64,000 nt of DNA from an uncultured Alphaproteobacteria bacterium (GTDB lineage: Bacteria > Pseudomonadota > Alphaproteobacteria > Rhodobacterales > Rhodobacteraceae): NCBI GenBank assembly GCA_902573735.1, contig CACGLH010000002.1:186001-250000 (forward strand), written 5' to 3'. Both the position numbers and the translations under genes were made by a program. Numbering within the stretch: the first letter of the stretch is position 1; each line of letters begins with the position of its first letter. Below are positions 1 through 64,000 of the stretch, piece by piece. The notes under the pieces were generated by a model. It saw only the letters and a program-made list of their open reading frames with translations. It was not told where the DNA came from and did no database searches.

Positions 1-246
1 CCTATTCAGAAATTAAAAGAAATTTCAAGGTTAGAACAATTTGAAGAATTAATAATGATGGGATTGAGGACAAGAGAAGGAATCAACTTAAATAATATTC
101 AAAAAAAAACTGATATTAGTTTAAATATTGATAAAATAGACTATCTAAAAAAGTCTAAATTCATAAGTTTAAAAAACAAAAATTTACATTTATTATCAAA
201 AGGAAAGTTAGTTTTAAATAAAATAGTAAACGAACTTTTAACCTAA
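1..246 (+). CDS. hemW: HemW-like radical SAM protein, C-terminal fragment
   Basis: The frame is open from base 1, so the start and the radical SAM core lie outside the window. The visible 81 residues contain EELIMMGLRTREGI, which resembles the C-terminal HemN/HemW domain, followed by a short winged-helix-like tail. HemW is a radical-SAM haem chaperone often annotated as oxygen-independent coproporphyrinogen III oxidase-like. It converges on parB; the two stop regions overlap by 4 bases. The call rests on the C-terminal motif alone. Confidence 0.72.
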   Translation, partial: PIQKLKEISRLEQFEELIMMGLRTREGINLNNIQKKTDISLNIDKIDYLKKSKFISLKNKNLHLLSKGKLVLNKIVNELLT

Positions 247-1112
247 AACGGTTTTTTTAAGATTTCGCATATTGTTTGCAATTCCTCATTATCATTATAT
301 TGAATATTAATTTTACCTTTATTTTTCTTCTTATCAGCATGAATATTTACCTTAAATTTTAAATGTGCTGTTAACTCATCTTCCAAAAGCTTGGTATCAA
401 GGTCTTTTTTTATTGGTACGGCTTTCTTATTTGCAATTTCAATTTTATCACGTTTTGCTAAAAGCTCAGTTTGTCTTACAGATAAGCCTTTTTTAACAAT
501 TAGATTAGAAAGGGTAACTGCATCATTACAATTTAATAATGCCCTTGCATGCCCGGAAGTAAGAAAGCCTTTCTTTATAAGTTTCTTTACTTCTATTGGC
601 AGAGAAAGTATTCTAATTGAATTTGAAACATAAGGTCTTGATTTTCCTACTAATTTTGAAACTTTTTCATGGCTATAACTATAATCATTAACTAATTTTA
701 AATACCCTTCCGCCTCTTCTAGTGGCTTTAATTCTGACCTTTGTACATTTTCTATAATTGCTATTTCGATTATTTCTTTATCGCTAAGAGACTTTATAAT
801 CACAGGTATTTCATGAATCTGTGCTAATTGTGCTGCACGCCACCTCCTTTCACCTGCAACAATTTCATAGTGTTTATTATTTTTTTGAGTGACTATAAGT
901 GGTTGTAATATTCCTTTTTGATTGATGGTGCTCGCTAACTCCTTTAGTTCATCAGTATCAAACAATTTTCTCGGTTGATCAGGATTAGGTTTTATATATT
1001 CAATTGGTAAATATAGTTGATCAGTTTTTATATTATTCTCACCACTATTTATAAACTCATCTTCTGAAATAAAAGATGATAAACCTCTTCCTAATGCTTT
1101 CTTTTTTTTCAA
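243..1112 (-). CDS. parB: Chromosome-partitioning protein ParB
   Basis: ParB/Spo0J CTPase clamp that loads at parS sites and spreads along the origin region. Residues 35-75 form the N-terminal ParB domain. GERRWRAAQLA (about 87-97) and ENVQR (about 121-125) are the conserved nucleotide-binding boxes. A helix-turn-helix follows at about 147-168 and a dimerisation region at the C-terminus. The 289 residues are normal for the family. It is the last gene of the mnmE-mnmG-rsmG-parA-parB run, one base after parA. Two parS-like sites lie 1.4 and 3.3 kb upstream within the same operon. Confidence 0.96.
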   Translation of the reverse strand: MKKKKALGRGLSSFISEDEFINSGENNIKTDQLYLPIEYIKPNPDQPRKLFDTDELKELASTINQKGILQPLIVTQKNNKHYEIVAGERRWRAAQLAQIHEIPVIIKSLSDKEIIEIAIIENVQRSELKPLEEAEGYLKLVNDYSYSHEKVSKLVGKSRPYVSNSIRILSLPIEVKKLIKKGFLTSGHARALLNCNDAVTLSNLIVKKGLSVRQTELLAKRDKIEIANKKAVPIKKDLDTKLLEDELTAHLKFKVNIHADKKKNKGKINIQYNDNEELQTICEILKKPF

Positions 1113-1113
1113 C

Positions 1114-1947
1114 TTAGATCTCTCCTTTCAGAAAATATTTTTTCTCTCTTATAAAAAATTCAGCAGTAAGTTTTTGATATGCAATTGATCCTAGACATCT
1201 TTGATCATAAATAACACCTGGCATAGAAAAAGATGGTGCCTCACTCAATTTTATATTCCTAGGAATAACAGTGTTAAAGACTAAATCATTTAATGTAGAC
1301 CTTACATCTTCTTCTATTTGTAAAGAAAGGTTATTTCTTCTATCATACATAGTTAATAATATGCCTAATATTTTTAGTTCTTGATTAAGCGTTTTTCTAA
1401 TTTGTTTTATTGTTATCATCAATTGTGAAAGTCCCTCCAGCGCGAAAAATTCAGTTTGTAAGGGAATTATAACAAAATTTGCTAATGCCAAAGAATTTAC
1501 AGTGAGCATATTTAATGCTGGAGGACAATCCATAAATATATAGTCAAAGTTGATTTCAGTTATATTATTTTTTTTAAATATATTTTTTAATCTTGTCGCC
1601 CTTTTTTCCATTTCTGCTAAATCCATGTCTATAGAAGAAAGATCTTGACTAGCAGGAATAATATACAGGTTTTCTATGCTTGTATTTTTAATTATGTTGT
1701 TGATATTTTCATTTGACATAAGAAAGTCATAAGTACTTAATTTTCGTTCATCTGAAAGAATACCTAGACCAGTTGATGCATTCCCTTGAGCATCTAAATC
1801 TAAAATTAAGACTTTTTTTCCAGAAGCAGCAACACTAGTAGCAAGGTTTAAAACAGTAGTTGTTTTACCAACACCACCTTTTTGATTTACAACAGAGATA
1901 AAGGTAGGGACTTTATTTTTTTTCAAATCTTTTATTTGCACAAGCAA
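1114..1947 (-). CDS. parA: Chromosome-partitioning ATPase ParA/Soj
   Basis: Deviant Walker-type ATPase that positions ParB-bound origins on the nucleoid. The deviant Walker A KGGVGKTT is at residues 23-30, the switch region LDLDAQGNAS follows, and the Walker B segment is DYIFMDCPP. Its 277 residues fit chromosomal ParA. The listed start is TTG and overlaps the 3' end of rsmG by 35 bases; a GTG two codons later is equally possible. It is transcribed with parB, one base away. Confidence 0.96.
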   Translation of the reverse strand: MLVQIKDLKKNKVPTFISVVNQKGGVGKTTTVLNLATSVAASGKKVLILDLDAQGNASTGLGILSDERKLSTYDFLMSNENINNIIKNTSIENLYIIPASQDLSSIDMDLAEMEKRATRLKNIFKKNNITEINFDYIFMDCPPALNMLTVNSLALANFVIIPLQTEFFALEGLSQLMITIKQIRKTLNQELKILGILLTMYDRRNNLSLQIEEDVRSTLNDLVFNTVIPRNIKLSEAPSFSMPGVIYDQRCLGSIAYQKLTAEFFIREKKYFLKGEI

Positions 1948-2569
1948 TGTTCCTTATTTTTAGGATAAATGAATTTTGATCTATAATGTTTATAATTTTT
2001 TCCAATTCATAATCCCAATTTTTTTTGGATAATTTTAATTCTTCATAAAAACTAACTCCCTTTGGAAATAGTGATATTGTACATTTATTTTGATGTATGT
2101 ATGCTATTTTAAGAAGGTGATCTAATTTGCCAAATGCTCTAGAAGATATGACATCCGCTTTCTGTGGTTTAATTAATTCAACATTTTTTGGAAATATATC
2201 AACATTTAGGCCAATTTTTTTTACAATTTCTAATAAAAAGCCTGCTTTTTTTTTGTTTTTTTCTACCAATATAAATTTTAACTCTGGCTTAAGTTCTCTT
2301 GAAATAATAGCTAAAACAAGAGCTGGAAAACCCGCTCCTGAACCAAAATCCAACCATTTTCTTGCTTTATAAGGCAAATGCAACCAAAGTTGAGCACTAT
2401 CTAGGAAATGTCTTTCCCAAGATTTTTCTATAGACTTTCTTGAAACTAGATTGATTTTTTTGTTCCAAAATTTAAGCATATCAAAATAAACGCACAATAA
2501 ATCACATGTTCCACGTGAAACACCGATTTTATTTAAAAGAACATCATAATTAAGCTGTTTTTTTTGCAT
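1913..2569 (-). CDS. rsmG: 16S rRNA (guanine527-N7)-methyltransferase RsmG
   Basis: SAM-dependent methyltransferase (GidB) that methylates G527 of 16S rRNA. The SAM-binding glycine-rich motif [11 protein letters not shown] lies near residues 68-78, and the family feature KINLVSRKS with the following RHFLDSAQL is present near the N-terminus. The 218 residues are normal. The gene overlaps mnmG by 20 bases at its start and parA by 35 bases at its end, so translation is probably coupled. A near-perfect parS site is embedded in codons about 17-21. Confidence 0.95.
2507..2522. other. parS centromere-like site 1 (inside rsmG)
   Basis: TGTTCCACGTGAAACA matches the bacterial parS consensus TGTTTCACGTGAAACA at 15 of 16 positions. 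It lies within rsmG codons, 0.6 kb upstream of parA and 1.4 kb upstream of parB. As established for ParABS systems, it would be a ParB loading site near the origin. Confidence 0.9.
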
Positions 2570-4436
2570 TTCTCTCTTTTATCACTAACCGGTTTCTTTT
2601 AAGATAAAGATTGATTAGAGTCATAGATGCTGGAGTAATTCCTTCTATTCTAGAAGCGTGTAATAAGTTAAGAGGCCTTACCAATTCAAGCTTTGAAAGA
2701 GCTTCATTGGATAGTCCTTTGATCTTCTTATAATCAATATCTTTGGGTATTTTTATGGATTCATATTTCTTAAATTCTTCTATTTCTACCATTTGCCTAC
2801 TAATGTAGACTTCATATTTTGCAATATTAGATAACTGAAGTAAGGTTTTTAACCTAATACGCTTTATTTCAGGGAGAAGTTTTGTTAATTTATTAATGTT
2901 ATCATGTGATTGACCCAAAAAATCAAAAGCTGTCCTCTTTTGGCCATCCTTTTTTACCTTTATACCAACTTTTTCTGCTTGATTTGGTGATATTTTATAA
3001 GACTTCAGAAGTTTTGACGCTATCTCAATCTCATTCATTTTTCTTTGAAAGTTTTTTTTCCTAGTGTTATCAATTGTTCCCAATTCAAAGGCTAATTTTG
3101 TTAATCTCGCATCTGCGTTATCTGCCCTTAATGACAACCTATATTCAGCTCTTGAAGTGAACATTCTATATGGCTCTAACACTCCTTTTGTTGTAAGATC
3201 ATCTATTAAAACACCTATATAACCTTGATCTCTTCCAATAATAAAAGGTTCTTGTTTTTTCAAAGAACGATAAGCATTTATTCCTGCAATCAAACCTTGC
3301 GCAGCTGCTTCTTCATATCCAGTGGTTCCATTTATTTGTCCTGCAAGGAAAAAGTTTTGAATTTTTTTTAATTCTAAAGATTGTTTAAGGCATCTTGGGT
3401 CTATATAATCATACTCAATAGCGTATCCAGGTTGTACAATCCTAACATTTTCTAAACCTTTAATGGTCGACAACAATTCCAATTGTGTGCTTTCAGGTAA
3501 AGATGTGGAGATGCCGTTTGGGTAAATTATATTTGAAATTAAACCCTCAGGCTCTAGAAAAATTTGATGCCTATCTTTATCAGAAAAACGATGAACCTTA
3601 TCCTCTATTGATGGACAATACCTAGGTCCTTTTGATGAAATATTGCCGTTGAAAATTGCTGATTTTTGCAGATTTTCATTTATAATTTCATGAGTTTTTT
3701 GATTTGTATATGTTATATGACAATCTATTTGTTTTAGGTTAATTTTCCTTGTCAAAAAAGAAAAAAACACTGGGTCACTGTCAGCCTTCTGTTTTTCAAG
3801 TATATTCCAGTTAATAGTTTTAGCATCAAGTCTTGGGGGAGTTCCTGTTTTCAACCTTCCCATAGTTAAATTTAAATCATATAAACTATTGGCTAAACTT
3901 ATAGATGCATTATCACCCTTTCTTCCCCCAGAAAAAGATTTATTGCCAATATGAATGATACCATTTAAGAAAGTGCCAGTAGTTAAAATAACTGACTTGG
4001 CATACAGTCTTTTATTATTAGAGAGTACTACCCCTTTTATTTTTTTAGCATCTATAATAAGCCCTGAAACTTCTTCAGATAAAATATTAAGATTTTTTAG
4101 TTTTGTAAGCTTATTATAGACAAAATTTTTGTAATGTTCTCTATCTATTTGAGACCTTGGGCCTTGCACAGCAGGTCCCTTGCTTCTGTTTAAGAGCCTA
4201 AACTGTATACCTGCGAAATCAGCAGCTAAAGACATAATTCCGCCTATCGCATCGATCTCTCTTACAAGATGTCCTTTACCGAGCCCACCAATTGCAGGGT
4301 TGCAAGACATTTCTCCTATCTTTTTTTGATCATTAGTGATTAAAAGTGTATTGGCACCAAGAACTGCACTCATATGAGAAGCTTCTGTTCCTGCGTGCCC
4401 CCCACCTATGACTATAATCTCATAACTTTGTTTCAC
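2550..4436 (-). CDS. mnmG: tRNA uridine-5-carboxymethylaminomethyl modification enzyme MnmG
   Basis: FAD-binding partner of MnmE (GidA); together they make cmnm5U at the tRNA wobble position. The dinucleotide-binding [14 protein letters not shown] sits at the N-terminus, and [13 protein letters not shown] and [10 protein letters not shown] are typical MnmG boxes. The ORF track starts at a TTG (4448), but the GTG at 4436 gives the usual [13 protein letters not shown] start, has a GAGG ribosome site 6 bases upstream, and yields 628 residues. That GTG lies inside a parS site. It follows mnmE in the operon. Confidence 0.95.
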
Positions 4437-4444
4437 GTGAAACC
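4429..4444. other. parS centromere-like site 2 (over the mnmG start)
   Basis: TGTTTCACGTGAAACC matches parS at 15 of 16 positions. On the minus strand the CACGTG core supplies the probable GTG start codon of mnmG, and the left edge overlaps its GAGG ribosome-binding site. The site is therefore both a ParB target and part of a translation start. Confidence 0.9.
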
Positions 4445-4457
4445 TCAAATTCTAATT

Positions 4458-5765
4458 TTACTTACCAATACAAAAATTTGAAAATATTTCTCCAAGCATG
4501 CTTTCTGTATCTATCAAACCCAACAAACCATCAATATTAAGGATTATACCCCGCAATTCATTTGCGAGCAATTCCAATTCAATTATGTCTCTGGATACCA
4601 GCTCTTTTATATTGTTAATATTATTAATACAAACATTAACTCTCTCTAAATGTCTGGTTCTATTTATCACAGTTGAAGTTATTTTTTTTGAATAAAGTTT
4701 TTCTTTTATTTGTTGTAACAAATTTTCGATACCTTTGCCAGTTTTTCCAGATATACTAGGTTCTGATCCTTTCAAATCTCCCTTAGGTCTTAAAACTATA
4801 TCTAAAGAAGATTTTTTAAGCCCTAAAGAAAGAACTTCTTCTATGTTCTCAGAAAGTATAACTCTCAAATGAGACTTGTTTGCTTTTTTTAGGGAATTAG
4901 AAATACCAATCTTTTCTATTGTATTTTTTGATTTTCTAATTCCAGCAGTGTCTAAGAAAACAATAGGGATTCCATCTAAGTTATACCTAAGTTCTATAAT
5001 GTCTCTAGTAGTTCCAGATATTCTAGAAGTAATAGCCACATCCCTCTTTGCTAACTTATTTATTAAAGTGGATTTACCTGAATTAGGTTTACCAACAATT
5101 GATACAATAAATCCAGACCTAAGAGATTCAGAAAATTTAAAACCTTTTTTTTCTTTTATAAGATCTTTTTCTAAGCAAAGTATTGATTTAGTAGCTTTTT
5201 TTATTATGTCGGTATCATCTACATCTTCATAGAAATCTATATTTGCTTCTATTAGAGATAAAATTTTTAAAACATCGTTTTTCCATTTAATTATTTTTTT
5301 ATTTGTTTTACCAGTATAAGTATCTAACGCTTGCTTCTGTTGATACTCAGTTTCTGCTTGCAAAAGGTCTGATAAACCCTCTACCTGTGTCAAGTTAAGT
5401 TTATTGTTTTCAAGAGCTCTTTGAGTAAACTCCCCAGGAAATGCTTGTCTTAAAAAAGACATTTTACTAAGTGTTTCCATCACTGTCTTAATTACTATTA
5501 TGCTACCGTGAATATGCAGTTCTGCCATTTGTTCATTAGTAAAACTTTTATTTTCCTCAAAAGATACCACTAAAGCCTCATCTAATAAGGAATTGTCGGA
5601 TGAATATATTTTTTTTAAAGATAAGGTTCTTTTTTTTTTAAAACTTGTTACATTACAACGACATAACAAACCTAGAGCATTAAGGGTATCAGGTCCAGAT
5701 ATTCTAATAACAGCTATTGCTGATACACTTTCAGGGGTAGAAAGAGCAAAAATTGTTTTTTTCAT
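4458..5765 (-). CDS. mnmE: tRNA modification GTPase MnmE
   Basis: GTPase partner of MnmG (TrmE). The N-terminal tetrahydrofolate-binding domain contains FPGEFTQRALENNKLNLTQVE. The G domain starts with GKPNSGKST and has SGTTRD and DTAGIR. The NKxD box is degenerate (PKGD). The C-terminal CIGK used in tRNA modification is intact. An ATG at 5765 gives MKKTIFALSTP, the usual start; the TTG at 5774 in the ORF track overlaps the rho stop and is an alternative. About 435 residues, slightly short for the family. Confidence 0.95.
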   Translation of the reverse strand: MKKTIFALSTPESVSAIAVIRISGPDTLNALGLLCRCNVTSFKKKRTLSLKKIYSSDNSLLDEALVVSFEENKSFTNEQMAELHIHGSIIVIKTVMETLSKMSFLRQAFPGEFTQRALENNKLNLTQVEGLSDLLQAETEYQQKQALDTYTGKTNKKIIKWKNDVLKILSLIEANIDFYEDVDDTDIIKKATKSILCLEKDLIKEKKGFKFSESLRSGFIVSIVGKPNSGKSTLINKLAKRDVAITSRISGTTRDIIELRYNLDGIPIVFLDTAGIRKSKNTIEKIGISNSLKKANKSHLRVILSENIEEVLSLGLKKSSLDIVLRPKGDLKGSEPSISGKTGKGIENLLQQIKEKLYSKKITSTVINRTRHLERVNVCINNINNIKELVSRDIIELELLANELRGIILNIDGLLGLIDTESMLGEIFSNFCIGK

Positions 5766-5770
5766 TTCTA

Positions 5771-7069
5771 TCAATTGTTCATAGAATCAAAAAACTCTGA
5801 ATTTGTTTTGGTCTGTTTCAATTTACTTAAAAGGAATTCTATTGCGTCAGTTGTTCCCATAGGGTTTAATATTCTTCTTAAAACGAAAACTTTTGTTAGT
5901 TCTGCTTTTTCTACTAATAATTCTTCTTTTCTTGTCCCTGATTTTAACAAATCAATGGCAGGAAAAACTCTTTTATCAGCAACTTTTCTATCTAATACTA
6001 ATTCAGAGTTACCTGTTCCTTTAAATTCTTCAAAAATAACCTCATCCATTCTGCTACCAGTATCAATGAGAGCTGTTGCAATAATTGTAAGTGAACCACC
6101 TTCTTCAATATTTCTGGCTGCTCCAAAAAACCTTTTTGGTCTTTGGAGAGCATTTGCATCCACACCACCAGTAAGGACTTTTCCAGAAGAGGGTACTACA
6201 GTATTATATGCTCTACCCAATCTAGTTATGGAATCTAATAATATGACTACATCTCTTTTGTGTTCTACTAATCTTTTTGCTTTTTCTATAACCATTTCTG
6301 CTACAGCAACGTGCCTTGTAGCTGGTTCATCAAAGGTTGAGGATATTACCTCTCCCTTAACCGATCTTTGCATATCTGTCACTTCTTCTGGTCTTTCATC
6401 TACTAAGAGAACTATTAGATAGCTATCTGGTTGATTTTTCTCAATAGCATGCGCAATGTTTTGAAGTATAACAGTTTTTCCTGTTCTAGGAGGAGCTACT
6501 ATTAAGGATCTCTGACCTTTACCAATAGGAGCAATTAAATCAATAACCCTAGCAGATTGATCTTTAATTGTGGGGTCTTCTATTTCCAATTTGAATCTTT
6601 CATCTGGATAAAGGGGTGTTAAATTGTCAAAGTGAATTTTATGTTTTGCTTTTTCAGGTTGAGCAAAATTTATTGCTTTCACAGTAACTAAACCAAAATA
6701 TCTTTCATTATCTTTTGGCGCACAGATTGCTCCTTCAAGAGTGTCACCAGTCCTCAATGAAAATTTTTTTATTTGAGAAGGGCTTACATATATATCATCG
6801 GGACCAGGAAGATAATTTGCATCTGTTGACCTTAAGAAACCAAAGCCGTCTTGAACAACCTCTAATACTCCATCACCGTATATTTCAACTCCATTTTCTG
6901 CCATTTCTTTTAATATAGCAAACATCATATCACCTTTTCTCATTGTCGAAGCATTATCTATTTCAATTTTTTCTGCAAACTTTAATAAATTTGCAGGCGA
7001 CTGAGACTTGAGTTCTGATAATGAAAGTTCTTTTATATTTTTAAGATCAATCTGATTTAAATCGACCAT
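5771..7069 (-). CDS. rho: Transcription termination factor Rho
   Basis: Hexameric RNA helicase that terminates transcription. An N-terminal Rho domain is followed by the RNA-binding cold-shock-like part ([15 protein letters not shown]) and the ATPase domain with P-loop APPRTGKTV and [13 protein letters not shown]. The 432 residues are normal. It lies between hemE and mnmE in the same direction, as in many alphaproteobacteria. The 82-base leader contains a small inverted repeat (ATACGG/CCGTAT, 7100-7117) without a U-run; rho leaders often carry autoregulation, but that is not shown here. Confidence 0.97.
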
Positions 7070-7151
7070 ATTAAGTCCATTAATTTAAATTGGGTGAATA
7101 TACGGAGAATACCGTATCATTAAATAATATCAAAGATTACCTAAAGTCAAT

Positions 7152-8192
7152 TTAATTTTTTTCTTTTATAGTTTTCAATAATAATTCTACGTTATGGATC
7201 TTTGCATCAGGTGTTATACCGTGTCCAAGATTGAAAATATGACCTGAAGAGGAAAACTTCTTTACAATATTTAATGTACCTTCAACTAATTCTTTTCCTC
7301 CTGAAATTAAATAAGCTGGGTCTAAATTACCCTGTATTACTATTTCTTTTTGTATATTTTTTTTTGCCCAATCTAAATCTATACTTGAATCTACAGCAAC
7401 ACAATCAAACTCTTTGACCATTGCGAATTTCTTATACATTGGACCAACCCCACGTGGGAAAACGATAACAGGTATATTGGGAAATCTTTTTTTTATTTCT
7501 TTAGCAATAACTTCCATTGGTTCCAATGAATATTTTTCAATATAAGTTGCAGGTAATGAGTTTGCCCAACTATCAAATAATTTTATAACATCAACTCCGC
7601 CTTCTATTTGTTTAGATAAATATTCTATAGTAGCGTCCTGTATTTTTACTATTAATTTTTTAAAAACCTGTGGATAGTTTAACATAAATATTTTTGTTTT
7701 AATATGATCTTTGGATCCTTTGCCTTCTATCATATAAGTAGCAACTGTCCATGGAGATCCGGCAAAACCAATAAAAGTAATATTACTTTCTAATTTTGAT
7801 CTAATATTAGTTACTGCTTCATAAACTGGCTCTAAAGTACTGTGAATATCTTCAGTATTTCTCAAATTTTCAATATCTTCATTGTTTTTAAGTGGTTCTA
7901 AAATAGGCCCAATTCCTTCTTTAAATTCCAGATGTTGACCAAGTGCATTTGGAATTAAAAGAATGTCAGCGAATAGTATAGCACCATCTAAATTAAATCT
8001 TCTTAATGGCTGTAATGTAACCTCTGTAGTCAAAGTTGGATTGTAACATAAATCTAAAAAACTACCCGCTTGTTTTCTTACTTCTCTGTATTCTGGTAGA
8101 TATCTTCCTGCTTGACGCATTAACCAAACAGGAGGTGTATTGAATTTATGACCCTGTAAAGTTTTTAACAATTTTTTATTATTATAATTCAT
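7152..8192 (-). CDS. hemE: Uroporphyrinogen decarboxylase HemE
   Basis: Decarboxylates uroporphyrinogen III to coproporphyrinogen III in haem synthesis. The signature PPVWLMRQAGRYLPEYRE is at residues 20-37, and the later segments FAGSPWTVATYM and NLGHGITPD match the family. The 346 residues are the usual length. It is the first gene of the leftward operon and borders the probable replication origin. Other haem genes (hemC, hemD) lie 22 kb away. Confidence 0.97.
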   Translation of the reverse strand: MNYNNKKLLKTLQGHKFNTPPVWLMRQAGRYLPEYREVRKQAGSFLDLCYNPTLTTEVTLQPLRRFNLDGAILFADILLIPNALGQHLEFKEGIGPILEPLKNNEDIENLRNTEDIHSTLEPVYEAVTNIRSKLESNITFIGFAGSPWTVATYMIEGKGSKDHIKTKIFMLNYPQVFKKLIVKIQDATIEYLSKQIEGGVDVIKLFDSWANSLPATYIEKYSLEPMEVIAKEIKKRFPNIPVIVFPRGVGPMYKKFAMVKEFDCVAVDSSIDLDWAKKNIQKEIVIQGNLDPAYLISGGKELVEGTLNIVKKFSSSGHIFNLGHGITPDAKIHNVELLLKTIKEKN

Positions 8193-8435
8193 AATATATA
8201 TATAAATAGTATTAGTAAGTAGTACTACTTTATTATGTGGAAAAAAAAAATTAAATACTTATTAACAATATCAGAAAAATAAATTATTGAAAAAAAACAT
8301 ATTTTAAAAATATTCACATATGTGATTAACTTAATTAACAGATATACAATTATAATAAGTATGTTTAAATAATATGGATAAACAAAAGTTTTTTAAATTT
8401 GTTGATTTTTTTGTGGAAAAGATAAAAGTTAAAAC
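8193..8435. other. Candidate chromosomal replication origin (oriC)
   Basis: A 243-base, extremely AT-rich divergent gap between hemE (-) and aroE (+). It holds DnaA-box-like 9-mers one mismatch from TGTGGATAA: TGTGGAAAA at 8236-8244, TATGGATAA at 8373-8381 and TGTGGAAAA at 8412-8420. It also has the dyad TTCACATATGTGA (8313-8325) and clustered TTAA motifs. The origin lies next to hemE in Caulobacter and Rickettsia. parS sites and parAB are 4-8 kb away, and genes on both sides point away from it. No dnaA gene is visible. Confidence 0.68.
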
Positions 8436-9284
8436 ATGCATAAAGATAAATTAGAGTTAAAAATAGCAGGTGTTATCGGTGATCCAATTAATCATACAAG
8501 ATCACCATTAATACACCAATATTGGATAAATAAAAATCAAATTAATTGTTTTTATATTCCTATAAGAGTAAAAAGTTTTGAATTAGAAAAAAAATTATTT
8601 TATATGAAAGAATTAAATTTTAGTGGTTTAAACGTAACCATACCACATAAAGAAAATATCTTAAATTTTGTTGATGAAATAAAAGATTCTGCAAAAGTTA
8701 TTGGTGCAGCAAATACAATATATTTCAAAAATGGAAAAATTATTGCTGATAATACAGATACATATGGTTTTTTCCAATCTTTAATAAAAAATTTTCCTAA
8801 TTATAATTTTAAAAAAGAAAAAGTGCTTATAATTGGTGCTGGTGGAGCGTCTAGGGCAGTTACATCTGTTTTTTTGAAACAAAATATCCAAGAAATTAGA
8901 ATAATCAATAGAAATATTGACAAAGCAATGAAAATTAAAAATGATTTATCATCAAAAATAAAAATTTATAACTGGTCTGAATTTTCAATTTCACTTAATG
9001 AAATAACAACAATTGTCAACACCACTTCATTAGGTAATTTAGGATCAGAACATTTTAACTTAAGTTTAAAGGGTGTAAAAAAGGGTGGAATAGCTATTGA
9101 TCTGATTTATAATCCGTTGAAAACATCTTTTATGAAACAAGCTGAAAAAGAAAATATGAGAGCTATAAATGGTTTAGACATGCTTATATATCAAGCAAAA
9201 AGTGGTTTCCAAAATTGGTTTAAAAATAAACCTACTTATACAAATGAATTGAGAAAAATAATTGAAGATTCTATCAAGAGTTAA
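8436..9284 (+). CDS. aroE: Shikimate dehydrogenase AroE
   Basis: NADPH-dependent reduction of 3-dehydroshikimate to shikimate. The substrate-binding GDPINHTRSPLIH is at residues 15-27, the catalytic lysine is in NVTIPHKE (about K72) and the aspartate in DNTDTYGF (about 108). The nucleotide-binding loop is GAGGASRAV. The 282 residues are normal. It is the first gene of the rightward aroE-coaE-dnaQ run beside the origin, an order typical of alphaproteobacteria. Confidence 0.95.
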   Translation: MHKDKLELKIAGVIGDPINHTRSPLIHQYWINKNQINCFYIPIRVKSFELEKKLFYMKELNFSGLNVTIPHKENILNFVDEIKDSAKVIGAANTIYFKNGKIIADNTDTYGFFQSLIKNFPNYNFKKEKVLIIGAGGASRAVTSVFLKQNIQEIRIINRNIDKAMKIKNDLSSKIKIYNWSEFSISLNEITTIVNTTSLGNLGSEHFNLSLKGVKKGGIAIDLIYNPLKTSFMKQAEKENMRAINGLDMLIYQAKSGFQNWFKNKPTYTNELRKIIEDSIKS

Positions 9285-9287
9285 AAC

Positions 9288-9881
9288 TTGACTATTAAAA
9301 TAGGGATAACCGGTTCTATAGGGATGGGAAAATCCACGGTTTCATCTATTTTTAGAAACAATAACATTAAAGTATGGGATGCAGATTCTGAGGTTCATAC
9401 TTTATATAAAAAAGGAAAAGAAGGGTACAATGCAATTATTTCAATTTATCCAGAATTACAAGATAAAGTGGAGATTAATAGAAAAAAAGTTTCTTACTTA
9501 CTAAGGGAAAAAAAAATTGATTTGAAATTGATTGAAAAAATAATTCACCCACTTTTAATAAAAAGTAGAAAGAAATTTATTAAAAAAAACGAGAGAGAAA
9601 AAATTTTAATTTTTGACATACCGCTTCTATATGAAACAAAAGCACAAATTTGGTTGGATTATGTAATTACTGTTTTTTGTTCAGAAAAAAATCAAATAAA
9701 AAGATTAAAAAAAAGAGATGATTTTGATACAAGTAAGATTAATTATTTGCTTTCCAAGCAAATACCAGTAAATAAAAAAAATAAAAAAGCAGACTTTGTA
9801 ATTGATACTGATAAAAATATGCAACAAGTTGAAAAACAGGTTATTAATATTATAAAAAAAATGAGAAAATCTAATGATTAG
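9288..9881 (+). CDS. coaE: Dephospho-CoA kinase CoaE
   Basis: Last step of coenzyme A synthesis: phosphorylates the 3'-hydroxyl of dephospho-CoA. The P-loop GITGSIGMGKST is at residues 6-17, followed by DADSEVHTLY and the lid/core segment FDIPLLYE. It starts with TTG three bases after the aroE stop, and its end overlaps dnaQ by 8 bases. At 197 residues it has the usual length. Confidence 0.94.
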   Translation: MTIKIGITGSIGMGKSTVSSIFRNNNIKVWDADSEVHTLYKKGKEGYNAIISIYPELQDKVEINRKKVSYLLREKKIDLKLIEKIIHPLLIKSRKKFIKKNEREKILIFDIPLLYETKAQIWLDYVITVFCSEKNQIKRLKKRDDFDTSKINYLLSKQIPVNKKNKKADFVIDTDKNMQQVEKQVINIIKKMRKSND

Positions 9882-10605
9882 AGAAATAGTTTTAGATACA
9901 GAAACCACAGGTTTAGATCCATTAGAGGGCCATAAAATAATTGAAATTGCAGCTATCGAATTAATAGACCATATAAAAACTGAAAAAAATTTCCATTTTT
10001 TTATAAATCCAGAAAGAGAAATACCCGAAGCTAGTCAAAAAATACATAATATTTCAAATGAAAAAGTAAAAGATAAACCAAAATTTAGGGAAATCTACAA
10101 AAAATTCCTAGATTTTATAAAAGATGATTGTTTAGTAATTCATAATGCAGAATTTGATTTAAAATTCTTAAATTATGAACTTAATGAAATTGGAGTAGGT
10201 GATATAAACAATGAAGTAATTGATACACTAAAAATCGCAAGATCCAAATATCCTGGATCATCCGTTTCACTAGATTCTTTGTGTAAAAAATTTAATATAG
10301 ATATTAAAAAAAGAGTGGAAAATGGACACGGTGCACTGATTGATTGTCACTTGTTGAGCGAAGTGTATTTGGAAATACTGGGTGGTAAACAGCCGATTTT
10401 AAACCTCAATAAAGATTATACAAACTATGAAAAAGAAAAAAGTCGAAATAAAATTGAGCATTTTATAAGACAGAATAAACTTAAGCCAAGATTAAATGAA
10501 GGAGTAATCGACAAACATTTAAAATTTTTAAAAGAGATAGATTCTGAAAATTCTTGGGGTAATTTTCATAAAAACTTATTTAGTAAATTAAATTCTAAAT
10601 TATAA
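9874..10605 (+). CDS. dnaQ: DNA polymerase III epsilon subunit (proofreading exonuclease)
   Basis: DEDDh 3'-5' exonuclease that proofreads for the replicase. The Exo I motif LDTETTGLDP gives D8 and E10, Exo II is HNAEFDLKFL, and Exo III is HGALIDCHLLSEVY. The 243 residues fit the family; the C-terminal tail would contact the alpha subunit. It overlaps coaE by 8 bases. In many relatives secB follows nearby on the other strand; none is seen here. Confidence 0.95.
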   Translation: MIREIVLDTETTGLDPLEGHKIIEIAAIELIDHIKTEKNFHFFINPEREIPEASQKIHNISNEKVKDKPKFREIYKKFLDFIKDDCLVIHNAEFDLKFLNYELNEIGVGDINNEVIDTLKIARSKYPGSSVSLDSLCKKFNIDIKKRVENGHGALIDCHLLSEVYLEILGGKQPILNLNKDYTNYEKEKSRNKIEHFIRQNKLKPRLNEGVIDKHLKFLKEIDSENSWGNFHKNLFSKLNSKL

Positions 10606-10709
10606 AAAAATATTGCAAAATAAGATAAATTATAAATTAAACATTGATCTTAAAAAAAAAGTATATAAATCAATAAATACTTACTAATTCGTTCGAAAGG
10701 TATATATCA

Positions 10710-11375
10710 ATGGTTCAGATAATAGTTCTTGCAGCCGTAGCGTTTTTTTTGTTTTGGAGATTGAAATCTGTTTTGGGTTCTAGACAAGGTTTTGAAAAAG
10801 TAAATAAAAATGTTGATGAAAAAACAAAATCTTCAAAAACAAATACGAATAGTGGTGATAAAATAATAGATTTAAAATCTAGCATTGTAGATGAAGATAT
10901 AGCTGATTATGTTGATGAAAGTTCAGAACAATTTAAAATTTTATTAGAACTAAAAAAATTAGAGGATGGTTGGCTAGTATCTAATTTTGTATCTGGTGCA
11001 AAATTAGCTTATGAAGAAATTCTTATGGCTTTTGAAAACGGTGACTTGAATAAAATAAAAAAACTTTCTTCTAAGGAAGTTTTTACAGCATTCAAAGACG
11101 TAATTGATGACAGAAATCAAAAAGGTTTTCAGGTTGAAGCCGAGTTTGGAGGTGTTCGTGATATTAGAATAAAAGATGTCAAACTGAATAAAAAAAATCT
11201 CGAAGCTAACATAACTATGATTTTTCAATGTGATATTACATATAGTATAAAAGACAAAAACAATAAAATTGTCGAAGGTGGATCTGATAAAGTAAAAAAA
11301 CAAAAAGATATTTGGACTTTTACTAGAAAAATGAATTCAGATGTTCCAATTTGGTATTTGACAAAAACCGAATAG
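10710..11375 (+). CDS. Tim44-like domain inner-membrane protein
   Basis: A single N-terminal membrane helix (about residues 2-20) precedes a charged linker and a C-terminal Tim44/TimA domain with NFVSGAKLAYEEILMAFENGD and [15 protein letters not shown]. In alphaproteobacteria this protein sits at the cytoplasmic face of the inner membrane and is related to the mitochondrial import factor Tim44; its bacterial role is not settled. It follows dnaQ after about 100 AT-rich bases and overlaps the Smr gene by 25 bases. Confidence 0.9.
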   Translation: MVQIIVLAAVAFFLFWRLKSVLGSRQGFEKVNKNVDEKTKSSKTNTNSGDKIIDLKSSIVDEDIADYVDESSEQFKILLELKKLEDGWLVSNFVSGAKLAYEEILMAFENGDLNKIKKLSSKEVFTAFKDVIDDRNQKGFQVEAEFGGVRDIRIKDVKLNKKNLEANITMIFQCDITYSIKDKNNKIVEGGSDKVKKQKDIWTFTRKMNSDVPIWYLTKTE

Positions 11376-11983
11376 ACAATAAAAAGGTTAATTTTTTGTT
11401 TATTAAAAAAAAACTGTCAGATGAAGATAAAAAGTATTGGGTGGCTTTAACTAAGACGTTAGATTCTAGAAACAATAATCATATTAAAAATAAATATTTC
11501 TTTAATACAAATGAAACTAACTTTCATGGAAAATTAAATATTGAACGGAATTTACTTGTTCAAAAAGAAAAAGTTATAAAAAAAATAGACGAAAAAAAAT
11601 ATTTCAGAGATACAAACCTACAAGACATTAGGATAGATAAAAATAAGTTAAATCTTTTGAAAAGAGGTAAATTACAACCTGAATTTATTCTAGATTTACA
11701 CGGAATGAATACTACCTTAGCAAAAAAAAAATCAATTGAATTCATAAGATGTAATTATTTGATTGGCAAAAGATTGTTATTAATAATTACAGGAAAAGGT
11801 AAATCTACGAGGACAAACTTTTTTGAAAATGGAAGTCAGGTTGGGATTATTAGAAAATCGTTAAAATCGTGGTTATATGAATCAGATATGAGAACAAAAA
11901 TACTGGGGATAGTTTCATCTCATATTAACCATGGTGGTGAAGGAGCCTTTTATATATATTTAAAAAAAAATAAAGATTTATAG
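11351..11983 (+). CDS. Smr domain protein
   Basis: The C-terminal Smr (small MutS-related) endonuclease-like domain is clear: [31 protein letters not shown] and [16 protein letters not shown]. The N-terminal half is basic and poorly conserved. The ORF-track ATG overlaps the Tim44 gene by 25 bases; a TTG at 11396 just before [14 protein letters not shown] would match the start usual for this family. Function is unproven; Smr proteins act on nucleic acid. It converges with hslU, overlapping by 6 bases. Confidence 0.9.
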
Positions 11984-13285
11984 AACGTATCTACTTACAT
12001 CACTTGACTTTACAAATTTGTCTAGATTGTTGTTAACGAAATCTTTGTCAATAATAACCACTTTTTCACTGTTATCAGGTGCAGAAAAACTTAAATCTTC
12101 AAACACTTTTTCAAGAATAGTATAAAGACGTCTTGCCCCAATATTTTCTATTGAAGCATTTATTTCTGCAGCTATCTTTGCTAGGGCTTTGATTCCGCTA
12201 TCTTTAAAATTCAATGTAATTCCTTCAGTTTTCATTAAGGCTGAATATTGTTTTGTCAAAGAGTTTTCCGTTTCTGTCAATATATTTATGAAATCGTTCT
12301 CACTTAGTGCTTGCAATTCAACTCTAACTGGTAGTCTTCCTTGCAACTCTGGTAACAAATCGCTGGGTTTTACCACATGGAAAGCACCTGATGCAATAAA
12401 TAATATATGGTCTGTTTTAACTGGCCCATATTTGGTAGAAACTGTTGTACCTTCAATTAAGGGAAGTAAATCTCTTTGAACCCCTTCTCTACTTACATCT
12501 GCTGTTTTAGTATCGGCTCTTGCACAAATTTTATCAATTTCGTCTAAAAAGATAATTCCATTTTCTTCTACAGATGAAACAGCATTTCTTACTATTTTTT
12601 CTTCGTCCAATAATTTATCAGCTTCTTCTTTTATTAAAACTTTATAACTCTCTGATATTTTTATTTTTATTTTTTTTGTCTTTTTCCCAAGAGCTTTTCC
12701 AAAAATGTCATTAAGATTCATCATTCCTATATTTGAACCTGGTTGACCTGGTATCTCAAACATTGAAAGTGGGTTATTTGATTCTTCAATATCAAGCTCT
12801 ATCTCTTTATCATCTAATAGACCATCCCTTAGTTTTTTTTTAAACATGTCTATAGTTTGAGGACGAGCATCTTCTCCCGTTAATGCTTTAATTACTCTTT
12901 TCTCAGCTTCAGCATGTGCAATTGTTTCCACTTCTTTTCTCATTTTATCTTTTGTCATCACTATAGAACTATCAATAAGGTCTCTGACTATTTGATCAAC
13001 ATCTCGTCCTACATAACCAACTTCGGTAAATTTTGTTGCTTCTACTTTCAGAAAAGGTGCTGAAGCAAGTTTAGAAAGACGACGGGAAATTTCTGTTTTT
13101 CCAACACCTGTTGGTCCAATCATAAGAATATTTTTGGGAAATATTTCTTCTCTTAATGGGCTGTTTACTTTTTTTCGTCTCCACCTACTTCTTAGAGCAA
13201 TCGCCACTGCCTTTTTAGCTGAATTTTGCCCAATTATAAATTTATCAAGTTCTGATACTATTTCTCTTGGAGTTAAATCTGTCAT
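11978..13285 (-). CDS. hslU: ATP-dependent protease ATPase subunit HslU
   Basis: AAA+ unfoldase of the HslUV (ClpYQ) protease. Walker A is [12 protein letters not shown], Walker B is [10 protein letters not shown], and GYVGRDVD is the pore-loop motif. The C-terminal SSDVSRYVL is the tail that inserts into HslV. The 435 residues are normal. It overlaps hslV by 4 bases and lies directly downstream of infB-hslV in the same direction. Confidence 0.97.
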
Positions 13286-13842
13286 TTCTTTTTCTTAATT
13301 GTTTCTATGACTATGTTGTGATTAGTATAAACACAAATATCAGCAGCTATTTTCAATGCCTTTTTACATATTACTTCAGAAGAAAGGTTATTTTCATATA
13401 TTGCTTTAGCCGCAGCTAAAGCATAATTTCCACCTGAACCAACTGCTGCAATGTTTCCCTCTGGTTCTAATACATCTCCAGAACCAGATATTATAAATAA
13501 ATCTTTACCATCAGTAACAATAAGCATGGCCTCTAAGTTTCTTAAATATTTATCTGTTCGCCAGTCTTTTGCTAATTCTATTGCTGACCTTGATAAATTA
13601 CCTGGGAAAGTTTCTAATTTTCTTTCTAACCTCTCTAATAAGGAAAATGCATCAGCAGTTGAGCCTGCAAAACCAACAATTATTTCAAGTCCACCAGGTG
13701 TTAATCTTTGAACCTTCTTTGCTGTCCCTTTAATAACAGTTTGTCCAAGTGTTACTTGACCATCTCCTGCTATAGAAACAGAACCATTTTTCAATACTCC
13801 AATTATAGTAGTACCGTGCCAATTTTCTGACTGGTTATTCAT
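13282..13842 (-). CDS. hslV: ATP-dependent protease proteolytic subunit HslV
   Basis: Threonine protease chamber of HslUV. The sequence WHGTTIIGV puts the catalytic threonine after a nine-residue propeptide that is removed on maturation. GDGQVTLG and [11 protein letters not shown] are family motifs. The 186 residues are standard. The start is only 3 bases from the infB stop, so it is probably translated with infB; hslVU in this position replaces the usual rbfA-truB. Confidence 0.97.
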
Positions 13843-13845
13843 TTT

Positions 13846-16293
13846 TTAACTAAAAGTCCTTGCTATATTTTCCACTTTAAAAATTTCAATAACGTCTTTT
13901 GCTTTAATATCCTCATAGTCTGAAAAGGCCATGCCACATTCTTGTCCTGATTGGACATTATCCACTTCATCTTTAAATCTTTTTAAGGTTTTTAAATTAC
14001 CTTCATGAATAACTACATTATCTCTTAAAAGTCTAACTTTTGCTGACCTAAGGGCGTTTCCTTCTGTAATAAGACAACCAGCCACTTTCCCTGCATTACT
14101 TACTTTAAATACCTCTAAAATTTCAGCATAACCAAGTATAGTCTCTTTAACTTCTGGTTTTAATAATCCAGATGCTGCTTTTTTTACATCATCAACCAAA
14201 TCGTATATTATTGAATAATACCTTAGCTCAACCTCTTTTTGGTTAGCACAATCTCTTGCTGAAGCATTTGCTCTAACATTAAAACCAATTACAGAGGCTT
14301 TTGAAGCTTCTGCTAATATTACATCACTTTCTGTTATAGCTCCTACACCAGAATGTAAAACTGAAACTCTTACTTCTTCATTATTTATTTTTTCTAAAGC
14401 CTGGACAATAGCTTCAGCTGATCCTTGCACATCTGCTTTAACTACTAGTGGTAGTTCTGATATATCCTTATCAGCTTTAGCTTTTGCTATCATTTGATCT
14501 AAAGTTTTACCCTTTCCTAAAGCGTCTTTTTTGTCTTTAACAACTTGCTTTCTGTAATCTGCAATTTCTCTGGCTTTAGTCTCTGACGAAACAACATTTA
14601 ACAAGTCACCTGCTTCAGGTGTTCCATTTAAACCTAATACTTCAACTGGAACAGACGGTCCTGCATATTCAACTTTTGAATTATTACTATTAATAAGTGC
14701 TCTTACTTTACCCCATTGGTCCCCAACTACAATTATGTCACTTCTTCTTAGAGTTCCTTTTTGAACTAAAACAGTTGCTACAGGTCCTCTGCCAACATCT
14801 AATTTAGCTTCAATTACCGTACCTTCAGCTAGGCGCTTAGGATTAGATTTAAGTTCCAAAATTTCAGATTGCAAAACTATATTTTCAATAAGATTATCTA
14901 TTCCTTTTCCAGTAGTAGCTGAAACTTCAACATCCAAAACTTCACCAGACATTGACTCAACTACGATCTCATATTTTAGTAATTCTGTTCTGACTCTATT
15001 GGGATCAGAGTTTTCTTTATCGCATTTATTTATGGCTACAATTATTGGTACTTTGGCAGCTTTTGCATGGTTGATTGCTTCAATTGTTTGTGGCATAACA
15101 CCATCGTCGGCTGCTACTACTAATATTATAATGTCGGTGACTTGTGCTCCCCTAGATCTCATAGAGGTAAAGGCAGCGTGACCAGGTGTATCTAAAAATG
15201 TAAGTTTTGATCCACTTTCACTTTTTACTTGATAAGCTCCTATATGTTGAGTAATACCACCTGCTTCATTATTAGTTGTGTTTGTTTTTCTAATTGCATC
15301 AAGTAAAGAAGTTTTGCCATGATCAACATGTCCCATTACTGTTATTATAGGAGCTCTTTCTTCTAAACTATTATTATCATCACTTTCATCATATTTTAAA
15401 ATGGCATCTTCTACATCAGATGCAGATATCCTAATAGGGTTGTGTCCAAACTCTTCAACAATTAATATTGCAGTATCGGCATCAATTGGTTGATTTTGGG
15501 TAGCCATTATACCATTTGTCATAAGAGTTTTAACAACAGATGCAGATCTTTCAGCCATTCTATTTGCTAGTTCCTGAACGGTAATTGAATCTGGAACTTG
15601 AACTTCTCGAATGATTTTTTCTCTCTCAACATTTTCGGTAATTTGTCTTCTTTTTACTTTTTCTTGTCTTCTCCTAAGCGATGCAATAGAACGCTGTCTT
15701 CCTCCTTGGTCTGAGAGTGCTTGATTGATAGTAAGTTTTCCAGATCTCCTTCTTTCAGTATAAACTTTGCTTGGTTTTACTTCTTTTAGTTCTTCATCTT
15801 TTCTAAATTTTTTATTAGGGGAAATATCTTCGTTTTTATTTTCAAATTTGTAATCTGGCTTATTTTTAACTTTTTGATTGTTTTCATCAGAAACATTTTT
15901 TAATTCGGGTATCTTATCAATAATTTTTTCTACTTTGTTGTTATCATCTTTAACTACGCTGTCTAAAAGTTTATTGTTTTTAAGTTTTTCCTGTTCTTCT
16001 TTTATTTGAAGTTCTCTTTCTCTGGCAGCCTCAATAGCCTTTTTTCTTCTATCAATTTGTTCTTCTGAAAAAACTTTTTTATTATTTTCTTTATTAAAAT
16101 CAATTTTACTTATGTCATTTTCATTTTCAGTTTTTGAGATTTTATTTTTGTTTGGTAGTATTATTTTTTTTCTTTTCGTCTCAATTAAAACTGATTTTGA
16201 TCTACCATGAGAAAGATTCATCCTAACTGAACCTCCAGTACCACGTAAACTAAGTGTTTTCGGATTAGAGTTTTTTTTATCGTTTTCAGTCAT
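13846..16293 (-). CDS. infB: Translation initiation factor IF-2
   Basis: GTPase that delivers initiator tRNA to the 30S subunit. The N-terminus carries the alphaproteobacterial start [23 protein letters not shown], then a long charged linker. The IF2 N domain is followed by the G domain with [18 protein letters not shown] and NKCD, and by domains II-IV. The ORF track starts four codons earlier (16305), but MTENDKK matches relatives, giving about 815 residues. It follows nusA and ylxR in the conserved operon. Confidence 0.96.
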
Positions 16294-16322
16294 ATTGAAT
16301 AACAACCTTTTTAATTCATTGA

Positions 16323-16883
16323 TTAATTTCTTAAGCTTTGTAGCCTATAACTATCAGAAATTATCGAATTAATAAAAGAACTTTTTAAAAAACCAATATT
16401 TGCAATTTTTTTTCTACCAAAAGCTATACCAAGTTCTTCTTTAGTAAAACAATTTATTTTTATTTTTTGGTAAATAGGAAGGCTTAATTTTTCTTCTCTA
16501 TTGAAAGACGAATTATTAGCTTGTAACAACAAATATATTTTATTTTTTTTTAAATAAAACCTTATTTCATCAATACCTATTATGACTTTCTTTGATTTTC
16601 TTGCTAGACTTATGATACCGACAATATGTTTAACCAGAATATTTTCAATAATTTCTACTACGTTATTTTTATTAAATGACTTTTTGTATTCATTGTTAAA
16701 GCCTTCAGAGAATTTTTTCAGTTCTTTTTTTGACGACTTAACAAAAAATTCTTTTCCTTTAAATGATGAATATAAGTCAGGAATTAAAAATTCTTTGTTA
16801 GAGATTACAAATCTAATCATTTGATTATCGAAACAAACCTTATCTTTGTTAGAAAAAATTTTTTTTGAATCTAAATTTTTCAT
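16323..16883 (-). CDS. YlxR-like / L7Ae-like RNA-binding protein
   Basis: The position between nusA and infB identifies this as the YlxR (DUF448) plus L7Ae-like protein of alphaproteobacteria. The N-terminal part has a degenerate YlxR pattern ([27 protein letters not shown]) that lacks the usual cysteine and GRG box. The C-terminal part matches the L7Ae-like half ([21 protein letters not shown]). It probably binds RNA or the ribosome. The sequence is unusually diverged and lysine-rich. Confidence 0.8.
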
Positions 16884-16922
16884 ATATTTACAATTTTTTT
16901 AGTTCATATTTATTAAAATTCT

Positions 16923-18506
16923 CTATGTTTGATCAGAAATTTCTTTTTCAAAGTCTTCATTTGAAATCCATCCCATTTGTAGCCTTGCTTTCATAATTAA
17001 GCTTCTAGCCTCTTTGATACCAATGTCAAATTTTTCAAGTATGCCGTCATCTTTTGTTCTCTTACCATCAACTAAAGTAAAGCCACCAGCAATTTCCCAA
17101 TCAGCGCATTTTGCAAACTCTTCAATATTTTTTATTCCATCTTCTGCTAAAGCCTTTATCATTTCTGGACTAAGGCCTTCAAAATCAATAAGTGAGTCTT
17201 CCACCCCTAACTCTTTCGCTTCTTTAATCGCTTTATTGTTAATTTCTTCAATACATTCATGAGCTCTAGCTTGTAACTCCTCAGCTGTTGATTCATCAAA
17301 ACCTTCAATAGTTTCAATCTCACTTTTTTCAACATAAGCTACTTCTTCCAAAGTTGAAAAACCTTCAGATACTAAAAGTTGTGCTACCATTTCATCAACA
17401 TTTAGATTGTCCATAAATAATTTTGATCTTTCTGTAAATTCAGCTTGTCGTCTATCTGATTCTTCGGCTTCAGTCATGATGTCAATGTCAAACTCAGTTA
17501 GTTGACTGGCTAATCTAACGTTTTGGCCCCTTCTTCCTATTGCAAGAGAAAGTTGATCATCTGGTACTACTACCTCAATTCTTTTTGAATCTTCATCCAA
17601 TACTACTTTTGAGACCTCTGCGGGTTGTAACGCATTAACTAAGAAAGTTGGAGCATCATCATTCCAAGGAATAATATCAATTTTTTCACCTTGTAATTCG
17701 TTAACCACAGCTTGTACTCTAGAACCCCTCATTCCAACACAAGCACCTACTGGGTCTATAGAATTATCGGTGGTCAAAACACCTATTTTTGCCCTACTAC
17801 CTGGGTCTCTAGCCACAGTTTTTATCTCAATTATTCCATCATAAATTTCTGGAACTTCCATTTTGAAAAGTTCAGTTAAAAACTCTGGATCTGTTCTCGA
17901 TAAGAAAATTTGAGGTCCACGCACTTCTGATTTAACATCTTTAATATATGCTCTGACTCTATCACCATTTCTAAATGTTTCTCTATTTATCAGTTGGTCC
18001 CTTCTCAATACAGCTTCGCCTCTTCCAACATCTACTATCACATTTCCATATTCTATTCTTTTTACTTGGCCATTTATTATTTGTCCTACCCTATCTTTGA
18101 ACTCTTCATATTGTCTTGACCTTTCTGCCTCACGTACCTTTTGCACAATTGTTTGCTTAGCGGACTGAGCTGCAATTCTTCCAAAATCTAATGGTGGTAA
18201 TGGATCTAAAATTAATTCACCGATTTGAATTCCTGGTTTAATATTTTCCGCATCTTTTAATAAAATTTCTATAAAATGATTTTCTACATTATCAACTACA
18301 GTTCTACACCTGTTCATTGATAATTCTCCTGTTTTAGGGTCTATTTTAGCTTGAATGTCATATTCTGAACCATATTTCGATTTTGCAGCTTTTGCTAAGC
18401 TGTCTTCCATTGCTTCAACTACAAGTTGAGGTTCTATTAACTTTTCTCTTGCAACAGCGTCAGCTATTTGAAGTAATTCACTTTTATTTGTATTAAATTC
18501 TGACAT
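16923..18506 (-). CDS. nusA: Transcription termination/antitermination protein NusA
   Basis: RNA polymerase-binding elongation factor. An N-terminal polymerase-binding domain is followed by S1 (GQVKRIEYGNVIVDVGRGEAVL), two KH domains (GVLTTDNSIDPVGACVGMRGSRVQ and LAIGRRGQNVRLASQL) and C-terminal acidic helix-hairpin-helix repeats. The 527 residues are normal for alphaproteobacteria. It follows rimP in the conserved operon. Confidence 0.97.
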   Translation of the reverse strand: MSEFNTNKSELLQIADAVAREKLIEPQLVVEAMEDSLAKAAKSKYGSEYDIQAKIDPKTGELSMNRCRTVVDNVENHFIEILLKDAENIKPGIQIGELILDPLPPLDFGRIAAQSAKQTIVQKVREAERSRQYEEFKDRVGQIINGQVKRIEYGNVIVDVGRGEAVLRRDQLINRETFRNGDRVRAYIKDVKSEVRGPQIFLSRTDPEFLTELFKMEVPEIYDGIIEIKTVARDPGSRAKIGVLTTDNSIDPVGACVGMRGSRVQAVVNELQGEKIDIIPWNDDAPTFLVNALQPAEVSKVVLDEDSKRIEVVVPDDQLSLAIGRRGQNVRLASQLTEFDIDIMTEAEESDRRQAEFTERSKLFMDNLNVDEMVAQLLVSEGFSTLEEVAYVEKSEIETIEGFDESTAEELQARAHECIEEINNKAIKEAKELGVEDSLIDFEGLSPEMIKALAEDGIKNIEEFAKCADWEIAGGFTLVDGKRTKDDGILEKFDIGIKEARSLIMKARLQMGWISNEDFEKEISDQT

Positions 18507-18525
18507 TTTTAAAACCTGTAATAAT

Positions 18526-18993
18526 TTAAACTAATAATTTAGCATCACTTATTTTATCTAATTCTATGGACATCAAATTTTTGTTTTGGTCTAATAATAT
18601 ACTTTTTTCCATAATATCAGCTAATATTCCCTTATAGACTCTTTTTTCATTTTCTAGATTAAACGTTGTGACTTTGATTTTATTTCCTTTGTAATTATAG
18701 AAGTCTTTCATTCTAGTAAGAGGTCTGTCTATTCCAGGTGATGATAATTCTAAACTATAATCATCACTTATTAGGTTTTTTTCATCTAAAAAATTAGAAA
18801 CAATACGAGAGTATTTTGCACAGTCGTTTATATCAATTTTTTTCATTGGATGATCAATCATTAATTGAACTATTTTTTCTTTTTTTTCGTAAACCTTTAA
18901 TCTTATAATCTCATACTCAGTACCAAAAAAAACTGGATTTAGATTTTTGAATAAGTATTTTTCAATTCCAGAGACTGCTATTAAATTTATCAT
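18526..18993 (-). CDS. rimP: Ribosome maturation factor RimP
   Basis: Needed for 30S maturation. The motif YSLELSSPGIDRPLTRMKDF is the RimP signature, followed by the SH3-like C-terminal domain. The ORF track uses a GTG at 19032, but that would place a terminator-like hairpin inside the coding region. The ATG at 18993 (MINLIAVSGIEKYL) gives 155 residues and the normal family start, so I choose it. It is the first gene of rimP-nusA-ylxR-infB-hslVU. Confidence 0.93.
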   Translation of the reverse strand: MINLIAVSGIEKYLFKNLNPVFFGTEYEIIRLKVYEKKEKIVQLMIDHPMKKIDINDCAKYSRIVSNFLDEKNLISDDYSLELSSPGIDRPLTRMKDFYNYKGNKIKVTTFNLENEKRVYKGILADIMEKSILLDQNKNLMSIELDKISDAKLLV

Positions 18994-19007
18994 ATTAACA
19001 TTAACAT

Positions 19008-19029
19008 AAAAAAACGGGCATAAAGCCCG
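19008..19029 (-). terminator. Terminator-like hairpin in the rimP leader (possible attenuator)
   Basis: On the minus strand CGGGC-TTTAT-GCCCG forms a perfect 5-bp GC stem with a 5-base loop, followed by seven T. It stands 15 bases before the rimP start in a genome almost without GC-rich hairpins. Similar terminator-like leaders precede rimP in other proteobacteria, so premature termination control of the operon is likely; it could also end upstream transcription. Confidence 0.7.
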
Positions 19030-19076
19030 CACGGTTTTTCATAACACTTTAAGTATAGAATTTCAAGAAATAAAAC

Positions 19077-19262
19077 TCAAAAATCGCTAGTAATGCCTTT
19101 CCTTTCCCAGTCCCCATATCTTGTAGGTTCTAATTCTGATGGACCACCAATTTCTTTTGGCATTTTTTTGGACACTTCGTAATTAGATTTTCTTGCTTCA
19201 GCTTCTTTTAGAGCTTGATGTGCTATTTTTTTTTTAGAACTATTTTTTTTATTTAAATTCAT
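19077..19262 (-). CDS. SDHAF4-like protein (DUF1674)
   Basis: The C-terminal half PKEIGGPSELEPTRYGDWERKGITSDF is the DUF1674 signature. In mitochondria and some bacteria this family (SDHAF4/Sdh8) helps assemble the flavoprotein subunit of succinate dehydrogenase. At 61 residues it is a full member. It lies between rimP and rsmB, divergent from rsmB, with no sdh gene in the window. Confidence 0.88.
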   Translation of the reverse strand: MNLNKKNSSKKKIAHQALKEAEARKSNYEVSKKMPKEIGGPSELEPTRYGDWERKGITSDF

Positions 19263-19327
19263 CTATATATTAAACTTTCAATGAGTATTTATATATATAT
19301 AACGTTTTTTAATTATAAAACAATAAA

Positions 19328-20634
19328 ATGAATGTAAATAAGTTTATAATTTCAAAAAAAATCTCATCTAGATACTTGGTTCATAAAATATTGAATGGTG
19401 TTTTTATTGATAAAAAAACAAAAAATCAAACACTTGAATATTTGACTAGAAAAAAATTTCTTTTTGAAGAACAAGATTTAGCACAAGCAGATAGATTAGC
19501 AAATCTAATATTTGGTCACCTTGAGAGTATTGATAATATACTATTAAGTGTATTAAAAAAAAAACAAATAAAAGTGTTTTTAATATACTTCGAATAGTAA
19601 TTGCCGAACTTGCTTTAAAAGAAGCGCCAATCTATGCTTCTGTAAGCTCTGCTGTAAATCTAGCAAAAATTAGTATAAAGACTAAATATTTTGCTGGGTT
19701 AGTAAATTCAGTTTCTAAGAATTTGGTAAGAGTATTTCAAGAAAAAGACTTGACTTTAAAAAGCAATCTAGAAAAGAATTTTAAAAATTATTTAATTGAA
19801 AAATACTCTCAAGAAATAGCAAAAAAAATTGAAAAAATATATACACTTCATAATTCTATAGATATTTCAATTTTAAATCAGGAAGAGGTAGAATATTGGA
19901 AGGAAAAGCTTGGAGCAAAATTACTACCAACTGGTTCATTAAGAATAAAAAAAAATAAAAAGTTAAGCGGCCTAACTGGATTTAAAGAAGGTAAATGGTG
20001 GGTACAGGGTATTTCTTCTTCAATACCTGTAAAACTTCTTGATAAAATTAAAAATATGGAGGTCTTAGATTTATTTTCTGCACCTGGTGGTAAAGCTATG
20101 CAATTGATAGCTTTAGGTGCAAATGTGACATGTATAGATATCTCCTCTATTCGCATTAAAAAACTTAAAGACAACTTAACTAGAATGAATATGAATGCTG
20201 ATATTTTTCAAACAGATTTTAATGATTTTAAAAGCAAAAAAAAATTTGATTTAGTTTTAATAGATGTTCCTTGTTCGTCCACTGGTACAATCCGAAAAAA
20301 CAAAGAGATACAATATTTAGATCCTTTCAAAAGATTAAAAAACCTACTAAAAATACAAGAAGATTCTTTAAATGTTGCTAAAAATTTTGTAAAAGATAAA
20401 GGATATATTTTATATTGTAATTGCTCTTTATTTTTTTCTGAAGGTGAAGATAAAATTCGTAAATTTATTAAAGATAACAGTAATTGGGAATCTGAAAAAT
20501 TTATTATAGAAAACAAAGATATAGAGAACGAATGGATAGATAAATCTGGTTTTTTAAGATTAAGGCCAGATCATTTGTATAATGAGGGTGGGATGGATGG
20601 TTTTTTTGCAGCTCTTTTAAAAAAAATAAATTAG
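19328..20634 (+). pseudogene. rsmB: 16S rRNA (cytosine967-C5)-methyltransferase RsmB, frameshifted at A10
   Basis: Two ORFs make one RsmB. The first (19328-19597) is the start of the NusB-like domain. After a run of ten A (19555-19564) the matching frame is shifted, reading NKSVFNILRIVIAELALKEAPIYASVSSAVNLAK and on to the stop at 20634. The methyltransferase half is intact: LFSAPGGKAMQL binds SAM, and PCSSTGT and YCNCSL carry the two catalytic cysteines. Adding one A (or losing two) restores one protein of about 435 residues. A homopolymer sequencing error, a real pseudogene, or rescue by polymerase slippage are all possible. Confidence 0.9.
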
Positions 20635-20691
20635 TATGTTTTTTATTTAAAGACAGTAATAGCCTCAGGTATATGGGGGGGATTTATAAAT

Positions 20692-22281
20692 TTGTTTTTA
20701 AAATTAACTCATTTTTTAATATTTCAATTTTGTAAAATAATTACCAGATATAAAAATATATCTGACATAAACCATTTTGATTTCAATACCTTTCCTTCAA
20801 GTGAGATTGAATTAAAAAAACACGTCGAAAATGGTATATTTAGAAATTCAAATGTTAATAAAAACATTCAAGAATTAAAAATCAGAGGAAATGAAAATGT
20901 TATTCTTTCAATTAGTTCATTTTCATGGTTATTTCTTTTTTCGGCTTTAAATACACATTCCACAAGAAAAAATACAGAATATCTTTTTAAGAAATCTAAA
21001 ATATCAAATTTTAATTTTAATTATCCAGATTGGAAAATGGATATTTCTGGATATAGGCTTTTAGCATTAAGTTTAAATAATCCTTTTCTTAGATTGACAA
21101 ATTTATTTAGTAATAAAAAGAAAATGGCAAAATTTATCTATATGCATGTTTTATATCTAAGCATTTGCAAAATGTTTCTTTCAACAGGGTTGTTACGCTT
21201 GAGAATAAATATGGGTATCTTTTTTTCTTCTTTTTTATTAAAAGAAAGATTTTTAAAGAGAAATAGAATCTTAAAAGATATCTTAAATGATTTAGATAAA
21301 ATATTTAGCAATATAGATAAAATTAGAAATTCAAGCGATCTCTTAGAAATACTTTTTTTTATGAATAGAATCATAAAATTCTCATCCACATCAGATTTTT
21401 CAAATGGACGACTAGATAAAAAAATTAAACTTTTTTTAAATATTATTTGTCCTCTAATTAGAGGTTTGAGTATTGGAAATAACCTATTGGTAAGATCACA
21501 TTATAGTAGTGGTTGTTCTATCTATTGTGATTTAGAAAAAGAATTATCGGATGCAGAAACCTCAGATTTTTCAATAATGAAAAATCCAAATGGTTTTATT
21601 AGGATTAAATCAGGTCATTTAACTTTTTTGTTTGATGAAAAAAAGGATTTAGAATTTCAATATACTAATGATTTTATGTGCTCTGGGTTTTCATTTGAAC
21701 TTGCATCTAATAATAACACTATAATGCAAAATAACAGTTCATTTTATTGCCATATTGGTAAAAGTGATCAGATACTTTTTCTAAGAAACCAAATGAATAC
21801 GCTGGGTTTAAGTGTTGAGAACAATAATTCCAATATTTTTGATTTAAAGAGTAAAATAGTAGAAGTTTCACACCATAGAGATTTTAAAAATGATTATATC
21901 GAAGCAGAAAAAATAATTTCTTTTGACAAAAAATTAGTTTTTTATAAAAGAAAAATATCAATTTCGTTTTCAGGAAGAGAGATAATTGGTAAGGAACTTA
22001 TTTCTTTAAATCAGACAGCTGAAAAAAGTCACTTTTTTTATTTACCTTTTCATATTCATCCTGAGATAGAATTATGGAAGTCCGATCAATTGGGTAATTT
22101 TTTGTTAAAAAGCAAAAATAATGAAATTTGGAGATTTGAGACAGATCAAACAAATGCTGTACTTGAAGATTATGATTTTTTAGATCCTCTCAGTTTAGAA
22201 ATAAAAAATGCATATAGGATTGTTTTTTTTAATAATTTCCATCAGAAATTAACTACTTTTAATTGGAAACTATACCTATAA
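20692..22281 (+). CDS. Heparinase II/III-like protein
   Basis: The C-terminal half has the beta-sheet repeats of the heparinase II/III family (RSHYSSGCSIYCDLEKELSD, EVSHHRDFKNDYIEAEKII, FHIHPEIELWKSDQLGNFLL, WRFETDQTNAVLEDYDFL), and the N-terminal half is helical. In alphaproteobacteria this family member typically lies between rsmB and purH, as here. No signal peptide is obvious and the substrate is unknown. The start is TTG after a GGGGGGG stretch, a plausible ribosome site. The sequence is markedly lysine-, asparagine- and phenylalanine-rich, so lyase activity is uncertain. Confidence 0.82.
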   Translation: MFLKLTHFLIFQFCKIITRYKNISDINHFDFNTFPSSEIELKKHVENGIFRNSNVNKNIQELKIRGNENVILSISSFSWLFLFSALNTHSTRKNTEYLFKKSKISNFNFNYPDWKMDISGYRLLALSLNNPFLRLTNLFSNKKKMAKFIYMHVLYLSICKMFLSTGLLRLRINMGIFFSSFLLKERFLKRNRILKDILNDLDKIFSNIDKIRNSSDLLEILFFMNRIIKFSSTSDFSNGRLDKKIKLFLNIICPLIRGLSIGNNLLVRSHYSSGCSIYCDLEKELSDAETSDFSIMKNPNGFIRIKSGHLTFLFDEKKDLEFQYTNDFMCSGFSFELASNNNTIMQNNSSFYCHIGKSDQILFLRNQMNTLGLSVENNNSNIFDLKSKIVEVSHHRDFKNDYIEAEKIISFDKKLVFYKRKISISFSGREIIGKELISLNQTAEKSHFFYLPFHIHPEIELWKSDQLGNFLLKSKNNEIWRFETDQTNAVLEDYDFLDPLSLEIKNAYRIVFFNNFHQKLTTFNWKLYL

Positions 22282-22332
22282 TATCTATTAAATAGGACTA
22301 AAAAAAATTAAAATATTGGGCAGGAATTAAAA

Positions 22333-23913
22333 ATGAAAAATAGTATGGTCAAAATTAAAAAGGCTTTAATTTCTGTTTCAAACAAATCTGGTCTTAAAAA
22401 ATTTGTTTCCGATCTGAATTCTTTAGACATAAAAGTTATTGCTAGTGGTGGTACAGCTAAATTTATTGAAGACAATGGATTTAATGTTATCGACATTGAA
22501 AAAATAACAGGATTTCCACATTTACTTGGGGGAAGAGTTAAAACGCTTCACCCAAAAATACACTCTTCTATTTTAGCAGATAGAGGTAACCAAAATCATA
22601 TTAAAGATTTAAAAAAAATGGAAATAGATACAATTGATCTTGTTGTATGTGATTTGTATCCTTTTTCAGATGCAATTGATAAAAAAAAGGATATTGATTA
22701 TTGTGTAGAGAATATAGACATAGGAGGAATTACTTTATTACGTGCGGCAGGGAAAAATTTTAAATACGTCACTGTAATAACGAATATATCTCAATATCAA
22801 GAAGTCATTGATCACCTTAAAGAGAATAAAGGTTATTCTACATATAAATTTCGACTAAAAAAAGCAAATCAAGCGTTCAAATGTTCTAGTAATTATGATT
22901 CCCAAATTTTAAAATGGTTTAACCAATTAAACAAAAAAGAGTTTAGCGAATTTATTTTTCCCAATGAAAAATTGGAAGATATGCTTACTTATGGAGAAAA
23001 CGCTCATCAAAAGGCTGCATTTTACCAGGATGAAAATAAAAAAAAGAATTGGGGTAATTTTAGAAAACTGCAGGGAAAACCTTTATCTTTCAATAATCAT
23101 TTAGATTTAGATGCAAGCTTAAATTTACTAAATAATTTCAGGAAATATAAAGATAATATTGTAGGAGTAATAAAACATACAAATCCATGTGGAGTTTCAA
23201 ATGGAAAAAACCAATTAGAAGCTTTTAATAATGCAATAATTTGCGATCCAATCTCCGCATTTGGTGGAATTGTTATATTTAATAAAAAGGTAAATGAGCA
23301 AGTTGCAAAAAAATTAGTTAATAATTTTTTTGAAATGGTGATTGCTCCTGAATTTCAAATAAAGGCACTTAAAGTTTTTTCAAAAAAGAAAAATTTGAGA
23401 CTCATTTCATTAGATAAAAAATGGAGAAATAATAAAATTGATAAATATGAATTTAAATCTGTTTTACAGGGTACATTAATTCAAGAAGTTGATACAAAAC
23501 TTATCTCAGTTATTGATCTTAAAGTTGTAACAAAAATTGCTCCAACAATAAAAGAAATTCAAGATTTAATATTTGCTTGGAATGTAGTAAAATCAGTCAA
23601 ATCTAATGGGATTGTTATTGTTAAAAATATGAAAACTATTGGTATTGGTTCAGGTCAGCCTAGCAGGATTGATAGTTCTAAACTTGCCATTAGAAAGGCA
23701 CTTAATTTAAAAAATGTAAAAAATCTTAATAATGCAGTTATGGCATCGGATGCTTTTTTTCCATTCTCTGACGGTATTGAAGAAGCAATCAAAAAAGGAG
23801 TTAAAGCAATTATTCAGCCAGGAGGTTCAATTAGAGATAATGAAGTTATAGAACTGGCGAACAAAAAAAATATTAGTATGGTTTTTACAGGTATAAGATC
23901 TTTTAAACATTAA
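22333..23913 (+). CDS. purH: Bifunctional AICAR formyltransferase/IMP cyclohydrolase PurH
   Basis: Catalyses the last two steps of IMP synthesis. The N-terminal MGS-like cyclohydrolase domain has ALISVSNKSGL, SGGTAKF and GGRVKTLHPKIH. The C-terminal transformylase has KHTNPCGVS (catalytic lysine-histidine), SAFGGIVIFN and the ending QPGGSIRDNEVIELANK. The 526 residues are normal. An AGGA precedes the ATG by 7 bases. It is convergent with the Trm112 gene, 3 bases away. Confidence 0.97.
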   Translation: MKNSMVKIKKALISVSNKSGLKKFVSDLNSLDIKVIASGGTAKFIEDNGFNVIDIEKITGFPHLLGGRVKTLHPKIHSSILADRGNQNHIKDLKKMEIDTIDLVVCDLYPFSDAIDKKKDIDYCVENIDIGGITLLRAAGKNFKYVTVITNISQYQEVIDHLKENKGYSTYKFRLKKANQAFKCSSNYDSQILKWFNQLNKKEFSEFIFPNEKLEDMLTYGENAHQKAAFYQDENKKKNWGNFRKLQGKPLSFNNHLDLDASLNLLNNFRKYKDNIVGVIKHTNPCGVSNGKNQLEAFNNAIICDPISAFGGIVIFNKKVNEQVAKKLVNNFFEMVIAPEFQIKALKVFSKKKNLRLISLDKKWRNNKIDKYEFKSVLQGTLIQEVDTKLISVIDLKVVTKIAPTIKEIQDLIFAWNVVKSVKSNGIVIVKNMKTIGIGSGQPSRIDSSKLAIRKALNLKNVKNLNNAVMASDAFFPFSDGIEEAIKKGVKAIIQPGGSIRDNEVIELANKKNISMVFTGIRSFKH

Positions 23914-23916
23914 ATA

Positions 23917-24111
23917 TTAAAGATCTTCATTCAGCTTTCTAGCCTCACTTTCTAGTAAAATTGGTATACCATTTTTTATTGGATAAGCAAGACCAGCTGC
24001 TCTAGAAACGAGTTCTAATTTAATATTATCAAAGGTTAGTTGTGTATGTGTTTTTGGGCAAACTAGTATGCGTAGTAAACTAGTATCAAAATCTTGATTT
24101 ACTTTATTCAC
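23917..24111 (-). CDS. Trm112/YcaR family small protein
   Basis: Sixty-four residues with the UPF0434/Trm112 pattern [17 protein letters not shown] and [22 protein letters not shown]. Only the first CP of the zinc-ribbon cysteines is kept, as in many bacterial members. Trm112-like proteins act as partners or activators of methyltransferases; the bacterial role is not settled. It overlaps the LON-domain gene by 4 bases. Confidence 0.9.
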
Positions 24112-24767
24112 TGAAGAGGCCCAAATGTGGTTTCAGCTTTAATACTCATTTCCATCAAAGTAGTCAAAATTTTTACTCTTTCTTTTATTGTTTTTGCTTC
24201 TAGTAATGCTTGTTTCTCATCGTTTTCAAAAGGACAGAGTATTGATAAAGAATTAATTAAAAGCTCGTCATCCGCTTTTTTAAGACTTTCCCAGTCTGTT
24301 TGTAAGTTTGTAAGAGTAAAGTATTTTGAAATTATTTCAAGAAACTCATCTTTGTTAAAGGATTTTGGCAAGGTTTCTAATATTCCATCATCTCTAAAGT
24401 AATCCCACTCTATCTCTGCATTTATATAGGGTTTGAAAGTATCAACATTTTTGACATAATTGAATCTAGATACACCAGACAGGGTGATTAAATATCTAGA
24501 ATCGTCGGTTTCTGTAAAACTTATTAGTCTTCCTGCGCAACCCACATTATTAAATTTAAGATTAGAATCTTCAGAATTTTCGCTTGGCCTCGGTTGAATC
24601 ATTCCAATAAGTCTATGTTCTGTTGCAAGAACATCTTCTATCATTTTTAAATATCTAGGTTCAAAAATATTTAGTGGAAGACGTGACTTCGGCAATAACA
24701 AGACACCAGACAATGGAAAAATTGGTATATGTTCTGGAAAATCTTTAGTATTTTTTGGATTGTTCAT
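24108..24767 (-). CDS. LON-substrate-binding domain protein
   Basis: The N-terminal domain of Lon protease alone: [29 protein letters not shown] and [23 protein letters not shown]. There is no AAA+ or protease domain in the 219 residues. Stand-alone members commonly sit beside Trm112 and a thioredoxin-like protein in alphaproteobacteria, as here. A role in binding unfolded proteins is inferred from the domain. Confidence 0.9.
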
Positions 24768-24781
24768 TTTAAAATCTTACT

Positions 24782-25690
24782 TTATGAAAAAATAATTGAA
24801 GAGAGTTTCCTTCTACCTTTCAAGGCTAAGATATTTTTTTCACCTAGGGTGTCAAATAATTGAATCAACTGATCTTTAGCTTTACCATTTTCCCAATTTT
24901 TGTCTTGTTTAAAAATACTCAAAAGATTTTCAATAGAATCTTCATAATCTTCATTTGCGATTTGATATAAAGCTAATTCATATTTTAGTTCTAAACTATT
25001 TGGATCTTTCTCAAGATCATCTTTGATATGATCTAAAGGTCTTAATTTAGAGGTCTTTTTGTTGAGTTCAATTTCACTGTTTAATTTTTGGAAAACATTA
25101 TCATTTTCTATTTCTTTTGGGACAGACCTTAATTTATTTAGAGCTTCATCTAGATTTTTCTCTGCAATATAGCTTTTTATAACACCAGCATTCGCTTCTA
25201 TATTATTATTGTCTAGATTTAAAACTTCATTAAAATAATCCTTAGCATCTTCAAACAAACCATCATTTAAACTTAGATTTGCTTTTTCAAGAATTTTATC
25301 GACTTCATTATCACCTTCGACGCCAGTCTTAGAAAAAACACCTGAAATAAATTCTTTTATTTGAGCTTCAGTTTGTGCTCCCATGAAACCATCAATTGGT
25401 TTTCCTTGAAAAAAAGCATACACTGCAGGAATTGATTGTATGCGTAATTGGGATGCAATACCCTGATTTTCATCAATATTTATTTTTACTAATTTTATTT
25501 TTCCTTTGAAGGAATTTACATTTTTTTCAAGATCTGGAGTTAGTTTTTTACATGGACCACACCAGGGAGCCCAAAAATCTACTAATACTGGAACATCATT
25601 GCTAGCTTCAATAACATCACTTATAAAATCATCATCACATGAATCTTTTATAATATTTTCTAATTTGTTCAATTTATACCTCAATTTCAC
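24782..25690 (-). CDS. Thioredoxin-TPR co-chaperone, YbbN/CnoX-like
   Basis: A thioredoxin domain (VLVDFWAPWCGPCKKLTPDLE, active-site CGPC) is followed by about 190 residues of TPR helices (NDGLFEDAKDYFNEVLNLDNNNIEA and others). This layout matches YbbN (CnoX), a chaperone partner that protects proteins under oxidative stress; E. coli YbbN has a degenerate CxxC whereas this one is intact. The listed start is GTG. The gene is 14 bases upstream of the LON-domain gene. Confidence 0.9.
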   Translation of the reverse strand: MKLRYKLNKLENIIKDSCDDDFISDVIEASNDVPVLVDFWAPWCGPCKKLTPDLEKNVNSFKGKIKLVKINIDENQGIASQLRIQSIPAVYAFFQGKPIDGFMGAQTEAQIKEFISGVFSKTGVEGDNEVDKILEKANLSLNDGLFEDAKDYFNEVLNLDNNNIEANAGVIKSYIAEKNLDEALNKLRSVPKEIENDNVFQKLNSEIELNKKTSKLRPLDHIKDDLEKDPNSLELKYELALYQIANEDYEDSIENLLSIFKQDKNWENGKAKDQLIQLFDTLGEKNILALKGRRKLSSIIFS

Positions 25691-25700
25691 GTGTAAGGAA

Positions 25701-26279
25701 TTATTGGTCCAATATTTTATATATATTTAAAAACTCTTCTCTAGTTTTTAAAGGATCTTTTAAAACTATTTTACACTTTTTAATTATTATTTGATCTGGT
25801 TCAAGAAAATATTTATTTGCCTCTTTTATTTCAAATCCTGCAATTTCTGTTGCCTCTATCCAAGCAGCTTTTCTGTCAGCAATTTTTATTTTTGATTTAA
25901 TATTTCTTGGTATTATCGCGGGTAAACCAAAGCGAATATGAATTGCTTCTTGTAATTTTTTTTCCAGATCTATGTAACTATTGCCAATTTGTTTTTTTAC
26001 TGGGGATATCATATCACCTATGACATATTCTGGGGCATCATGTAACAAAGAAATTAATTGCCATTTTTTTTTAATTTTTGGATTTTCTAGAATCAATATA
26101 TTCCATACCAATATCGAATGATTTGCTACTGAGAAAACATATTTCCCTCTTGTTTGTCCATTCCATCTAGCTTGAAAGGCTAAACCATGAGCTATATCTT
26201 CAATCTCAATGTCAAGTGGTGACGGATTAATAATATCAAGCCTTCTCCCGGAAAGCATCTTTTGCCAAGCTCTTTGCAT
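25701..26279 (-). CDS. HD-domain hydrolase, YfbR-like
   Basis: HD phosphohydrolase of 192 residues. Metal ligands are seen in VANHSILV, LLHDAPEYVIGDM and the later DRKAAWIEA. The N-terminal MLSGRRLDIINPSPLDIEIEDIAHGL is typical of alphaproteobacterial YfbR-like proteins. YfbR is a 5'-deoxynucleotidase, but substrate cannot be inferred at this distance. It lies upstream of the thioredoxin-TPR gene in the same direction. Confidence 0.87.
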   Translation of the reverse strand: MQRAWQKMLSGRRLDIINPSPLDIEIEDIAHGLAFQARWNGQTRGKYVFSVANHSILVWNILILENPKIKKKWQLISLLHDAPEYVIGDMISPVKKQIGNSYIDLEKKLQEAIHIRFGLPAIIPRNIKSKIKIADRKAAWIEATEIAGFEIKEANKYFLEPDQIIIKKCKIVLKDPLKTREEFLNIYKILDQ

Positions 26280-26383
26280 CAGAAAAATAAAATAATAATC
26301 TTATTGTAAACTTAAAATGCTTGAAAATGATTGTCTACTGTGTTTTATCAGTTTTAAATAAAAAGATATATCAGGAGATTAAG

Positions 26384-27778
26384 ATGAGCAGTTCTTACAT
26401 AGTTAAAGACATTCAATTAGCAGATTTTGGTAAAAAGGAAATTCTAATCGCTGAGACAGAAATGCCTGGTCTTGTTGCTATTGTTGATGAATTAGGCAAA
26501 CAGAAACCTTTAGCAGGTTCTAGAATAGCCGGTTGTCTTCATATGACAATTCAAACTGCCGTATTAATTGAAACATTGGTTAAATTGGGTGCACAGGTAA
26601 GATGGTCTAGCTGTAATATTTTTTCTACTCAAGATCATGCAGCTGCGGCAATTGCTAGTAAGGGTATACCAGTATTTGCAAAAAAAGGTGAAACTTTAAA
26701 AGAATACTGGGAATATGTAGATAAGATTTTTCACTTTGAAGACGATTTTGCTAACCTTATATTAGATGATGGTGGCGATGCTACTATGTACATAATTTTA
26801 GGAGCTAGAGCTGAAAATGGAGATGCAGATTTTTTAAATTCTCCAAATTCTGAAGAAGAGGAGTTTTTATTTGAGACCATAAAAATGAGATTAAAAAATA
26901 GTCCGGGTTGGTTTACAAAACAAAGAGAAGCTATAGTAGGTGTGTCAGAAGAAACTACTACTGGTGTTCATAGATTATACCAAATGATGGAAAATAAAGA
27001 ACTACCTTTTCCAGCTATTAATGTTAACGACAGTGTAACAAAATCAAAGTTTGATAATAAGTACGGCTGTAGAGAGTCACTTGTTGATGGCATTAGAAGA
27101 GCTACTGATACAATGATAAGTGGAAAAACTGCTGTTGTTTGTGGATATGGTGATGTTGGAAAAGGTTCAGCAGCTTCCCTAAGAGGCGCAGGTGCTAAGG
27201 TAGTAATAACAGAGGTTGATCCGATTTGTGCACTTCAAGCTTCAATGGATGGTTTTGATGTAGTTACTCTTGATCAAGTAATTTCAAAAGCTGATATTTT
27301 TATTACAGCTACTGGAAATAAAGATGTAATAAAAATTGATGACATTAGACAGATGAAGAATATGGCTATTGTAGGAAATATTGGACATTTTGATAATGAG
27401 ATTCAGGTTTCAGCTTTAAAAAATCACAAATGGGATAATATTAAAGATCAAGTTGATCTTATAGAAATGCCAGGAGGTAATAAAATCATACTTTTATCAG
27501 AGGGACGTCTTTTAAATTTAGGAAACGCCACAGGTCATCCATCATTTGTAATGTCTGCTAGTTTTACTAATCAAGTTTTAGCGCAAATTGAATTATGGAA
27601 GAACAATAAAAATTATGAGAAGAAAGTTTATGTTTTGCCAAAACATCTTGATGAAAAAGTAGCATATTTACATCTCAAAAAAGTAGGTGCGAGTCTAACA
27701 AAACTAGAAAAAGATCAGGCTGAATACATTGGTGTTAGTACGGAAGGACCCTTTAAGCCAGATCACTATCGGTATTGA
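26384..27778 (+). CDS. ahcY: S-adenosylhomocysteine hydrolase AhcY
   Basis: Cleaves S-adenosylhomocysteine to adenosine and homocysteine, relieving product inhibition of methyltransferases. [30 protein letters not shown] and the NAD-binding [18 protein letters not shown] are all present, and the C-terminal KPDHYRY is the family end. The ORF track starts 21 codons earlier, but AGGAG lies 6 bases before the ATG at 26384, giving [16 protein letters not shown] and 464 residues. I see no clear SAH or SAM riboswitch in the 100-base leader. Confidence 0.97.
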
Positions 27779-28759
27779 TTAGTATTCTTTTTTTAAAGGT
27801 CTTTCTAAAAGCTTTTTTATAGCCTCTTTTGTATCAATATCTTCTATAATTAATTTGTTTACAGTTTTAATTATAGGTAAATCTAATTTATATTTTTTAG
27901 AAATTAAAACAGCAGCTTTAGCTGTTTTTTCTCCTTCTATTGTTTCTTTCTTGTCTTTTTTATTTTTTATATTATTTCCAATTTTTAATCCAAAATTATA
28001 ATTTCTAGAAAGTTTAGAATTACATGTTAGCGTTAGATCACCTAAACAGGAAAGGCCAAATAGAGTTTCAATTTTACAATCAAAAGATTTACCAATTTGT
28101 CTTATTTCAGAAAAACCTCTTGTAATTATAGCACTCTTTGCACCTTCTCCTAATCTGTTTGCATCTGCAATTCCACACGCAATAGCTATTACATTTTTAA
28201 GAGCACCACCTAACTGTGTCCCTATTAAATCATTATTTAAATAAATTCTAATGCTTTGAGAAGAAAGCATATGTTGTAATTTTTTTCCTAAATTTACGTT
28301 TTTACAAGCAAGTGAAAGAGCTATAGGTTTTTCTTTCACAATATCTGAAGCAAATCCAGGTCCGGAGAGAACAGAAAATAGTTTTTTGTCTAGAAACCTT
28401 TCGGCAACTTCAGTTTGAAATAAACAATATTTTGTATCAATACCCTTGGAACAAAAAACTAGTGGTTTATTTTTAAATGAGTTAAAATTTTCTGCTAAAA
28501 AATCAAACATACTTTGTGCATTAATACAAAGTAAAATGACATCAGAATTTTCCACAACTTTTTTTAAAGATTTAATTATTTTCAAATAAGGATTTAATTT
28601 TTTTATTAAAATCCCTTTATCTAAGTTATTTATTTTTTCTACAAGATCATTTTTATTTATTTGTGTTCTGTTCCAAAGATAAACTTTTTTAAAGTTTTTG
28701 GAAAAATTAAATGCTAAAGAAGTACCAAATTTTCCAGAACCAATGATTCCTATTTTCAA
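27779..28759 (-). CDS. gpsA: Glycerol-3-phosphate dehydrogenase [NAD(P)+] GpsA
   Basis: Makes sn-glycerol 3-phosphate for phospholipids. The N-terminal LKIGIIGSGKFGTSLA is the nucleotide-binding loop, SGPGFA precedes the substrate site, and GALKNVIAIACGIADA carries the catalytic lysine. The ORF track begins 20 codons upstream within tsaD; a TTG at 28759 overlaps the tsaD stop as TTGA and gives the family start, 326 residues. It converges on ahcY without a gap. Confidence 0.94.
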   Translation of the reverse strand: MKIGIIGSGKFGTSLAFNFSKNFKKVYLWNRTQINKNDLVEKINNLDKGILIKKLNPYLKIIKSLKKVVENSDVILLCINAQSMFDFLAENFNSFKNKPLVFCSKGIDTKYCLFQTEVAERFLDKKLFSVLSGPGFASDIVKEKPIALSLACKNVNLGKKLQHMLSSQSIRIYLNNDLIGTQLGGALKNVIAIACGIADANRLGEGAKSAIITRGFSEIRQIGKSFDCKIETLFGLSCLGDLTLTCNSKLSRNYNFGLKIGNNIKNKKDKKETIEGEKTAKAAVLISKKYKLDLPIIKTVNKLIIEDIDTKEAIKKLLERPLKKEY

Positions 28760-29874
28760 GCTTTTGCCCCTCTTTTCCCAAAACCCAATATTGGTGCGGA
28801 TGTTTGATCTAAAGGCCACCTAGGTTTAACTACTAAATCAAGATTATTATGATTTTTTAAAATAAATTTTTCAAAACCTAGATATGCGATCATAGCTGCA
28901 TTATCAGTACAATATTGAGCTGGAACAGTTAAATACTTAAAATCATTTTGGAATGCAACCTTTTGAAGTTCGTGTCTAATTTTTTTATTAGCCGCAACTC
29001 CACCAACTATTGCTAAATTTTTATCACCTTCAAAATTATTATTAAAAAATTTGATAGCATTCATAGTTTTATATTTGAAAATTTCTGATGTTGTTTTTTG
29101 AAATGAAGCACATATATCTTCAACGTCTCCGTTGTATAATCCACCTTGATCAGCAATTAACTTTTCAGTTTTACGCTTTACAGCAGTTTTAAGTCCTGAA
29201 AAAGACATATTGCAGGTATTGTCCATGAGTGGTTTGGGAAAAGGAAAACGGTTTTCGTTTCCATTTTTTGATTTAAGTTCAACAAATGGTCCTCCTGGAT
29301 ACCCAATACCAAGAAATGTAGCTATTTTATCAAAGCACTCGCCTGGAGCATCGTCTATTGTTCCTCCTATTCGAACGAAACTGTCTACATTCTTCACGAT
29401 TAAAAACTGACAATGACCCCCGGACACCAATAAAGTTAAATAAGGAAAATTTATTTTATGAAAAATTTTTACAGAAAAGCAGTGAGCAGCTAAGTGATTA
29501 ACTCCAATTAAGGGTATTTTCAATCCTCTTGCTAAACCCTTTGCAAACATTACACCTGATAAAAGACCACCAATTAAACCAGGTCCCGAAGTAACACTAA
29601 TTAAATCAATATCTTTTATGGATAAGGAGGCTTTTTTAAGTGCCTCTTTTGTACATATATCAATTTTTTCACAATGAGCTCTCGCAGCAATCTCTGGTAC
29701 TACGCCATTAAAATTGACATGCAATTTATTTTGGTTGAATACAATAGAAGATAATATTTCAACTTTTTTTTCTTTATTATTATCTACTATCTTTAAAACA
29801 GATGCAGCAGTATCATCACAACTGCTTTCTAATCCTAAAACTCGCCACACATTTTCAGTTACTTTTTTTTTCAT
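28756..29874 (-). CDS. tsaD: tRNA N6-threonylcarbamoyladenosine synthase TsaD
   Basis: Transfers threonylcarbamoyl to A37 of ANN-decoding tRNAs. The ASKHA fold starts with VLGLESSCDDTAAS. The metal-binding HLAAH and VSGGHCQF, and GGTIDDAPGECFDK, are complete. I choose the ATG at 29874 (MKKKVTENVW, 372 residues); an ATG at 29901 is an alternative that would bring the start within 5 bases of a perfect 24-bp palindrome. tsaD is divergent from hemC, as in other alphaproteobacteria. Confidence 0.95.
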   Translation of the reverse strand: MKKKVTENVWRVLGLESSCDDTAASVLKIVDNNKEKKVEILSSIVFNQNKLHVNFNGVVPEIAARAHCEKIDICTKEALKKASLSIKDIDLISVTSGPGLIGGLLSGVMFAKGLARGLKIPLIGVNHLAAHCFSVKIFHKINFPYLTLLVSGGHCQFLIVKNVDSFVRIGGTIDDAPGECFDKIATFLGIGYPGGPFVELKSKNGNENRFPFPKPLMDNTCNMSFSGLKTAVKRKTEKLIADQGGLYNGDVEDICASFQKTTSEIFKYKTMNAIKFFNNNFEGDKNLAIVGGVAANKKIRHELQKVAFQNDFKYLTVPAQYCTDNAAMIAYLGFEKFILKNHNNLDLVVKPRWPLDQTSAPILGFGKRGAKA

Positions 29875-29905
29875 AAGGGAGTTCTTGTATCTTATCTGCA
29901 TTCAA

Positions 29906-29929
29906 GATATCCATATATATATGGATATC
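29906..29929. promoter_or_regulatory. Perfect 24-bp palindrome over the hemC start
   Basis: GATATCCATATA followed directly by its exact reverse complement, ending in TATATGGATATC. It lies in the tsaD/hemC divergent gap and contains the probable hemC ATG (29921-29923). It may be an operator for a dimeric regulator or, in RNA, a hairpin hiding the start codon. No known regulator motif is recognised. Confidence 0.6.
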
Positions 29930-30883
29930 AAATCAAATAAAAGAGATTTTAGAGCAAATAGGCTTAAAATAGGAACAAGGGGCTCACCTCTTGCTTTGGC
30001 TCAAGCTTTAGAAGTAAAAAGAGAAATTAAAAATCATCAAAATTTAGATGATAAATCCATAGAGATAGTTACTATAAGTACAAAAGGGGATAGGATTCTA
30101 GACAGGCCTCTTACAGAAATTGGTGGGAAAGGTCTTTTTACTGAGGAAATTGAAGAAAAACTAAATAATCATGAAATAGACATTGCTGTCCATTCGATGA
30201 AAGATATGCCAACAGAGTTTCCTAATGGGTTAGGAATAAATACTTTCTTAAAAAGAGAAGATTTTAGAGATTCATTTGTTTCTTTAAAATATAACTCAAT
30301 TAACGAATTACCCAAGGGTGCAGTAGTGGGATCTTCTAGTATTAGGCGTAAAGCGCAACTACTAAGTATAAGATCAGATCTTAAGGTTGTTGAATTCAGA
30401 GGTAATGTTCAAACCAGACTAGATAAACTTAAAAATGGAATAGCCGATGCTACATTTTTAGCCTGTGCTGGATTACTCCGATTAGGTATGGCGGATTTGG
30501 TAAACCCTATTTCTCCAAACACAATGATGCCTGCAGTAGCTCAAGGCATCATAGGAATTGAACAAAGGCTATCTGATACTGACATAACAGATTTGATTTC
30601 CCCACTCAATCATAATGAAACTATGATACAAGTTCTTACCGAGCGTTCCTTTCTAAAAGTTTTAGACGGATCTTGTAGAACTCCCATTGGTTCTATATCA
30701 AAAATTGACGGTAAAAAGATTTACCTATCAGGTCAGGTAATTAGACCAGATGGGTCAGAAATTATTTCAGGAAATTGGGAAGGTACAGTTGATAATCCAA
30801 TAGATTTAGGAACAATGGCAGGTAATGAAATTAAGGAAAAAATAGATGATTCCTTTTTTAAAAAAGAAGATCTTTCTTACTAG
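29921..30883 (+). CDS. hemC: Porphobilinogen deaminase HemC
   Basis: Joins four porphobilinogens into hydroxymethylbilane in haem synthesis. LKIGTRGSPLALAQALEV is the N-terminal motif, AVHSMKDMPTE follows, and GSCRTPIGS has the cysteine that binds the dipyrromethane cofactor. The ORF track begins 69 codons earlier, antisense to tsaD; the ATG at 29921 gives 320 residues and the normal start. No ribosome site is obvious because a 24-bp palindrome covers the start. hemD overlaps its end by 38 bases. Confidence 0.95.
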   Translation: MDIKSNKRDFRANRLKIGTRGSPLALAQALEVKREIKNHQNLDDKSIEIVTISTKGDRILDRPLTEIGGKGLFTEEIEEKLNNHEIDIAVHSMKDMPTEFPNGLGINTFLKREDFRDSFVSLKYNSINELPKGAVVGSSSIRRKAQLLSIRSDLKVVEFRGNVQTRLDKLKNGIADATFLACAGLLRLGMADLVNPISPNTMMPAVAQGIIGIEQRLSDTDITDLISPLNHNETMIQVLTERSFLKVLDGSCRTPIGSISKIDGKKIYLSGQVIRPDGSEIISGNWEGTVDNPIDLGTMAGNEIKEKIDDSFFKKEDLSY

Positions 30884-31589
30884 ATCAGATAAAGACAATT
30901 TGAAATTTCAAAAGTATTTTAATTTAGTCCAAAAAAAAGTAGACGCAAGAGAATTATTTGTATCTACACCTTTACTTAATATTTTATTTATAAAATTTGA
31001 AAAACTTATTATTCCCGAAATGAATATAATATTTACTTCAAGATATGCAGTTAAAGCACTTACTGGAATTGAAAATCTAAAACTAAAACAAGTTTATTGT
31101 GTTGGAAAATCAACTGCTGAAACTGCTATAAAATACGGATATCAAAAAGTTCAATTTTCAGAAGAAGGTAATGTTTCAAGCTTAATAAATCTAATTTCTA
31201 AAGAGGTAAAAAAACCTCAAAGATTTCATTATATAAGGGGAAAAAAAGTATCATTTAATTTAAATAAAGAACTTTCTGATTTAGGTTTTAAAATAAAAGA
31301 AACAATAGTATATGACCAAGTTTTTAGTAAATTGTCTTCTGAACAAAAAAAATTAATCATGGATGGCAAAGTTTTAGGAACTATTTTCTTTTCGGCTTCT
31401 GTTGCCAAATATTTTTGCGATCATCTAAAAAAAGTTCCTGATGGGTTCCTGTTTTTTTGTATAAGTGATAGGGTTGCAAATATTATAACCTGTTCAAATA
31501 TAGAGGGTAAATATACTGTAAAGGTGTCAAAAAAACCAACCCAAGACAGTATGATAGATTTGATTTGTAAAGAAGAGATTTTGTGTTGA
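30846..31589 (+). CDS. hemD: Uroporphyrinogen-III synthase HemD
   Basis: Closes hydroxymethylbilane into uroporphyrinogen III. The family is poorly conserved; supporting segments are NIIFTSRYAVKAL, VYCVGKSTAETAIKYGY, HYIRGKKVSF and TIFFSASVAKYF. The 247 residues fit. The position after hemC and before the mitofilin-like gene matches the alphaproteobacterial hemC-hemD-mic60-hemY order and makes the call firm. Confidence 0.9.
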   Translation: MIPFLKKKIFLTRSDKDNLKFQKYFNLVQKKVDARELFVSTPLLNILFIKFEKLIIPEMNIIFTSRYAVKALTGIENLKLKQVYCVGKSTAETAIKYGYQKVQFSEEGNVSSLINLISKEVKKPQRFHYIRGKKVSFNLNKELSDLGFKIKETIVYDQVFSKLSSEQKKLIMDGKVLGTIFFSASVAKYFCDHLKKVPDGFLFFCISDRVANIITCSNIEGKYTVKVSKKPTQDSMIDLICKEEILC

Positions 31590-31612
31590 GTAATTTATAA
31601 GAGAATATTTTA

Positions 31613-32644
31613 ATGAATAATAAAGAAGAAAATAAAAAAAATAATCCACAAAATAAGAACCAAGATGTTAAAAATTCTAAAGACAATATCTTAAATACTA
31701 AAAAAGAATTCAACATATTTAGTCTCATAAATATGAGCTTAAAAAATTATAAGAACTCAACTTTTATAATATTAATTTCAATTCTGAATTTAATTTTCTT
31801 AGTGTTAATTATTTTTTGGATTTATAATTCGAATTTGAAACAAGACAAATTATTGGCTGAATTGTCTAATCAAATAGAAATGATGCCAACACCTATTAGC
31901 CAAGGAAGATTAGGTCTCATTATAAAAAAATATAATGATGATTTAATGTTAGAAATAAATAAGAAGAATTTATCTTTAAGTAATAAAATAAAAGAAATTG
32001 AAAGTTTAATAAATTCTTATCCAAAGCCTATGAGTGAAGGAAAAATTGGATTAATAATCGATAAAAAAATCCAAAAAAAACTATCTTCAGACAAAGGATC
32101 GTCTTTAATTTCAAAGCAAAACCAGGAAATAATTAATGAGATTAAAATTGAATTAAAAAATCTTCAATTATCTCTAGAAAATTTTTCTAAAATTATTGGC
32201 TCTGAAAAAACTGATAAATCTTTAACCCAAGAAATTACAGAATTAAAATCACAAAAAAATACAGACGAAACACAAAATAGCTCATTATCTAATTCTGAAG
32301 ATAATCAGTTTGATAATATTAATATGAAAGAAGATCTATCTATAATTATGAAGCAATTTTCTGATTTTGCTTACAATGCCATAAAAGAAGATCTTAGGGT
32401 TAATAGAGATTCAGGATTTTTAAATTCGATAATTAATAATTTTAAATTAATCTTTGTTCAGAGGTCTTTATCGCCTCAAGAGGGTGATACTGTAGACGCT
32501 ATTTTATCAAGAGCAGAGTATGCATTGAATAACAATAATTATGATAAAGTGTTTCAAGAATTAAATACTTTACCAAAAGAAGCATCAGAAGTTATGGATA
32601 AATGGAGAAAAATTTTTGAAGGCTACTTGGAAAATAATAGTTAG
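31613..32644 (+). CDS. Mitofilin/Mic60-like inner-membrane protein
   Basis: A charged cytoplasmic N-terminus (about 1-45), one membrane helix (about 47-72), a long coiled-coil-like middle rich in K, E and Q, and a C-terminal mitofilin-type domain (GDTVDAILSRAEYALNNNNYDKVFQELNTLP). Alphaproteobacterial Mic60 homologues have this layout and lie between hemD and hemY; mitochondrial Mic60 shapes cristae junctions. The low-complexity N-terminus makes sequence matching hard, so synteny carries much of the call. Confidence 0.82.
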   Translation: MNNKEENKKNNPQNKNQDVKNSKDNILNTKKEFNIFSLINMSLKNYKNSTFIILISILNLIFLVLIIFWIYNSNLKQDKLLAELSNQIEMMPTPISQGRLGLIIKKYNDDLMLEINKKNLSLSNKIKEIESLINSYPKPMSEGKIGLIIDKKIQKKLSSDKGSSLISKQNQEIINEIKIELKNLQLSLENFSKIIGSEKTDKSLTQEITELKSQKNTDETQNSSLSNSEDNQFDNINMKEDLSIIMKQFSDFAYNAIKEDLRVNRDSGFLNSIINNFKLIFVQRSLSPQEGDTVDAILSRAEYALNNNNYDKVFQELNTLPKEASEVMDKWRKIFEGYLENNS

Positions 32645-32653
32645 AGTTACAAA

Positions 32654-34108
32654 ATGATATTCACTCTAATCAGAGGATTTGTAATATTATTAATTGCAGT
32701 AGTTATAACTTATTTTTTTTCGTTTATTGAAAAAATTCCTGGCTCTATAATTATCGAAATTAAAGATAAGGAATTAAAATTCTCAATTTTTATTTTTGTT
32801 TTATTACTATTAATTTTTGGTTTTTTGTTTTTTTTCTCAATAAGAGTTTTGCAACTTTTAGTTGCTATTACTGACTTTTTTATGGGTAAAGAGACTGCTA
32901 TCTTAAGGTTTTTTAATAAGCTTAAATATCGCAAGAGCCAGAAGGCGCTTAATAATGCAATAATTGCATTGGCAGAAGGAGAAAATCAAACGGTTTTGTC
33001 AGAATCATCTAAAGCTCTTTTAAATCCAGATTTTGAAAAATCAGTTTCTTTAATTAAGGCTAAAGCTGAAGAAAGTTTAGGTAATCAAGATAAAGCTGAC
33101 AAAATTTATAAGAAACTTCTATCATTTAAAGAAACTAGGTTAGCAGCATTAGATGGCCTTATAAGGTCAAAAGTTTCTAGTGGTGATTTAATAACAGCAT
33201 TAGAGCTTGCAAAAAGGTTAATTATTTTAAAACCTAAAAGCATTCATTCATTAATTACTCTTTTTAAAATACAATGTGAATTGGAAGACTGGATTGGAGC
33301 TCGAAAAACATTAGTTTTACAACAAAATTTAGATAAAAAAACTAGAAGTATTAAGCAAAGACAAGAAGCTTTAGTTATTTATGCTGAAGCATTCAAAAGA
33401 AAGTCAGAAGGAGAAGAAGATAGTGCGTTAGAAATCATAAAAGAAGCTATTAAAAAAAGTCCAGACTTAATACCTGCAGTATGTTTAGCAAGCGAATTGG
33501 AAAAATCTACAGGTAAAATAAAAAATGCTGAAAGATATATTAAGACATGTTGGAAAATAAAACCTCACCCTGACTTGGCTAAGTCATTTGCCAATCTCTA
33601 TCCTGATGAGACATCTAAGGAAAGATTAAAACGCTTTTCCCCACTATTGCATAATTCTAATACATCTAAAATTATAAAAACTTTAAAAGCAGAATTATTG
33701 ATAGCTAATGAAGAATTCCCTTCTGCAAAAAGAACAATCGAAACTTTAATTAATGATCAACCAAATAGCAGTGATTTTATGTTGATGGCTGCAGTTGAGA
33801 AGGGTATAGGATCATCAAATGAAATTATTCAAGGTTGGATTGCAAAAGCTTATAATATGCCAAGTCCACCTGTTTGGTTTTGTGAAAAATGCAATTTTGT
33901 TGAATATTGGTCTCCTATTTGTAAAAAATGTAAAAGTTTTGACTCCATGCATTGGGGAAGCCCCGAAATCAATAACATTTTTTATAATAGTAAAGTTTTA
34001 CTTCCCTTTGTTTTAGATAATAAAACCTTCAATTTTGAAGGGAATAAAAATGAAGAAATTAAACATGAAATTTATAAAGGTGTAGATGAGAACAAAAAAT
34101 CTATTTAA
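32654..34108 (+). CDS. HemY-like TPR membrane protein with zinc-ribbon tail
   Basis: Two N-terminal membrane helices (about residues 3-22 and 38-65) are followed by TPR repeats, as in HemY of the haem operon; its biochemical role is not known. Near the C-terminus CEKCNFVEYWSPICKKC forms a rubredoxin-like zinc ribbon, as in other alphaproteobacterial HemY proteins. The 484 residues fit. It begins 9 bases after the mitofilin-like gene and closes the hemC operon. Confidence 0.87.
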   Translation: MIFTLIRGFVILLIAVVITYFFSFIEKIPGSIIIEIKDKELKFSIFIFVLLLLIFGFLFFFSIRVLQLLVAITDFFMGKETAILRFFNKLKYRKSQKALNNAIIALAEGENQTVLSESSKALLNPDFEKSVSLIKAKAEESLGNQDKADKIYKKLLSFKETRLAALDGLIRSKVSSGDLITALELAKRLIILKPKSIHSLITLFKIQCELEDWIGARKTLVLQQNLDKKTRSIKQRQEALVIYAEAFKRKSEGEEDSALEIIKEAIKKSPDLIPAVCLASELEKSTGKIKNAERYIKTCWKIKPHPDLAKSFANLYPDETSKERLKRFSPLLHNSNTSKIIKTLKAELLIANEEFPSAKRTIETLINDQPNSSDFMLMAAVEKGIGSSNEIIQGWIAKAYNMPSPPVWFCEKCNFVEYWSPICKKCKSFDSMHWGSPEINNIFYNSKVLLPFVLDNKTFNFEGNKNEEIKHEIYKGVDENKKSI

Positions 34109-34110
34109 GG

Positions 34111-34932
34111 TTATTCGAATATTTCTGGTCCTGTTGCAATGTGAATGCCCCCATCAATTGGTAAAATTGCCCCAGTAATATAACTACCACCCAAACCACA
34201 AAGATAAAGTATAGAGCTTTGAATATCTTTAGGTTTACCAATTCGTCCAATTGGAACATTTTGTGCTATTTTTTTTTCTTTATCTTCTGTTCCTACGGCA
34301 AATTCAGTCATTTTGGATAAAAAGGGACCAGGTGCTAAAGCATTAACGGTTATCAATTTTTTAGCTAATTCTTTAGCTAGTATTCTTGTAATTTGATGTA
34401 CAGCAGCCTTTGATGCTGAGTAAGAATAAGGTCCGTCACCTAATGGTGCAGTCCCCATTACAGACCCAATGTTTATGATTCTTGAAGGATAATCTAATGA
34501 CGCCTTTTTTGACAAGTATGGAAGTAAACACTGTGTTAAATGAAATAAACCAGCAACATTAAGCTTCATTACCCTATCCCATGCATGATAAGGGAAATTA
34601 CCTAATGGTGCCCCCCAAGAAACGCCTGAATTATTGATTAGGATATCTAAATATTTTTCATTATTAATAAATTTATCAACAAGTTCGTTTATTCCATTTT
34701 CTGATGAGATGTCACTACTAAAAAAATTAACGTTGTATTTTGGTTTTGTTAAATTTATTTCTTCTGAAGTTTTTTTGATAACATCTAATTTTCTACTTGT
34801 AATATAAACTTTTGATCCACTTTTAGCTAATACCTCTGCAATAATTTTTCCAATACCTGTCCCACCACCAGTTACTAATGCAACTTTATCTTCAACACTA
34901 AATAGATTTTTATAAATATTTACTTCTTGCAT
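34111..34932 (-). CDS. SDR family oxidoreductase
   Basis: Classical short-chain dehydrogenase of 273 residues: cofactor motif TGGGTGIG, NNSGVSWG, catalytic serine in NIGSVMG, and YSYSASKAA with the Tyr-x-x-x-Lys pair. The C-terminus GSYITGAILPIDGGIH is typical. Members like this act on sugars, steroids or 3-oxoacyl substrates, and the substrate cannot be told. It lies 9 bases downstream of an AEC carrier, so the pair may handle one compound. Confidence 0.9.
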   Translation of the reverse strand: MQEVNIYKNLFSVEDKVALVTGGGTGIGKIIAEVLAKSGSKVYITSRKLDVIKKTSEEINLTKPKYNVNFFSSDISSENGINELVDKFINNEKYLDILINNSGVSWGAPLGNFPYHAWDRVMKLNVAGLFHLTQCLLPYLSKKASLDYPSRIINIGSVMGTAPLGDGPYSYSASKAAVHQITRILAKELAKKLITVNALAPGPFLSKMTEFAVGTEDKEKKIAQNVPIGRIGKPKDIQSSILYLCGLGGSYITGAILPIDGGIHIATGPEIFE

Positions 34933-34941
34933 TTATTTTTC

Positions 34942-35880
34942 CTAAAAGTTTAATAAGAATATTATATAAAGAGTAGATGGTACAGTAAACGTAGAAATTA
35001 CTGTTGATAAAACAATTGCGTTGGCACTTTGCTTTTGAAAGTGACCATAAAATTGGGCTAGAACAAATACATTGGCAGCAATTGGAAGACATGAACATAA
35101 TATTGCTGTTTGAACCCATACACTTTTACCAGAGGGGAAAAATAAAAAAATTGATATTAGCAAAAAAGGGTGAACAATTAATTTTCCAAAAGATATAAAA
35201 AATAATTCAATATTTTCACTTTTTTGGAAATTAATTTTTATGGACGCTCCAAGTGCTATCAATGCTACAGGTGCAGCTGAAGATGCTATCATTTCAACAA
35301 ACTTATTAACTGTAAATGTAGGTTTTACGTTAAGTTGTGAAAAAACCATTCCTAAACAAACAGCAATTAAAAGAGGTTGAGATACTATTCTTCTAATTAA
35401 GTTTTTAAAGATTTCGATATATGTTTTTTTTCTCTCAGAAAAAGAAATAAAGAATGAAGTAATTGATAATAAAACAATGGTGTCTGCAAGTAAAATTAAT
35501 CCCAATGGTAATGAAGCTTCAACCCCAAATGCAATAATACACATAGGAATTCCTATATATCCATAATTAGGGTAAGCTGCATTGAGACCCATGATAGTAC
35601 TTTTTGGAAGATCTTTTTTTAACAACAAACCAAAAAATAAAAAAAACAAAATTATTATTACAGTAGCAAATTCGTATTTGACAATAAATTTAAAATCAAA
35701 GCTTCCATCAAAAGAAGTTTTTGCAATATTTGAAAAGAGCATTACTGGCATCAGAACATAAAAAGCAAACCTAGAAAGAAAATTGGTTTTTTCTTCATTT
35801 AAAAAATTAATTTTTTTTAAGAATGTCCCTAGGAATATTAAACCAAAAAATGGAGCGGTAATTTCTATGACTTCCTGCAT
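34942..35880 (-). CDS. AEC family transporter (auxin efflux carrier-like)
   Basis: Ten hydrophobic segments over 312 residues and the AEC pattern: FGLIFLGTFLKKINFL at the N-terminus, GLNAAYPNYGYIGIPM and later APVALIALGASI. The family exports or takes up small organic acids; substrate unknown. It shares an operon with the downstream SDR gene. The upstream gap contains no recognisable promoter signal beyond AT-rich sequence. Confidence 0.88.
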   Translation of the reverse strand: MQEVIEITAPFFGLIFLGTFLKKINFLNEEKTNFLSRFAFYVLMPVMLFSNIAKTSFDGSFDFKFIVKYEFATVIIILFFLFFGLLLKKDLPKSTIMGLNAAYPNYGYIGIPMCIIAFGVEASLPLGLILLADTIVLLSITSFFISFSERKKTYIEIFKNLIRRIVSQPLLIAVCLGMVFSQLNVKPTFTVNKFVEMIASSAAPVALIALGASIKINFQKSENIELFFISFGKLIVHPFLLISIFLFFPSGKSVWVQTAILCSCLPIAANVFVLAQFYGHFQKQSANAIVLSTVISTFTVPSTLYIIFLLNF

Positions 35881-36017
35881 TTTGAATTATTTTTAATCCT
35901 TACTTAAGTTAAAAACCAACTTTCATTTTTCAGTGGAAATCTTTAAACAAAAAAGTTATTGATTTCATATCAATTATTAATAAATAATTCTATAATTTGT
36001 TAAATAAAAATAAGATC

Positions 36018-36512
36018 ATGAATTATCCTATAATAAAAAAAATTATATTAAGTTTTTTTGTTGGACTACTCTGTTTAATTTCATCACTTTCTAGTACAAT
36101 AGCTGAAAATTCAAACAAATCGTTAACAGAAATATTTAAACCTTATTGGCCGTATGAGTCTTTTTGGGCTATTCCATCAATTGACCAAATAAAACCAAGA
36201 CTTGCTTTAAAAACTGCATCAGACGGAAGAATTATAGGCAGAAGCAGATGCGTTGAAGTAGATAACTTAGATCAGAGGCGACAGTTTAACAAACTGGCAA
36301 AAATGAAAAATGAACAGCTTCATAGAGTAGCTTGTAAGGCAATGAAGTTAGCCATTAGAAAAATTGATTATTTACCAATTTTTGAAAAACTTGATTCTGA
36401 CGAAGAAATTTTACTAAGATTTAATTTTTCAAAAGGCATAGTAAGTTCTTCTAAGAGCATATATGTACCCGTTCAACCTCCACAAGAAGAAATTAAAGAA
36501 GATTCAGAGTAA
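36018..36512 (+). CDS. Secreted protein of unknown function
   Basis: I do not recognise this gene. The ATG at 36018 (the ORF track uses a TTG seven codons earlier) gives 164 residues with a signal peptide ending near SSLSSTIAEN. The mature part is basic, with two cysteines (SRCVEV and VACKAM) that could form a disulphide, and ends in an acidic tail (PPQEEIKEDSE). It stands alone between the AEC carrier and the phnCDE operon, converging on phnE. Coding is supported by a clear signal peptide and lack of a competing frame. Confidence 0.7.
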   Translation: MNYPIIKKIILSFFVGLLCLISSLSSTIAENSNKSLTEIFKPYWPYESFWAIPSIDQIKPRLALKTASDGRIIGRSRCVEVDNLDQRRQFNKLAKMKNEQLHRVACKAMKLAIRKIDYLPIFEKLDSDEEILLRFNFSKGIVSSSKSIYVPVQPPQEEIKEDSE

Positions 36513-36548
36513 TTATTTTATGATTATTTAAATTTATTTAACTAATAT

Positions 36549-37361
36549 TTATATAATTGCACCACGCACTTTGGCTGATACCCATTCGGAAACAAATACT
36601 GTAGCTAAAATTACAAGCAAAATAGTAGAAACCTGTGTCCATGCTAGTGTGTTAATAGATCCATTTAATTGCAAACCTATTCCACCTGCACCAACCAGAC
36701 CTAATATTGTTGATTCTCTTATGTTTATATCCCAACGGTAGATCCCTACGCCTGCAATAGTTGGTAATACTTGAGGAATTATTCCATATATCATTTGCTG
36801 TAAATTGCTTGCACCTGTTGCTTTAACAGCCTCTACTTGATTAGCATCTATTTCTTCAATTGACTCATAAATTAACTTTGCACAAAAACCAATTGATCTT
36901 AACCCTATGGCAACAGTTCCGGCAAGGACACCAGGCCCTAGTATAAATACTAACATAAGTGCCCAGATGAGAGAGTTTACCGATCTTGAAGCAACAATTA
37001 TAAATAAAGCTACTATTCTTACGGTACTATGAGGAGTTGTATTTCTAGCTGCACAAAATGCAACTGGTACTGCTATAATCATAGCTATTACGGTACCTAA
37101 AGTAGCTATATTTATAGTGTCCCAAACAGGTTTAATCAATTCAAGTGAATAAGACCATTTGGGAGGTACCATCCTAGAGCCAATATCTGCGGCTTGCCTT
37201 GGTGCATCTTGTACAAAGAACCATACTGTTTTGTCTGAAATTATTTTCCAGGCAAATAAAACAATAGAAATACCAATTAACCAATAAAACCAATTAATCC
37301 ATTGTTCTCGTGTAGTTCTTTTTTTCCAAACTAATTCATCTTGTTTTTTTTGGACTACCAT
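36549..37361 (-). CDS. phnE: Phosphonate ABC transporter permease PhnE (second copy)
   Basis: Inner-membrane permease of 270 residues from the ATG at 37361, which overlaps the stop of the first phnE (taATG). The ORF track uses a GTG four codons earlier. The EAA loop for ATPase contact is VEAVKATGASNLQQMIYGIIPQVLP, followed by YRWDINIRESTILGLVGAGGIGLQL, characteristic of PhnE. It would pair with the other PhnE as a heterodimer. It is the last gene of phnD-phnC-phnE-phnE. Confidence 0.94.
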   Translation of the reverse strand: MVVQKKQDELVWKKRTTREQWINWFYWLIGISIVLFAWKIISDKTVWFFVQDAPRQAADIGSRMVPPKWSYSLELIKPVWDTINIATLGTVIAMIIAVPVAFCAARNTTPHSTVRIVALFIIVASRSVNSLIWALMLVFILGPGVLAGTVAIGLRSIGFCAKLIYESIEEIDANQVEAVKATGASNLQQMIYGIIPQVLPTIAGVGIYRWDINIRESTILGLVGAGGIGLQLNGSINTLAWTQVSTILLVILATVFVSEWVSAKVRGAII

Positions 37362-38173
37362 TATTGCACCCACTTTCGAAGATGGCTGGATGCATATTCT
37401 AAAACCATAACAATCCCTATAATTACTAATAAAATAGCTGCAGCAGTATCAAATTCATAACGTGAAAATGCTGTATTTAATGTAGCCCCTATACCTCCTC
37501 CTCCAACTATACCCACTACTGCTGACTCTCTAAAATTTATATCTAATCTGTATACTGATAAACCTATCATCCTAGGCATTACTTGAGGTTGAATAGCATA
37601 ATTAATCCATTGAAACCAATTTGCTCCTGTTGCTTTGACGGCTTCAGCTTGCGCAGGACTGCTATTTTCAATATCTTCTGCAAGTAATTTTGCAAAAAAA
37701 CCAATTGTTCCAAGACTTAAAGCAATAAATCCTGCAAAAGGACCAAATCCAAAAAGTTTAACTGCAAAAATAGCTAATATGATTTCAGGAAATGTTCTTG
37801 AAGCTGCAATAATAAATCTACAGGTCATGTAAACCCATAATGGGGCTAGGTTTCTTGCTGCTCCAAGCCCTATTGGTATTGATAGAGCTATACCGGCAAC
37901 TGTAGAAATGATAGCCATCCATATGCTTTCAAGAATTCCTTCCCATACCACGCCACGATTATCTGAAAAGTTAGGTGGAAAAAATGATTCTATAAATCGT
38001 TGTCCTCTGGGAATACCCTCTAAAACTCTTTGGATATTAATATCCATACTTGACAAAGCAGCAATCAAATAAAGGATAGAACCAATAATGATCGACCATC
38101 TTAACCAACTTCTCTTTATAAAAGGGGGTTTTTTCCAGTTTTTTGGGTATAATGTTTTACTTACATTATTCAT
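37361..38173 (-). CDS. phnE: Phosphonate ABC transporter permease PhnE (first copy)
   Basis: Permease of 270 residues with about six membrane segments. The EAA-loop AEAVKATGANWFQWINYAIQPQVMP and YRLDINFRESAVVGIVGGGGIGATL are typical PhnE. It starts 6 bases after phnC and overlaps the second phnE by one base. Two unequal permease genes are common in alphaproteobacterial phosphonate transporters. Confidence 0.95.
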   Translation of the reverse strand: MNNVSKTLYPKNWKKPPFIKRSWLRWSIIIGSILYLIAALSSMDINIQRVLEGIPRGQRFIESFFPPNFSDNRGVVWEGILESIWMAIISTVAGIALSIPIGLGAARNLAPLWVYMTCRFIIAASRTFPEIILAIFAVKLFGFGPFAGFIALSLGTIGFFAKLLAEDIENSSPAQAEAVKATGANWFQWINYAIQPQVMPRMIGLSVYRLDINFRESAVVGIVGGGGIGATLNTAFSRYEFDTAAAILLVIIGIVMVLEYASSHLRKWVQ

Positions 38174-38179
38174 TAAGTA

Positions 38180-38965
38180 TTAAACTTCCTCATCTTCATC
38201 ATCTACTTTTTCAATAGTTGCAGACCAATCCTCTTCCCCATAAATTTTAGTTAAAACTTCTGGAGTTAGGCCTTCAGGGCTCCCATCATAAACTATATTT
38301 CCTAAAGCGAGACCTACTATTCTTTGTGAAAACATTTGAGCTAATAAAACATCATGTATATTAATGATTGCCGTGAGACCTCTTTCTTGACAAAGCTCAT
38401 TAATTAGTCTCATGATTTGTCTTGAGGTTTTAGGATCTAAACTTGCAGTTGGTTCATCAACTAGTAGAAGATCTGGGTCCTGAATTAAAGCTCTACAAAT
38501 CCCTACTCGTTGTCTTTGTCCCCCAGACAATTCATCAGCTCTTTTGTCAGCCATTTCTAAAAGACCAACCCTATCTAAAAGTCTGAACGCTTCATTCACA
38601 TCTTTTTTAGGAAATCTTCTTAAGAAACTTTTCCAAAATCCAACATATCCCAAACGTCCTGATAAAACGTTTTCCATTACAGTAAGTCTTTCGACTAAGG
38701 CATATTCTTGAAAAATCATGCCCATTTTTCTACGTGATTTTCTTAATGCTCTTGACGATAATTTAGTTAAATTTACTTCATTTAGAATGGCTGAACCATT
38801 TGTAGGCTCAACTAATCTGTTAATACATCTTATTAAGGTAGATTTTCCAGCTCCTGACGGTCCAATGAGTGCTAGTACTTGTCCATTAGGAATTCTTAAA
38901 TCAATACCTTGCAAGGCAAGATCACCAGTATTATATCTTTTTGTCAAATTTTCTAATTTTAACAT
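38180..38965 (-). CDS. phnC: Phosphonate ABC transporter ATP-binding protein PhnC
   Basis: ABC ATPase of 261 residues: Walker [12 protein letters not shown]-loop [16 protein letters not shown], signature [15 protein letters not shown], Walker [33 protein letters not shown] and the [18 protein letters not shown] region are characteristic of PhnC. The ATG at 38965 is preferred over the TTG one codon earlier. A terminator-like hairpin lies between phnD and this gene. Confidence 0.95.
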
Positions 38966-38975
38966 CAACTACTCA

Positions 38976-39011
38976 TTTTTAAAAAGCCAGACTCATTAAA
39001 AAGCCTGGCTT
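38976..39011 (-). terminator. Terminator-like hairpin between phnD and phnC
   Basis: On the minus strand AAGCCAG pairs with CTGGCTT across a 14-base loop, followed by a short T-run. It follows the binding-protein gene and precedes the ATPase and permease genes, so it may give more phnD than phnC-phnE mRNA. The T-run is short, so termination would be partial. Confidence 0.55.
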
Positions 39012-39032
39012 AATTTAATAGAAATAGAAATG

Positions 39033-40010
39033 CTACTTACAGTCGTAGCTAACTCCATTTGCTTTATCAATTTGTCTAATTACAGCCCAGTCATTCATAT
39101 GGCGAATACCTATAAAACGATCTGCTTTTGCAAATTCTTTTTTATAAAGTGGGTCGTCGTCAAAATCCCATGTAAAAAAAGCTGCTTTGATTTTTGCAAC
39201 TAACTCCGGATGTAAATTATGAGCATGTCCGTATCCTGTAGTGGGAAAAGTAGGCGAACGATATACAGCCCTAAGTTTTCCTTCTTCAATAACACCTCTT
39301 CTTATCATTCTTTGAAGAACAGAATTAGCCACAGATGCAATTTCGTAATCTCCATTATAAACTCCTAGAATGGAATTATCATGTTTGCCTGAAAATGTAG
39401 GTGTAAAATCTCTATCGGCAATTAAATCAAATTCGCCTTTCAATATAGCGGATGGTGCTTTGAACCCAGAATTTGAAGTTGGGGAAGTAAATGCAAGAGT
39501 CCTGCCTTTAATCTCACTTGGAGACTGAATGGGACTATCAGCTTTAACTATTATCTCCATTTCATAACCATAAGAACCATCATCTTTAGCATGCATTGCA
39601 AAAGGTACAAAACCAGCACAACTAACAGCTATGGGATTGGACCCAGTATTGAAACCGGCTACATGTAAACGACCTGATCTCATGGCCTCTAATTGAGCCG
39701 CATTTGATTCAACAGGAAAAAATACAACTTTTCTATCAGTATGTTTCTCAAGATGCTTTACAAAATTTTGCCAAATATTCGCATAAACAGCTGGATCTTC
39801 AACAGGTGTATAGGTAAAAATAATTGTTTTTGGATCTACTCAATCTTTTGAATCTAATGGCAAATCAGCTACTTGATCAAAATTTCTGTCGCAGTAAGCA
39901 GTATCCAAAGTACCCCTATTACAATCTTCGGCAAAAGAGGCAATAGAACTGAAACATAAACTAGAGATCAATAAGGATAAAGCTAACCCTATTTTATAAT
40001 AAATTTTCAT
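39033..40010 (-). pseudogene. phnD: Phosphonate-binding protein PhnD, interrupted by an in-frame TGA
   Basis: Periplasmic phosphonate-binding protein. The full frame runs from the ATG at 40010 (strong GGAGGGA site) and has a signal peptide (IGLALSLLISSLCFSSIASFA). TGA at 39842-39840, codon 57, interrupts LDSKD-stop-VDPKTIIFTYTPVEDPAVY; reading continues without shift to the stop at 39033, 325 codons. The ORF track shows only the last 216 residues. One base change (TGG to TGA) would explain it. Real nonsense mutation, sequencing error or readthrough are open; neighbouring genes use TGA as stop. Confidence 0.9.
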
Positions 40011-40151
40011 AAAAATCTCCCTCCAAACTTAATTATATATTAAACTCTGTAAATGAATGTTAGAAGAATTTACGAATAAAGCAATAGCATACATATGAAA
40101 AAATATGACAATAATTTAAAAATAATTTTTGTTAAAACCTTTATTTTCTAA

Positions 40152-41087
40152 CTAGAAAAAGAACCCGGTCTTTATGATTAAAATTGAAATAAATAAAAGG
40201 AAAAAAGTTTCGAGAACTATTAATGTAAAGTATTTGAAGCTGATGTTTGTGAATAGTGAAAAATTTGTTTTTACACCAATTGCTGATATTGCCATCAGTA
40301 TACATAAATTAGAAAAATGATTGATTAAAGTGATGATTTTATCTGGAATACTAAATAAGTTATTTATTATACAAAAAATAAAAAACAAAATTAAAAACCA
40401 GGGAATTGAAAAAAACTTTTCATTTTCTTTTCTTGATAAAAGCAACAAAAATAAAATTAAAAAAGGTAGAATGCTTACCCTTATCATTTTAACAAAAGTA
40501 GCTATAATTCCAGTTTGTTCACTAACCGAGTATCCTGCTCCAATAACCTGAGCAACATCATGTATAGTTGAACCAATCAGAAAACCTTTTTGATTCTCGT
40601 TGGCTCCGATAAAATCAAAAATGATTGGATAAGTAATCATGGCTATTGTGGATAATAATGTTACTGAGACAATTACTAAAGATAAGTCTTTGGTTACAAT
40701 TTTATTTTTTGGTAGAATAGAAAATATTGCAATTGCGGCAGATGCACCGCAAATAGCAACTGATCCTGCGCTTAAAAGGCCAAAGTCTTTGTTTTTAAGA
40801 AGAACAAATGAAAAAAAATAACCAAATAAAATAGTTATAAAAATAAGAATGAAGATTAAAAATAAAGACGCTTCACCAAGTTGTGTAATGTTTTCAAGGC
40901 TCAATCTAAAACCTAAAAAACTAACACCTAATTTTAAAATTGGATCAGAAGCTAACCAGATACCTTTTTCAAAGGATTTATTATTTGATAGATAACTTAC
41001 TGACATCCCAATGAGAATGGCAAATAAAAGTTTAGGTGTGGAGTAATAAGAAGATAAAAATAATGAAAGCAGAAATTGATATAACAA
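40152..41087 (-). CDS. YeiH/UPF0324 family membrane protein, probably frameshifted near its start
   Basis: About ten membrane helices and the family motifs FAILIGMSVSYL, LKLGVSFLGFRLSLENI, GSVAICGASAAIAIFSILP and GSTIHDVAQVIGAGYSVSEQTG. Annotated as putative sulphate exporters; activity is little known. The listed start is a TTG with no ribosome site. In the next frame, from a TTG at 41142, the sequence NPKPYLNGLIIVISISAF resembles the usual N-terminus and joins at TPKLLFAILIGM, so a one-base insertion near 41040 is likely. Confidence 0.85.
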   Translation of the reverse strand: MLYQFLLSLFLSSYYSTPKLLFAILIGMSVSYLSNNKSFEKGIWLASDPILKLGVSFLGFRLSLENITQLGEASLFLIFILIFITILFGYFFSFVLLKNKDFGLLSAGSVAICGASAAIAIFSILPKNKIVTKDLSLVIVSVTLLSTIAMITYPIIFDFIGANENQKGFLIGSTIHDVAQVIGAGYSVSEQTGIIATFVKMIRVSILPFLILFLLLLSRKENEKFFSIPWFLILFFIFCIINNLFSIPDKIITLINHFSNLCILMAISAIGVKTNFSLFTNISFKYFTLIVLETFFLLFISILIIKTGFFF

Positions 41088-41216
41088 TAATCAATCCATT
41101 TAAATATGGTTTAGGGTTTATTTTTAAAAAAAGATTGATCAAACTACTATTTATTTTACTTAGTTGTTATAGATACATCTAGCAAAAGTATTATAAAAAA
41201 ATAATATATTAAAGAA

Positions 41217-41861
41217 ATGTCAATATTAAAAGAATCTCCTCCCATTTTTTATTCCTTTAGGAGATGTCCTTATGCAATGAGGGCTCGTTTAAGTTTAGTT
41301 ATTTCAAAAACCAGAGTTGAAATAAGGGAAGTTTACTTGAAAGAAAAACCCAAAGAATTTTTGGCTTCATCTGTATCAGCTACGGTACCTTGCATGGTTT
41401 CTCAAGAGAAGATTATAGATGAAAGCTTGGATATAATGTTATGGGTTCTAAAGAAAAACGATCCACAAAACTGGTTAAAAATGCCAAAAATAGGTTTTGA
41501 TCTTATAAAAGAAAATGACGGACCTTTTAAACATTACTTAGATAAGACAAAATACCAATCTAGATATCCAGAAATTAACCCTGAAGAAAGTAGAAAAAAA
41601 GCATCAATTTTTTTGATTAAATTAGAAAATATGATGGATAATAATTATTTATTTGGTAATTATCCGTCTTTAGCTGATATGGCTATTTTACCCTTTGTTA
41701 GACAATTTGCAAACACAGATTTTGAGTGGTTTGAAAAACAAAATTGGCCAAATGTAAAAAAGTGGTTGAACACATTTATTAGTTCTGAGATTTTTAATCG
41801 CATTCAAATTAAATATGATAAGTGGAGTAATTTATCAAAACCACAATTTTTTCCAAATTAA
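41217..41861 (+). CDS. Glutathione S-transferase family protein
   Basis: Thioredoxin-fold N-terminal domain with FYSFRRCPYAMRARLSLVISKTRVE and the cis-proline segment TVPCMV, then a helical C-terminal domain (FGNYPSLADMAILPFVRQFAN). The CPYAMR motif fits omega/beta-like classes using a cysteine. The 214 residues are normal. It is alone on the plus strand before the aldehyde dehydrogenase, with about 145 bases between them, so it may not be in one operon with it. Confidence 0.92.
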   Translation: MSILKESPPIFYSFRRCPYAMRARLSLVISKTRVEIREVYLKEKPKEFLASSVSATVPCMVSQEKIIDESLDIMLWVLKKNDPQNWLKMPKIGFDLIKENDGPFKHYLDKTKYQSRYPEINPEESRKKASIFLIKLENMMDNNYLFGNYPSLADMAILPFVRQFANTDFEWFEKQNWPNVKKWLNTFISSEIFNRIQIKYDKWSNLSKPQFFPN

Positions 41862-42007
41862 TTAGTTTGTTGAAATTATATTTAATTTTTTAAGCTTGAA
41901 TCATATCCAAACTCTTATGGGATATTTAATAATAAAATTCTTATGAAACTTTAAATTATTCTTAATAATTATTATTTAATGTCTGTAATTTTGATGGAGG
42001 TTTAAAA

Positions 42008-43429
42008 ATGGAAGATTTAAAAAAATTTTTTATAGACGGAAAATGGATCATACCAAATTCTACAAACATATTTCCTGTGATTGACCCATCTAATGAAAAG
42101 TTTTTTGCAGAAATAATTTTGGGCAACGATAAAGATGTAGACGCTGCTGTTTATGCTGCAAAAAAAGCTTTCAAAATATTTTCCAGTTTTTCAAAGGGTG
42201 ATAGATTAAAGCTATTAGAAAATCTACTTTCGGTTATGGAAAAAAGATTTGAAGATTTAGCCAAATCAATGACGAAAGAAATGGGAGCACCAATTAAATT
42301 TTCAAGAAACTCTCAAGCTGACAGTGGTTTAGGTCATTTAAAAGGTTTTATTCAATCATTAAAGAAGCAATCAGAGAGAGAGGTCATCTCTAATGGAGAT
42401 ATATTGGTTCGTGAACCAATTGGGGTTTGTGCATTAATTACACCTTGGAACTGGCCCATAAATCAAATTACACTTAAAGTTATACCCGCATTAGCTGTTG
42501 GCTGTACATGTATATTAAAACCTTCTGAACATACTCCATTATCTGCTAAAATATTTTCTGAAATTATAGAAGAGGCAGGTTACCCACCTGGTGTTTTTAA
42601 TTTAATAAATGGTGATGGTCCAACGGTAGGTACATTACTTTCTAAACATAAAGATGTAGATATGGTCTCATTTACAGGTTCAACTCGAGCAGGGGTCTTA
42701 GTTTCAAAGAACGCTGCAGATTCAGTAAAAAGAGTTACTTTAGAATTAGGGGGTAAATCTCCAAACCTTGTTTTTTCAGATTGTAATTTAGAAGAAAGAG
42801 TTAATGAATCTGTTTTAGAATGTTTTTCTAATTCAGGTCAGTCATGTGATGCTCCTACTAGATTAATTGTAGAAAGAAAATGTTATAATGAAGTTTTAAA
42901 AATCGCAGAAAATGCTGCAAAAAATCAAAAAGTTGATGATCCACACAAAGATGGAGATCATATAGGACCGTTATTTGATAAAATACAATTTGATCGTGTA
43001 CAAAATATGATTCAATTAGGAATCAATGAGGGTGCAAAACTGCTAATTGGGGGATTAGGTAAACCAGATGGTTTTGATAAAGGATGGTATGTAAAGCCAA
43101 CTATTTTTTATGATGTTCATAATAAAATGCAGATTGCTAGAGAAGAAATATTTGGGCCAGTTTTGGTAATAATTCCTTTTGAGGACGAAAAAGAGGCTAT
43201 AGAAATTGCAAATGATACACCTTATGGTCTAGCTTCATATTTGCAGACTGGAGATACTGAAAGAGCAGAAAGAGTTGCATCCAAATTAAGGGCTGGATCT
43301 GTACATATTAATGGAGGATCCCTTAATTATGGTTCTCCATTTGGTGGATACAAACAGTCAGGAAATGGAAGAGAGGGTGGTGATTTAGGATTGGAGGATT
43401 TTCAAGAATTTAAAACATTACATTTTTGA
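42008..43429 (+). CDS. NAD(P)-dependent aldehyde dehydrogenase
   Basis: ALDH superfamily member of 473 residues. ITPWNWPINQ and KPSEHTPLSA bind the cofactor, SFTGSTRAG follows, the general-base glutamate is in TLELGGKSPN, and the catalytic cysteine is in FSNSGQSCDAP. A GGAGG ribosome site is 8 bases upstream. Substrate cannot be told; the convergent neighbour operon handles organic acids, but no direct link is shown. Confidence 0.94.
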   Translation: MEDLKKFFIDGKWIIPNSTNIFPVIDPSNEKFFAEIILGNDKDVDAAVYAAKKAFKIFSSFSKGDRLKLLENLLSVMEKRFEDLAKSMTKEMGAPIKFSRNSQADSGLGHLKGFIQSLKKQSEREVISNGDILVREPIGVCALITPWNWPINQITLKVIPALAVGCTCILKPSEHTPLSAKIFSEIIEEAGYPPGVFNLINGDGPTVGTLLSKHKDVDMVSFTGSTRAGVLVSKNAADSVKRVTLELGGKSPNLVFSDCNLEERVNESVLECFSNSGQSCDAPTRLIVERKCYNEVLKIAENAAKNQKVDDPHKDGDHIGPLFDKIQFDRVQNMIQLGINEGAKLLIGGLGKPDGFDKGWYVKPTIFYDVHNKMQIAREEIFGPVLVIIPFEDEKEAIEIANDTPYGLASYLQTGDTERAERVASKLRAGSVHINGGSLNYGSPFGGYKQSGNGREGGDLGLEDFQEFKTLHF

Positions 43430-43433
43430 TAAA

Positions 43434-44471
43434 TTATTTTATTCTAAAAATTAGAAAAGGAACAAAAAAAGTTAAAAAAATAATTCTTATCACATGGTGT
43501 ATTGCTACATAAGTTGGATCTGCATTAACTATACTTCCCATTGCAATCATTGTTTCTAATCCGCCAGGAGCAAAGGCTATTATTGCATCGACTAATTCAA
43601 TATTTGTAATTTTTGATGTAAGGAATGCAAAAAATAAAGAAAATAATGCCCCTACTAAAGTTAGTGAAAATCCACCGATAAATGAAGTTTTCAATAATTT
43701 TAAATCTACAGAAACAAACCTGGCGCCTATTACAACTCCAAGAGTAATAAAAGCAAAAATAGAAAAAACAGGATTCATTAACCCTTCTGTAATACCACTG
43801 CCATGACTAAATGTTGTACAGATCATTCCACCCATTAGAAATGGAGCTGGAACTTTAGTATTCATTATTGCAAGTCCAATTAACAATGAAAAAATAATAA
43901 TTAAGATTAATTGTATGAAGGATATAGTATTTTCATTTAATTCAAAATTATTAGAGATTTCAGTATCAGAAGTTATAACAACTAATATGGGTGTAAGCAA
44001 AGTTAGGCTAAGAACTCTGATTGACTGAATTATTGCAATTTTGGGAGTATTTGTTTTGATATCATTGCTAATGCTTAATACAAAACTTAAATGACCAGGA
44101 GAAGATGCTAATATGGAAGTTTTTTTGTCCAATGAATAATAGGACAAAAAAAGCATTCCAAATAAAGTGATTAGAATGACTGTAGAAACCATCATTAATA
44201 AACTTATTGGCCAAGTGGAAATTTGAGCTAATGAATTTGGTGTAATATTTGAACCGATCGTTATACCAATAATTGCAAACCCAAAATTTCTAAGGAAAAT
44301 TGGAATTGAGAACTTTAATCCTAGGATCGCACTAATGGAGCAAATTATGGTAGGACCTAGAAGAAATGGCGCTGGTAATTTCATTTGCCATGCCAAAAAA
44401 GCTCCCAAAGATCCTAGTATAATAGATACAATTAATTCAATTGTAGACTTTTTATTTCTTGATGAAAGCAT
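43434..44471 (-). CDS. AbrB family membrane protein
   Basis: Duplicated AbrB-type domain: about ten hydrophobic helices with two related halves, marked by LGAFLAWQMKLPAPFLLGPTII and MNTKVPAPFLMGGMICTT, and the ending FAPGGLETMIAMGSIVNADPTYVAIHHVIRI. Annotated as AbrB or putative ammonia monooxygenase, but a transport role is more likely from the topology. It is the last gene of the tctCBA-AtuA-DUF4387 operon and starts at the stop of the small gene before it. Confidence 0.88.
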   Translation of the reverse strand: MLSSRNKKSTIELIVSIILGSLGAFLAWQMKLPAPFLLGPTIICSISAILGLKFSIPIFLRNFGFAIIGITIGSNITPNSLAQISTWPISLLMMVSTVILITLFGMLFLSYYSLDKKTSILASSPGHLSFVLSISNDIKTNTPKIAIIQSIRVLSLTLLTPILVVITSDTEISNNFELNENTISFIQLILIIIFSLLIGLAIMNTKVPAPFLMGGMICTTFSHGSGITEGLMNPVFSIFAFITLGVVIGARFVSVDLKLLKTSFIGGFSLTLVGALFSLFFAFLTSKITNIELVDAIIAFAPGGLETMIAMGSIVNADPTYVAIHHVIRIIFLTFFVPFLIFRIK

Positions 44472-44770
44472 TATTTTATTTTTAATTCCTCTAAAATAAT
44501 ACCAAAGGATGCACCATGAAGGTCCCTATCTTTTGAAGATCCTTGGATATTAGGTCTTGGAATAGTTATTTTGACTATAAATAAGTCTTTTATTGGGAAA
44601 ATTTCTATTTGTTTTTTTGGTATTTTATATAGTCTCGAAATTTCAATTTTTGTTATTTTTTGAATTATTGTTTCAAATGTCTTTCTATTTGAACAAAAAA
44701 TATCGATTGTTAATAAAAATGGCCCTGCATTTTTACTTCTAATTTTTTTTACTAACTCTTTTAATCTCAT
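44471..44770 (-). CDS. DUF4387-like small protein, partner of the AtuA-family protein
   Basis: Ninety-nine residues with VKKIRSKNAGPFLLTIDIFC, IPRPNIQGSSKDRDLHGASFG and a short C-terminus, matching the small DUF4387/AtuA-like family that accompanies DUF1446 proteins. It overlaps the AtuA-family stop by 4 bases, so the two are probably translated together and may form a complex. Biochemical function is unknown. Confidence 0.8.
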   Translation of the reverse strand: MRLKELVKKIRSKNAGPFLLTIDIFCSNRKTFETIIQKITKIEISRLYKIPKKQIEIFPIKDLFIVKITIPRPNIQGSSKDRDLHGASFGIILEELKIK

Positions 44771-46122
44771 ATTGAATATTTTTCTAATTTAAAAATATCC
44801 ATAGGATTTTTTACACTTATAACATGATTTAAACAAAATGCGTATTTTTTGCCAATATTGAATGAAGGTGGAGACAATGGAAAAGAAAAGGTTGGTAACT
44901 CAGTTTTTTTAAATAGTGAATGGTGCAATAATAAAGGATTGAGAATTTTACTTATTTCTTCACATTCGTATTGTTTTTTTGCTGTTACTACAACTAAGAC
45001 CCCTATTTCATTTGGTTCCACGGTTTTTCTTTCCAACGAACCTAAAGTTGCATTTTTCCCAACAAATCTAAATTGTATTTTGTAATTTTTCTTCTTTAAT
45101 GATAAGGAACTATCAACAATCTTTTTTACTTTATTTTCGACTTGTTTTGACCATTTTTTAATACTCTTGACGTAAGTTTCATCTCTTATCAAAACTATTG
45201 AAATGGATTGGTATCCTTCAACATATGTCCCTTCTAGTTTGATCTTATAATTATTGTCCTTTACCCAATTAGCTCCAGTAACATATACTGAACCATCCTT
45301 TTGTTTTTCATAAATTGCTTTTTTAACATCTAGATGTCCTCCAGGTTCAATCAAAGTGAAAGGGTTTGAATTTTCATAAACCATATGAGCAGATACTGTA
45401 AAAGGTGTTACCTTGGTGTTATTGCTAACTGGTTTAATAAAAAAACCATTTTTTTTAAAGGAAATAAGGATAACACCTGATCTAGGATTTGTGGTACAGA
45501 AAGCTCCACATTCCCCTATTTTACCAGCATGCCAGGCGATTGCTTTGTCAACACCTTTCATAATAGGGAGGCTTGCAATTAAGGATGCATCGGTAGATCT
45601 TCCACAAATTATGATATCTGCTTTGGTATTTATTGCTTCTGTAATTTGTTCAACACCAGCAAGGCCTACAATATTTGTACAATTTATAATTTTTTTTGAG
45701 GAAATTTTAGGGGCATTATTTAAGGGGGAAAGATTTTTACTTAAAAAAGCTTTATTAATATTTTTTTTTGATTGAGAGCATTTTAATAAGGTAATTTTTA
45801 TATTTTGATTTAATTCTTTAGCTAATTCTTTAGTAATTTCTAAAAACCAATCAACTGTTTTATCCGTTCCACAAGTTCCAGCGCTTCCAATTAATAAGGG
45901 AATTTTTAATTTTTCCCTAGCTACCATTAATGTCTTCCATTCAGATTTAGTAGAAGATCTTGAATATTTAGATTTTCCTTTTCCAAGGTAAGCAGGACCA
46001 GAGTCAGTTGATCCACCATCTACTACTATGATATCTGGTTTTTCTTTTAAGCCCCTTTCTAATGCTTTCTTACAATAAGTAATTCCTAAAGCACCAGTAG
46101 GAACTAAAACCTTTACATTCAT
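44767..46122 (-). CDS. AtuA-family (DUF1446) protein
   Basis: About 451 residues from the ATG at 46122 (the ORF track uses a TTG four codons before). It has the family pattern KVLVPTGALG, DIIVVDGGSTDSGPAYLG, SAGTCGTDKTVDWF, ADIIICGRSTDASL and GECGAFCTTNPRSGV. AtuA is required for acyclic terpene use in Pseudomonas, but most family members with a DUF4387 partner have no assigned reaction. It lies downstream of a TTT transporter, suggesting action on an imported carboxylate. Confidence 0.88.
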   Translation of the reverse strand: MNVKVLVPTGALGITYCKKALERGLKEKPDIIVVDGGSTDSGPAYLGKGKSKYSRSSTKSEWKTLMVAREKLKIPLLIGSAGTCGTDKTVDWFLEITKELAKELNQNIKITLLKCSQSKKNINKAFLSKNLSPLNNAPKISSKKIINCTNIVGLAGVEQITEAINTKADIIICGRSTDASLIASLPIMKGVDKAIAWHAGKIGECGAFCTTNPRSGVILISFKKNGFFIKPVSNNTKVTPFTVSAHMVYENSNPFTLIEPGGHLDVKKAIYEKQKDGSVYVTGANWVKDNNYKIKLEGTYVEGYQSISIVLIRDETYVKSIKKWSKQVENKVKKIVDSSLSLKKKNYKIQFRFVGKNATLGSLERKTVEPNEIGVLVVVTAKKQYECEEISKILNPLLLHHSLFKKTELPTFSFPLSPPSFNIGKKYAFCLNHVISVKNPMDIFKLEKYSI

Positions 46123-46126
46123 TGTA

Positions 46127-47629
46127 CTATCCAATTGGTGTTGGTTTTTTTAGATAAGATCTTAAAAAAATTGGTGCAATAAAACCTATAAAGGCTGCAA
46201 TCCACAATCCTACCGAAATATAAGAATTAAATAGATAGGTCCAGTCACCATTGGATAAAACCATTGCTCTTCTTAAACTTACTTCCATGTGTCCTCCAAG
46301 CAAAATTCCAAGTATAACAGGAACTGCAGGTATTTTTAATTTTCGTAAGGTAAAACCTAAAACACCAAACCCTATCATTAGTAAAAGATCAAAATAGCTT
46401 CCAGATAAGGAATAAATTCCAACAAAAGAAACCATAGCTACTCCAGGCAGTAAAAATGATGCTGGTACTTGAAGAATTTTTGTAAATACTTTTACTAAAG
46501 GAACATTCAAAATTAATAAAACAAAGTTAGCTATTAATAGTGTTGCTATTAAACCCCAAACCACCTCTGGTCTTTCATTAAAAAGGAGTGGTCCTGGTGT
46601 TATGTTTAATGTCATCAATAAAGCAAGTAAAACAGCAGTTGTTCCAGAACCAGGTACTCCTAAAGTTAACATTGGAACAAGTGCACCTCCAGCAGCGGCA
46701 TTATTTCCAGCTTCTGGAGCAGCTACGCCTCTAATATCCCCTGTTCCAAAAGTCTTTTTTTCTTTAGCTAAAGATTTTTCACTCATATAAGCAAGAAAAC
46801 TACCTAAAGAAGCTCCTGCTCCAGGAAGAACTCCTGCTATAAAGCCAACAGTAGTTGCTCTTAGCATTGTCCATTTGGTCGCCAATATATCTTTTATAGG
46901 AATTGAGATTTTTCCTAGTTTTACTCCAATAGCGGAGTCTTTTCCTCTACTTTCGATAAAAACAAATATTTCAGTAACTGCAAAAAGACCAACAATTGCT
47001 ACTAAAAAATCCACACCATCATATAAATGAAGGTTTCCTCCAGTAAATCTTGTCATTCCAGTTGAATTATCTACACCTATCATTGAAATGCCTAATCCTA
47101 AGCATACTGCAATTGCTGATTTTGCTTGGTTTTCAGCGCCTATTCCTCCAAGTGTACAAAATGCTAGAAGATATAATGCAAAGTATTCAGCTGGGCCAAA
47201 ATAAAACGCGACTCTTGCTAAGATTGGTGCTAAAAGCATTAGTCCTATTGTAGCGAGAAAAGCTCCGACAAAAGACGATACACCCGAAAGTACCAGGGCA
47301 TCACCAGCTCTTCCTTTTTTTGCCATTGGATAACCGTCAAGAGTTGTCATCATAGCAGGTTCATCACCAGGTATATTTAAGAGAATCGACGATATTCTTC
47401 CTCCATACATGGCTCCATAATACACACTAGTCATGAGAACGAGAGCTTGTGTTGCATCTAACTCTAAGGTAAAGGCAAGAGGTATGAGTATTGCTACGCC
47501 ATTGGAAGGTCCAAGTCCTGGTAAAGCCCCAATAATTGTTCCAAGAATGCACCCTATTATAGCTAAGCTAAGAGTAGTTAATGTAAGTGCAATACCAAAA
47601 CCAAGAGCTAAATTTTGAAAAAGTTCCAT
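46127..47629 (-). CDS. tctA: Tripartite tricarboxylate transporter large permease TctA
   Basis: About 12 membrane helices over 500 residues. The duplicated motif GTIIGALPGLGPSNGVAILIP near the N-terminus and GVLPGAGASLGSFLAYMSEK in the middle are the TctA signature. The ATG at 47629 is preferred; a TTG two codons earlier is possible. With tctB and tctC it forms a binding-protein-dependent secondary carrier for a di- or tricarboxylate. It overlaps the AtuA-family gene region. Confidence 0.95.
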   Translation of the reverse strand: MELFQNLALGFGIALTLTTLSLAIIGCILGTIIGALPGLGPSNGVAILIPLAFTLELDATQALVLMTSVYYGAMYGGRISSILLNIPGDEPAMMTTLDGYPMAKKGRAGDALVLSGVSSFVGAFLATIGLMLLAPILARVAFYFGPAEYFALYLLAFCTLGGIGAENQAKSAIAVCLGLGISMIGVDNSTGMTRFTGGNLHLYDGVDFLVAIVGLFAVTEIFVFIESRGKDSAIGVKLGKISIPIKDILATKWTMLRATTVGFIAGVLPGAGASLGSFLAYMSEKSLAKEKKTFGTGDIRGVAAPEAGNNAAAGGALVPMLTLGVPGSGTTAVLLALLMTLNITPGPLLFNERPEVVWGLIATLLIANFVLLILNVPLVKVFTKILQVPASFLLPGVAMVSFVGIYSLSGSYFDLLLMIGFGVLGFTLRKLKIPAVPVILGILLGGHMEVSLRRAMVLSNGDWTYLFNSYISVGLWIAAFIGFIAPIFLRSYLKKPTPIG

Positions 47630-47635
47630 TTGCAA

Positions 47636-48073
47636 TTAACCTAAAAGAAATTTTGGGAAAGGAAAAAGACTCAGTCCTAATCCAAATTTAAATATTGTGA
47701 ATAACGATAAAGATAAGATTAAACCAGTTGCTGATGATTTAAAAATACTGGGTTGTATTAAGTAGGATAAAGCAGCAGATGCCAATGCTGTAGGTAAAAG
47801 GAAACCAAATGTTTTTAATGAAAAAGCATATAAGATTAAAACAATTAAAGCTGTAAATAATTTAATTAAAGTTTTAACATTTGGCCACAATGGGTCTTTA
47901 TCTGGTTTTATTATCATTGTTATTGAACAAATCAAAGCAGCACCAGAAACTATAAAAGGAAAGTTTTTGGGTCCTAAAGGGTCAGCAAAAAAGGGTGATT
48001 CCAACTGGGTAGCACTGACAAAAAATGTCAGTGCTAATATAGTTAAAGTAGAGCCGAATATTCGGTCTGACAC
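47636..48073 (-). CDS. tctB: Tripartite tricarboxylate transporter small permease TctB
   Basis: Four membrane helices over 145 residues with the TctB patterns FFADPLGPKNFPFIVSGAAL and AFSLKTFGFLLPTALASAALSYLI. It starts with GTG sharing one base with the tctC stop (taGTG), and tctA follows within a few bases, so the three are co-translated. Confidence 0.9.
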   Translation of the reverse strand: MSDRIFGSTLTILALTFFVSATQLESPFFADPLGPKNFPFIVSGAALICSITMIIKPDKDPLWPNVKTLIKLFTALIVLILYAFSLKTFGFLLPTALASAALSYLIQPSIFKSSATGLILSLSLFTIFKFGLGLSLFPFPKFLLG

Positions 48074-49038
48074 TATTTCATTACACCAAGTTCTTTGGAT
48101 AAAGCTTGGACTTCAGCCATAACTCCAACAACATAATCTTGGAAGTTTGGACCAACTTTATTAAATGGTGCTAATCCGTTGGCTTCCATGGCCTTTTTCC
48201 ACTCTGCGGAATCACCAACTTTTCTGAGGGCCTCAGTCCATTTTTTATATGAAGCATCAGATGCACCTTTCGGAGTATACAAACCTCTCCAATTAACAGC
48301 AACTACATCAATTCCCTGTTCTTTGGCAGTAGGAATATCTTCAAAACCAGGAATTCTTTCGTCTGTAAATGAAGCAAGTACTCTTACATCACCAGATTTG
48401 ATAAACCCAACAACCCCGGAAATATCACCAGTCATAGCAGCGGTAAAACCACCTACTGTTTGAGTAATAGCGTCAGCATCTCCATCAACACCAATATATT
48501 TAACCTTAGCAATATCGGTAAACCCTTTTTTTCCTAAAGCCATTAATACTTTTAAGTGATCAAAACCACCTGCAGCAGATCCCCCAGCAAAAGCATGATT
48601 TGCAGGATCTGCAATAACAGCATCAAGTAAGTCATTTAAATTTTTATAAGGTGAGTCTGCAGCTACTACTATAACTCCAGGGTCTGCACCAATAGCGCCA
48701 AGAAAACGTACTTGATCATAGGTCATTCCAGAATAGGCATTCTGCGCTAACCTTGTGGCTGTTGCAGAAGAAGCAGCTACTATTAAGTTGTCATCTGTAT
48801 TTCTTTCATTTACTACATGACCGTAGGCTAAGCCTCCGCCTCCACCTGCCATATTAGTTACCTGAATAGGTGAATCATAAGCACCAATATCATACATAAT
48901 TTTTGTAATAGTTCTGCAAGTAAAGTCCCAGCCACCACCTGGATTTGCTGGTGCTATACATTCAGCTGAAAACAAACTTGTAGCTGCAAAGAATGTAACT
49001 GACAATCCAGCAGCAAAAGATTTAATTTTTTTGATCAT
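48073..49038 (-). CDS. tctC: Tripartite tricarboxylate transporter substrate-binding protein TctC
   Basis: Periplasmic binding protein of the Bug family, 321 residues: signal peptide (SFAAGLSVTFFAATSLFSAE), then CIAPANPGGGWDFTCRTI, the ligand loop typical of Bug proteins, and FAGGSAAGGFDHLKVLMAL. A strong AGGAGG-type ribosome site precedes the ATG. It is the first gene of the six-gene tctCBA-AtuA-DUF4387-AbrB operon. Substrate (citrate, tartrate, other) is not predictable from the sequence. Confidence 0.94.
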   Translation of the reverse strand: MIKKIKSFAAGLSVTFFAATSLFSAECIAPANPGGGWDFTCRTITKIMYDIGAYDSPIQVTNMAGGGGGLAYGHVVNERNTDDNLIVAASSATATRLAQNAYSGMTYDQVRFLGAIGADPGVIVVAADSPYKNLNDLLDAVIADPANHAFAGGSAAGGFDHLKVLMALGKKGFTDIAKVKYIGVDGDADAITQTVGGFTAAMTGDISGVVGFIKSGDVRVLASFTDERIPGFEDIPTAKEQGIDVVAVNWRGLYTPKGASDASYKKWTEALRKVGDSAEWKKAMEANGLAPFNKVGPNFQDYVVGVMAEVQALSKELGVMK

Positions 49039-49153
49039 ATTTTCCTCCTAAATATGATTAGTTTAATTTATTGAGAAACAAGCAATCTCAGCTGTGAGGA
49101 TAGGCATCCTGAAAAAAAAATACAAGTATTCAATTAATGAAAAATCTCTAAAT

Positions 49154-50485
49154 TTAAGATTTTAAATACCTTCTAAATTCTTCCCATGATAATTTTGGTA
49201 CTCTCGTTAAATTATCAAAATCAACATAGACGAGACCAAATCTTTTACTATATCCAAATGCCCATTCGAAATTATCTAACAATGACCAAGCGAAATATCC
49301 TTTTAAAGGAATTCCATTTTCTAAAAGCTTAAAGCACTCAATTAGGTGTTCATTATAGAATTTTATTCTTTTAGAATCATTAATTTTTCCGTCTATAATA
49401 ACATCTTTGTTGGCCATACCATTTTCTGTTACATAAATTGGTATTTTTTTTGAATATTCTTTATGTAATCTTTCAATAAGAATTCTAAGCCCATTAGGAA
49501 AAATTTCCCAACCCATATCGGTAATATCTAAATCACCATTAACGGATTTGTAACCCAAAAAAGATTCACTTGGATCGATTTTGATCAATGATCTTGTATA
49601 ATAATTTATTCCTACCCAATCTAGGGGTTGAGAAATTTTTGCTAGATCTTTTTCATAATTTTTTGGCATATATTGAGAAAAAAGATCAAGTGTTTGAGAA
49701 GGATAAACACCATTAAAAATGGCTTCATCAAACCAAAGATTATGAATTTCATCTGCTAAATTTGTGACTTTTAAAGTTTCAGGTTTGTCATCAAAGGGTT
49801 GAACAAGATGTTTATTTAATACAATTCCGGCATTCTTGTAGTTATGACTCCTAATTACTTGCATAGCTTCAGCATGAGCAACTAATATCATATGCATTGT
49901 TTTGATGCCTGATTCTATACTTCTTTCACCAGGAGCATGTTCACCAAGATAATGACTTAGCCAAGAAACACACCATGGTTCGTTTATTGTTGCAATTGAG
50001 TCTAACCTGTCTGAAAATCTTCTCATAATGATGTCTGTAAAATCGGCAAACCACTTAGTTGTATCGCGATTTTTCCATCCACCTTTTGACATAAAAATTT
50101 CTGGCAAATCCCAATGATAAAGTGTTGAGTATGTTTTTAAATTATTTTCTAGAAGCTCATCAATTAATTTATCATAAAATGAAATCCCCTCTTTATTAAT
50201 AGCACCTTTCCCTTCAGGAAGAATTCTAGGCCATGAAAAAGAAAATCGATATGCAGAAAATCCAGCGTCTGAAATTAATTTAACATCCTCCTTGTAATTG
50301 ATAACATGAGCACAAGCAATATTACCTGATTCATTATTAAAAACTCTCCCATCTTGTTTTGAAAAATTATCCCAATGACTAAGCCCTGATTTTCCAAAAC
50401 TATTTCCTTCAATTTGATAACTTGAAGTTGCTACACCAAAGGTAAAATCATCAGGGAATTTATTTATTATTTTTAGATCTACCAT
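49154..50485 (-). CDS. GH1 beta-glucosidase
   Basis: Glycoside hydrolase family 1, 443 residues. FTFGVATSSYQIEG is the N-terminal signature; the acid/base glutamate is E169 in TINEP and the nucleophile E354 in YVTENGMA. No signal peptide, so it is cytoplasmic and would split imported beta-glucosides or related disaccharides. It is divergent from the sugar ABC operon with a 198-base gap between, suggesting joint control. Confidence 0.95.
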   Translation of the reverse strand: MVDLKIINKFPDDFTFGVATSSYQIEGNSFGKSGLSHWDNFSKQDGRVFNNESGNIACAHVINYKEDVKLISDAGFSAYRFSFSWPRILPEGKGAINKEGISFYDKLIDELLENNLKTYSTLYHWDLPEIFMSKGGWKNRDTTKWFADFTDIIMRRFSDRLDSIATINEPWCVSWLSHYLGEHAPGERSIESGIKTMHMILVAHAEAMQVIRSHNYKNAGIVLNKHLVQPFDDKPETLKVTNLADEIHNLWFDEAIFNGVYPSQTLDLFSQYMPKNYEKDLAKISQPLDWVGINYYTRSLIKIDPSESFLGYKSVNGDLDITDMGWEIFPNGLRILIERLHKEYSKKIPIYVTENGMANKDVIIDGKINDSKRIKFYNEHLIECFKLLENGIPLKGYFAWSLLDNFEWAFGYSKRFGLVYVDFDNLTRVPKLSWEEFRRYLKS

Positions 50486-50683
50486 TATAATAAAGCCTAT
50501 AGTTTTAAAACCATCTAAATATATTATATCTTTTCAAGCTATTTCTTAAAACTTAAAAATTGCCTTTTTTTCAGGCATATTTGTTTTTTTTTAATTTATT
50601 AGTAGATAAACGTTGTATCTCTGTAATGATTTATGTACTAATTCTATGCTTACGTTAAGTAAATTATATGAAATGGGGGAAAT
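50486..50683. promoter_or_regulatory. Divergent control region of the sugar locus
   Basis: A 198-base AT-rich gap between the GH1 gene (-) and the binding-protein gene (+). It contains TGCCT/AGGCA (50561-50577), an inverted repeat with a 7-base loop followed by T-rich sequence, and AAACGTT (50608-50614), which resembles a LacI-type operator centre. GGGGGAA precedes the binding-protein ATG. Promoters must lie here, but I cannot assign -35/-10 boxes with confidence. Confidence 0.45.
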
Positions 50684-52003
50684 ATGAACATTTTAAAAAT
50701 TAAAAAACTCCTTTTAGCTTCTGTACTATTGGTTTTTCCAACAAGTATAATTGCTGGGAGTGGACATTATCATTATGATGGTCCAGATATTTCTGGAGCC
50801 AAAATTAAAATTTTTGGACCTTGGTTAGCACCTGAAGATGAAAGCTTCAGAGATGTTTTATCTATTTTTGAAAAAGAAACAGGTGCATCAGTTGAATATG
50901 GTGGATCAGACGAATTTGAGCAGATCATTAATATTGACTGTAAAGCAGGTAATCCAGCTGATATAGCAGTCTTTCCACAACCTGGTTTAGCCGCAAATAT
51001 TGCTGCAACTGGATGTTTAGCACCACAAGGTAATGATTTAAAGCAAATGGTTTTGGATGATTATGCGGCTGGTCAATCATGGGTTGATTTGACAACTTAT
51101 GCAGACGCTAATGGAAATGACCAATTTTACGGTATTTTCTTCAGAGTTAATGTGAAAAGCCTAGTTTGGTATTCACCTGATAACTTTGAAGATAATGGAT
51201 ATGAAGTTCCTAAAACAATGGAGGAATTATTATCACTTACAGAAAAAATGGCTTCTGACGGTAACACACCTTGGTGTATTGGTCTCGAGTCTGGTGGAGC
51301 AACAGGATGGCCAGCAACTGATTGGATGGAAGAAATAATGTTGAGGACTCATCCCCCATCAGTATATGACCAATGGGTGTCTAATGAGATGCCATTTAAT
51401 GATCAAAAAGTTATAGATGCAATGAAATTTTTTGGTACATTTGCATTGAATGACGATTATGTAGCAGGTGGTTCAAAAGCAGTTGCAACAACTGGTTTTA
51501 GAGATTCTCCAAAAGGTTTGTTTACATCACCACCACAGTGTATGATGCATAGACAAGCTAGTTTTATTCCTGCCTTCTTTCCAGAAGGTGTTGAAGCAGG
51601 TGTAGATTATGATTTTTTCTATTTTCCAGCTTATTCTTCAAAGGATCTCGGACGTCCAGTTCTAGGAGCAGGTACTGTTGTTACAGCTACTAACAATGAT
51701 CCGGCAACTACAGAACTAATGAAGTTTTTAATGCATCCAGAAGCTCATGAAAGATTTATGGGTAAGGGAGGTTTCTTAACACCTCATAAGGGTGTAGATA
51801 AAAGCAAATATGCGAGTGATACATTTAGAGGATTACACGATATTTTAGTTGGTGCGACTACATTTAGATTTGATGGATCAGATTTAATGCCAGGCGCTGT
51901 CGGTGCGGGTTCCTTTTGGACTGGTATGGTTGATTATACCAATGGTAAATCAGCAAAAGATGTTGCAGATGCTATTCAATCTAGCTGGGATGCAATTAAA
52001 TAA
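50684..52003 (+). CDS. Sugar ABC transporter substrate-binding protein (AglE-like)
   Basis: Extracellular solute-binding protein family 1, 439 residues. A signal peptide ends near PTSIIAGSG; the mature part has KIKIFGPWLAPEDESF, FEQIINIDCKAGNPADIAVFPQPG and KSLVWYSPDNFEDNGYEVPKTMEELL. It resembles binding proteins of alpha-glucoside transporters. It is first in an operon with two permeases, a GH4 enzyme and an ATPase, and is followed by a strong terminator-like hairpin. Confidence 0.9.
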   Translation: MNILKIKKLLLASVLLVFPTSIIAGSGHYHYDGPDISGAKIKIFGPWLAPEDESFRDVLSIFEKETGASVEYGGSDEFEQIINIDCKAGNPADIAVFPQPGLAANIAATGCLAPQGNDLKQMVLDDYAAGQSWVDLTTYADANGNDQFYGIFFRVNVKSLVWYSPDNFEDNGYEVPKTMEELLSLTEKMASDGNTPWCIGLESGGATGWPATDWMEEIMLRTHPPSVYDQWVSNEMPFNDQKVIDAMKFFGTFALNDDYVAGGSKAVATTGFRDSPKGLFTSPPQCMMHRQASFIPAFFPEGVEAGVDYDFFYFPAYSSKDLGRPVLGAGTVVTATNNDPATTELMKFLMHPEAHERFMGKGGFLTPHKGVDKSKYASDTFRGLHDILVGATTFRFDGSDLMPGAVGAGSFWTGMVDYTNGKSAKDVADAIQSSWDAIK

Positions 52004-52018
52004 ATAAATCTTGCTAAG

Positions 52019-52053
52019 AAGGCGAACAATAAACTTGTTCGCCTTTTTTTTTT
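52019..52053 (+). terminator. Strong intrinsic terminator-like hairpin after the sugar-binding protein gene
   Basis: AAGGCGAACAA and TTGTTCGCCTT form a perfect 11-bp stem around a 5-base loop (TAAAC), followed by ten T including the last two of the stem. It stands between the binding-protein gene and the permease genes, so most transcripts would stop after the binding protein and a minority would read into the membrane genes. Confidence 0.9.
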
Positions 52054-52068
52054 ATAATAAAAATCATC

Positions 52069-53058
52069 ATGAGTTTTTTTTCATTAATATCAACTGTTAT
52101 AGTTGGCGTTCTGTTCTTTATCATTTACTTTGGTTTATCAAATTTTATTTTAGATTTAGTTTGTAAATTTAAAAGCAATTCTGTAGCTCTTGAAAATTCG
52201 GTAAGAGCTATAATTTTCATAGCTCCTGCTTTTTTAGTTTTGTTTATGTTTATTTTATATCCTGTTTTTGAAACAGTGAGATTAAGTTTTTATGACAAAT
52301 TTGGTCGTGAATTTGTTGGTTGGAACAATTATTTATGGGCATTAAATGATCCAAACTTTAGAAGAAGCATTTTAAATAACTTGGGTTGGCTTTTGATAGT
52401 TCCAACACTTAGTACTTTTTTTGGTTTAGTAATTGCCAATTTAACTGACAAGATATGGTGGGGAACTATCGCAAAGTCTATTATTTTTATGCCTATGGCC
52501 ATATCATTCGTAGGAGCTGGAGTAATATGGAAATTTATTTACGATTATAGAGGAACAGGTGATCAGCAAATAGGTTTGTTAAATGCAATTGTTGTTTCTA
52601 TGGGGATGGAACCGCAAGCATGGCTCACAATTTCAATTTGGAACAATCTTTTTTTAATGGCCATTATGATTTGGATACAAACTGGTTTAGCCCTTGTGAT
52701 TTTTAGTGCTGCTCTTCGAGGTATTCCAAATGAAACGCTTGAAGCAGCACGTATAGATGGGGCAAGCGAATTTAGAATTTTTTGGTCTATAATTATACCA
52801 TTTTTAGAAAGAACTATTTTAGTTATTTGGACTATAATCACAATTTTAGTCTTAAAAGTATTCGATATTATCTATGCAATGACCAATGGGGAGTGGCAAA
52901 CAGAAGTTCTGGCTAACCTCATGTATGATTGGATGTTTAGAGGAGGAGGGGATTCTGGAAGGGGTAGTGTATTAGCTTTTTGTATAATGATAGGAGTTAT
53001 TCCTATACTTGTTTGGAATTTATATAGGCATAGGCAAGAGCAAAAAAATGAAATTTAA
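52069..53058 (+). CDS. Sugar ABC transporter permease (AglF-like)
   Basis: Permease of 329 residues with about eight membrane helices. The EAA loop is LRGIPNETLEAARIDGASEFRIFWSIIIP and the end WMFRGGGDSGRGSVLAF is typical of AglF-type permeases. The first helix is an extra N-terminal segment. It overlaps the next permease by 11 bases. Confidence 0.92.
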   Translation: MSFFSLISTVIVGVLFFIIYFGLSNFILDLVCKFKSNSVALENSVRAIIFIAPAFLVLFMFILYPVFETVRLSFYDKFGREFVGWNNYLWALNDPNFRRSILNNLGWLLIVPTLSTFFGLVIANLTDKIWWGTIAKSIIFMPMAISFVGAGVIWKFIYDYRGTGDQQIGLLNAIVVSMGMEPQAWLTISIWNNLFLMAIMIWIQTGLALVIFSAALRGIPNETLEAARIDGASEFRIFWSIIIPFLERTILVIWTIITILVLKVFDIIYAMTNGEWQTEVLANLMYDWMFRGGGDSGRGSVLAFCIMIGVIPILVWNLYRHRQEQKNEI

Positions 53059-54190
53059 ATTGAATTTATCGTCTATTTTTTCGCAATTATTGTTATTATT
53101 TTTTGTTATTTTATGGATTACCCCAACCTTCGGACTTTTGATCAGTTCATTCAGAGATAAAGATCAACTGGCTATTAGCGGTTGGTGGACTTCATTAATT
53201 AATACTGAGGTAAGTGAAATTCACAGAACTAAGGGTAAAAATGAACAGTCAAAAGAAAATGAAGTTTATTTCATAAGGGGTAATTTATTTAAAGAGGACA
53301 AAGGGAAGAAAATACTAAGTTTTGGTGTAACTTCAAAAAATATAAATGCTTACATGGTTGGTGAAAAAGCTGTATTAAAAGATAAATCTGAAATAGTTGT
53401 ATTTGAAAATGGAGATTACGAATGGAGATCAGAAAATGAATTTAAAAAGAAAAAAGGCAGAAGAATATTTATCACTGCAAAAAGCCCACCTAGTTTTACT
53501 TTAGACAATTATAAAGAAGTATTATTTGAAGCAGGTTTAGGTCAAGCATTTTTGAATACAATTGCAGTTGCATTACCTGCTACATTGATTCCTTTAATAA
53601 TCTGCTCTTTTTTCGCATATTCTCTTACATGGATGAATTTTTTTGGGAGAGACATACTATTAGCCACAATCATAGCATCTCTTGTGGTGCCACTTCAGAT
53701 GTCTTTAATCCCAATTTTAACAATTTATAATGACTTGGGAGCACTTTTCAATATAGAGGCAAAATCATTTCCTGGTATTTGGATGGCACATACTGGTTTT
53801 GGTCTAGCGTCTACAACTTTTCTATTATGGAATTTCATGAAATCTCTGCCTAACGAAATGCTAGAGGCAGCTAAGGTAGATGGTGCCACTCATTATGATA
53901 CTTTTGTTAGAATAGTTATACCATTATCTATTCCTGCATTTGCATCTATTTTTATTTTACAATTTCTTTGGGTATGGAACGATCTATTAGTTGGGTTAGT
54001 ATTTTTGGATAAGCACCCAAGTGAAATAATCTTAACTGCAAAACTAAAAGAATTATTGGGTTCTTATGGAGAAAATTGGGAAATTTTAACAACTGGTGCA
54101 TTTATATCCATGACAGTCCCTTTATTTATTTTCTTTTCTCTGCAGAGATTTTTCATTAGAGGACTAGTTGCAGGTTCTGTTAAAGGATAA
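53048..54190 (+). CDS. Sugar ABC transporter permease (AglG-like)
   Basis: Second permease, about 380 residues. The ORF-track start (53009) is inside the previous gene; the ATG at 53048 gives MKFKLNLSSIF. A periplasmic insert of about 130 residues (GWWTSLINTE to FTLDNYKEVL) separates the first helix from the core, as in AglG. The EAA loop is SLPNEMLEAAKVDGATHYDTFVRIVIP. It pairs with the AglF-like permease. Confidence 0.92.
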   Translation: MKFKLNLSSIFSQLLLLFFVILWITPTFGLLISSFRDKDQLAISGWWTSLINTEVSEIHRTKGKNEQSKENEVYFIRGNLFKEDKGKKILSFGVTSKNINAYMVGEKAVLKDKSEIVVFENGDYEWRSENEFKKKKGRRIFITAKSPPSFTLDNYKEVLFEAGLGQAFLNTIAVALPATLIPLIICSFFAYSLTWMNFFGRDILLATIIASLVVPLQMSLIPILTIYNDLGALFNIEAKSFPGIWMAHTGFGLASTTFLLWNFMKSLPNEMLEAAKVDGATHYDTFVRIVIPLSIPAFASIFILQFLWVWNDLLVGLVFLDKHPSEIILTAKLKELLGSYGENWEILTTGAFISMTVPLFIFFSLQRFFIRGLVAGSVKG

Positions 54191-54297
54191 AAACTTAAAA
54201 TTTTTTTTATTTATTTAAATAAGATACTTGCTAGATTAAAATTTATTTTGTTAGATGATATCAGTAATTCATTAACGATTTAATAAAGGTTAAAGCT

Positions 54298-55614
54298 ATG
54301 CAAAGAATTGTATTAATTGGAGCTGGTAGCACAATATTTGGTTTGGGAGTTGTTGGAGATATTTTTAAATCTAAATCATTAGACGGATCGACAATTGTAC
54401 TTCATGATATAAATCCAAAAGCATTAGATAATACATATAAGATTGCAAAAAAATACAAAGAAAAATTAGGAAAAAATATTTCAATTCAAGCGACTACTTC
54501 AAGAAAGGAAGCGCTCAAAGGAGCCTCCTTTTGTTTAATCTCTATAGAAGTTGGAAATAGGTTTGATTTATGGGATCAAGATTGGAAAATGCCACTTCAA
54601 TATGGAGTAAAGCAAGTTTATGGTGAAAACGGAGGACCAGGTGGACTATTCCATTCTCTTAGAATTATCCCTCCCATTTTAGAAATTTGTAGAGATATAC
54701 AAGAAATATGTCCTGATGCTTACGTTTTTAATTATTCAAATCCTATGCAACGTATCTGTCATGCTGTTACTACAAAATTTCCAGATCTAAAGTTTATAGG
54801 ATTGTGCCATGAAATTGAATCTATGCGTCGACAACTACCTTCATTAATGGAAACAGAATTATCCAATATAGAATTTAGAGCAGGTGGCTTGAATCATTTT
54901 AGCATATTATTAGATGCTAAATATAAAAATAATGGGGAAGACGGTTATCCGTCAATTAGAAGAAATTTCAGGGATTATTTTAAAGATCTTGTTAATGATC
55001 ATGAAGGTTTTGTGTCTGATCCTGGTGCAGAAAGAGGTGTTTTTTTTAAAATATATGAGGATTTTAATTATTTGCCTATTACTACGGATAGTCATTTAGG
55101 TGAATATGTACAATGGGCATATAGTGTAGCTGATCATGGAGGAATCTTACATTTTTATGACAGTTACAAAGAAAAATGCTTAACATTTTTTGAAAGTGAT
55201 AAGCTATATTCTTCTTTTTTTGATATGGACAGTCATACTTTTCATGAAAGATTTGTACCTATTGCTGAAGCTATTATTGAGGATCAAGAAATAGAGGAGG
55301 CGTCTGTAAATATACCTAACAGTGATTTTATTGACTGTTTGCCTTCAGATATTGTCGTTGAAGTACCAGCCATTATAAATAAAAAAGGTATAAGAGGTAT
55401 TAAACTTTCAAATTATCCTAAAACATTTGGAAGCTTATTAAATTTACAAACTGGTGTTATTCAACTGACTACACAAGCAGTTTTAGAGAAATCAAAACAT
55501 AAAGCCTATTTAGCTTTATTAGCGGATCCAGTTGTTACAAGTGTTAATAATGCTGAGAAATTACTAAATAATATGATTTCAGCTCAACATAAGTATCTAT
55601 CTTATTTGAATTAA
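54298..55614 (+). CDS. GH4 family alpha-glycosidase
   Basis: NAD- and Mn-dependent glycosidase family 4, 438 residues. The N-terminal IVLIGAGSTIFGLGVVGDI binds NAD, NYSNPMQRICHAV and GLCHEIES carry the metal-binding cysteine and histidine, and GGLNHFSI follows. GH4 includes alpha-glucosidases (AglA), alpha-galactosidases and 6-phospho-glycosidases. Within an ABC rather than PTS operon an unphosphorylated alpha-glycoside is the likely substrate. Cytoplasmic, no signal peptide. Confidence 0.9.
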   Translation: MQRIVLIGAGSTIFGLGVVGDIFKSKSLDGSTIVLHDINPKALDNTYKIAKKYKEKLGKNISIQATTSRKEALKGASFCLISIEVGNRFDLWDQDWKMPLQYGVKQVYGENGGPGGLFHSLRIIPPILEICRDIQEICPDAYVFNYSNPMQRICHAVTTKFPDLKFIGLCHEIESMRRQLPSLMETELSNIEFRAGGLNHFSILLDAKYKNNGEDGYPSIRRNFRDYFKDLVNDHEGFVSDPGAERGVFFKIYEDFNYLPITTDSHLGEYVQWAYSVADHGGILHFYDSYKEKCLTFFESDKLYSSFFDMDSHTFHERFVPIAEAIIEDQEIEEASVNIPNSDFIDCLPSDIVVEVPAIINKKGIRGIKLSNYPKTFGSLLNLQTGVIQLTTQAVLEKSKHKAYLALLADPVVTSVNNAEKLLNNMISAQHKYLSYLN

Positions 55615-55634
55615 TAAATTGGTAATTTTATAAA

Positions 55635-56744
55635 ATGGCTGAAATACAAATAAACTCGTTAAATAAATCTTTTGGAAAATCTAGAGTTATTAAAGATGTA
55701 TCACTTTGTATTAAGAGTCGTTCTTTTACTGTTATAGTAGGCCCAAGTGGCTGTGGGAAATCAACCTTATTAAGAATGATAGCTGGTTTAGAAAAAATCG
55801 ATTCAGGAGAGATAAAAATAGCTGGTAAGTCTGTTAACGATTTACCTCCTAAAGATCGAGACATTGCAATGGTTTTTCAATCATATGCTTTATACCCGCA
55901 TATGACTGTTTTTAATAATATGGCTTTTGGTTTGAAATTAGAAAAAAAATCTAAAATTGAAATAAAAGAAAGAGTAAAAGAAGCTGCGAGAATTTTACAG
56001 ATAGAAAGTTTATTAGATAGGAAGCCTAAGCAACTATCAGGGGGCCAGAAACAGCGTGTAGCAATTGGAAGGGCAATCACTAGAAACCCAAAAGTATTTC
56101 TTTTTGATGAACCTTTGTCTAATTTAGATGCTGCTTTGAGAGTTGCAACTAGAATAGAATTAGCCAATTTGCATGATTCAATGCCTGATGCAACGATGGT
56201 GTATGTAACTCATGACCAAGTTGAGGCTATGACTTTAGCTAATCAAATAATTGTACTTTCTGAAGGTCAAATTGAACAAATTGGTTCTCCTTTAGAATTA
56301 TATGAAAAACCACAGAATTTATTTGTCGCAAAATTTATTGGCTCTCCAGCTATGAATATAATTCCAATTGAAATCATTACAAAAGGTATAAATTCATTAG
56401 GTAAAATTGGTGAAAAGCTTAAAATAAACTTGGAAACCAATTTTAATTCTTCCGATATAGGCAGAGAGCTATATTTAGGTTTTCGCCCTGAAAATTTAAT
56501 ACTTTCAAAAAAAGATGAAAATTCATTTTCTGCAAGAGTATCTTTTGTTGAGTCATTGGGAGAATATGCATTAGTTTATGCCTCTGTCAAAGGATCATCT
56601 TCAGATCACGATATTATTGCAAAAGTCTTAGGCACTCCAAAGATAAGTAAAGGAGATCAAGTTTCTTTTCAAATTCAAAAAGGCAAATTGCATTTGTTTG
56701 ATGAGGAAGGCAAGCGTTATGTAAATGGAAAAAAACAAATTTAA
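55635..56744 (+). CDS. Sugar ABC transporter ATP-binding protein (MalK/AglK type)
   Basis: ABC ATPase with C-terminal regulatory OB domain, 369 residues. Walker A GPSGCGKSTL, signature LSGGQKQRVAIGRAI, Walker B FLFDEPLSNLDA, and the MalK-type tail LYLGFRPENLILS. It energises the AglF/AglG-like permeases. The last 20 bases overlap the amidinotransferase gene, which suggests that gene belongs to this operon. Confidence 0.94.
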   Translation: MAEIQINSLNKSFGKSRVIKDVSLCIKSRSFTVIVGPSGCGKSTLLRMIAGLEKIDSGEIKIAGKSVNDLPPKDRDIAMVFQSYALYPHMTVFNNMAFGLKLEKKSKIEIKERVKEAARILQIESLLDRKPKQLSGGQKQRVAIGRAITRNPKVFLFDEPLSNLDAALRVATRIELANLHDSMPDATMVYVTHDQVEAMTLANQIIVLSEGQIEQIGSPLELYEKPQNLFVAKFIGSPAMNIIPIEIITKGINSLGKIGEKLKINLETNFNSSDIGRELYLGFRPENLILSKKDENSFSARVSFVESLGEYALVYASVKGSSSDHDIIAKVLGTPKISKGDQVSFQIQKGKLHLFDEEGKRYVNGKKQI

Positions 56745-57843
56745 GGTAAGTAGCTGGAACGAATGGGATCCACTAAAACACGTTATAGTTGGTAAAGCAG
56801 ATAATTGTCATATTCCTCCTCCAGAACCAGCTCTAGATGCAAAAGTTCCTGAAAATAGTGATATGAAAGGTAAATGGGGTAAGAGACCTCAAGAGACCAT
56901 TGATAAAGGAAATGAGTTATTAGATAACTTCTCAAAGATGCTAGAGGATCGTGGAATAAAAGTTGATAGACCGACTCCAGTTGACTTTTCATTACCAGTG
57001 AGCACTCCTGACTTTACCACAGGTAGTCAATTTGGCTGTATGCCACCTAGAGATGTTCTTTTGACTGTAGGCTCCGAAATTTTGGAAGCTACAATGTCTT
57101 ACAGATGCAGATGGTTTGAATATTTATGTTATAGACCATTACTAAAAAAATATTGGGAAGATGATCCTAATTTTAGGCATGAGTCTGCACCCAAGCCTAG
57201 GTTAACTGATGAAGATTATCACCCTGATTATTTATCAGAAAAAATTGGTGAGCAAAAAAGATTAGAATGGGCGGCAGACAAATTTTTTGTAACTACAGAA
57301 GAAGAGCCATTATTTGATGCTGCTGATGTTTTACGTTTTGGAAAGGATTTAGTCGTACAACATGGATTTACTACAAATAAAAAAGGCATTGAATGGTTAA
57401 GAAGACATTATTCTGATCATAGGGTACATGCAGTTAATTTTCCAGGTGATCCTTATCCTATTCATATAGACGCTACTTTTACTCCCATAAAACCAGGTCT
57501 AATTCTAAATAATCCAAAAAGACGTTTGCCAGATGATCAAAAAAAATTATTTGAAAAAAATGATTGGGAAATTATAGATGCGGCACCTCCAGCTCATAAT
57601 TCGCCACCAGCTCTTTGCTATTCATCTGTTTGGCTAAGTATGAATGTTTTAGTTTTAAATCCTAAAACAGTTTGTGTTGAAAAGTCTGAGGTTTATCAAG
57701 CTGAGCAGTTAGATAGTTTGGGTATGGAAGTAGTTGAAGTAGATTTAAGAGATGCATATGCTTTTGGAGGTGGGCTTCATTGTTGCACCGCTGATGTATA
57801 TAGAGAGGGAAAATGTGAGGACTATTTCCCAAATCAAAATTAA
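56725..57843 (+). CDS. Amidinotransferase, glycine amidinotransferase-like
   Basis: Pentein-fold enzyme of the arginine:glycine amidinotransferase family, 372 residues. Catalytic residues can be placed in FDAADVLRFG (Asp), PIHIDATFTPI (His) and GGGLHCCTADV (Cys). VSSWNEWDPLKHVIVG is the family start and MSYRCRWFEYLCYRPL is shared with AGAT. It would transfer an amidino group from arginine to an amine such as glycine. It overlaps the sugar ATPase gene by 20 bases, an unexpected partner for a sugar operon. Confidence 0.88.
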   Translation: MEKNKFKVSSWNEWDPLKHVIVGKADNCHIPPPEPALDAKVPENSDMKGKWGKRPQETIDKGNELLDNFSKMLEDRGIKVDRPTPVDFSLPVSTPDFTTGSQFGCMPPRDVLLTVGSEILEATMSYRCRWFEYLCYRPLLKKYWEDDPNFRHESAPKPRLTDEDYHPDYLSEKIGEQKRLEWAADKFFVTTEEEPLFDAADVLRFGKDLVVQHGFTTNKKGIEWLRRHYSDHRVHAVNFPGDPYPIHIDATFTPIKPGLILNNPKRRLPDDQKKLFEKNDWEIIDAAPPAHNSPPALCYSSVWLSMNVLVLNPKTVCVEKSEVYQAEQLDSLGMEVVEVDLRDAYAFGGGLHCCTADVYREGKCEDYFPNQN

Positions 57844-57867
57844 AAAATTACTAATCTGGTTTAAAAT

Positions 57868-58884
57868 CTAATCCCCATAAAATTCTTTAACAGCTTTTAT
57901 AAAGCTATTTAAAACTTCGTCAGTGATGTTTAAATGCATCACTAATCTAGTCTCAGGGGAAGGCTTAGAAATAATAATCCCTTTATTTTTTAAAAAAGAA
58001 AATAAATCAGACCCTTTTTTTTCAATTGGTTCAAAAAAAACCATATTGGTAAAACTATGTAAATCTTTACCATTTTTTTTACAGTGATATGGGTTCAGAG
58101 CTTTAGCCAAAAAAGAGGCTCTTTCATGATCTTCCTTTAATCTTTTGATATTATTTTTGACTGCATATAAACAAGCTGCTCCTAATACGCCAACTTGCCT
58201 TAAAGCACCTCCCAAAATCTTCCTTTGACGTCGAACTTTATGTTCCATATTTTCTGGAAAACATAATATAGATCCTGCAGGAGCTCCTAAACCTTTTGAA
58301 AAACAAATTGATACACTATCAGCATATTGTGCAATATCTTTTGGTTCACATTTTTGATCTTCAATAGCATTAAATAATCTTGCTCCATCTAAGTGTATAC
58401 TTAAATCCATTTCTTTGGCTTCAGCGTGATTTCTTTTTAAATTTTCTAAAGGTATTACTCGACCTTGAGATGTATTCTCTAAACAAAGTAACTTCGAAAT
58501 CGGATAATGAGGGTCATCGGGTTTTACAGCATTCTTGATAGTACCATCTTTAATTGAAAGACCTTCTTCTACCTCTATAGTGCTAATAGCTATACCACCG
58601 AGTACAGATGCACCCGCAGCCTCATCTAATGCCGTATGGTAGACATTTCCAACAATCATTTCTTCACCTCTACCACAATGAGACAAAATTGCTGATAAAT
58701 TACTCTGAGTTCCACTTGTCATAAAAACAGCTCGATCTTTACCCAAGAGTTCTGAGAACTCTTTTTCCAATTTATTAATGGTAGGGTCTTCTCCATAAAC
58801 ATCATCTCCAACTTCTGCTTCATACATGGCTTGGAGCATTTCTTTTGAAGGTTTAGTTACAGTATCACTTCTTAAATCAATCAT
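57868..58884 (-). CDS. ltaE: Low-specificity L-threonine aldolase
   Basis: PLP enzyme splitting L-threonine and allo-threonine to glycine and acetaldehyde, 338 residues. RSDTVTKPSKEMLQAM, DVYGEDPTINKLE, SGTQSNLSAI and the PLP lysine in ICFSKGLGAPAGS are typical. It converges on the amidinotransferase with a 24-base gap. Glycine it makes could feed that enzyme, but this is only a proximity argument. Confidence 0.93.
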   Translation of the reverse strand: MIDLRSDTVTKPSKEMLQAMYEAEVGDDVYGEDPTINKLEKEFSELLGKDRAVFMTSGTQSNLSAILSHCGRGEEMIVGNVYHTALDEAAGASVLGGIAISTIEVEEGLSIKDGTIKNAVKPDDPHYPISKLLCLENTSQGRVIPLENLKRNHAEAKEMDLSIHLDGARLFNAIEDQKCEPKDIAQYADSVSICFSKGLGAPAGSILCFPENMEHKVRRQRKILGGALRQVGVLGAACLYAVKNNIKRLKEDHERASFLAKALNPYHCKKNGKDLHSFTNMVFFEPIEKKGSDLFSFLKNKGIIISKPSPETRLVMHLNITDEVLNSFIKAVKEFYGD

Positions 58885-58970
58885 TCGAAATTAAAAAATT
58901 TGACAGTTTAATATGTAATAAAGATTATAATTAGATTAGATGGTTTGCAACTAAAGAAAAGGAAGTTTTA

Positions 58971-59273
58971 ATGTCAGATGAAAAACCAGCTTACATATTG
59001 GTAGATGTAAAAATTAAGAATGATGAAAATTATGATAAATATAAAAAATTAGCTAAACCTCTTGTTGAAAAATTTGGGGGAGAATATTTAACCAGAGGCG
59101 GACATATGGAAGTTATTTTAGATGAATTATGGTCTCCAACTAGACTGGTATTAGTTAAGTTTCCTAATTTAAAAAAAGCAAAGGAATGGCTTAATAGTTC
59201 AGAATATGCAGAAGTGGCAAAAATAAGGCTTGAAAATTCTGTAGGCACTTTCGTTTTATTAGAAGGTTTTTAA
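58971..59273 (+). CDS. DUF1330 family protein
   Basis: One hundred residues with AYILVDVKIKNDENYDKYKK, GGEYLTRGGHMEVI, SPTRLVLVKFPNLKKAKEWLNSSEYAEV, the full DUF1330 pattern of a dimeric alpha/beta-barrel (ferredoxin-like) fold. Function unknown. It stands alone, and its end overlaps the convergent MerR gene by 4 bases. Confidence 0.92.
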   Translation: MSDEKPAYILVDVKIKNDENYDKYKKLAKPLVEKFGGEYLTRGGHMEVILDELWSPTRLVLVKFPNLKKAKEWLNSSEYAEVAKIRLENSVGTFVLLEGF

Positions 59274-59677
59274 TATTTATTTTGATTTTCTTTATTAGCT
59301 AAAAATCCAATTATAGGACACTCAGGTCTTTGATCTCCATTACAACTTTTTGCTACTCTTGAAAGTTCATTTTTTAAGGAATGTAATTCGGACAATTTTT
59401 GTTCAATTTCATTTATTTTTTTTAAGGTTATTTTTTTTACTTCACTACTTGATCTGGTCCTATTTTCGTAAAGGCTCAAAAGTTCTCTACATTCTTCAAT
59501 TGAAAAATTAAATTTTCTGGCTTTTCCTACAAATAATAGCTTTTCAATATCTTGGGGTGTAAAAATTCTGTAATTAGAATTCTCATTAGTTTTAGGATTA
59601 ATTAAACCGATGTCAGAATAAAATCTGACAGTTTTTACAGATAAATTTGATTTTTTTGCGGCTTCACCAATATTCAT
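59270..59677 (-). CDS. MerR family regulator, CueR-like
   Basis: Winged-helix MerR protein of 135 residues from the ATG at 59677 (MNIGEAAKKSNLSVKTVRFYSDIGLI); the ORF track starts eight codons earlier, inside the shared promoter. After the dimerisation helix the metal loop is CNGDQRPECPII, with the two cysteines spaced as in the copper sensor CueR. It would twist the long-spacer promoter in the gap with the DUF4396-like gene when Cu(I) or a similar ion binds. Confidence 0.88.
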   Translation of the reverse strand: MNIGEAAKKSNLSVKTVRFYSDIGLINPKTNENSNYRIFTPQDIEKLLFVGKARKFNFSIEECRELLSLYENRTRSSSEVKKITLKKINEIEQKLSELHSLKNELSRVAKSCNGDQRPECPIIGFLANKENQNKY

Positions 59678-59689
59678 TTTTAACTCCAC

Positions 59690-59720
59690 TTGACTCTCCA
59701 TTATATGGAGACCTTATGTC
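59690..59720 (+). promoter_or_regulatory. MerR-type promoter with 19-bp spacer
   Basis: TTGACT (59690-59695) and a weak -10 TATGTC (59715-59720) are separated by 19 bases that hold the perfect dyad CTCCAT-TAT-ATGGAG (59696-59710). A dyad between over-spaced promoter boxes is the mark of MerR/CueR promoters. It reads toward the DUF4396-like gene, with the MerR gene divergent. Confidence 0.8.
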
Positions 59721-59741
59721 ATAGATATAGGAACAAAATTT

Positions 59742-60188
59742 ATGTCTACAACAGTTTTAAAATCTAGAATATCTTGGACTTGTAAACATACCTGGAAAAG
59801 AGCTTCTTATAATACATCTTGGTGTTTATTAGGTTGCGCTATTGGTGATCTGGGAACGATTGCTTTTTTTCAATATACGGGCATTCCATGGCCGCCATTA
59901 TTAATTTTCTCACTGGCGATCATAAATGGAATAATCACATCTATCATTTTAGAAACTATCATTCTATCACGTCAAATGCCTTTTTCTGATGCCTTAAAGA
60001 CGAGCTTAGGTATGTCCCTTATATCAATGATTAGTATGGAAATAAGTATGAACCTTGTAGATTATATTTTAGTAGGGGAAGCTAAACTGGTGTTTTGGGT
60101 TGTCCCTATAATGCTTCTAGCTGGATTTATAACTCCACTCCCTTATAATTATTGGAGGCTAAAGGCATTGGGAAAGTCTTGTCATTAA
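59742..60188 (+). CDS. DUF4396-like membrane protein
   Basis: Four hydrophobic segments over 148 residues with TSWCLLGCAIGDLG, SLGMSLISMISMEISMNLVDY, PIMLLAGFITPLPYNYW and a terminal CH. This resembles the DUF4396 family, whose members often lie beside copper regulators. Cys, Met and His residues in or near the helices would suit soft-metal binding. Control by the adjacent CueR-like protein is inferred from the MerR-type promoter in front of it. Metal transport or resistance is a hypothesis. Confidence 0.72.
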   Translation: MSTTVLKSRISWTCKHTWKRASYNTSWCLLGCAIGDLGTIAFFQYTGIPWPPLLIFSLAIINGIITSIILETIILSRQMPFSDALKTSLGMSLISMISMEISMNLVDYILVGEAKLVFWVVPIMLLAGFITPLPYNYWRLKALGKSCH

Positions 60189-60194
60189 GTTAAT

Positions 60195-61340
60195 CTAACC
60201 AATAATTTTATTCCCTCTAAGCCAGCTTTGCTTTAAAATTGGCCTATTTTTATATAAACAGAATCTTAATAAATCAGCTCTTTTTCCAATTTCCAACACA
60301 CCTCTATCTTTCAATCCCATTGCTTTTGCAGGATTAGAAGTAACTGTAGCAATACCATAACACATATCTTCGGAAATGATTCCTAATTTTATAGCGCCTA
60401 ATAATAGGGAAGACGGCATATAATCTGAGGATAAAATAGATAAAGTTTTTTCTTCAACTAAATCAATAGCGGAAAGATTTCCAGAATGTGATTTTCCCCT
60501 TAAAAGATTCGGAGCTCCCATAATAACCTTTAAACCATTTTTATTAGAAGCTTTTGCAGCCTCTAATGTGGTTGGAAACTCTGCTAATTTAATTCCCATT
60601 TTTTTTGAACTCAAGACATCATTTAAGGTAGTATCATCATGACTAGCTAGAACAGTATTTAAGTATTTAGAACGCTCTAAAATTTTTTGTTTGTGTATCT
60701 TACCATTTTTCTCTTGTAGTTGATAGAGCAGATTGAAATGTTCATTAATTTCATTCTTAGACATTGAATATTTACCTTTCAAATATTCTGCCATTTTACT
60801 AATGTCTCTAAATTGTCTTTGTCCAGGAGTATGGTCCATCATACTTAAAATACCTATTCTATCTTCCTTTGAAAATTCATCTAATTCTTCAATTAATGTT
60901 TCAGAGCATATTTCAGCTCTTAAATGTATAAAGTGACATACTCTTAAAAAATCAAATTTTAGCATTTCAAGAAAAAGCTTTACTATTTTTTTTGCATATT
61001 TTGGGTAGCTTTTTTTTGTTTCAGAAATTATTGATCCGACCCTTAATGCGTCATAAACAGTAGTTATACCTACACTTGCAAGTTCTGAATCATGAGATAG
61101 AAGTGCAGCATCTAATGGCCAAGTGACACCAGGTCTTGGCTCCATGTGCCTCTCTAAATTGTCAGTATGTAATTCTATAAGCCCTGGACATACAAAGTCA
61201 CCATTACAATCAATAGATTTTTTTGAAGTTTGAGTTCCTTTATCTATAGCTGTTATTATGCCATTATTAAATTTTATGGAACCTTTAAATTGTTCTTTTT
61301 CAAAAACTAATTTGGCATTTGATAAAACATGTTCAGACAT
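60195..61340 (-). CDS. phnM: Alpha-D-ribose 1-methylphosphonate 5-triphosphate diphosphatase PhnM
   Basis: Amidohydrolase-superfamily enzyme of the C-P lyase pathway; removes pyrophosphate from the ribose 1-phosphonate triphosphate intermediate. PGLIELHTDNLERHMEPRPGVTWP is the PhnM signature, with LASHDDTT and LSSDYMPSSLLLGA as metal-site segments. The 381 residues are normal. It is on the same strand as phnN-phnL-phnK, separated from phnN by a gene on the opposite strand. Confidence 0.96.
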   Translation of the reverse strand: MSEHVLSNAKLVFEKEQFKGSIKFNNGIITAIDKGTQTSKKSIDCNGDFVCPGLIELHTDNLERHMEPRPGVTWPLDAALLSHDSELASVGITTVYDALRVGSIISETKKSYPKYAKKIVKLFLEMLKFDFLRVCHFIHLRAEICSETLIEELDEFSKEDRIGILSMMDHTPGQRQFRDISKMAEYLKGKYSMSKNEINEHFNLLYQLQEKNGKIHKQKILERSKYLNTVLASHDDTTLNDVLSSKKMGIKLAEFPTTLEAAKASNKNGLKVIMGAPNLLRGKSHSGNLSAIDLVEEKTLSILSSDYMPSSLLLGAIKLGIISEDMCYGIATVTSNPAKAMGLKDRGVLEIGKRADLLRFCLYKNRPILKQSWLRGNKIIG

Positions 61341-61383
61341 TTATCATAATCCTATTAAAATTAAAATATCTTAGAAAAGAATT

Positions 61384-62049
61384 ATGAAATTTAAAAGGTA
61401 TGCAATTTACTATATTCCAGAAATGGATACTGAGTTTTATAAATCTGGAACTAAATGGTTGGGTTGGGATGTTTTTACGGGAAAGAAAATAGTAAATAAC
61501 AAAGATCATATTACTAAAAATGCTCGGCGTTATGGGTTTCATGGTACTTTGTACCCCCCATTTGAGTTGAAGTCTAAAATAAACTTTAATGATTTTGAAA
61601 AATCTGTTGATCAATTTGCTAAAAATAAAAAAGCATTTGATATGGGAAAAGGTAAAATTACAAATCTGGATCAATTTATTGCAATTTGTTTTAATGAGTC
61701 CGAAAAAAAATTGAAATTTTTTGCGGCAGATTGTATCAAGTTCTTTCACAAATATCGAAAATATCCTTCTCAAAATGAGCTTGAAAAAAGAAGGAAAATT
61801 GGTCTTACAAAAAGGCAAGAAAAAAATCTTGTAGAGTGGGGATATCCTTATGTAATGGAAGAATTTAAATTTCACATGACATTGACAGGACATTTGCAAG
61901 ATAATGAAAAAAAACTTATAGAGAGTAAATTGAAAAAAATATTTATATCCTCTTTTAATAATCCAATTAAATTCAACTCCATTTGTTTGTTGGGTGAAGA
62001 TGCCGATAATTTTTTCCATTTTATTAATCGCTTTTACTTATCAGATTAA
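61384..62049 (+). CDS. DUF1045 phosphonate-operon 2H phosphoesterase-like protein
   Basis: Two-histidine phosphoesterase fold of 221 residues: RYAIYYIPEMDTEFYKSGTKWLGWD is the family start, and the two H-x-T motifs are GFHGTLYPPFEL and KFHMTLTGHL. DUF1045 proteins accompany C-P lyase operons and may act on a phosphoribosyl cyclic-phosphate intermediate, by analogy with PhnP; this is inference. It is transcribed opposite to phnM and phnN and overlaps the phnN end by 26 bases. The 228-codon frame on the minus strand here is its shadow. Confidence 0.9.
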   Translation: MKFKRYAIYYIPEMDTEFYKSGTKWLGWDVFTGKKIVNNKDHITKNARRYGFHGTLYPPFELKSKINFNDFEKSVDQFAKNKKAFDMGKGKITNLDQFIAICFNESEKKLKFFAADCIKFFHKYRKYPSQNELEKRRKIGLTKRQEKNLVEWGYPYVMEEFKFHMTLTGHLQDNEKKLIESKLKKIFISSFNNPIKFNSICLLGEDADNFFHFINRFYLSD

Positions 62050-62578
62050 TCTTTTCAATAAATTCTTTCAAAACCAATGAGATTAGTTTGTTGTTATTTA
62101 TTACGATCGCATCTTTATTAATTTGAAAATTTTGTCTATTAAGTCTCAATTTTATTTGATCTAGGGACTCTCGTCCTCTTAATAGAAGCCTTTTTTCCAA
62201 AATTTTCTTATCTGCATGAATATGTATAATTTTTAATTCCGAAAATTTTCTTTTAATTAAAGGTATTGCTTCTCTAGAACCATTAAAAATTACAATATTT
62301 CCTTCATTCATTTTTTGATCTACAGAGATTGGAATTCCATAATGTATTTCATGGGCTTCCCAGAATAAAGAAAATTCACCTCTTTTTTTTTTATCTCTGA
62401 ATTCTTCTAAACTAACTGAAATAAAATCTTCATTTTCTTTCTCATTTTCTAATCTTGTAATAATCCTTTTTGGAAAATAAAAGGGAAGAATTTTTCTTGC
62501 ATTTTTTATTAAAGTATCTTTTCCAACACCTGACGGTCCTACAACAGTAATTATTTTTCCTTTAAGTTTCTTTTGCAT
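62024..62578 (-). CDS. phnN: Ribose 1,5-bisphosphokinase PhnN
   Basis: Guanylate-kinase-like enzyme that phosphorylates ribose 1,5-bisphosphate to PRPP, returning the C-P lyase product to metabolism. P-loop VVGPSGVGKDTLIKNA, then RIITR and EEFRDKKKRGEFSLFWEAHEIHYGIP as in PhnN. The 184 residues fit. It begins one base after phnL. Confidence 0.94.
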   Translation of the reverse strand: MQKKLKGKIITVVGPSGVGKDTLIKNARKILPFYFPKRIITRLENEKENEDFISVSLEEFRDKKKRGEFSLFWEAHEIHYGIPISVDQKMNEGNIVIFNGSREAIPLIKRKFSELKIIHIHADKKILEKRLLLRGRESLDQIKLRLNRQNFQINKDAIVINNNKLISLVLKEFIEKINLISKSD

Positions 62579-62579
62579 T

Positions 62580-63248
62580 TTATTTCATCAAGCTTACGTC
62601 AATCTCGCGATCACAGATTTCTTTTCTTATTTCTTGATCGTGGAAAATTCCTAATATTGCTGTATTCTTTTTCTTTGTTTTTTTTATAAGTGATAAAACA
62701 ACGTCTCTATTTTTATTATCTAGGCTTGCAGTTGGTTCGTCTAAAAGTAGTACTGGATAATCAAATATAAATCCTCTTGCTATATTTACTCTTTGTTGTT
62801 CCCCTCCTGAAAAAGTTGAAGGAGATAATTCCCAAAGATTTTGGCTTATATTTAATTCTTTCAACATTTTTTTAACTTTAATTATACCTTTTTTGTATCC
62901 TATTTTATTAAGTAACAGAGGCTCTAAGACAGTATCGATTGTCTTAACCCTTGGTATTACCCTTAAAAATTGAGAGACATAACCTATTTTAGATCTTCTA
63001 AGTTCAATAGTTTTTCTTGGGGTTTTAAATGATAATATTTCTCCATCTATAGAAATTTGACCAGAATTATATAGATAATTACCATAAATCATTCTAATTA
63101 AGGTTGATTTTCCCGATCCTGAGCTTCCAGTAAGTGCAACACATTCACCTTTTTTTATTTCTAGATTGCAGTTTTTTATTACATTTATTTTTGAACCTCC
63201 TTGATGGTGCAGACGAAATTCCTTTGATACATTTTTAATCACTATCAT
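62580..63248 (-). CDS. phnL: C-P lyase complex ABC protein PhnL
   Basis: ABC-type ATPase of the C-P lyase system, 222 residues. Walker A TGSSGSGKSTLIRMIYGNY, signature TFSGGEQQRVNIARGF, Walker [30 protein letters not shown] is the PhnL start. Unlike transporter ATPases it has no permease partner; PhnK and PhnL associate with the PhnGHIJ core. It begins one base after phnK. Confidence 0.94.
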   Translation of the reverse strand: MIVIKNVSKEFRLHHQGGSKINVIKNCNLEIKKGECVALTGSSGSGKSTLIRMIYGNYLYNSGQISIDGEILSFKTPRKTIELRRSKIGYVSQFLRVIPRVKTIDTVLEPLLLNKIGYKKGIIKVKKMLKELNISQNLWELSPSTFSGGEQQRVNIARGFIFDYPVLLLDEPTASLDNKNRDVVLSLIKKTKKKNTAILGIFHDQEIRKEICDREIDVSLMK

Positions 63249-63249
63249 T

Positions 63250-64000
63250 TTAAAACTGCAAAACTGACGAAACTAATAGTTGGGTGTATTCATGTTGAGG
63301 ATCATCAAGCACCTGATCTGTGAGACCTGTTTCAACAACTTCACCAGATTTCATGACAATTAAACGATCTGCAAGAAGCCTAACTACACCTAAATCATGA
63401 GTTACAATTATAACTGATAAATTTAACCCTATAACAATTTTTCTTAATAAATCCAATAGTTTAGCCTGAACCGAAACATCAAGACCTCCTGTTGGTTCAT
63501 CCATAAAAATTAATCTAGGTTCTGTAATTAAATTTCTAGCTATTTGTAATCTTTGCTGCATTCCACCAGAAAAAGTTGTTGGATTATCATCTATCCTCTC
63601 TGTGCTAATTTCAACCTTACTTAACCAATTTAGAGCTTTTGATCTCAAAGAAGAATAATTTCTTTGTCCCAATGCCATTAATCTTTCAGTAATATTCCCA
63701 CCAGCAGAAATGTCCATCCGGAGTCCATCTCTAGGATTTTGGTGAACAAAAGCCCAATCTGTTCTTGAAAGATATCTTCTTCTTACCTCAGTAATTTCCG
63801 TAAGCTCTTCTTTCACATCAGTTCTAGATTTAAATTTAATTGAACCCTTATCTACTTTTAATCTTCCAGCCAGACAAGATAACAGAGTGGATTTTCCAGA
63901 ACCACTTTCTCCAACAACTCCTATAACTTCACCTTCGTGTAAATCGAAACTTATATCATTACATCCTATTTGATGGCCGTAGGTTTTTGTTAAAGATTTG
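63250..64000 (-). CDS. phnK: C-P lyase complex ABC protein PhnK, N-terminus outside the window
   Basis: The frame is open to the window end, so the start and a few N-terminal residues are missing; the ORF-track start at 63816 is internal. The visible part begins KSLTKTYGHQIGCNDISFDL, with Walker A GESGSGKSTL, the PhnK-specific RTDWAFVHQNPRDGLRM, signature FSGGMQQRLQIARNL and Walker B LIFMDEPTGGLD. PhnK docks on the PhnGHIJ core. The core genes are expected just beyond 64000. Confidence 0.95.
   Translation of the reverse strand, partial: KSLTKTYGHQIGCNDISFDLHEGEVIGVVGESGSGKSTLLSCLAGRLKVDKGSIKFKSRTDVKEELTEITEVRRRYLSRTDWAFVHQNPRDGLRMDISAGGNITERLMALGQRNYSSLRSKALNWLSKVEISTERIDDNPTTFSGGMQQRLQIARNLITEPRLIFMDEPTGGLDVSVQAKLLDLLRKIVIGLNLSVIIVTHDLGVVRLLADRLIVMKSGEVVETGLTDQVLDDPQHEYTQLLVSSVLQF

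Follow-up and report, generated by a model that had tools for sequence, protein, structure and literature searches.

The AtuA-family/DUF4387 gene pair analysed here has its closest solved relatives in two PDB entries, 9erq and 9evf, whose chains were named by the depositors as citramalate lyase subunits A and B (cmlA, cmlB); the title of 9evf, released on 2025-10-08, reads 'Citramalate lyase - ADP - pyruvate complex'. The putative citramalate lyase activity of CmlAB is taken from these PDB titles. In E. coli, Salmonella and Prevotella, the CmlAB pair comes after the methylaspartate (citramalate-forming) genes, with mal on one side and a class I fumarase/mesaconase gene on the other; the paper describing the mesaconase remarked on a DUF1446 gene at the methylaspartate locus and did not settle what becomes of citramalate (PMC4682846). 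Should the naming of CmlAB be right, the enterobacterial methylaspartate route would gain the final step that it has been lacking. Literature searches on citramalate lyase since 2015, on citramalate with TctC or Roseobacter, and on AtuA with TTT transporters returned no paper on CmlAB or on the operon described below; no papers were retrieved for DUF4387, and DUF1446 appeared only in passing.

Lyase functions have also been assigned to other proteins of this family. AtuA is a proposed acetate lyase (PMC4847356), a step given to LiuE instead in another review (PMC4097962), and ThnQ/ThnS are AtuA-like lyases of anaerobic naphthalene degradation (PMC12016498). From these accounts we infer that citramalate lyase, AtuA and ThnQ/ThnS all cleave between a tertiary hydroxylated carbon and the carbon beside a carboxylate; for ThnQ/ThnS, where the tertiary hydroxylated carbon is beside a carboxylate-bearing carbon, the likeness is drawn from the description of the cleavage. 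On the transport side, the substrates of TTT importers are mostly dicarboxylates or citrate (PMC5812351). The citrate importer TctCBA-TctDE of Salmonella and BctCBA-BctDE of Bordetella are encoded in the order tctC-tctB-tctA, and SlcHFG of Roseovarius, in the Roseobacter group, is a TTT system for a hydroxy acid, sulfolactate (PMC5812351).

The window, a stretch of 64,000 nucleotides from an uncultured member of the Rhodobacteraceae, carries six open reading frames on its minus strand between positions 43434 and 49038, in the order TctC-TctB-TctA-AtuA-DUF4387-AbrB. All six have Pfam matches that exceed the curated cut-offs:

48073 to 49038, minus strand: TctC periplasmic substrate-binding protein, 321 aa (Pfam PF03401, E 1.2e-24)
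47636 to 48073, minus strand: TctB small membrane subunit, 145 aa (Pfam PF07331, E 2.7e-14)
46127 to 47635, minus strand: TctA large membrane subunit, 502 aa (Pfam PF01970, E 2.8e-148)
44767 to 46134, minus strand: AtuA-family, CmlA-like predicted lyase subunit, 455 aa from a TTG start (Pfam PF07287, E 2.5e-23)
44471 to 44770, minus strand: DUF4387, CmlB-like predicted lyase subunit, 99 aa (Pfam PF14330, E 8.2e-24)
43434 to 44471, minus strand: AbrB-type membrane protein, accessory, 345 aa (Pfam PF05145, E 3.8e-65; TIGR03082 duplication domain)

The reading frames and Pfam matches thereby bear out an earlier note on this DNA, which had described six overlapping or nearly touching genes on one strand. 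According to the coordinates, TctC and TctB overlap by 1 base and TctB abuts TctA with zero gap, while AtuA and DUF4387 overlap by 4 bases and DUF4387 and AbrB by 1 base. AtuA overlaps TctA by 8 bases if it begins at the TTG codon and lies 4 bases away from it if it begins at the ATG at 46122, the likelier of the two starts. An AGGAGG motif stands immediately 5' of the TctC ATG. The operon is flanked by a convergent aldehyde dehydrogenase gene, 4 bases away, and upstream by a GH1 beta-glucosidase gene on the same strand, neither of which is a regular neighbour of the block beyond the genus in the relatives' loci. Promoter-like sites were no commoner than in shuffled sequence (16 vs 24.4), and the borders of the operon are for this reason defined by gene spacing alone. 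Elsewhere, the window holds a phnD-like phosphonate/phosphite-binding gene on the minus strand (39033-39980), next to phnC (38180-38968) and phnE (37361-38173). A single in-frame stop, at about 39840-39842, breaks the phnD-like frame, which includes a signal peptide, and the gene is therefore either broken or misread.

Comparison with the PDB places both proteins of the pair close to CmlAB. The window AtuA protein matches 9erq_A (CmlA) over residues 7-445 with a phmmer E of 5.5e-66 and a profile E of 1.4e-171, and the DUF4387 protein matches 9erq_B (CmlB) with E 5.8e-8 and a profile E of 3.5e-36, both subunits being homologous over their full length. AlphaFold2 models, built from input alignments from which plasmid-record rows were left out, reached a mean pLDDT of 94.5 for AtuA and 96.0 for DUF4387; in Foldseek searches of the PDB their sole matches at E <= 0.001 were 9evf_A (TM 0.93) and 9evf_B (TM 0.90), respectively. 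In an alignment of 45 diverse AtuA proteins headed by the window protein, 20 columns are invariant, among them D39, D44, R179, D182, K205, E208, C209, E254, K299, E301 and E376; the window protein keeps these family-invariant residues and has invariant residues in common with CmlAB, whose genes are likewise adjacent, A then B. The pair is thus very probably a relative of CmlAB citramalate lyase. The view that it had no assigned reaction, as the earlier note put it, no longer holds, given the deposited names of these homologues and the lyase functions ascribed to AtuA and ThnQ/ThnS.

The pair also resembles a full-length AtuA divided over two genes. A comparison of the DUF4387 profile with that of AtuA_ferredoxin (PF23544) by hhalign gave a probability of 93.5% over 81 columns with a score of 42.9, well above controls with 40 column shuffles (at most 19.1) and with the reversed profile (13.0), and by this comparison DUF4387 and the AtuA_ferredoxin domain at the C-terminus of full-length AtuA are homologous. 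Because of this homology, the AtuA/DUF4387 pair represents a split AtuA, and the window protein shares the AtuA domain with the full-length enzyme. Full-length AtuA is one chain of about 600-640 aa that acts on a CoA ester and is encoded in a terpene operon, whereas the window has two genes beside an importer, with DUF4387 as a separate 99-aa gene; PF23544 has no match in the window's own genome. Fused forms do occur in nature: in each of two alphaproteobacterial genomes, a single protein of about 693-699 aa contains both AtuA and DUF4387 (L119:7570-9666 and L120:7669-9747). The middle segment of the L119 fusion matches no other Pfam family. Near-constant adjacency, the natural fusion and homology to a solved two-subunit enzyme indicate that the pair is very probably a two-subunit enzyme, as had been proposed. 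A terpene substrate, which the family name would suggest, was set aside in view of the absence of an AtuA_ferredoxin gene from the genome, membership of another clade and the presence of an importer for small polar acids in the operon. The public annotations 'acyclic terpene utilization' and 'DUF4387' are misleading for these proteins. Reading the pair as a split AtuA, or CmlAB-type lyase, would give one reaction class, the release of acetate by cleavage beside a hydroxylated carbon, to a family found with many transporters.

To place the block among its relatives, we compared about 80 loci of 8-19 kb, with genes called by homology scoring, from genomes of the window's family and from a sample across the phylum, together with 15 annotated plasmid regions. 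DUF4387 is present in 64 of 199 genomes of the family and in 25 of 399 sampled across the phylum. The gene order is preserved in four uncultured alphaproteobacterial single-cell genomes (L002-L005), with AtuA proteins 87-98% identical, and again in one further genome from the genus (L036); a copy of the pair also occurs in Paracoccus seriniphilus (L097). Purifying selection acts on all six genes (dN/dS 0.00-0.42; 0.02-0.05 for TctC). TctCBA-AtuA-DUF4387 recurs throughout the family, so the arrangement is not due to chance. Pairwise distances of AtuA and DUF4387 correlate with r 0.87 (0.70 without the window genus), above the correlation of either with any Tct gene, and those of TctA and TctC with r 0.80 (0.68 without the window genus), which fits an enzyme module joined to a transporter module.

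In a tree of 100 AtuA proteins, the window protein falls within a clade of 56, of which 49 are labelled TTT-linked, and the label changes only 10 times over the tree compared with 33.6 in shuffles. DUF4387 follows AtuA in all 57 loci of this clade. In 43 of them a same-strand TctA is no more than 150 bases away, and in 47 TctA or TctC lies within 3.2 kb; three more (L079, L088, L091) have their Tct genes beyond a regulator, raising the number of loci with TTT genes near the pair to 50, against 4 of 44 loci outside the clade. Two of the seven clade loci that lack TTT genes end at contig ends. TTT linkage is thus a property of the window clade and not of the pair in general: the tie to a TTT importer claimed by the earlier note stands inside the clade and fails outside it, where the pair occurs mostly without TTT genes, the case that the note itself had named as refuting, and has neighbours such as methylaspartate genes and TRAP or peptide-type ABC transporters.

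The importer itself has the features of its family. TctC, TctB and TctA occur together in the order C-B-A, as in TctCBA and BctCBA, and the best PDB match of TctC is 25hk, a TTT binding protein (E 1.1e-28). Behind a hydrophobic N-terminal signal sequence, TctC carries the signature PANPGGGWD, which compared with P-F-X-A-G-G-X-X-D retains the highly conserved P, G, G and D and differs at the F and A positions. SlcHFG differs from the window genes in having tctB downstream of tctA and other catabolic genes, and TctCBA and BctCBA in that the window operon includes a predicted lyase. A response regulator, a 2CSK_N histidine kinase and a periplasmic binding protein adjoin the block in 27 of the 57 clade loci, mostly in divergent orientation; the regulator and kinase recall TctDE and BctDE beside the citrate importers (PMC5812351), from which the relatives are set apart by the additional periplasmic binding protein beside the kinase. 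The regulator and the 2CSK_N kinase are absent from the window, and the kinase was not found in its genome.

That genome encodes three TctA proteins and one AtuA protein, so the pair belongs to one importer. Its second TTT locus (L134, contig C24 of G000, 3982-10177) has a LacI-type regulator, a 660-aa TctA-containing protein, two separate ComA (phosphosulfolactate synthase-like) genes and a 358-aa reading frame without a Pfam or NCBIfam match, and suggests sulfonate or sulfolactate chemistry around the importer. At the third (L133, contig C1 of G000, 2908-9224), the TTT genes lie alongside an amidohydrolase, a sulfatase and a 3-hydroxyisobutyrate dehydrogenase-like gene.

The TTT genes and the pair could still share an operon while serving unrelated substrates. 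The scarcity of TTT genes beside the pair outside the clade would agree with such hitch-hiking, as would the slower divergence of TctA and TctC (mean distance 0.19-0.25 vs 0.38-0.46 for the pair), but the order and near-zero gaps are conserved over the whole family, the TctDE-like regulator stands beside the cluster at many loci, and even the inverted arrangements (the three loci with a regulator in between) keep TTT genes and pair together. We therefore consider this explanation improbable.

In our judgement the operon probably couples the uptake of one hydroxy acid to the first step of its catabolism, in which a CmlAB-type lyase would yield an oxo acid and acetate. This reading builds on the homology, fold, pairing, natural fusion and TTT linkage observed above, and extends them to a lyase activity, a substrate class and a role for a nucleotide. 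In the periplasm, TctC would bind a hydroxy-di- or tricarboxylate, which TctAB would then bring inside, the transport role being established for the TTT family. The AtuA/DUF4387 heterodimer would cut the C-C bond that joins the hydroxyl-bearing carbon to the adjacent carbon beside a free carboxylate; acetate and a 2-oxo acid (or other keto compound) would result, with no need for an acyl carrier or CoA. ATP or ADP would probably take part, because 9evf is, going by its title only, a complex with ADP and pyruvate; the nucleotide might serve to phosphorylate the carboxylate that leaves as acetate, through an acyl phosphate. In the relatives' loci there is, a few genera excepted, no conserved gene 3' of DUF4387, as would be expected of products that can be used without another dedicated enzyme; if the substrate were citramalate, the products would be pyruvate and acetate, and the end of the operon at DUF4387 in most relatives would follow because both enter central metabolism directly. 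The earlier interpretation was correct in part: there is good support for a two-subunit enzyme that acts on the imported acid, but the pair is no longer without a reaction class.

Two narrower forms of this importer-plus-lyase reading differ in the acid. In the first, the pair is a true citramalate lyase, and the TTT system imports citramalate, or mesaconate that is hydrated first. The naming of CmlAB and the pyruvate in the 9evf complex speak for it. Methylaspartate ammonia-lyase (PF07476) was not found in the window's genome, which is 77% complete, so that citramalate would not come from glutamate by the methylaspartate route and would need another one, for example uptake. However, the operon has no mesaconase gene, and the window pair lies beside a TTT importer, whereas CmlAB lies beside glmSLE-mal-fumarase genes. 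The window protein also belongs to the TTT clade and not to that of the methylaspartate-linked CmlA proteins, and at about 30 positions each of the two clades has a fixed residue of its own, including Q309/R307, T181/Y179, T87/G85, S45/P43, W66/L64 and E263/G262 (TTT clade/CmlA clade). Q309 replaces an arginine that is invariant in the CmlA clade, and a different group could accordingly stand at the position of one carboxylate. Given this separation, the substrate may be one other than citramalate, which is the leading single guess but in our estimate a possible substrate rather than a probable one.

The second form, a lyase for another imported tertiary hydroxy acid that gives acetate and a different oxo acid, appears plausible though still short of probable. 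It fits the clade-specific residues, the range of acids handled across the AtuA family, which includes citramalate as well as terpenoid and cyclohexyl acids, and the breadth of TTT ligands. Candidates are 3-hydroxy-3-methylglutarate, 2-isopropylmalate, dimethylmalate, citrate or an unrecognised marine acid; among them, citrate would be an unlikely substrate in an aerobe that has the TCA cycle already. It is conceivable, if doubtful, that the TTT-linked pairs of the Rhodobacterales make up a new functional subfamily of acetate lyases that use a nucleotide and are independent of CoA, with a substrate that is not citramalate but another hydroxy acid taken up from sea water by marine bacteria. Were this so, the ligand of TctC and the substrate of the lyase would together identify a carbon source unrecognised for these bacteria. 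With importer and predicted lyase side by side in the family, what TctC binds and what the pair cleaves could jointly reveal the acid.

A CoA-independent reaction has its own competitor, in which a family III CoA-transferase, encoded nearby or elsewhere, first activates the imported acid and the pair then acts on its CoA ester, like full-length AtuA and ThnQ/ThnS, whose substrates are CoA esters. Family III CoA-transferases do occur at several loci, and CoA-transferase genes lie near the pair in the clade loci L047, L070, L079, L087, L088, L091 and L093. Neither the window operon nor the vicinity of the pair in most clade members has a CoA-transferase or ligase, however, and the nearest relative of known structure takes its name from a free acid; we regard this alternative as unlikely. 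An Ldh-family oxidoreductase gene lies near the block in Shinella (L098) and in L044.

The last gene of the window operon stands apart from the rest. AbrB occurs within 1 kb of AtuA in only 9 of the 57 clade loci, so it does not belong to the core of the system, and it is treated here as an accessory membrane protein. It is the sole PF05145 gene of the window's genome and has no solved relative by sequence; in a Variovorax record, an AbrB gene lies behind a TctC.

The pair was also seen in other settings. A second AtuA/DUF4387 clade (L057-L062, L064, L066, L110, L113) is accompanied by SBP_bac_5/OppB-type ABC transporter genes, with an AAT-family gene (PF03417) at many loci and a sigma-54 activator at several; its substrate must be quite different. 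On Variovorax and Cupriavidus plasmids (L099, L103), the pair adjoins hydantoinase/oxoprolinase A and B genes and a phosphoglycerate dehydrogenase-like gene. Finally, a conjugative Klebsiella plasmid from a retail vegetable (L101) carries an AtuA/DUF4387-dehydrogenase-fumarase catabolic cluster a few kilobases from a region with IS26 and resistance genes.
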